This document shows positions 1 to 6,626 of a stretch of DNA of 6,626 nt, in pieces. The DNA is from Promethearchaeota archaeon (lineage in GTDB: Archaea; Asgardarchaeota; Lokiarchaeia; Sigynarchaeales; SOKP01). Position 1 is the first letter of the stretch; every line of letters starts with the position of its first letter. The DNA is taken from contig JABXKC010000072.1 in assembly GCA_013375495.1 (NCBI GenBank), forward strand, positions 1 to 6,626, in the 5' to 3' direction. The notes beneath the pieces were generated by a model. That model had not been told where the DNA came from, ran no database searches, and saw nothing but the letters and a program-made list of their open reading frames with translations. Both the position numbers and the translations under genes were made by a program.

Positions 1-1
1 T

Positions 2-400
2 GCTTTGCAAGCAATAAATTTTTCCGTGCCAACCTTAAGTGGAGATGATTTTTTATGGCACTTTATTTTGGACAGATTTATAATGGTTAATCCGATCAAT
101 ATTTATCTTACTGAAGTAATGACCGTACTTGAATGTGAAAACGTTACTGTTCACGAAAATAAGATCACATTTATGAGATTTGGAGAAAAAGCCTATAATG
201 TGGAATTTACTTATAGTTCCCAGGGATTATTAGATACACTTATTGTAAAAGATAATAATAGCAACTTAATCTACAAAATTACCAGTTCAAATCTGAAATT
301 TGTGGTATATATCATCATTGGAATTTGCTTCGGCGCGATTCTAGGCTTAATTGGTTTCAGCTTTTATAGAAAAAGAAAGTTAAATTATATGAGAAGGTAG
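2..400 (+). CDS. C-terminal part of a membrane-anchored surface protein (5' end outside window)
   Basis: The frame is open from the first bases to TAG at 398-400, with no convincing start: the first start-like codon, TTG at 5, has no ribosome binding site, so the gene probably begins upstream. About 95 visible residues of polar, beta-rich sequence (an NVT glycosylation sequon, and a segment 'YNVEFTYSSQGLLDTLIVKD' followed by 'NSNLIYKI') lead into one hydrophobic helix at roughly residues 100-121 of the visible part. A basic tail (YRKRKLNYMRR) follows. This is the layout of an extracellular domain held by one C-terminal helix with the tail in the cytoplasm. I do not recognise the extracellular domain; the style fits the many single-anchor surface proteins of Asgard archaea. 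Next on the same strand is the 66-aa gene at 564, after its own promoter, so the two are probably transcribed separately. Confidence 0.75.
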   Translation, partial: ALQAINFSVPTLSGDDFLWHFILDRFIMVNPINIYLTEVMTVLECENVTVHENKITFMRFGEKAYNVEFTYSSQGLLDTLIVKDNNSNLIYKITSSNLKFVVYIIIGICFGAILGLIGFSFYRKRKLNYMRR

Positions 401-427
401 AATATAATGCGTATTTAAATGATTGAT

Positions 428-450
428 TTCCTCCTCCTCATCCCCCTCCT
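428..450. repeat. Pyrimidine-rich intergenic element, copy 1 (divergent)
   Basis: An almost pure C/T run rich in CCTCC, starting 28 bases after the stop at 400 and ending in CCTCCT followed by an A-run. The CCTCCT (445-450) is the upstream edge of the paralogous block, 119 bases before the TTG start of the small gene, exactly as at 5346-5351. It lacks the CGTGGTGC core of the elements at 893 and 5328. It lies upstream of the TATA box, so it can only be in the transcript of the preceding gene. Function unknown; a terminator or 3' processing region of that gene is possible. Confidence 0.45.
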
Positions 451-483
451 AAAAAAGGGCTCTATTATTTTAAGAATTTAGAA

Positions 484-497
484 TTTTTATTTAAATA
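484..497 (+). promoter_or_regulatory. Archaeal TATA promoter of the first 66-aa gene
   Basis: A T-rich stretch ending in TTTAAATA (490-497). Transcription would start about 25 bases downstream, near 520, giving a leader of about 40 nt with a strong ribosome binding site. The 20 bases 481-500 are identical to 5382-5401, and the distance from TTTAAATA to the TTG start is 74 bases in both copies. Confidence 0.65.
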
Positions 498-549
498 CTC
501 GCGTAATTATTTAGGTTTAAATCATAAAATCTAAATCTAAAAGTAAAAA

Positions 550-559
550 AGGAAGTGAT
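550..559 (+). promoter_or_regulatory. Extended Shine-Dalgarno that fixes the TTG start at 564
   Basis: AGGAAGTGAT matches 9 of 10 bases of AGGAGGTGAT, the complement of the 16S rRNA 3' tail. It lies 4 bases before TTG at 564. A GTG at 555 falls inside the motif and is therefore not the likely start. The same motif precedes the paralog at 5451-5460. Confidence 0.75.
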
Positions 560-563
560 CGGT

Positions 564-764
564 TTGAGATTAGAAGGAGAAGAAACCTTCTTTGGTGAAA
601 GTATTGATACGCCAGAAGAATTCATCGGAGACCTCTGCGAGAGAGTCAATACCGTCTATAACACAGCAATGGACGAGGAAGATAAAATGCAGCAATTAGC
701 GTACTTAATCGGATTTATAACTGCTCTTAAGGGAAGGCTGAATCGAGTTTGCGAAAATAAATAG
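564..764 (+). CDS. 66-residue soluble protein of unknown function, paralog A
   Basis: I do not recognise this family. The protein begins at TTG (MRLEGEETFF...) and has no signal peptide or membrane segment, so it should be cytoplasmic, unlike most of its neighbours. A short beta-like N-terminus (about residues 1-15) is followed by a 'TPEEFI' cap and helical sequence containing 'DLCERVN' and an acidic 'DEEDKM' stretch. A second helix ends in 'KGRLNRVCEN'. Two cysteines, one in DLCERVN and one near the C-terminus, are kept in the paralog at 5465. The two proteins share about 65% identity, and most differences are conservative (K/R, D/E, I/L), which argues for a real, selected protein. It has its own promoter and terminator and sits before the beta-helix gene at 1035. 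A regulatory or adaptor role is only a guess. Confidence 0.8.
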   Translation: MRLEGEETFFGESIDTPEEFIGDLCERVNTVYNTAMDEEDKMQQLAYLIGFITALKGRLNRVCENK

Positions 765-788
765 AAATTACTTCGATTCATGATCAAA

Positions 789-806
789 AACTAAAAAGAT
801 TTTTAT
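789..806 (+). terminator. Conserved trailer and likely terminator of the 66-aa gene, copy A
   Basis: The bases ACTAAAAAGATTTTTAT form an A5-T5 mini-hairpin with a short T-run, about 25 bases after the stop. From 777 to 806 the sequence differs from 5678-5707 at only one position (A/G), far less than the coding region. T-runs are the usual archaeal termination signal. Confidence 0.55.
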
Positions 807-892
807 AAGGTTCCATAAATGTCAAGTATTTCCAATTAAAATAAATGAGTATTTAAAAAAAACATGCAAAGACCTTCATCATTTTATAATCT

Positions 893-914
893 CCCTCCCC
901 CGTGGTGCCTCTCC
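893..914. repeat. C-rich intergenic element with CGTGGTGC core, copy 2
   Basis: The 16 bases CCCTCCCCCGTGGTGC (893-908) are identical to 5328-5343; both are followed within 8 bases by a CTCCT end and then a purine run. This copy lies between the first 66-aa gene and the beta-helix gene, detached from any copy of the small gene. Function unknown. Confidence 0.6.
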
Positions 915-924
915 TGAAGAAGTA

Positions 925-952
925 AGTTCATAGAATTATTTTGCTATGAGTT
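925..952. repeat. Inverted repeat upstream of the beta-helix operon promoter
   Basis: AGTTCATAG (925-933) and CTATGAGTT (944-952) can form a 9-bp stem (six Watson-Crick pairs next to the loop, then two G-U and one A-U) around a 10-base AT-rich loop, followed by TTTTCCC. It ends 28 bases before the TATA box at 980, so it could be an operator or the terminator of an upstream transcript. No relative is visible elsewhere in the window. Confidence 0.4.
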
Positions 953-979
953 CCATTTTCCCTTTAAAAAGGAAGTATG

Positions 980-987
980 TTTAAATA
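980..987 (+). promoter_or_regulatory. Likely TATA box of the beta-helix / beta-propeller operon
   Basis: TTTAAATA lies 55 bases before the ATG at 1035, preceded by purine-rich AAAAAGGAAGTATG, which could serve as a BRE. A start about 25 bases downstream would leave a leader of 20-25 nt. The region 765-1034 otherwise holds the terminator, the C-rich element and the inverted repeat listed separately. Confidence 0.5.
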
Positions 988-1034
988 GGAAAGCAACAAA
1001 ATAACCATATCAAAAAATAAAAATTGGGATTCAA

Positions 1035-2459
1035 ATGAACATCAATAACTCTAGAAAAAAAGTCATAATTTTAACCCTTATTGTAATTCTTCCAACCATA
1101 AGTTTGATTAAGTTCAATTTGAATCGTTCTAGGAATTATCAAACAAACACTGAAGATGTATTTTCATACCCTAAAATAAGTTGGGATTATGGAAACGGCT
1201 CAATCGATAACCCTCATGTTTTAGAGAACAAGACTTTTGTTGGAACGGGATCTAATGGCTATTTTTTGTACGATAAAACCTTTCACTTCATTATAAGAAA
1301 TTGTACGTTCATAGATTCAGGCACCGCAGATGACAACGCCGGATTAAAGTTAGTCGCCGTTCAAAACGGAATTATCACAAACAACACCTTTACCTCCTGT
1401 CAAAATGGTATTTACTTTGCAGGTCAAGGAAGTAAGCAATGTAAGAATAATGTGGTATATGGCAACAAATTCATAAGTAATCTTCGTGGAATTAGATTAT
1501 GGTCTCAAGCAAAGAACATCAACATCACTTATAATATATTTTGGAACAACATGGATGGAATTAAAGCGGGTGGTGAGTGTAATGGCAATAATATCTTGTA
1601 TAATAATTTTAGTTCATGTAATAATGGGATTGAAATTGCGAACTCACAAACCAACTTGCTTGAGAACAATAGAATAACGGGGAGCAATTTTGCGGGGATT
1701 TATTTTTATTTTGGCGGTTCTCATACTTCAAGTAAAAACTTAGTTAAAAATAGCGACCTTGGGATCCTTTTGGATTACACGACCTCAAACACGTTTTCTG
1801 ATTGCGATATTACAAACAACGACGCGGGAATATGGTTCCAATCTAATGCGGACAACAATCTTTTCTACAACAACACATTTGCAGGTAACACTCTGCAAGG
1901 ACAAATTACAAACTCGTATTCTAACTCGTTTAGCTACAACGGGCGTGGAAATAGTTGGGACGATTACGATGGTTTTGATTGCAATAACGATGGGATCGGC
2001 GAAACTCCTTACGTATCGGGAGATATAGTTGATAATTATCCTCTCTGTTCTCGTTTGGACACCTTCGATCCAATTGTCTCTATTACCGAACCTATCATGG
2101 AGAGCGATTACGAGTCAACCGCGCCTTCTTTCGCATTGACGATCCAAGAATATCTCGTACACTCCCAATGGTATACATTAGATGGAGGGATTACGAACTA
2201 CACCTTCACGGGAGTAACTGGGGATGTTAGTCAAGCTCTCTGGGATAATTTGGCTTTTGGTGATTATAATCTTACTTTTTACATCCAGGACTTAGCAGGA
2301 AATGTAGGATCTGCTACCGTTGTTATATCTAAAGAAGAAGAACCAGAACCAGAACCAGAACCACAGATTCCCCTTGGAAGCTTTTACTTACCCGTGATAG
2401 TCGTAAGTATTATTATCGCATTGCTTATTCTTAGAAAGAAGTATAAATTCGAGTTGTAA
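1035..2459 (+). CDS. NosD-like right-handed parallel beta-helix surface protein, C-terminally anchored
   Basis: This is a 474-aa exported protein. Residues 1-30 are a signal peptide or anchor (basic, then a hydrophobic run). A 'GNGSIDNPHVLEN' entry motif near residue 53 is typical of this family. About seven beta-helix rungs follow to residue 295, marked by recurrent NGIYF, RGIRL, DGIKA, NGIEI, AGIYF, LGILL and AGIWF with Asn ladders between (PbH1/NosD repeats). Around residues 300-338 lies the NosD-type end 'GNSWDDYDGFDCNNDGIGE', then TPY and DNYPL; its Asp/Asn-rich loop may bind calcium. An Ig-like domain (about 340-432, 'LAFGDYNLTFYIQDLAGNVG') leads to a PEPEPEP stalk, one helix (about 449-466) and a basic tail. 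Such folds usually bind or cleave polysaccharides, but I see no definite active site, so adhesion or glycan binding is equally possible. The start has only a weak ribosome site. The next gene begins 8 bases after the stop. Confidence 0.88.
   Translation: MNINNSRKKVIILTLIVILPTISLIKFNLNRSRNYQTNTEDVFSYPKISWDYGNGSIDNPHVLENKTFVGTGSNGYFLYDKTFHFIIRNCTFIDSGTADDNAGLKLVAVQNGIITNNTFTSCQNGIYFAGQGSKQCKNNVVYGNKFISNLRGIRLWSQAKNINITYNIFWNNMDGIKAGGECNGNNILYNNFSSCNNGIEIANSQTNLLENNRITGSNFAGIYFYFGGSHTSSKNLVKNSDLGILLDYTTSNTFSDCDITNNDAGIWFQSNADNNLFYNNTFAGNTLQGQITNSYSNSFSYNGRGNSWDDYDGFDCNNDGIGETPYVSGDIVDNYPLCSRLDTFDPIVSITEPIMESDYESTAPSFALTIQEYLVHSQWYTLDGGITNYTFTGVTGDVSQALWDNLAFGDYNLTFYIQDLAGNVGSATVVISKEEEPEPEPEPQIPLGSFYLPVIVVSIIIALLILRKKYKFEL
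2340..2363 (+). repeat. Four tandem GAACCA units coding the Glu-Pro stalk
   Basis: Four perfect hexanucleotide units encode the (EP)n linker between the Ig-like domain and the membrane helix of the beta-helix protein. Perfect short tandem repeats can gain or lose units by slippage, and here any change keeps the frame and alters only the stalk length. Confidence 0.8.
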
Positions 2460-2466
2460 GATTATT

Positions 2467-3786
2467 ATGAAAAGCATAAAGAGGGTAAGCATTAGAAGAG
2501 TTTTTACATACGTTATTATTTTTATTCTTTTCATAGGGTTTCAGGATAATTCCAAATCTTGGGAAAAAAATAATTTAGTTGATCCTAAAGTAACTAATTT
2601 AAGAACTTCTAGCGAAGTTGGTCAAATAAAACCCCTTTGGTCTAGATTATCGGATGAATCGATCAGTGATGTAGCTATGTCAGCAGATGGTAATTATGTT
2701 GCCGTAGGTGCGACAAATCATATTTATTTATATACTAGACAGAGTTCCTCTCCAATAATTAATTATAGTGCAACTTATGGTGGACGTCATATTGCAATAT
2801 CTTCTAATGGCGACTATTTCACAGCTGCAAATGGGGGTGGAGGAGATGGAAAATTATTCTTTTTTCATAAATCGAGTTCTACACCATTATGGATTTTCGA
2901 TATCCTAGATTCTGCGACATCGTTATCAATGTCTTCAGATGGTAAGTATATCGCTTTGGCGAGTTATGATAAAAAAGTTCGCTTGTTCAATCGGTCAAGT
3001 TCTACACCTTTATGGACATTTTCAGCGCCAAGTGGTATAGATGACGTTGATATCTCATCTGATGGGAGTTATATATCTGCGACGGGGGGTTCCATAGCAA
3101 ATATTCCAAAAGTATTTCTTTTTGGAAAATCAAGCTCTATTCCACTATGGAATTATACTATATACGATAAAATTGTTTCGATGGCAATATCTTCAGATGG
3201 TAATTATATAGTTGTAGGTAGTAGTTCTCTCGCTAATAAAATATATCTCTTTAATAAAACAGGTTCTACCCCAATGTGGACATTTACAACGGGTTATCCG
3301 ATTATGACGGTAGAAATTTCAAATGATACAAATTACATTGTTGCTGGCATAGAGAATGGGGGGGGAAAAGTATATTTTTTTAATCGGTCTAATCCCCTTC
3401 CACTTTGGAGTTATAGCACTGGGACTGATGCCCATCTAACAACTGTCGCGATATCCTCTAATGGCAGTTATATCATTGCCGGAAACGAAGATTATTCCGG
3501 TGAGACTGAAATCAGACCTGGAAATGTATATTTCTTTCAAAAATCTACTAGCATTCCGATATGGCATTATAGAACAGGAAGATATGTATGTGCCGTTTCA
3601 ATCTCATCAGACGGTACTTATAGTGCAGTAGGGAGTAGGAGAGGATTATACATTTTTGATAACCATAGGATTACAAACCCATCACCAATTCCCGGCTATA
3701 ATTTATATTTACTTCTCGGAACGACTTGTATAATTTGTGTGTTATATAAAAAAGTTAGACTGAAAACTATCAAGAAAAGGAAGTAA
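2467..3786 (+). CDS. Eight-bladed beta-propeller surface protein with C-terminal anchor
   Basis: This is a 439-aa exported protein. A basic N-terminus and a hydrophobic run (about 12-25) form the signal segment. Residues 55-400 contain eight copies of a module of about 43 residues, 'V.ISSDGNYIVVGS', a 'VYLFNKS' strand, then 'STPLWTY'. The first PLW strand (56-58) comes before the first SSDG strand, and the last module lacks its PLW strand. The ends therefore complete one blade together ('velcro' closure), giving eight blades. The repeats resemble WD40/PQQ-type propellers; no catalytic or cofactor residues stand out, so binding of a ligand or partner is the safest guess. The C-terminus has PSPIPGY, one helix (about 409-427) and a Lys/Arg-rich tail. 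The start lies 8 bases after the beta-helix stop without a visible ribosome site or promoter, so the pair is probably one operon. NGS, NYT and NRS sequons fit surface glycosylation. Confidence 0.88.
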   Translation: MKSIKRVSIRRVFTYVIIFILFIGFQDNSKSWEKNNLVDPKVTNLRTSSEVGQIKPLWSRLSDESISDVAMSADGNYVAVGATNHIYLYTRQSSSPIINYSATYGGRHIAISSNGDYFTAANGGGGDGKLFFFHKSSSTPLWIFDILDSATSLSMSSDGKYIALASYDKKVRLFNRSSSTPLWTFSAPSGIDDVDISSDGSYISATGGSIANIPKVFLFGKSSSIPLWNYTIYDKIVSMAISSDGNYIVVGSSSLANKIYLFNKTGSTPMWTFTTGYPIMTVEISNDTNYIVAGIENGGGKVYFFNRSNPLPLWSYSTGTDAHLTTVAISSNGSYIIAGNEDYSGETEIRPGNVYFFQKSTSIPIWHYRTGRYVCAVSISSDGTYSAVGSRRGLYIFDNHRITNPSPIPGYNLYLLLGTTCIICVLYKKVRLKTIKKRK

Positions 3787-3835
3787 TTGAAATTTAAGAA
3801 ATGTCTGAGCTTCTACACAAACCATTCTCTAAGAA

Positions 3836-3849
3836 AAACTTTATAAATA
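3836..3849 (+). promoter_or_regulatory. Archaeal promoter of the zinc-ribbon membrane protein gene
   Basis: TTATAAATA (3841-3849) preceded by purine-rich AGAAAAAC is a good TATA/BRE pair. Transcription would start near 3870, leaving a leader of about 35 nt before the ATG at 3904. It separates this gene from the beta-propeller gene. Confidence 0.6.
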
Positions 3850-3903
3850 TCTTTTATCCCTTTCTTAAATAAAGACTTAATATTACATTCCATTAGAGAG
3901 CGT

Positions 3904-4356
3904 ATGATTATTCTTCTTAGCGATTTAGAAAAAATCAAAAAGAAAATGTTGCTATACATAAAATTTTTTGGCTTAGGTATCATTTCATGTTTTACACTAG
4001 TGATCGTTCTTTCAGCATTTTACCAGGGATTAGTTCAGGTATATTATCCTTGGCCAGCAACTCCAATTCATCAGGAATTAAACATAATCGAAATTTTATG
4101 GATGATAACCCTTTTACTTCAACTGTTTTTTATAAATACTACCATCTGGTATTTTATCTCTTATAAATTAAGCAGTAAATCAATAAAAACCCTAAAAATT
4201 GCCGAAAAAAATGAGGGTAGTAATCAAATCTGTTACAACTGCGGAATTGAGAGTTCTATTGAAAATATAAAAACAAACAAAAGCAAAGAAATAAGATCAA
4301 CTCAAATATTTGGCGTAAAAGGACACTTTTGTAAGGGATGTTATAAAAAATATTGA
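3904..4356 (+). CDS. Membrane protein with two helices and a four-cysteine zinc ribbon; may be the front part of a longer protein
   Basis: I do not recognise the family. The 150-residue product has a short basic N-terminus, hydrophobic helices at about 20-40 and 62-86, then a soluble segment. Cys110-x2-Cys113 and Cys143-x2-Cys146, 29 residues apart, have the spacing of a structural zinc ribbon. With two helices the ribbon should lie on the same side as the Lys-rich N-terminus, probably the cytoplasm. The stop is TGA at 4354-4356, and the same frame stays open for another 74 residues with two more predicted helices. The intact protein may therefore be 225 residues, with helices on both sides of the ribbon. 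The ATG at 3904 has no strong ribosome site; an in-frame ATG at 3946 is an alternative that would still keep the first helix. Confidence 0.65.
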   Translation: MIILLSDLEKIKKKMLLYIKFFGLGIISCFTLVIVLSAFYQGLVQVYYPWPATPIHQELNIIEILWMITLLLQLFFINTTIWYFISYKLSSKSIKTLKIAEKNEGSNQICYNCGIESSIENIKTNKSKEIRSTQIFGVKGHFCKGCYKKY

Positions 4357-4581
4357 GGGATAACCGCTGAAACAATTTTTCTGTTCCCTATAATTTACTT
4401 TTTGATCCTAATTCTTACGCTTTTTTTGCCACGCGGATTTGGTTTGACAATTACAGTTGATTCATATTGGTATCTGTTCTCGATGGCTTTGCCTATTATT
4501 TTTCTAACGATAATTACAATTGCTCTTTACATTTTCTATGTAAAAGTTAAAATCTCGAAGATTTATGGTTTTAAACAATAA
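4357..4581 (+). other. In-frame continuation after the TGA: two more membrane helices, no start codon of its own
   Basis: Directly after the TGA, in the same frame, 74 sense codons run to TAA at 4579-4581. They read 'GITAETIFLFPIIYFLILIL' and onward: a hydrophobic helix (4372-4434), a short polar loop, a second helix (about 4465-4545), and a basic tail (KVKISKIYGFKQ). No ATG or GTG precedes the first helix; the only start-like codons (CTG 4381, TTG 4402) are at its edge or inside it, without a ribosome site. This looks like the back half of the preceding gene. Possible reasons are a recent nonsense mutation, a sequencing error, readthrough, or selenocysteine. The last is unlikely because I see no convincing SECIS-like hairpin in the AT-rich stretch after 4581. 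The 55 bases to the next ATG hold only an AT-rich possible promoter (about 4607-4620). Confidence 0.6.
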
Positions 4582-4636
4582 AAACTAGTGAAATAATGAG
4601 AAATTAAAAATTAAATTAAAATTTGCACCCGATAAA

Positions 4637-5290
4637 ATGAAAAGTAGGTTAATTTTACTCGGACTTATTATAATGGGAATTGCTTTGTTTCCTATATTAT
4701 ATAACTTCATTGTAATAAGGTCAAGGATATATTACATTATTGATTACGATGTACCAAATTTGAATAGAGAAGAAATCATTCAAAAAATCGAAACTTTTAA
4801 TTACACTGAAAATTTGAATAACTACTTTGAAGGGTTTGGAGAGCTCAAAAGCTATGTTGATAAGGAATTTGTATTGTACCTGCAGAGCCAAATTGAAGAT
4901 GACACTGATATCCAATGGGTACTGTTTTATGAACATTATTTAAGATATTTTTTCGTAGCAGAGAATCATTCAGAATTATATTTAACTTATAATAACAAGA
5001 CAATATTTCAATTAAAGGATAACAACAATCAATCACTATTTTCAGTAGAAAATTTTGACTGGGATGACATCGCATGGTATTTAAATTTCACGCAATTACC
5101 GTATGTCTACAACGATAATGCTACGATATTAATGAATAATGCCATTTTTGTTGAAATTCGTTTAGAATCCGGTTATATTTGTGGCAACTTATGTGGATTA
5201 TGGTATTCCATCAACCAATTTATCGTGTTAAGCTCTGAATTGGATGTCCTCATGCTTATTATCCCCCATACTGGTATGGTGGTTGCTTAA
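4637..5290 (+). CDS. Exported or membrane-anchored protein of unknown function with a CGNLCG motif
   Basis: This 217-residue protein is not recognised. Residues 5-27 are strongly hydrophobic after MKSR and are followed by an Arg-containing segment, so this is an uncleaved N-terminal anchor or a signal peptide. The rest (about 30-217) is predicted outside the membrane. It has an acidic, tyrosine-rich first half with NYT and NKT sequons, a 'NFDWDDIAWYLNF' segment (139-151), a beta-like segment (165-180), and 'SGYICGNLCGLW' (178-189). The two cysteines there (182, 186) could form a disulfide or bind a metal. The C-terminus is hydrophobic but interrupted by Pro and His. The start ATG has no Shine-Dalgarno; an AT-rich box 17-30 bases upstream suggests a leaderless or very short-leader transcript. 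The second 66-aa unit follows. Confidence 0.7.
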   Translation: MKSRLILLGLIIMGIALFPILYNFIVIRSRIYYIIDYDVPNLNREEIIQKIETFNYTENLNNYFEGFGELKSYVDKEFVLYLQSQIEDDTDIQWVLFYEHYLRYFFVAENHSELYLTYNNKTIFQLKDNNNQSLFSVENFDWDDIAWYLNFTQLPYVYNDNATILMNNAIFVEIRLESGYICGNLCGLWYSINQFIVLSSELDVLMLIIPHTGMVVA

Positions 5291-5327
5291 GATTTTTAAG
5301 GCGAATTTTGATAGATTAAAATTATTC

Positions 5328-5351
5328 CCCTCCCCCGTGGTGCGCCCTCCT
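5328..5351. repeat. C-rich intergenic element with CGTGGTGC core, copy 3
   Basis: CCCTCCCCCGTGGTGC (5328-5343) is identical to 893-908 and runs on through GCC into the CCTCCT (5346-5351) that begins the second paralogous block. It starts 37 bases after the stop at 5290. Here the element is joined to the small-gene unit, whereas at 893 it stands alone, so it can exist independently of that unit. Confidence 0.6.
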
Positions 5352-5384
5352 AAAAAAAGAGATTAATATTTTTAGAATTTGGAA

Positions 5385-5398
5385 TTTTTATTTAAATA
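5385..5398 (+). promoter_or_regulatory. Archaeal TATA promoter of the second 66-aa gene
   Basis: A T-rich stretch ending in TTTAAATA (5391-5398), 74 bases before the TTG start, in a 20-base segment (5382-5401) identical to the first copy. Start expected near 5420. Confidence 0.65.
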
Positions 5399-5450
5399 CT
5401 CACGAAATTATGTAGTTTTAAATCGTTATTTCAAAATATATAAGTAAAAT

Positions 5451-5460
5451 AGGAAGTGAT
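5451..5460 (+). promoter_or_regulatory. Extended Shine-Dalgarno that fixes the TTG start at 5465
   Basis: AGGAAGTGAT, 4 bases before TTG, the same motif and spacing as at 550-559. The GTG at 5456 lies inside the motif and is not the likely start. Confidence 0.75.
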
Positions 5461-5464
5461 AAGT

Positions 5465-5665
5465 TTGAAATTAATAGAAGAAGAAAGCTTTCATGGAGAA
5501 ATTATTGAAACACCAGAACAATTCATAGAGGATCTGTGCGAAAGAGTCAATATCGCCTATAACACCATGATGGAAGAAGAAGACAGAATGAATCAGCTCG
5601 CATTTATCACTACTTTTCTCATCGCTTTCAAAGGAAGGCTTAATCGAGTTTGCGAAAATATATAG
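5465..5665 (+). CDS. 66-residue soluble protein of unknown function, paralog B
   Basis: Starts at TTG (MKLIEEESFH...) and ends at TAG, with exactly the same length as the paralog at 564. It shares 'TPE.FI.DLCERVN..YNT', the acidic 'EEEDRM' stretch and the C-terminal 'KGRLNRVCEN', including both cysteines. The most variable part is the helix after the acidic stretch (about residues 46-55), where hydrophobic character is kept although the residues change. No signal peptide or membrane helix. The last eight codons are almost identical in DNA to the first copy, while synonymous changes are common earlier. Function unknown. Confidence 0.8.
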   Translation: MKLIEEESFHGEIIETPEQFIEDLCERVNIAYNTMMEEEDRMNQLAFITTFLIAFKGRLNRVCENI

Positions 5666-5689
5666 AAATTCATGCGGTTCATGATCGAA

Positions 5690-5707
5690 AACTAAAAAGA
5701 TTTTTAT
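5690..5707 (+). terminator. Conserved trailer and likely terminator of the 66-aa gene, copy B
   Basis: ACTAAAAAGATTTTTAT again, 26 bases after the stop, with the same A5-T5 mini-hairpin and T-run. It would end the small transcript before the tRNA gene. Confidence 0.55.
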
Positions 5708-5752
5708 GACATTCTTTACTTTTATTTCTATCTTAATTAGGATTAAAGTTCA

Positions 5753-5760
5753 TTTTTAAT
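5753..5760 (+). promoter_or_regulatory. Possible TATA box of the tRNA gene
   Basis: TTTTTAAT lies about 30-38 bases before the first tRNA base, leaving room for a short 5' leader removed by RNase P. It is weaker than the boxes at 490 and 5391. A pyrimidine- and T-rich run at 5990-6003 just after the tRNA could end transcription. Confidence 0.35.
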
Positions 5761-5811
5761 TCCGAGTTAAGTGTAACATTGGAGTACCAAGCCAAGGTGG
5801 CGTAGCCCGGT

Positions 5812-5841
5812 GAGTTCGTTGGAGTCTTCCAACCTCGGGTA
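5812..5841 (+). other. tRNA-Phe intron 1 (30 nt, D loop, position 20/20a)
   Basis: A 4-bp helix CCCG (5806-5809) / CGGG (5836-5839) separates two 3-base bulges, GTG (5810-5812) and TAA (5840-5842). Cutting each after its second base gives these boundaries and leaves an 11-base D loop of normal archaeal tRNA-Phe form. Inside, GTTGGA/TCCAAC closes a GTCT loop. Confidence 0.85.
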
Positions 5842-5853
5842 AGAACGCACCAG

Positions 5854-5881
5854 ATCTATCGGAAAGCCCGATACAGGTGAA
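5854..5881 (+). other. tRNA-Phe intron 2 (28 nt, anticodon stem, position 30/31)
   Basis: Helix CACC (5848-5851) / GGTG (5876-5879) separates bulges AGA (5852-5854) and AAA (5880-5882), a full bulge-helix-bulge core. Cutting after the second base of each joins CCAG to ACTGAAGA and restores the anticodon stem. Hairpin ATCGG/CCGAT lies inside. The usual 37/38 site is uninterrupted. Confidence 0.87.
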
Positions 5882-5902
5882 ACTGAAGATCTGGGTATCG
5901 TG

Positions 5903-5934
5903 AAAAGTTAGGTCGTTTCGACCATTTTCGGCAA
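5903..5934 (+). other. tRNA-Phe intron 3 (32 nt, T stem, position 51/52)
   Basis: The boundaries are the only ones nearby that give GTGGG to pair with CCCAC. The central helix is relaxed: G5900-C5929, C5899-G5930 and U5898-G5931, then an A-C mismatch, with bulges TGA (5901-5903) and AAG (5933-5935). Inside, AAA/TTT pairs continue to a GGTCG/CGACC hairpin with a TTT loop. Confidence 0.8.
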
Positions 5935-5942
5935 GGTTCAAA

Positions 5943-5973
5943 AAAGAAGCCCATTTTCGAGCTTTTTGGGGTA
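5943..5973 (+). other. tRNA-Phe intron 4 (31 nt, T loop, position 59/60)
   Basis: Removing it gives the canonical TTCAAAT T loop. The GG/CC end of the T stem is followed by a 3-base bulge TAT (5972-5974) and a weak helix of TTCA (5937-5940) with GGGG (5968-5971): two U-G, one C-G and one A-G mismatch. The 5' side falls in an A-run (5940-5945) facing a T-run (5963-5967). The junction could shift by one base without changing the product: 5942-5972 is equivalent. Confidence 0.75.
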
Positions 5974-5991
5974 TCCCACTCTTGGCACTCC

Positions 5992-6360
5992 TCTTTCTTC
6001 TTTACCCATTATGATTTCTATGTCAGAGAATAGATTTTTCCGTTTTATCTTTCTTTAGGAATAGTATTGGGGATATTTCTTACGAACTCGATTTATTTTA
6101 CCTCTTAATTCAGGTGATTTGAAATTTAAAAAAGTCTGTAAAGTATCTGTCATAGTTAGGAAAAAGAACAATTTTTTTAAATTATTATGTATTCCCTTAT
6201 TCTTTTCGTTTATCATTACGATACTCAAAATTAACAAAAAGGTATAATAGACTAATTTCTTTTACACTATTGTGAATGAATAATGAATCTATATACTAAA
6301 TTTTAAATCTTATTAAAATTTTTAAATGAACAAACAAAAATTTTAACTTATTGATTTAAA
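5992..6360. other. Intergenic stretch without a confident gene
   Basis: Very AT-rich. After the T-rich run behind the tRNA I see no second RNA gene and no convincing coding region. A TTG at 6119, directly after AGGTGAT (6112-6118), opens a 42-codon frame ending at 6247. Its product would be basic with one hydrophobic stretch, but the ribosome site touches the start codon and nothing else supports it. Possible TATA boxes for the gene at 6361 are TATATACT (6290-6297) and TTTAAATG (6321-6328); neither is clearly better. Confidence 0.5.
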
Positions 6361-6626
6361 ATGAAAAATCTAAAGAATTGTATAATTTTATCTTTATTTC
6401 TATCAATACTTTTAGTGCCAATCACTTTTCATCTATTAGACATACAAGAAAGTGGTAAAAATAGTGAGCTAGAATTTGGTTATCTAAATTCTGCAGGTTC
6501 TTGGGTTTTAGACCCATTTGCAATTAATCCTTACGGTACGCGAGACTATACGTGGATTGAATTTAATGCAACGGACTGGTGTTCTGGAGCAGGGACGGAA
6601 TTAGATCCGTGGATAATTGAAAATAT
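6361..6626 (+). CDS. N-terminal part of a second NosD-like beta-helix surface protein (3' end outside window)
   Basis: Eighty-eight complete codons are visible and the frame is open at the window edge. MKNLKN and a hydrophobic run (about 7-24) form a signal peptide or anchor. After a polar stretch, residues 77-88 read 'GAGTELDPWIIE', the entry motif that in Asgard and other archaeal NosD-like proteins comes just before the first beta-helix rungs. The protein at 1035 has the equivalent 'GNGSIDNPHVLE'. Outside this motif and the signal region the two N-termini are not obviously alike, so they share a family rather than a recent duplication. Expected to be a large, secreted, anchored beta-helix protein. 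There is no Shine-Dalgarno before the ATG. Confidence 0.8.
   Translation, partial: MKNLKNCIILSLFLSILLVPITFHLLDIQESGKNSELEFGYLNSAGSWVLDPFAINPYGTRDYTWIEFNATDWCSGAGTELDPWIIEN

Follow-up and report, generated by a model that had tools for sequence, protein, structure and literature searches.

Can a tRNA gene be interrupted four times and still yield a working tRNA? The question is raised by a 197-base locus (positions 5791–5987, GCCAAGG...TTGGCA) in a 6,626-nt stretch of archaeal DNA, here called the window, which a preliminary description made from the letters alone had read as a tRNA-Phe gene carrying four introns. Excerpts of five papers put the number of introns at up to three per tRNA gene (PMC8450103, PMC4033280, PMC4390854, PMC3218864, PMC3293823), and among the matches listed for the open-licence literature, as excerpted, we found no report of a four-intron archaeal tRNA. 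Here we analyse the locus together with 50 related loci. We hold with high confidence that it is a tRNA-Phe(GAA) gene, probably of a Lokiarchaeial archaeon, whose four inserts are predicted to be removed as bulge-helix-bulge introns to give a 76-nt tRNA; the four-intron gene is very likely functional, with splicing predicted.

The locus divides into five exons (21, 12, 21, 8 and 14 nt) and four inserts (Table 1). When the inserts (30, 28, 32 and 31 nt) are taken out, the joined exons come to exactly 76 nt, so that 121 of the 197 bases (61%) are intron. All 21 of 21 stem pairs form, the single G-U pair being 7:66; the anticodon GAA lies in the loop CTGAAGA and the T loop reads TTCAAAT. The joined exons also have T8, A14, G15 with C48, G18 G19, T33, G37 and A73, which we take to be conserved tRNA residues, and ARAGORN calls the joined form tRNA-Phe(gaa). 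The preliminary description had given the same four lengths and 76-nt remainder, perfect stems with one G-U pair, tRNA-Phe with its anticodon loop, the T loop and conserved residues, and the intron share; the lengths were reproduced exactly and the other features were recovered alongside them. A split or permuted tRNA is ruled out, the five exons being collinear within 197 bases: split and permuted archaeal tRNA genes have the same kind of endonuclease motif at their joints, according to the excerpt of PMC3218864, but the present gene keeps its exons together, in order and on one strand. The stretch upstream of the gene, a possible promoter region, resembles those of near relatives in a by-eye comparison of nine hand-picked stretches (the window and eight relatives) made without a control; the likeness is weaker in L170 and L174.

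Table 1 Features of the window, with the predicted exons and introns of the tRNA-Phe gene
Feature	Position	Strand	Remarks
69-aa protein, first copy	555–764
NosD-like beta-helix protein	1035–2459		by eye, apparent signal at the N terminus and membrane stretch at the C terminus
WD40-like beta-propeller protein	2467–3786		by eye, apparent signal at the N terminus and membrane stretch at the C terminus
69-aa protein, second copy	5456–5665
Upstream stretch, possible promoter region	5716–5790	+	resembles near relatives: ...TCTATCTTAATTAGGATTAAA...TTTTTAATTCCRAGTTAAG...
Exon 1: 5′ strands of acceptor and D stems, D loop up to position 20	5791–5811	+	same sequence in L019, L028, L054, L060
Intron 1, 30 nt, position 20/20a	5812–5841	+	central helix CCCG:CGGG, bulges GT^G / TA^A
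Exon 2: end of the D loop, 3′ strand of the D stem, positions 26–30	5842–5853	+
Intron 2, 28 nt, position 30/31	5854–5881	+	central helix CACC:GGTG, bulges AG^A / AA^A
Exon 3: position 31, loop with anticodon GAA, 3′ strand of the anticodon stem, variable loop, T stem 49–51	5882–5902	+
Intron 3, 32 nt, position 51/52, T stem	5903–5934	+	central helix ATCG:CGGC (3/4), bulges TG^A / AA^G
Exon 4, 8 nt only: T stem 52–53, T loop 54–59	5935–5942	+
Intron 4, 31 nt, position 59/60, T loop	5943–5973	+	central helix TTCA:GGGG (3/4), bulges AA^A / TA^T
Exon 5: position 60, 3′ strands of T and acceptor stems, discriminator A73	5974–5987	+	CCA not encoded

With four cuts to place freely, a tRNA might be read into any 197 bases by chance. 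To parse the locus we aligned a tRNA template to the DNA with free introns, a procedure that favours template-like bases and makes no use of pairing within the tRNA. With a template independent of the window, namely L147, a tRNA-Phe without introns from genome G038, the parser recovered 5791–5987 with four introns at a score of 110, against a mean of 34.7 (sd 4.4, maximum 52) for 150 dinucleotide shuffles. Among the best eight of 70 window tiles, taken on both strands, three were the tRNA-Phe gene itself (110; 88 for an overlapping tile; 53 on the reverse strand) and the remaining ones scored at most 44. Real genomic sequence gave similar controls: the 12-base word AAGGTGGCGTAG occurs at 63 places, 21 of them outside the parsed set, and 20 of these (all except G065:C34, at a contig end) scored 33–55 with 11–16 of 21 pairs. 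None of the 20 is a tRNA gene, and several look like P-loop codons. Free cuts thus let non-tRNA sequence, shuffled or not, score up to 52 and 55 respectively, yet the locus reaches 110 with a foreign template, and other genomes hold orthologues with the same cut sites as well as intron-free orthologues. A chance reading is vanishingly improbable, in agreement with the earlier judgement that so good a fit would hardly arise by accident. The L147 template shifted the edges of introns 1 and 3 by one base (5811–5842 and 5904–5935), and at the shifted edges intron 3 forms only two of its four central pairs; we keep the edges of Table 1 because the window-based template and the splice register place them there.

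Standard searches pass over the gene. ARAGORN called nothing in the unspliced sequence, also with introns allowed, and an Rfam search of the whole window at E up to 1 returned zero matches. The latter result also disposes of known RNA families, group I and group II introns included, a covariance-model match to which had been proposed as a check on the reading. Since both tools miss the unspliced gene, a tRNA-Phe can go unnoticed in such genomes.

Relatives were drawn from matches within the class of genome G001 and from a phylum search of 227 genomes. This class comprises 83 genomes; the anticodon-arm word matches 41, and 42 are without a match to the first search word. The resulting set of 51 genes consists of the window and 50 loci from 48 genomes of the class, and is not a random sample, since the genes were chosen for closeness to the template. 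L154 was dropped before any count (score 55, 12/21 pairs, not a tRNA). Seven of 26 later loci were added (L184, L205, L206, L207, L208, L221 and L222). Left out were L194, an intron-free, complete tRNA-Phe; L201 and L202, with one insert each, ill-placed by the parser, and 18/21 pairs; L209–L217 and L219, mostly tRNA-Phe genes of more distant genomes with 0–1 introns, some poorly paired under the template; and L204, L218, L220 and L223–L225, which are not tRNA-Phe. A separate pattern search for tRNA-Phe with an insert at 30/31 gave at least 116 loci, eight of which are Candidatus Lokiarchaeota tRNA-Phe; within the other 108, a script-filtered subset was examined and none was tRNA-like. The first exon joined to the intron start had no exact match among viral contigs.

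Across this set, the inserts have the signature of bulge-helix-bulge introns, with three-base bulges predicted to be cut after the second base and a central helix between the end of the upstream exon and the 3′ end of the intron. We measured the register with boundaries set without regard to the motif: every intron carried the same cost, and all equivalent placements were allowed. At least three of four central pairs form in 108 of 119 introns, and all four in 72. Sliding the same helix by 1–3 bases leaves 11–67 introns with at least 3/4 pairs and 0–17 with 4/4; the control peaks at −2, and the −2 and −1 positions pair fairly often (67/119 and 48/119). The window's own introns 1, 2, 3 and 4 form 4, 4, 3 and 3 of the four pairs, which bears out the motif assigned to them in the preliminary description. 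A helix in the reverse sense, pairing the intron start with the start of the downstream exon, was tried by hand and gave no pairing.

The helices also vary in a manner that preserves pairing, although the position-wise table comes from a motif-aware parser and is therefore partly circular, which the register test is not. In that table the 30/31 intron occurs in 25 of the 51 genes and has a complete helix (4/4) in all 25, as CACC:GGTG (17), CACT:GGTG (7) or CACT:AGTG (1), and the 59/60 introns show ten forms in 20 genes, each making 3–4 pairs with the constant exon bases TTCA. Compensation between exon and intron is seen at 30/31 (CACC:GGTG versus CACT:AGTG) and at 52/53 (TCGG:CCGA versus TCAG:CTGA), the latter form occurring in one gene in each case.

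Is the gene then a working copy? The inserts could be unspliced debris in a decayed copy, with the cell relying on another, intact tRNA-Phe. The spliced forms speak for a maintained gene. When the introns of the 51 genes are removed, 40 different rows result, in which 840 of 840 stem cells pair, whereas 500 column shuffles reached at most 790; the parser favours template-like bases and poor-fit genes had been left out, and the figure is to be read accordingly. In these 40 rows, 10 of 21 stem pairs have changed on both sides, and the covarying pairs include 49:65, 50:64 and 52:62, each of which is split across different exons in the window. Compensatory changes across exons thus keep the stem pairs whole, and the introns hold their splice register, neither of which suits decay.

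Copy number points the same way. A 76-mer query was run over the 227 genomes, with at most four candidates scored per genome. Intact genes score 1.7e-23 (G038) and 3.8e-21 (G052) in this search; in eight of the nine other genomes with a four-intron gene the best piece reaches 1.1e-7 or weaker, and in the ninth (G043) there is no match at E 0.02. The anticodon-arm word occurs at a single place in six of these nine genomes, at two in G044 (one of them L154) and at none in G033 and G039, both of which have a 37/38 intron. None of the nine thus showed an intact sister gene, as far as these possibly incomplete drafts can tell. Copy number is here read from relatives, so the window's own genome might hold a second gene, and two drafts (G023 and G069) do contain two different tRNA-Phe genes each, as mixed bins or true duplicates. 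Because nine relatives show no intact tRNA-Phe beside the four-intron gene, we consider a decayed copy very improbable. The category of tRNA pseudogene likewise finds no broken pair and no intact sister in the nine relatives.

For a functional gene, the steps to a mature tRNA can be proposed. A single precursor would be transcribed from the whole gene, and each intron, together with the exon bases on either side, would adopt a bulge-helix-bulge fold, strict or relaxed. The three-base bulges would be cut after base two by a splicing endonuclease, probably one encoded by a catalytic and a structural gene as in a relative; RtcB ligase would join the exons, and CCA would be added after joining. 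Introns 3 and 4 would probably leave in sequence, intron 3 first. This order is suggested because the exon bases GTTC (53–56) serve both motifs, and because the outer helix of intron 4 has two pairs until intron 3 leaves and only then becomes the five-pair GTGGG:CCCAC.

Folding calculations speak in part against this picture. In the unspliced precursor, the outer helix of intron 1 is the D stem, intron 2 is without a good one, and intron 3 has only the G-U-rich GGGU:GUUC. Taken in isolation, intron 3 has a motif fold of −3.7 kcal/mol against a minimum-energy fold of −8.5; for intron 4 the values are −3.9 and −9.6 kcal/mol with intron 3 in, and −10.7 and −13.9 kcal/mol with intron 3 out. For the intron-2 stretch, and likewise for the complete 197-mer, the minimum-energy fold differs from the motif arrangement. 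Two-subunit endonucleases accept relaxed motifs, according to excerpts of two papers (PMC4090602, PMC4033280), and motifs of introns 2–4 that lie off the energy minimum fit such enzymes; we infer a tolerance of relaxed motifs in the Lokiarchaeial clade.

The overlap of introns 3 and 4 admits another reading, in which the gene is real but undergoes fewer than four splicing events, inserts 3 and 4 leaving as one unit or nested. Exon 4 is just 8 nt long and both motifs overlap on exon bases; in L141, moreover, the parser read two neighbouring D-arm introns as a single 60-nt intron, and so gave two introns in all, until a lower length limit yielded the three used below. Set against this, L142 has intron 3 without intron 4, and L060, L157 and L171 have intron 4 without intron 3; the two occur apart in relatives, so each is a separate insertion. 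Joint removal that included exon 4 would also delete T-stem and T-loop bases present in the other 50 spliced genes. We regard fewer than four events as very improbable, and retain four separate removals.

The proteins needed for four removals appear to be present in relatives. We surveyed 11 genomes, the nine with a four-intron gene and two with an intron-free tRNA-Phe, and found PF01974 endonuclease genes in all 11. Seven (G033, G038, G039, G043, G044, G046 and G077) have two such genes and four (G001, G002, G051 and G052) have one; three of these four have a four-intron tRNA-Phe. In G044, one of the pair (L246) matches 3p1z and 3ajv best and keeps a His, presumably catalytic, where 3ajv has alanine; the other (L257) has 1a79 as its best match and lacks a His at that place. 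A His in L246 and none in L257 suggest a catalytic and a structural subunit, likely of the broad-specificity kind. The endonuclease of the clade may be of the (alpha-beta)2 type, a putative assembly state; the residues are those of G044, the one genome examined at this level. RtcB is found in 10 of the 11 genomes, including all nine four-intron ones.

How unusual are four introns among the relatives? The 51 genes have none (2), one (12), two (12), three (15) or four (10); the raw parser tally was 2, 12, 13, 14 and 10 before L141 was corrected to three. None has five. Introns at 20/20a + 30/31 + 51/52 + 59/60 are shared by the window, L019 (G001, isolate YT5_013), L028 (G002, YT1_007), L160 (G051) and L176 (G077). 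L167 (G044) has 20/20a + 30/31 + 51/52 + 58/59; L153 (G043) and L156 (G046) have 15/16 + 30/31 + 51/52 + 58/59; L205 (G033) has 30/31 + 37/38 + 51/52 + 58/59; and L207 (G039) has 5/6 + 15/16 + 22/23 + 37/38, where 22/23, with a 28-nt intron, is our reading with the intron-free template of a parser position 20b/21. Adjacent labels, 58/59 and 59/60 for instance, may stand for one site that was placed in two ways. Introns occupy the window's intron-1 site in 20 of 51 genes (parser), its intron-3 site in 13 and its intron-4 site in 20 (parser). The nearest gene for both intron 1 and intron 2 is L171 of G062, at 93% identity each; L171 is without intron 3, and its own intron 4 falls outside the window's four best matches. 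For intron 4, L028 reaches 74% identity. We think it more likely than not that, in Lokiarchaeia, tRNA-Phe gains and loses introns at at least nine sites (5/6 to 59/60), that four introns are reached in four combinations as a recurrent working state, and that splice order is enforced by neighbouring introns competing for exon bases.

Several individual genes are of interest in themselves. In L205, the 30/31 and 37/38 introns leave the anticodon on a 7-nt exon, ACTGAAG. In L141 (G030), the two D-loop introns, at 15/16 and 20/20a, are separated by a 6-nt exon, CCCGGT. One of the four introns of L207 lies inside the acceptor stem (5/6); the extreme intron site cited in the excerpt of PMC4090602 is 3/4. 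When G002 and G038 were searched with the Rfam tRNA model, many matches to other tRNAs extended over 100–133 nt, so that the remaining tRNAs of both genomes probably often contain introns as well.

Comparison with known systems is confined to the excerpted parts of the papers cited. Multi-intron pre-tRNAs of Thermoproteales are alike in having several short bulge-helix-bulge introns per gene at canonical and non-canonical places, and the window's sites 30/31 and 59/60 also stand in the site list of PMC4090602. They differ in having at most three introns, as in Pyrobaculum calidifontis tRNA-Glu(UUC) and P. islandicum tRNA-Pro(UGG) (three each; PMC4390854, PMC4090602), against four here, and the window's host belongs to the Asgard archaea. 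The sites 51/52 (T stem) and 20/20a (D loop) are not among the examples in that list, which includes 20/21 and ends in ‘etc.’. Several arms are likewise interrupted in the three-intron tRNA-Ile(UAU) of Cyanidioschyzon merolae (PMC9602550) and the three-intron tRNA-eMet and tRNA-Cys of the Guillardia theta nucleomorph (PMC4090602), but these are eukaryotic. Closer in lineage, Atabeyarchaeia and Freyarchaeia are Asgard archaea with intron-rich tRNAs, though not the lineage of the window: introns occur in 92–95% of their tRNA genes, more than half with several and often at non-canonical places, and 228 tRNA introns are reported in three Asgard genomes, with per-gene counts in Supplementary Data 4, where four-intron genes may already be listed (PMC11291895, as excerpted). 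The suggestion in the preliminary description that four introns would be a record or close to it is right by the literature consulted, where three is the stated maximum, but the gene is not unique, since nine further genomes have four. If this is a first, the reported number of introns per tRNA gene rises from three to four. The range from none to four in one essential gene over 48 related genomes offers a natural series for the study of intron gain, intron loss and splice order.

The neighbouring genes bear on the host. For the WD40 protein, the closest two relatives stand at 82% and 67%, and the organisms named among its 120 listed matches are Promethearchaeota, Lokiarchaeota, Odinarchaeota and Hodarchaeota, beside labels such as ‘archaeon’ and ‘subsurface metagenome’. 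An Asgard-like archaeon had been proposed from the letters, and the Asgard WD40 relatives, together with the named orthologous tRNA genes from Lokiarchaeota, agree with it; the host and the G001 class of genomes are likely Lokiarchaeia. Asgard archaea are regarded as close to eukaryotes. Downstream of the tRNA-Phe gene, three of the 50 related loci (L037, L151 and L205) have a reading frame in antisense orientation that contains a motif resembling EFIDDNNEEFKEFI. The two 69-aa proteins of the window have no Pfam match and are 66% identical to each other over 68 residues. Each is followed by an intergenic stretch that looks similar by eye, and the second copy lies just upstream of the tRNA-Phe gene.
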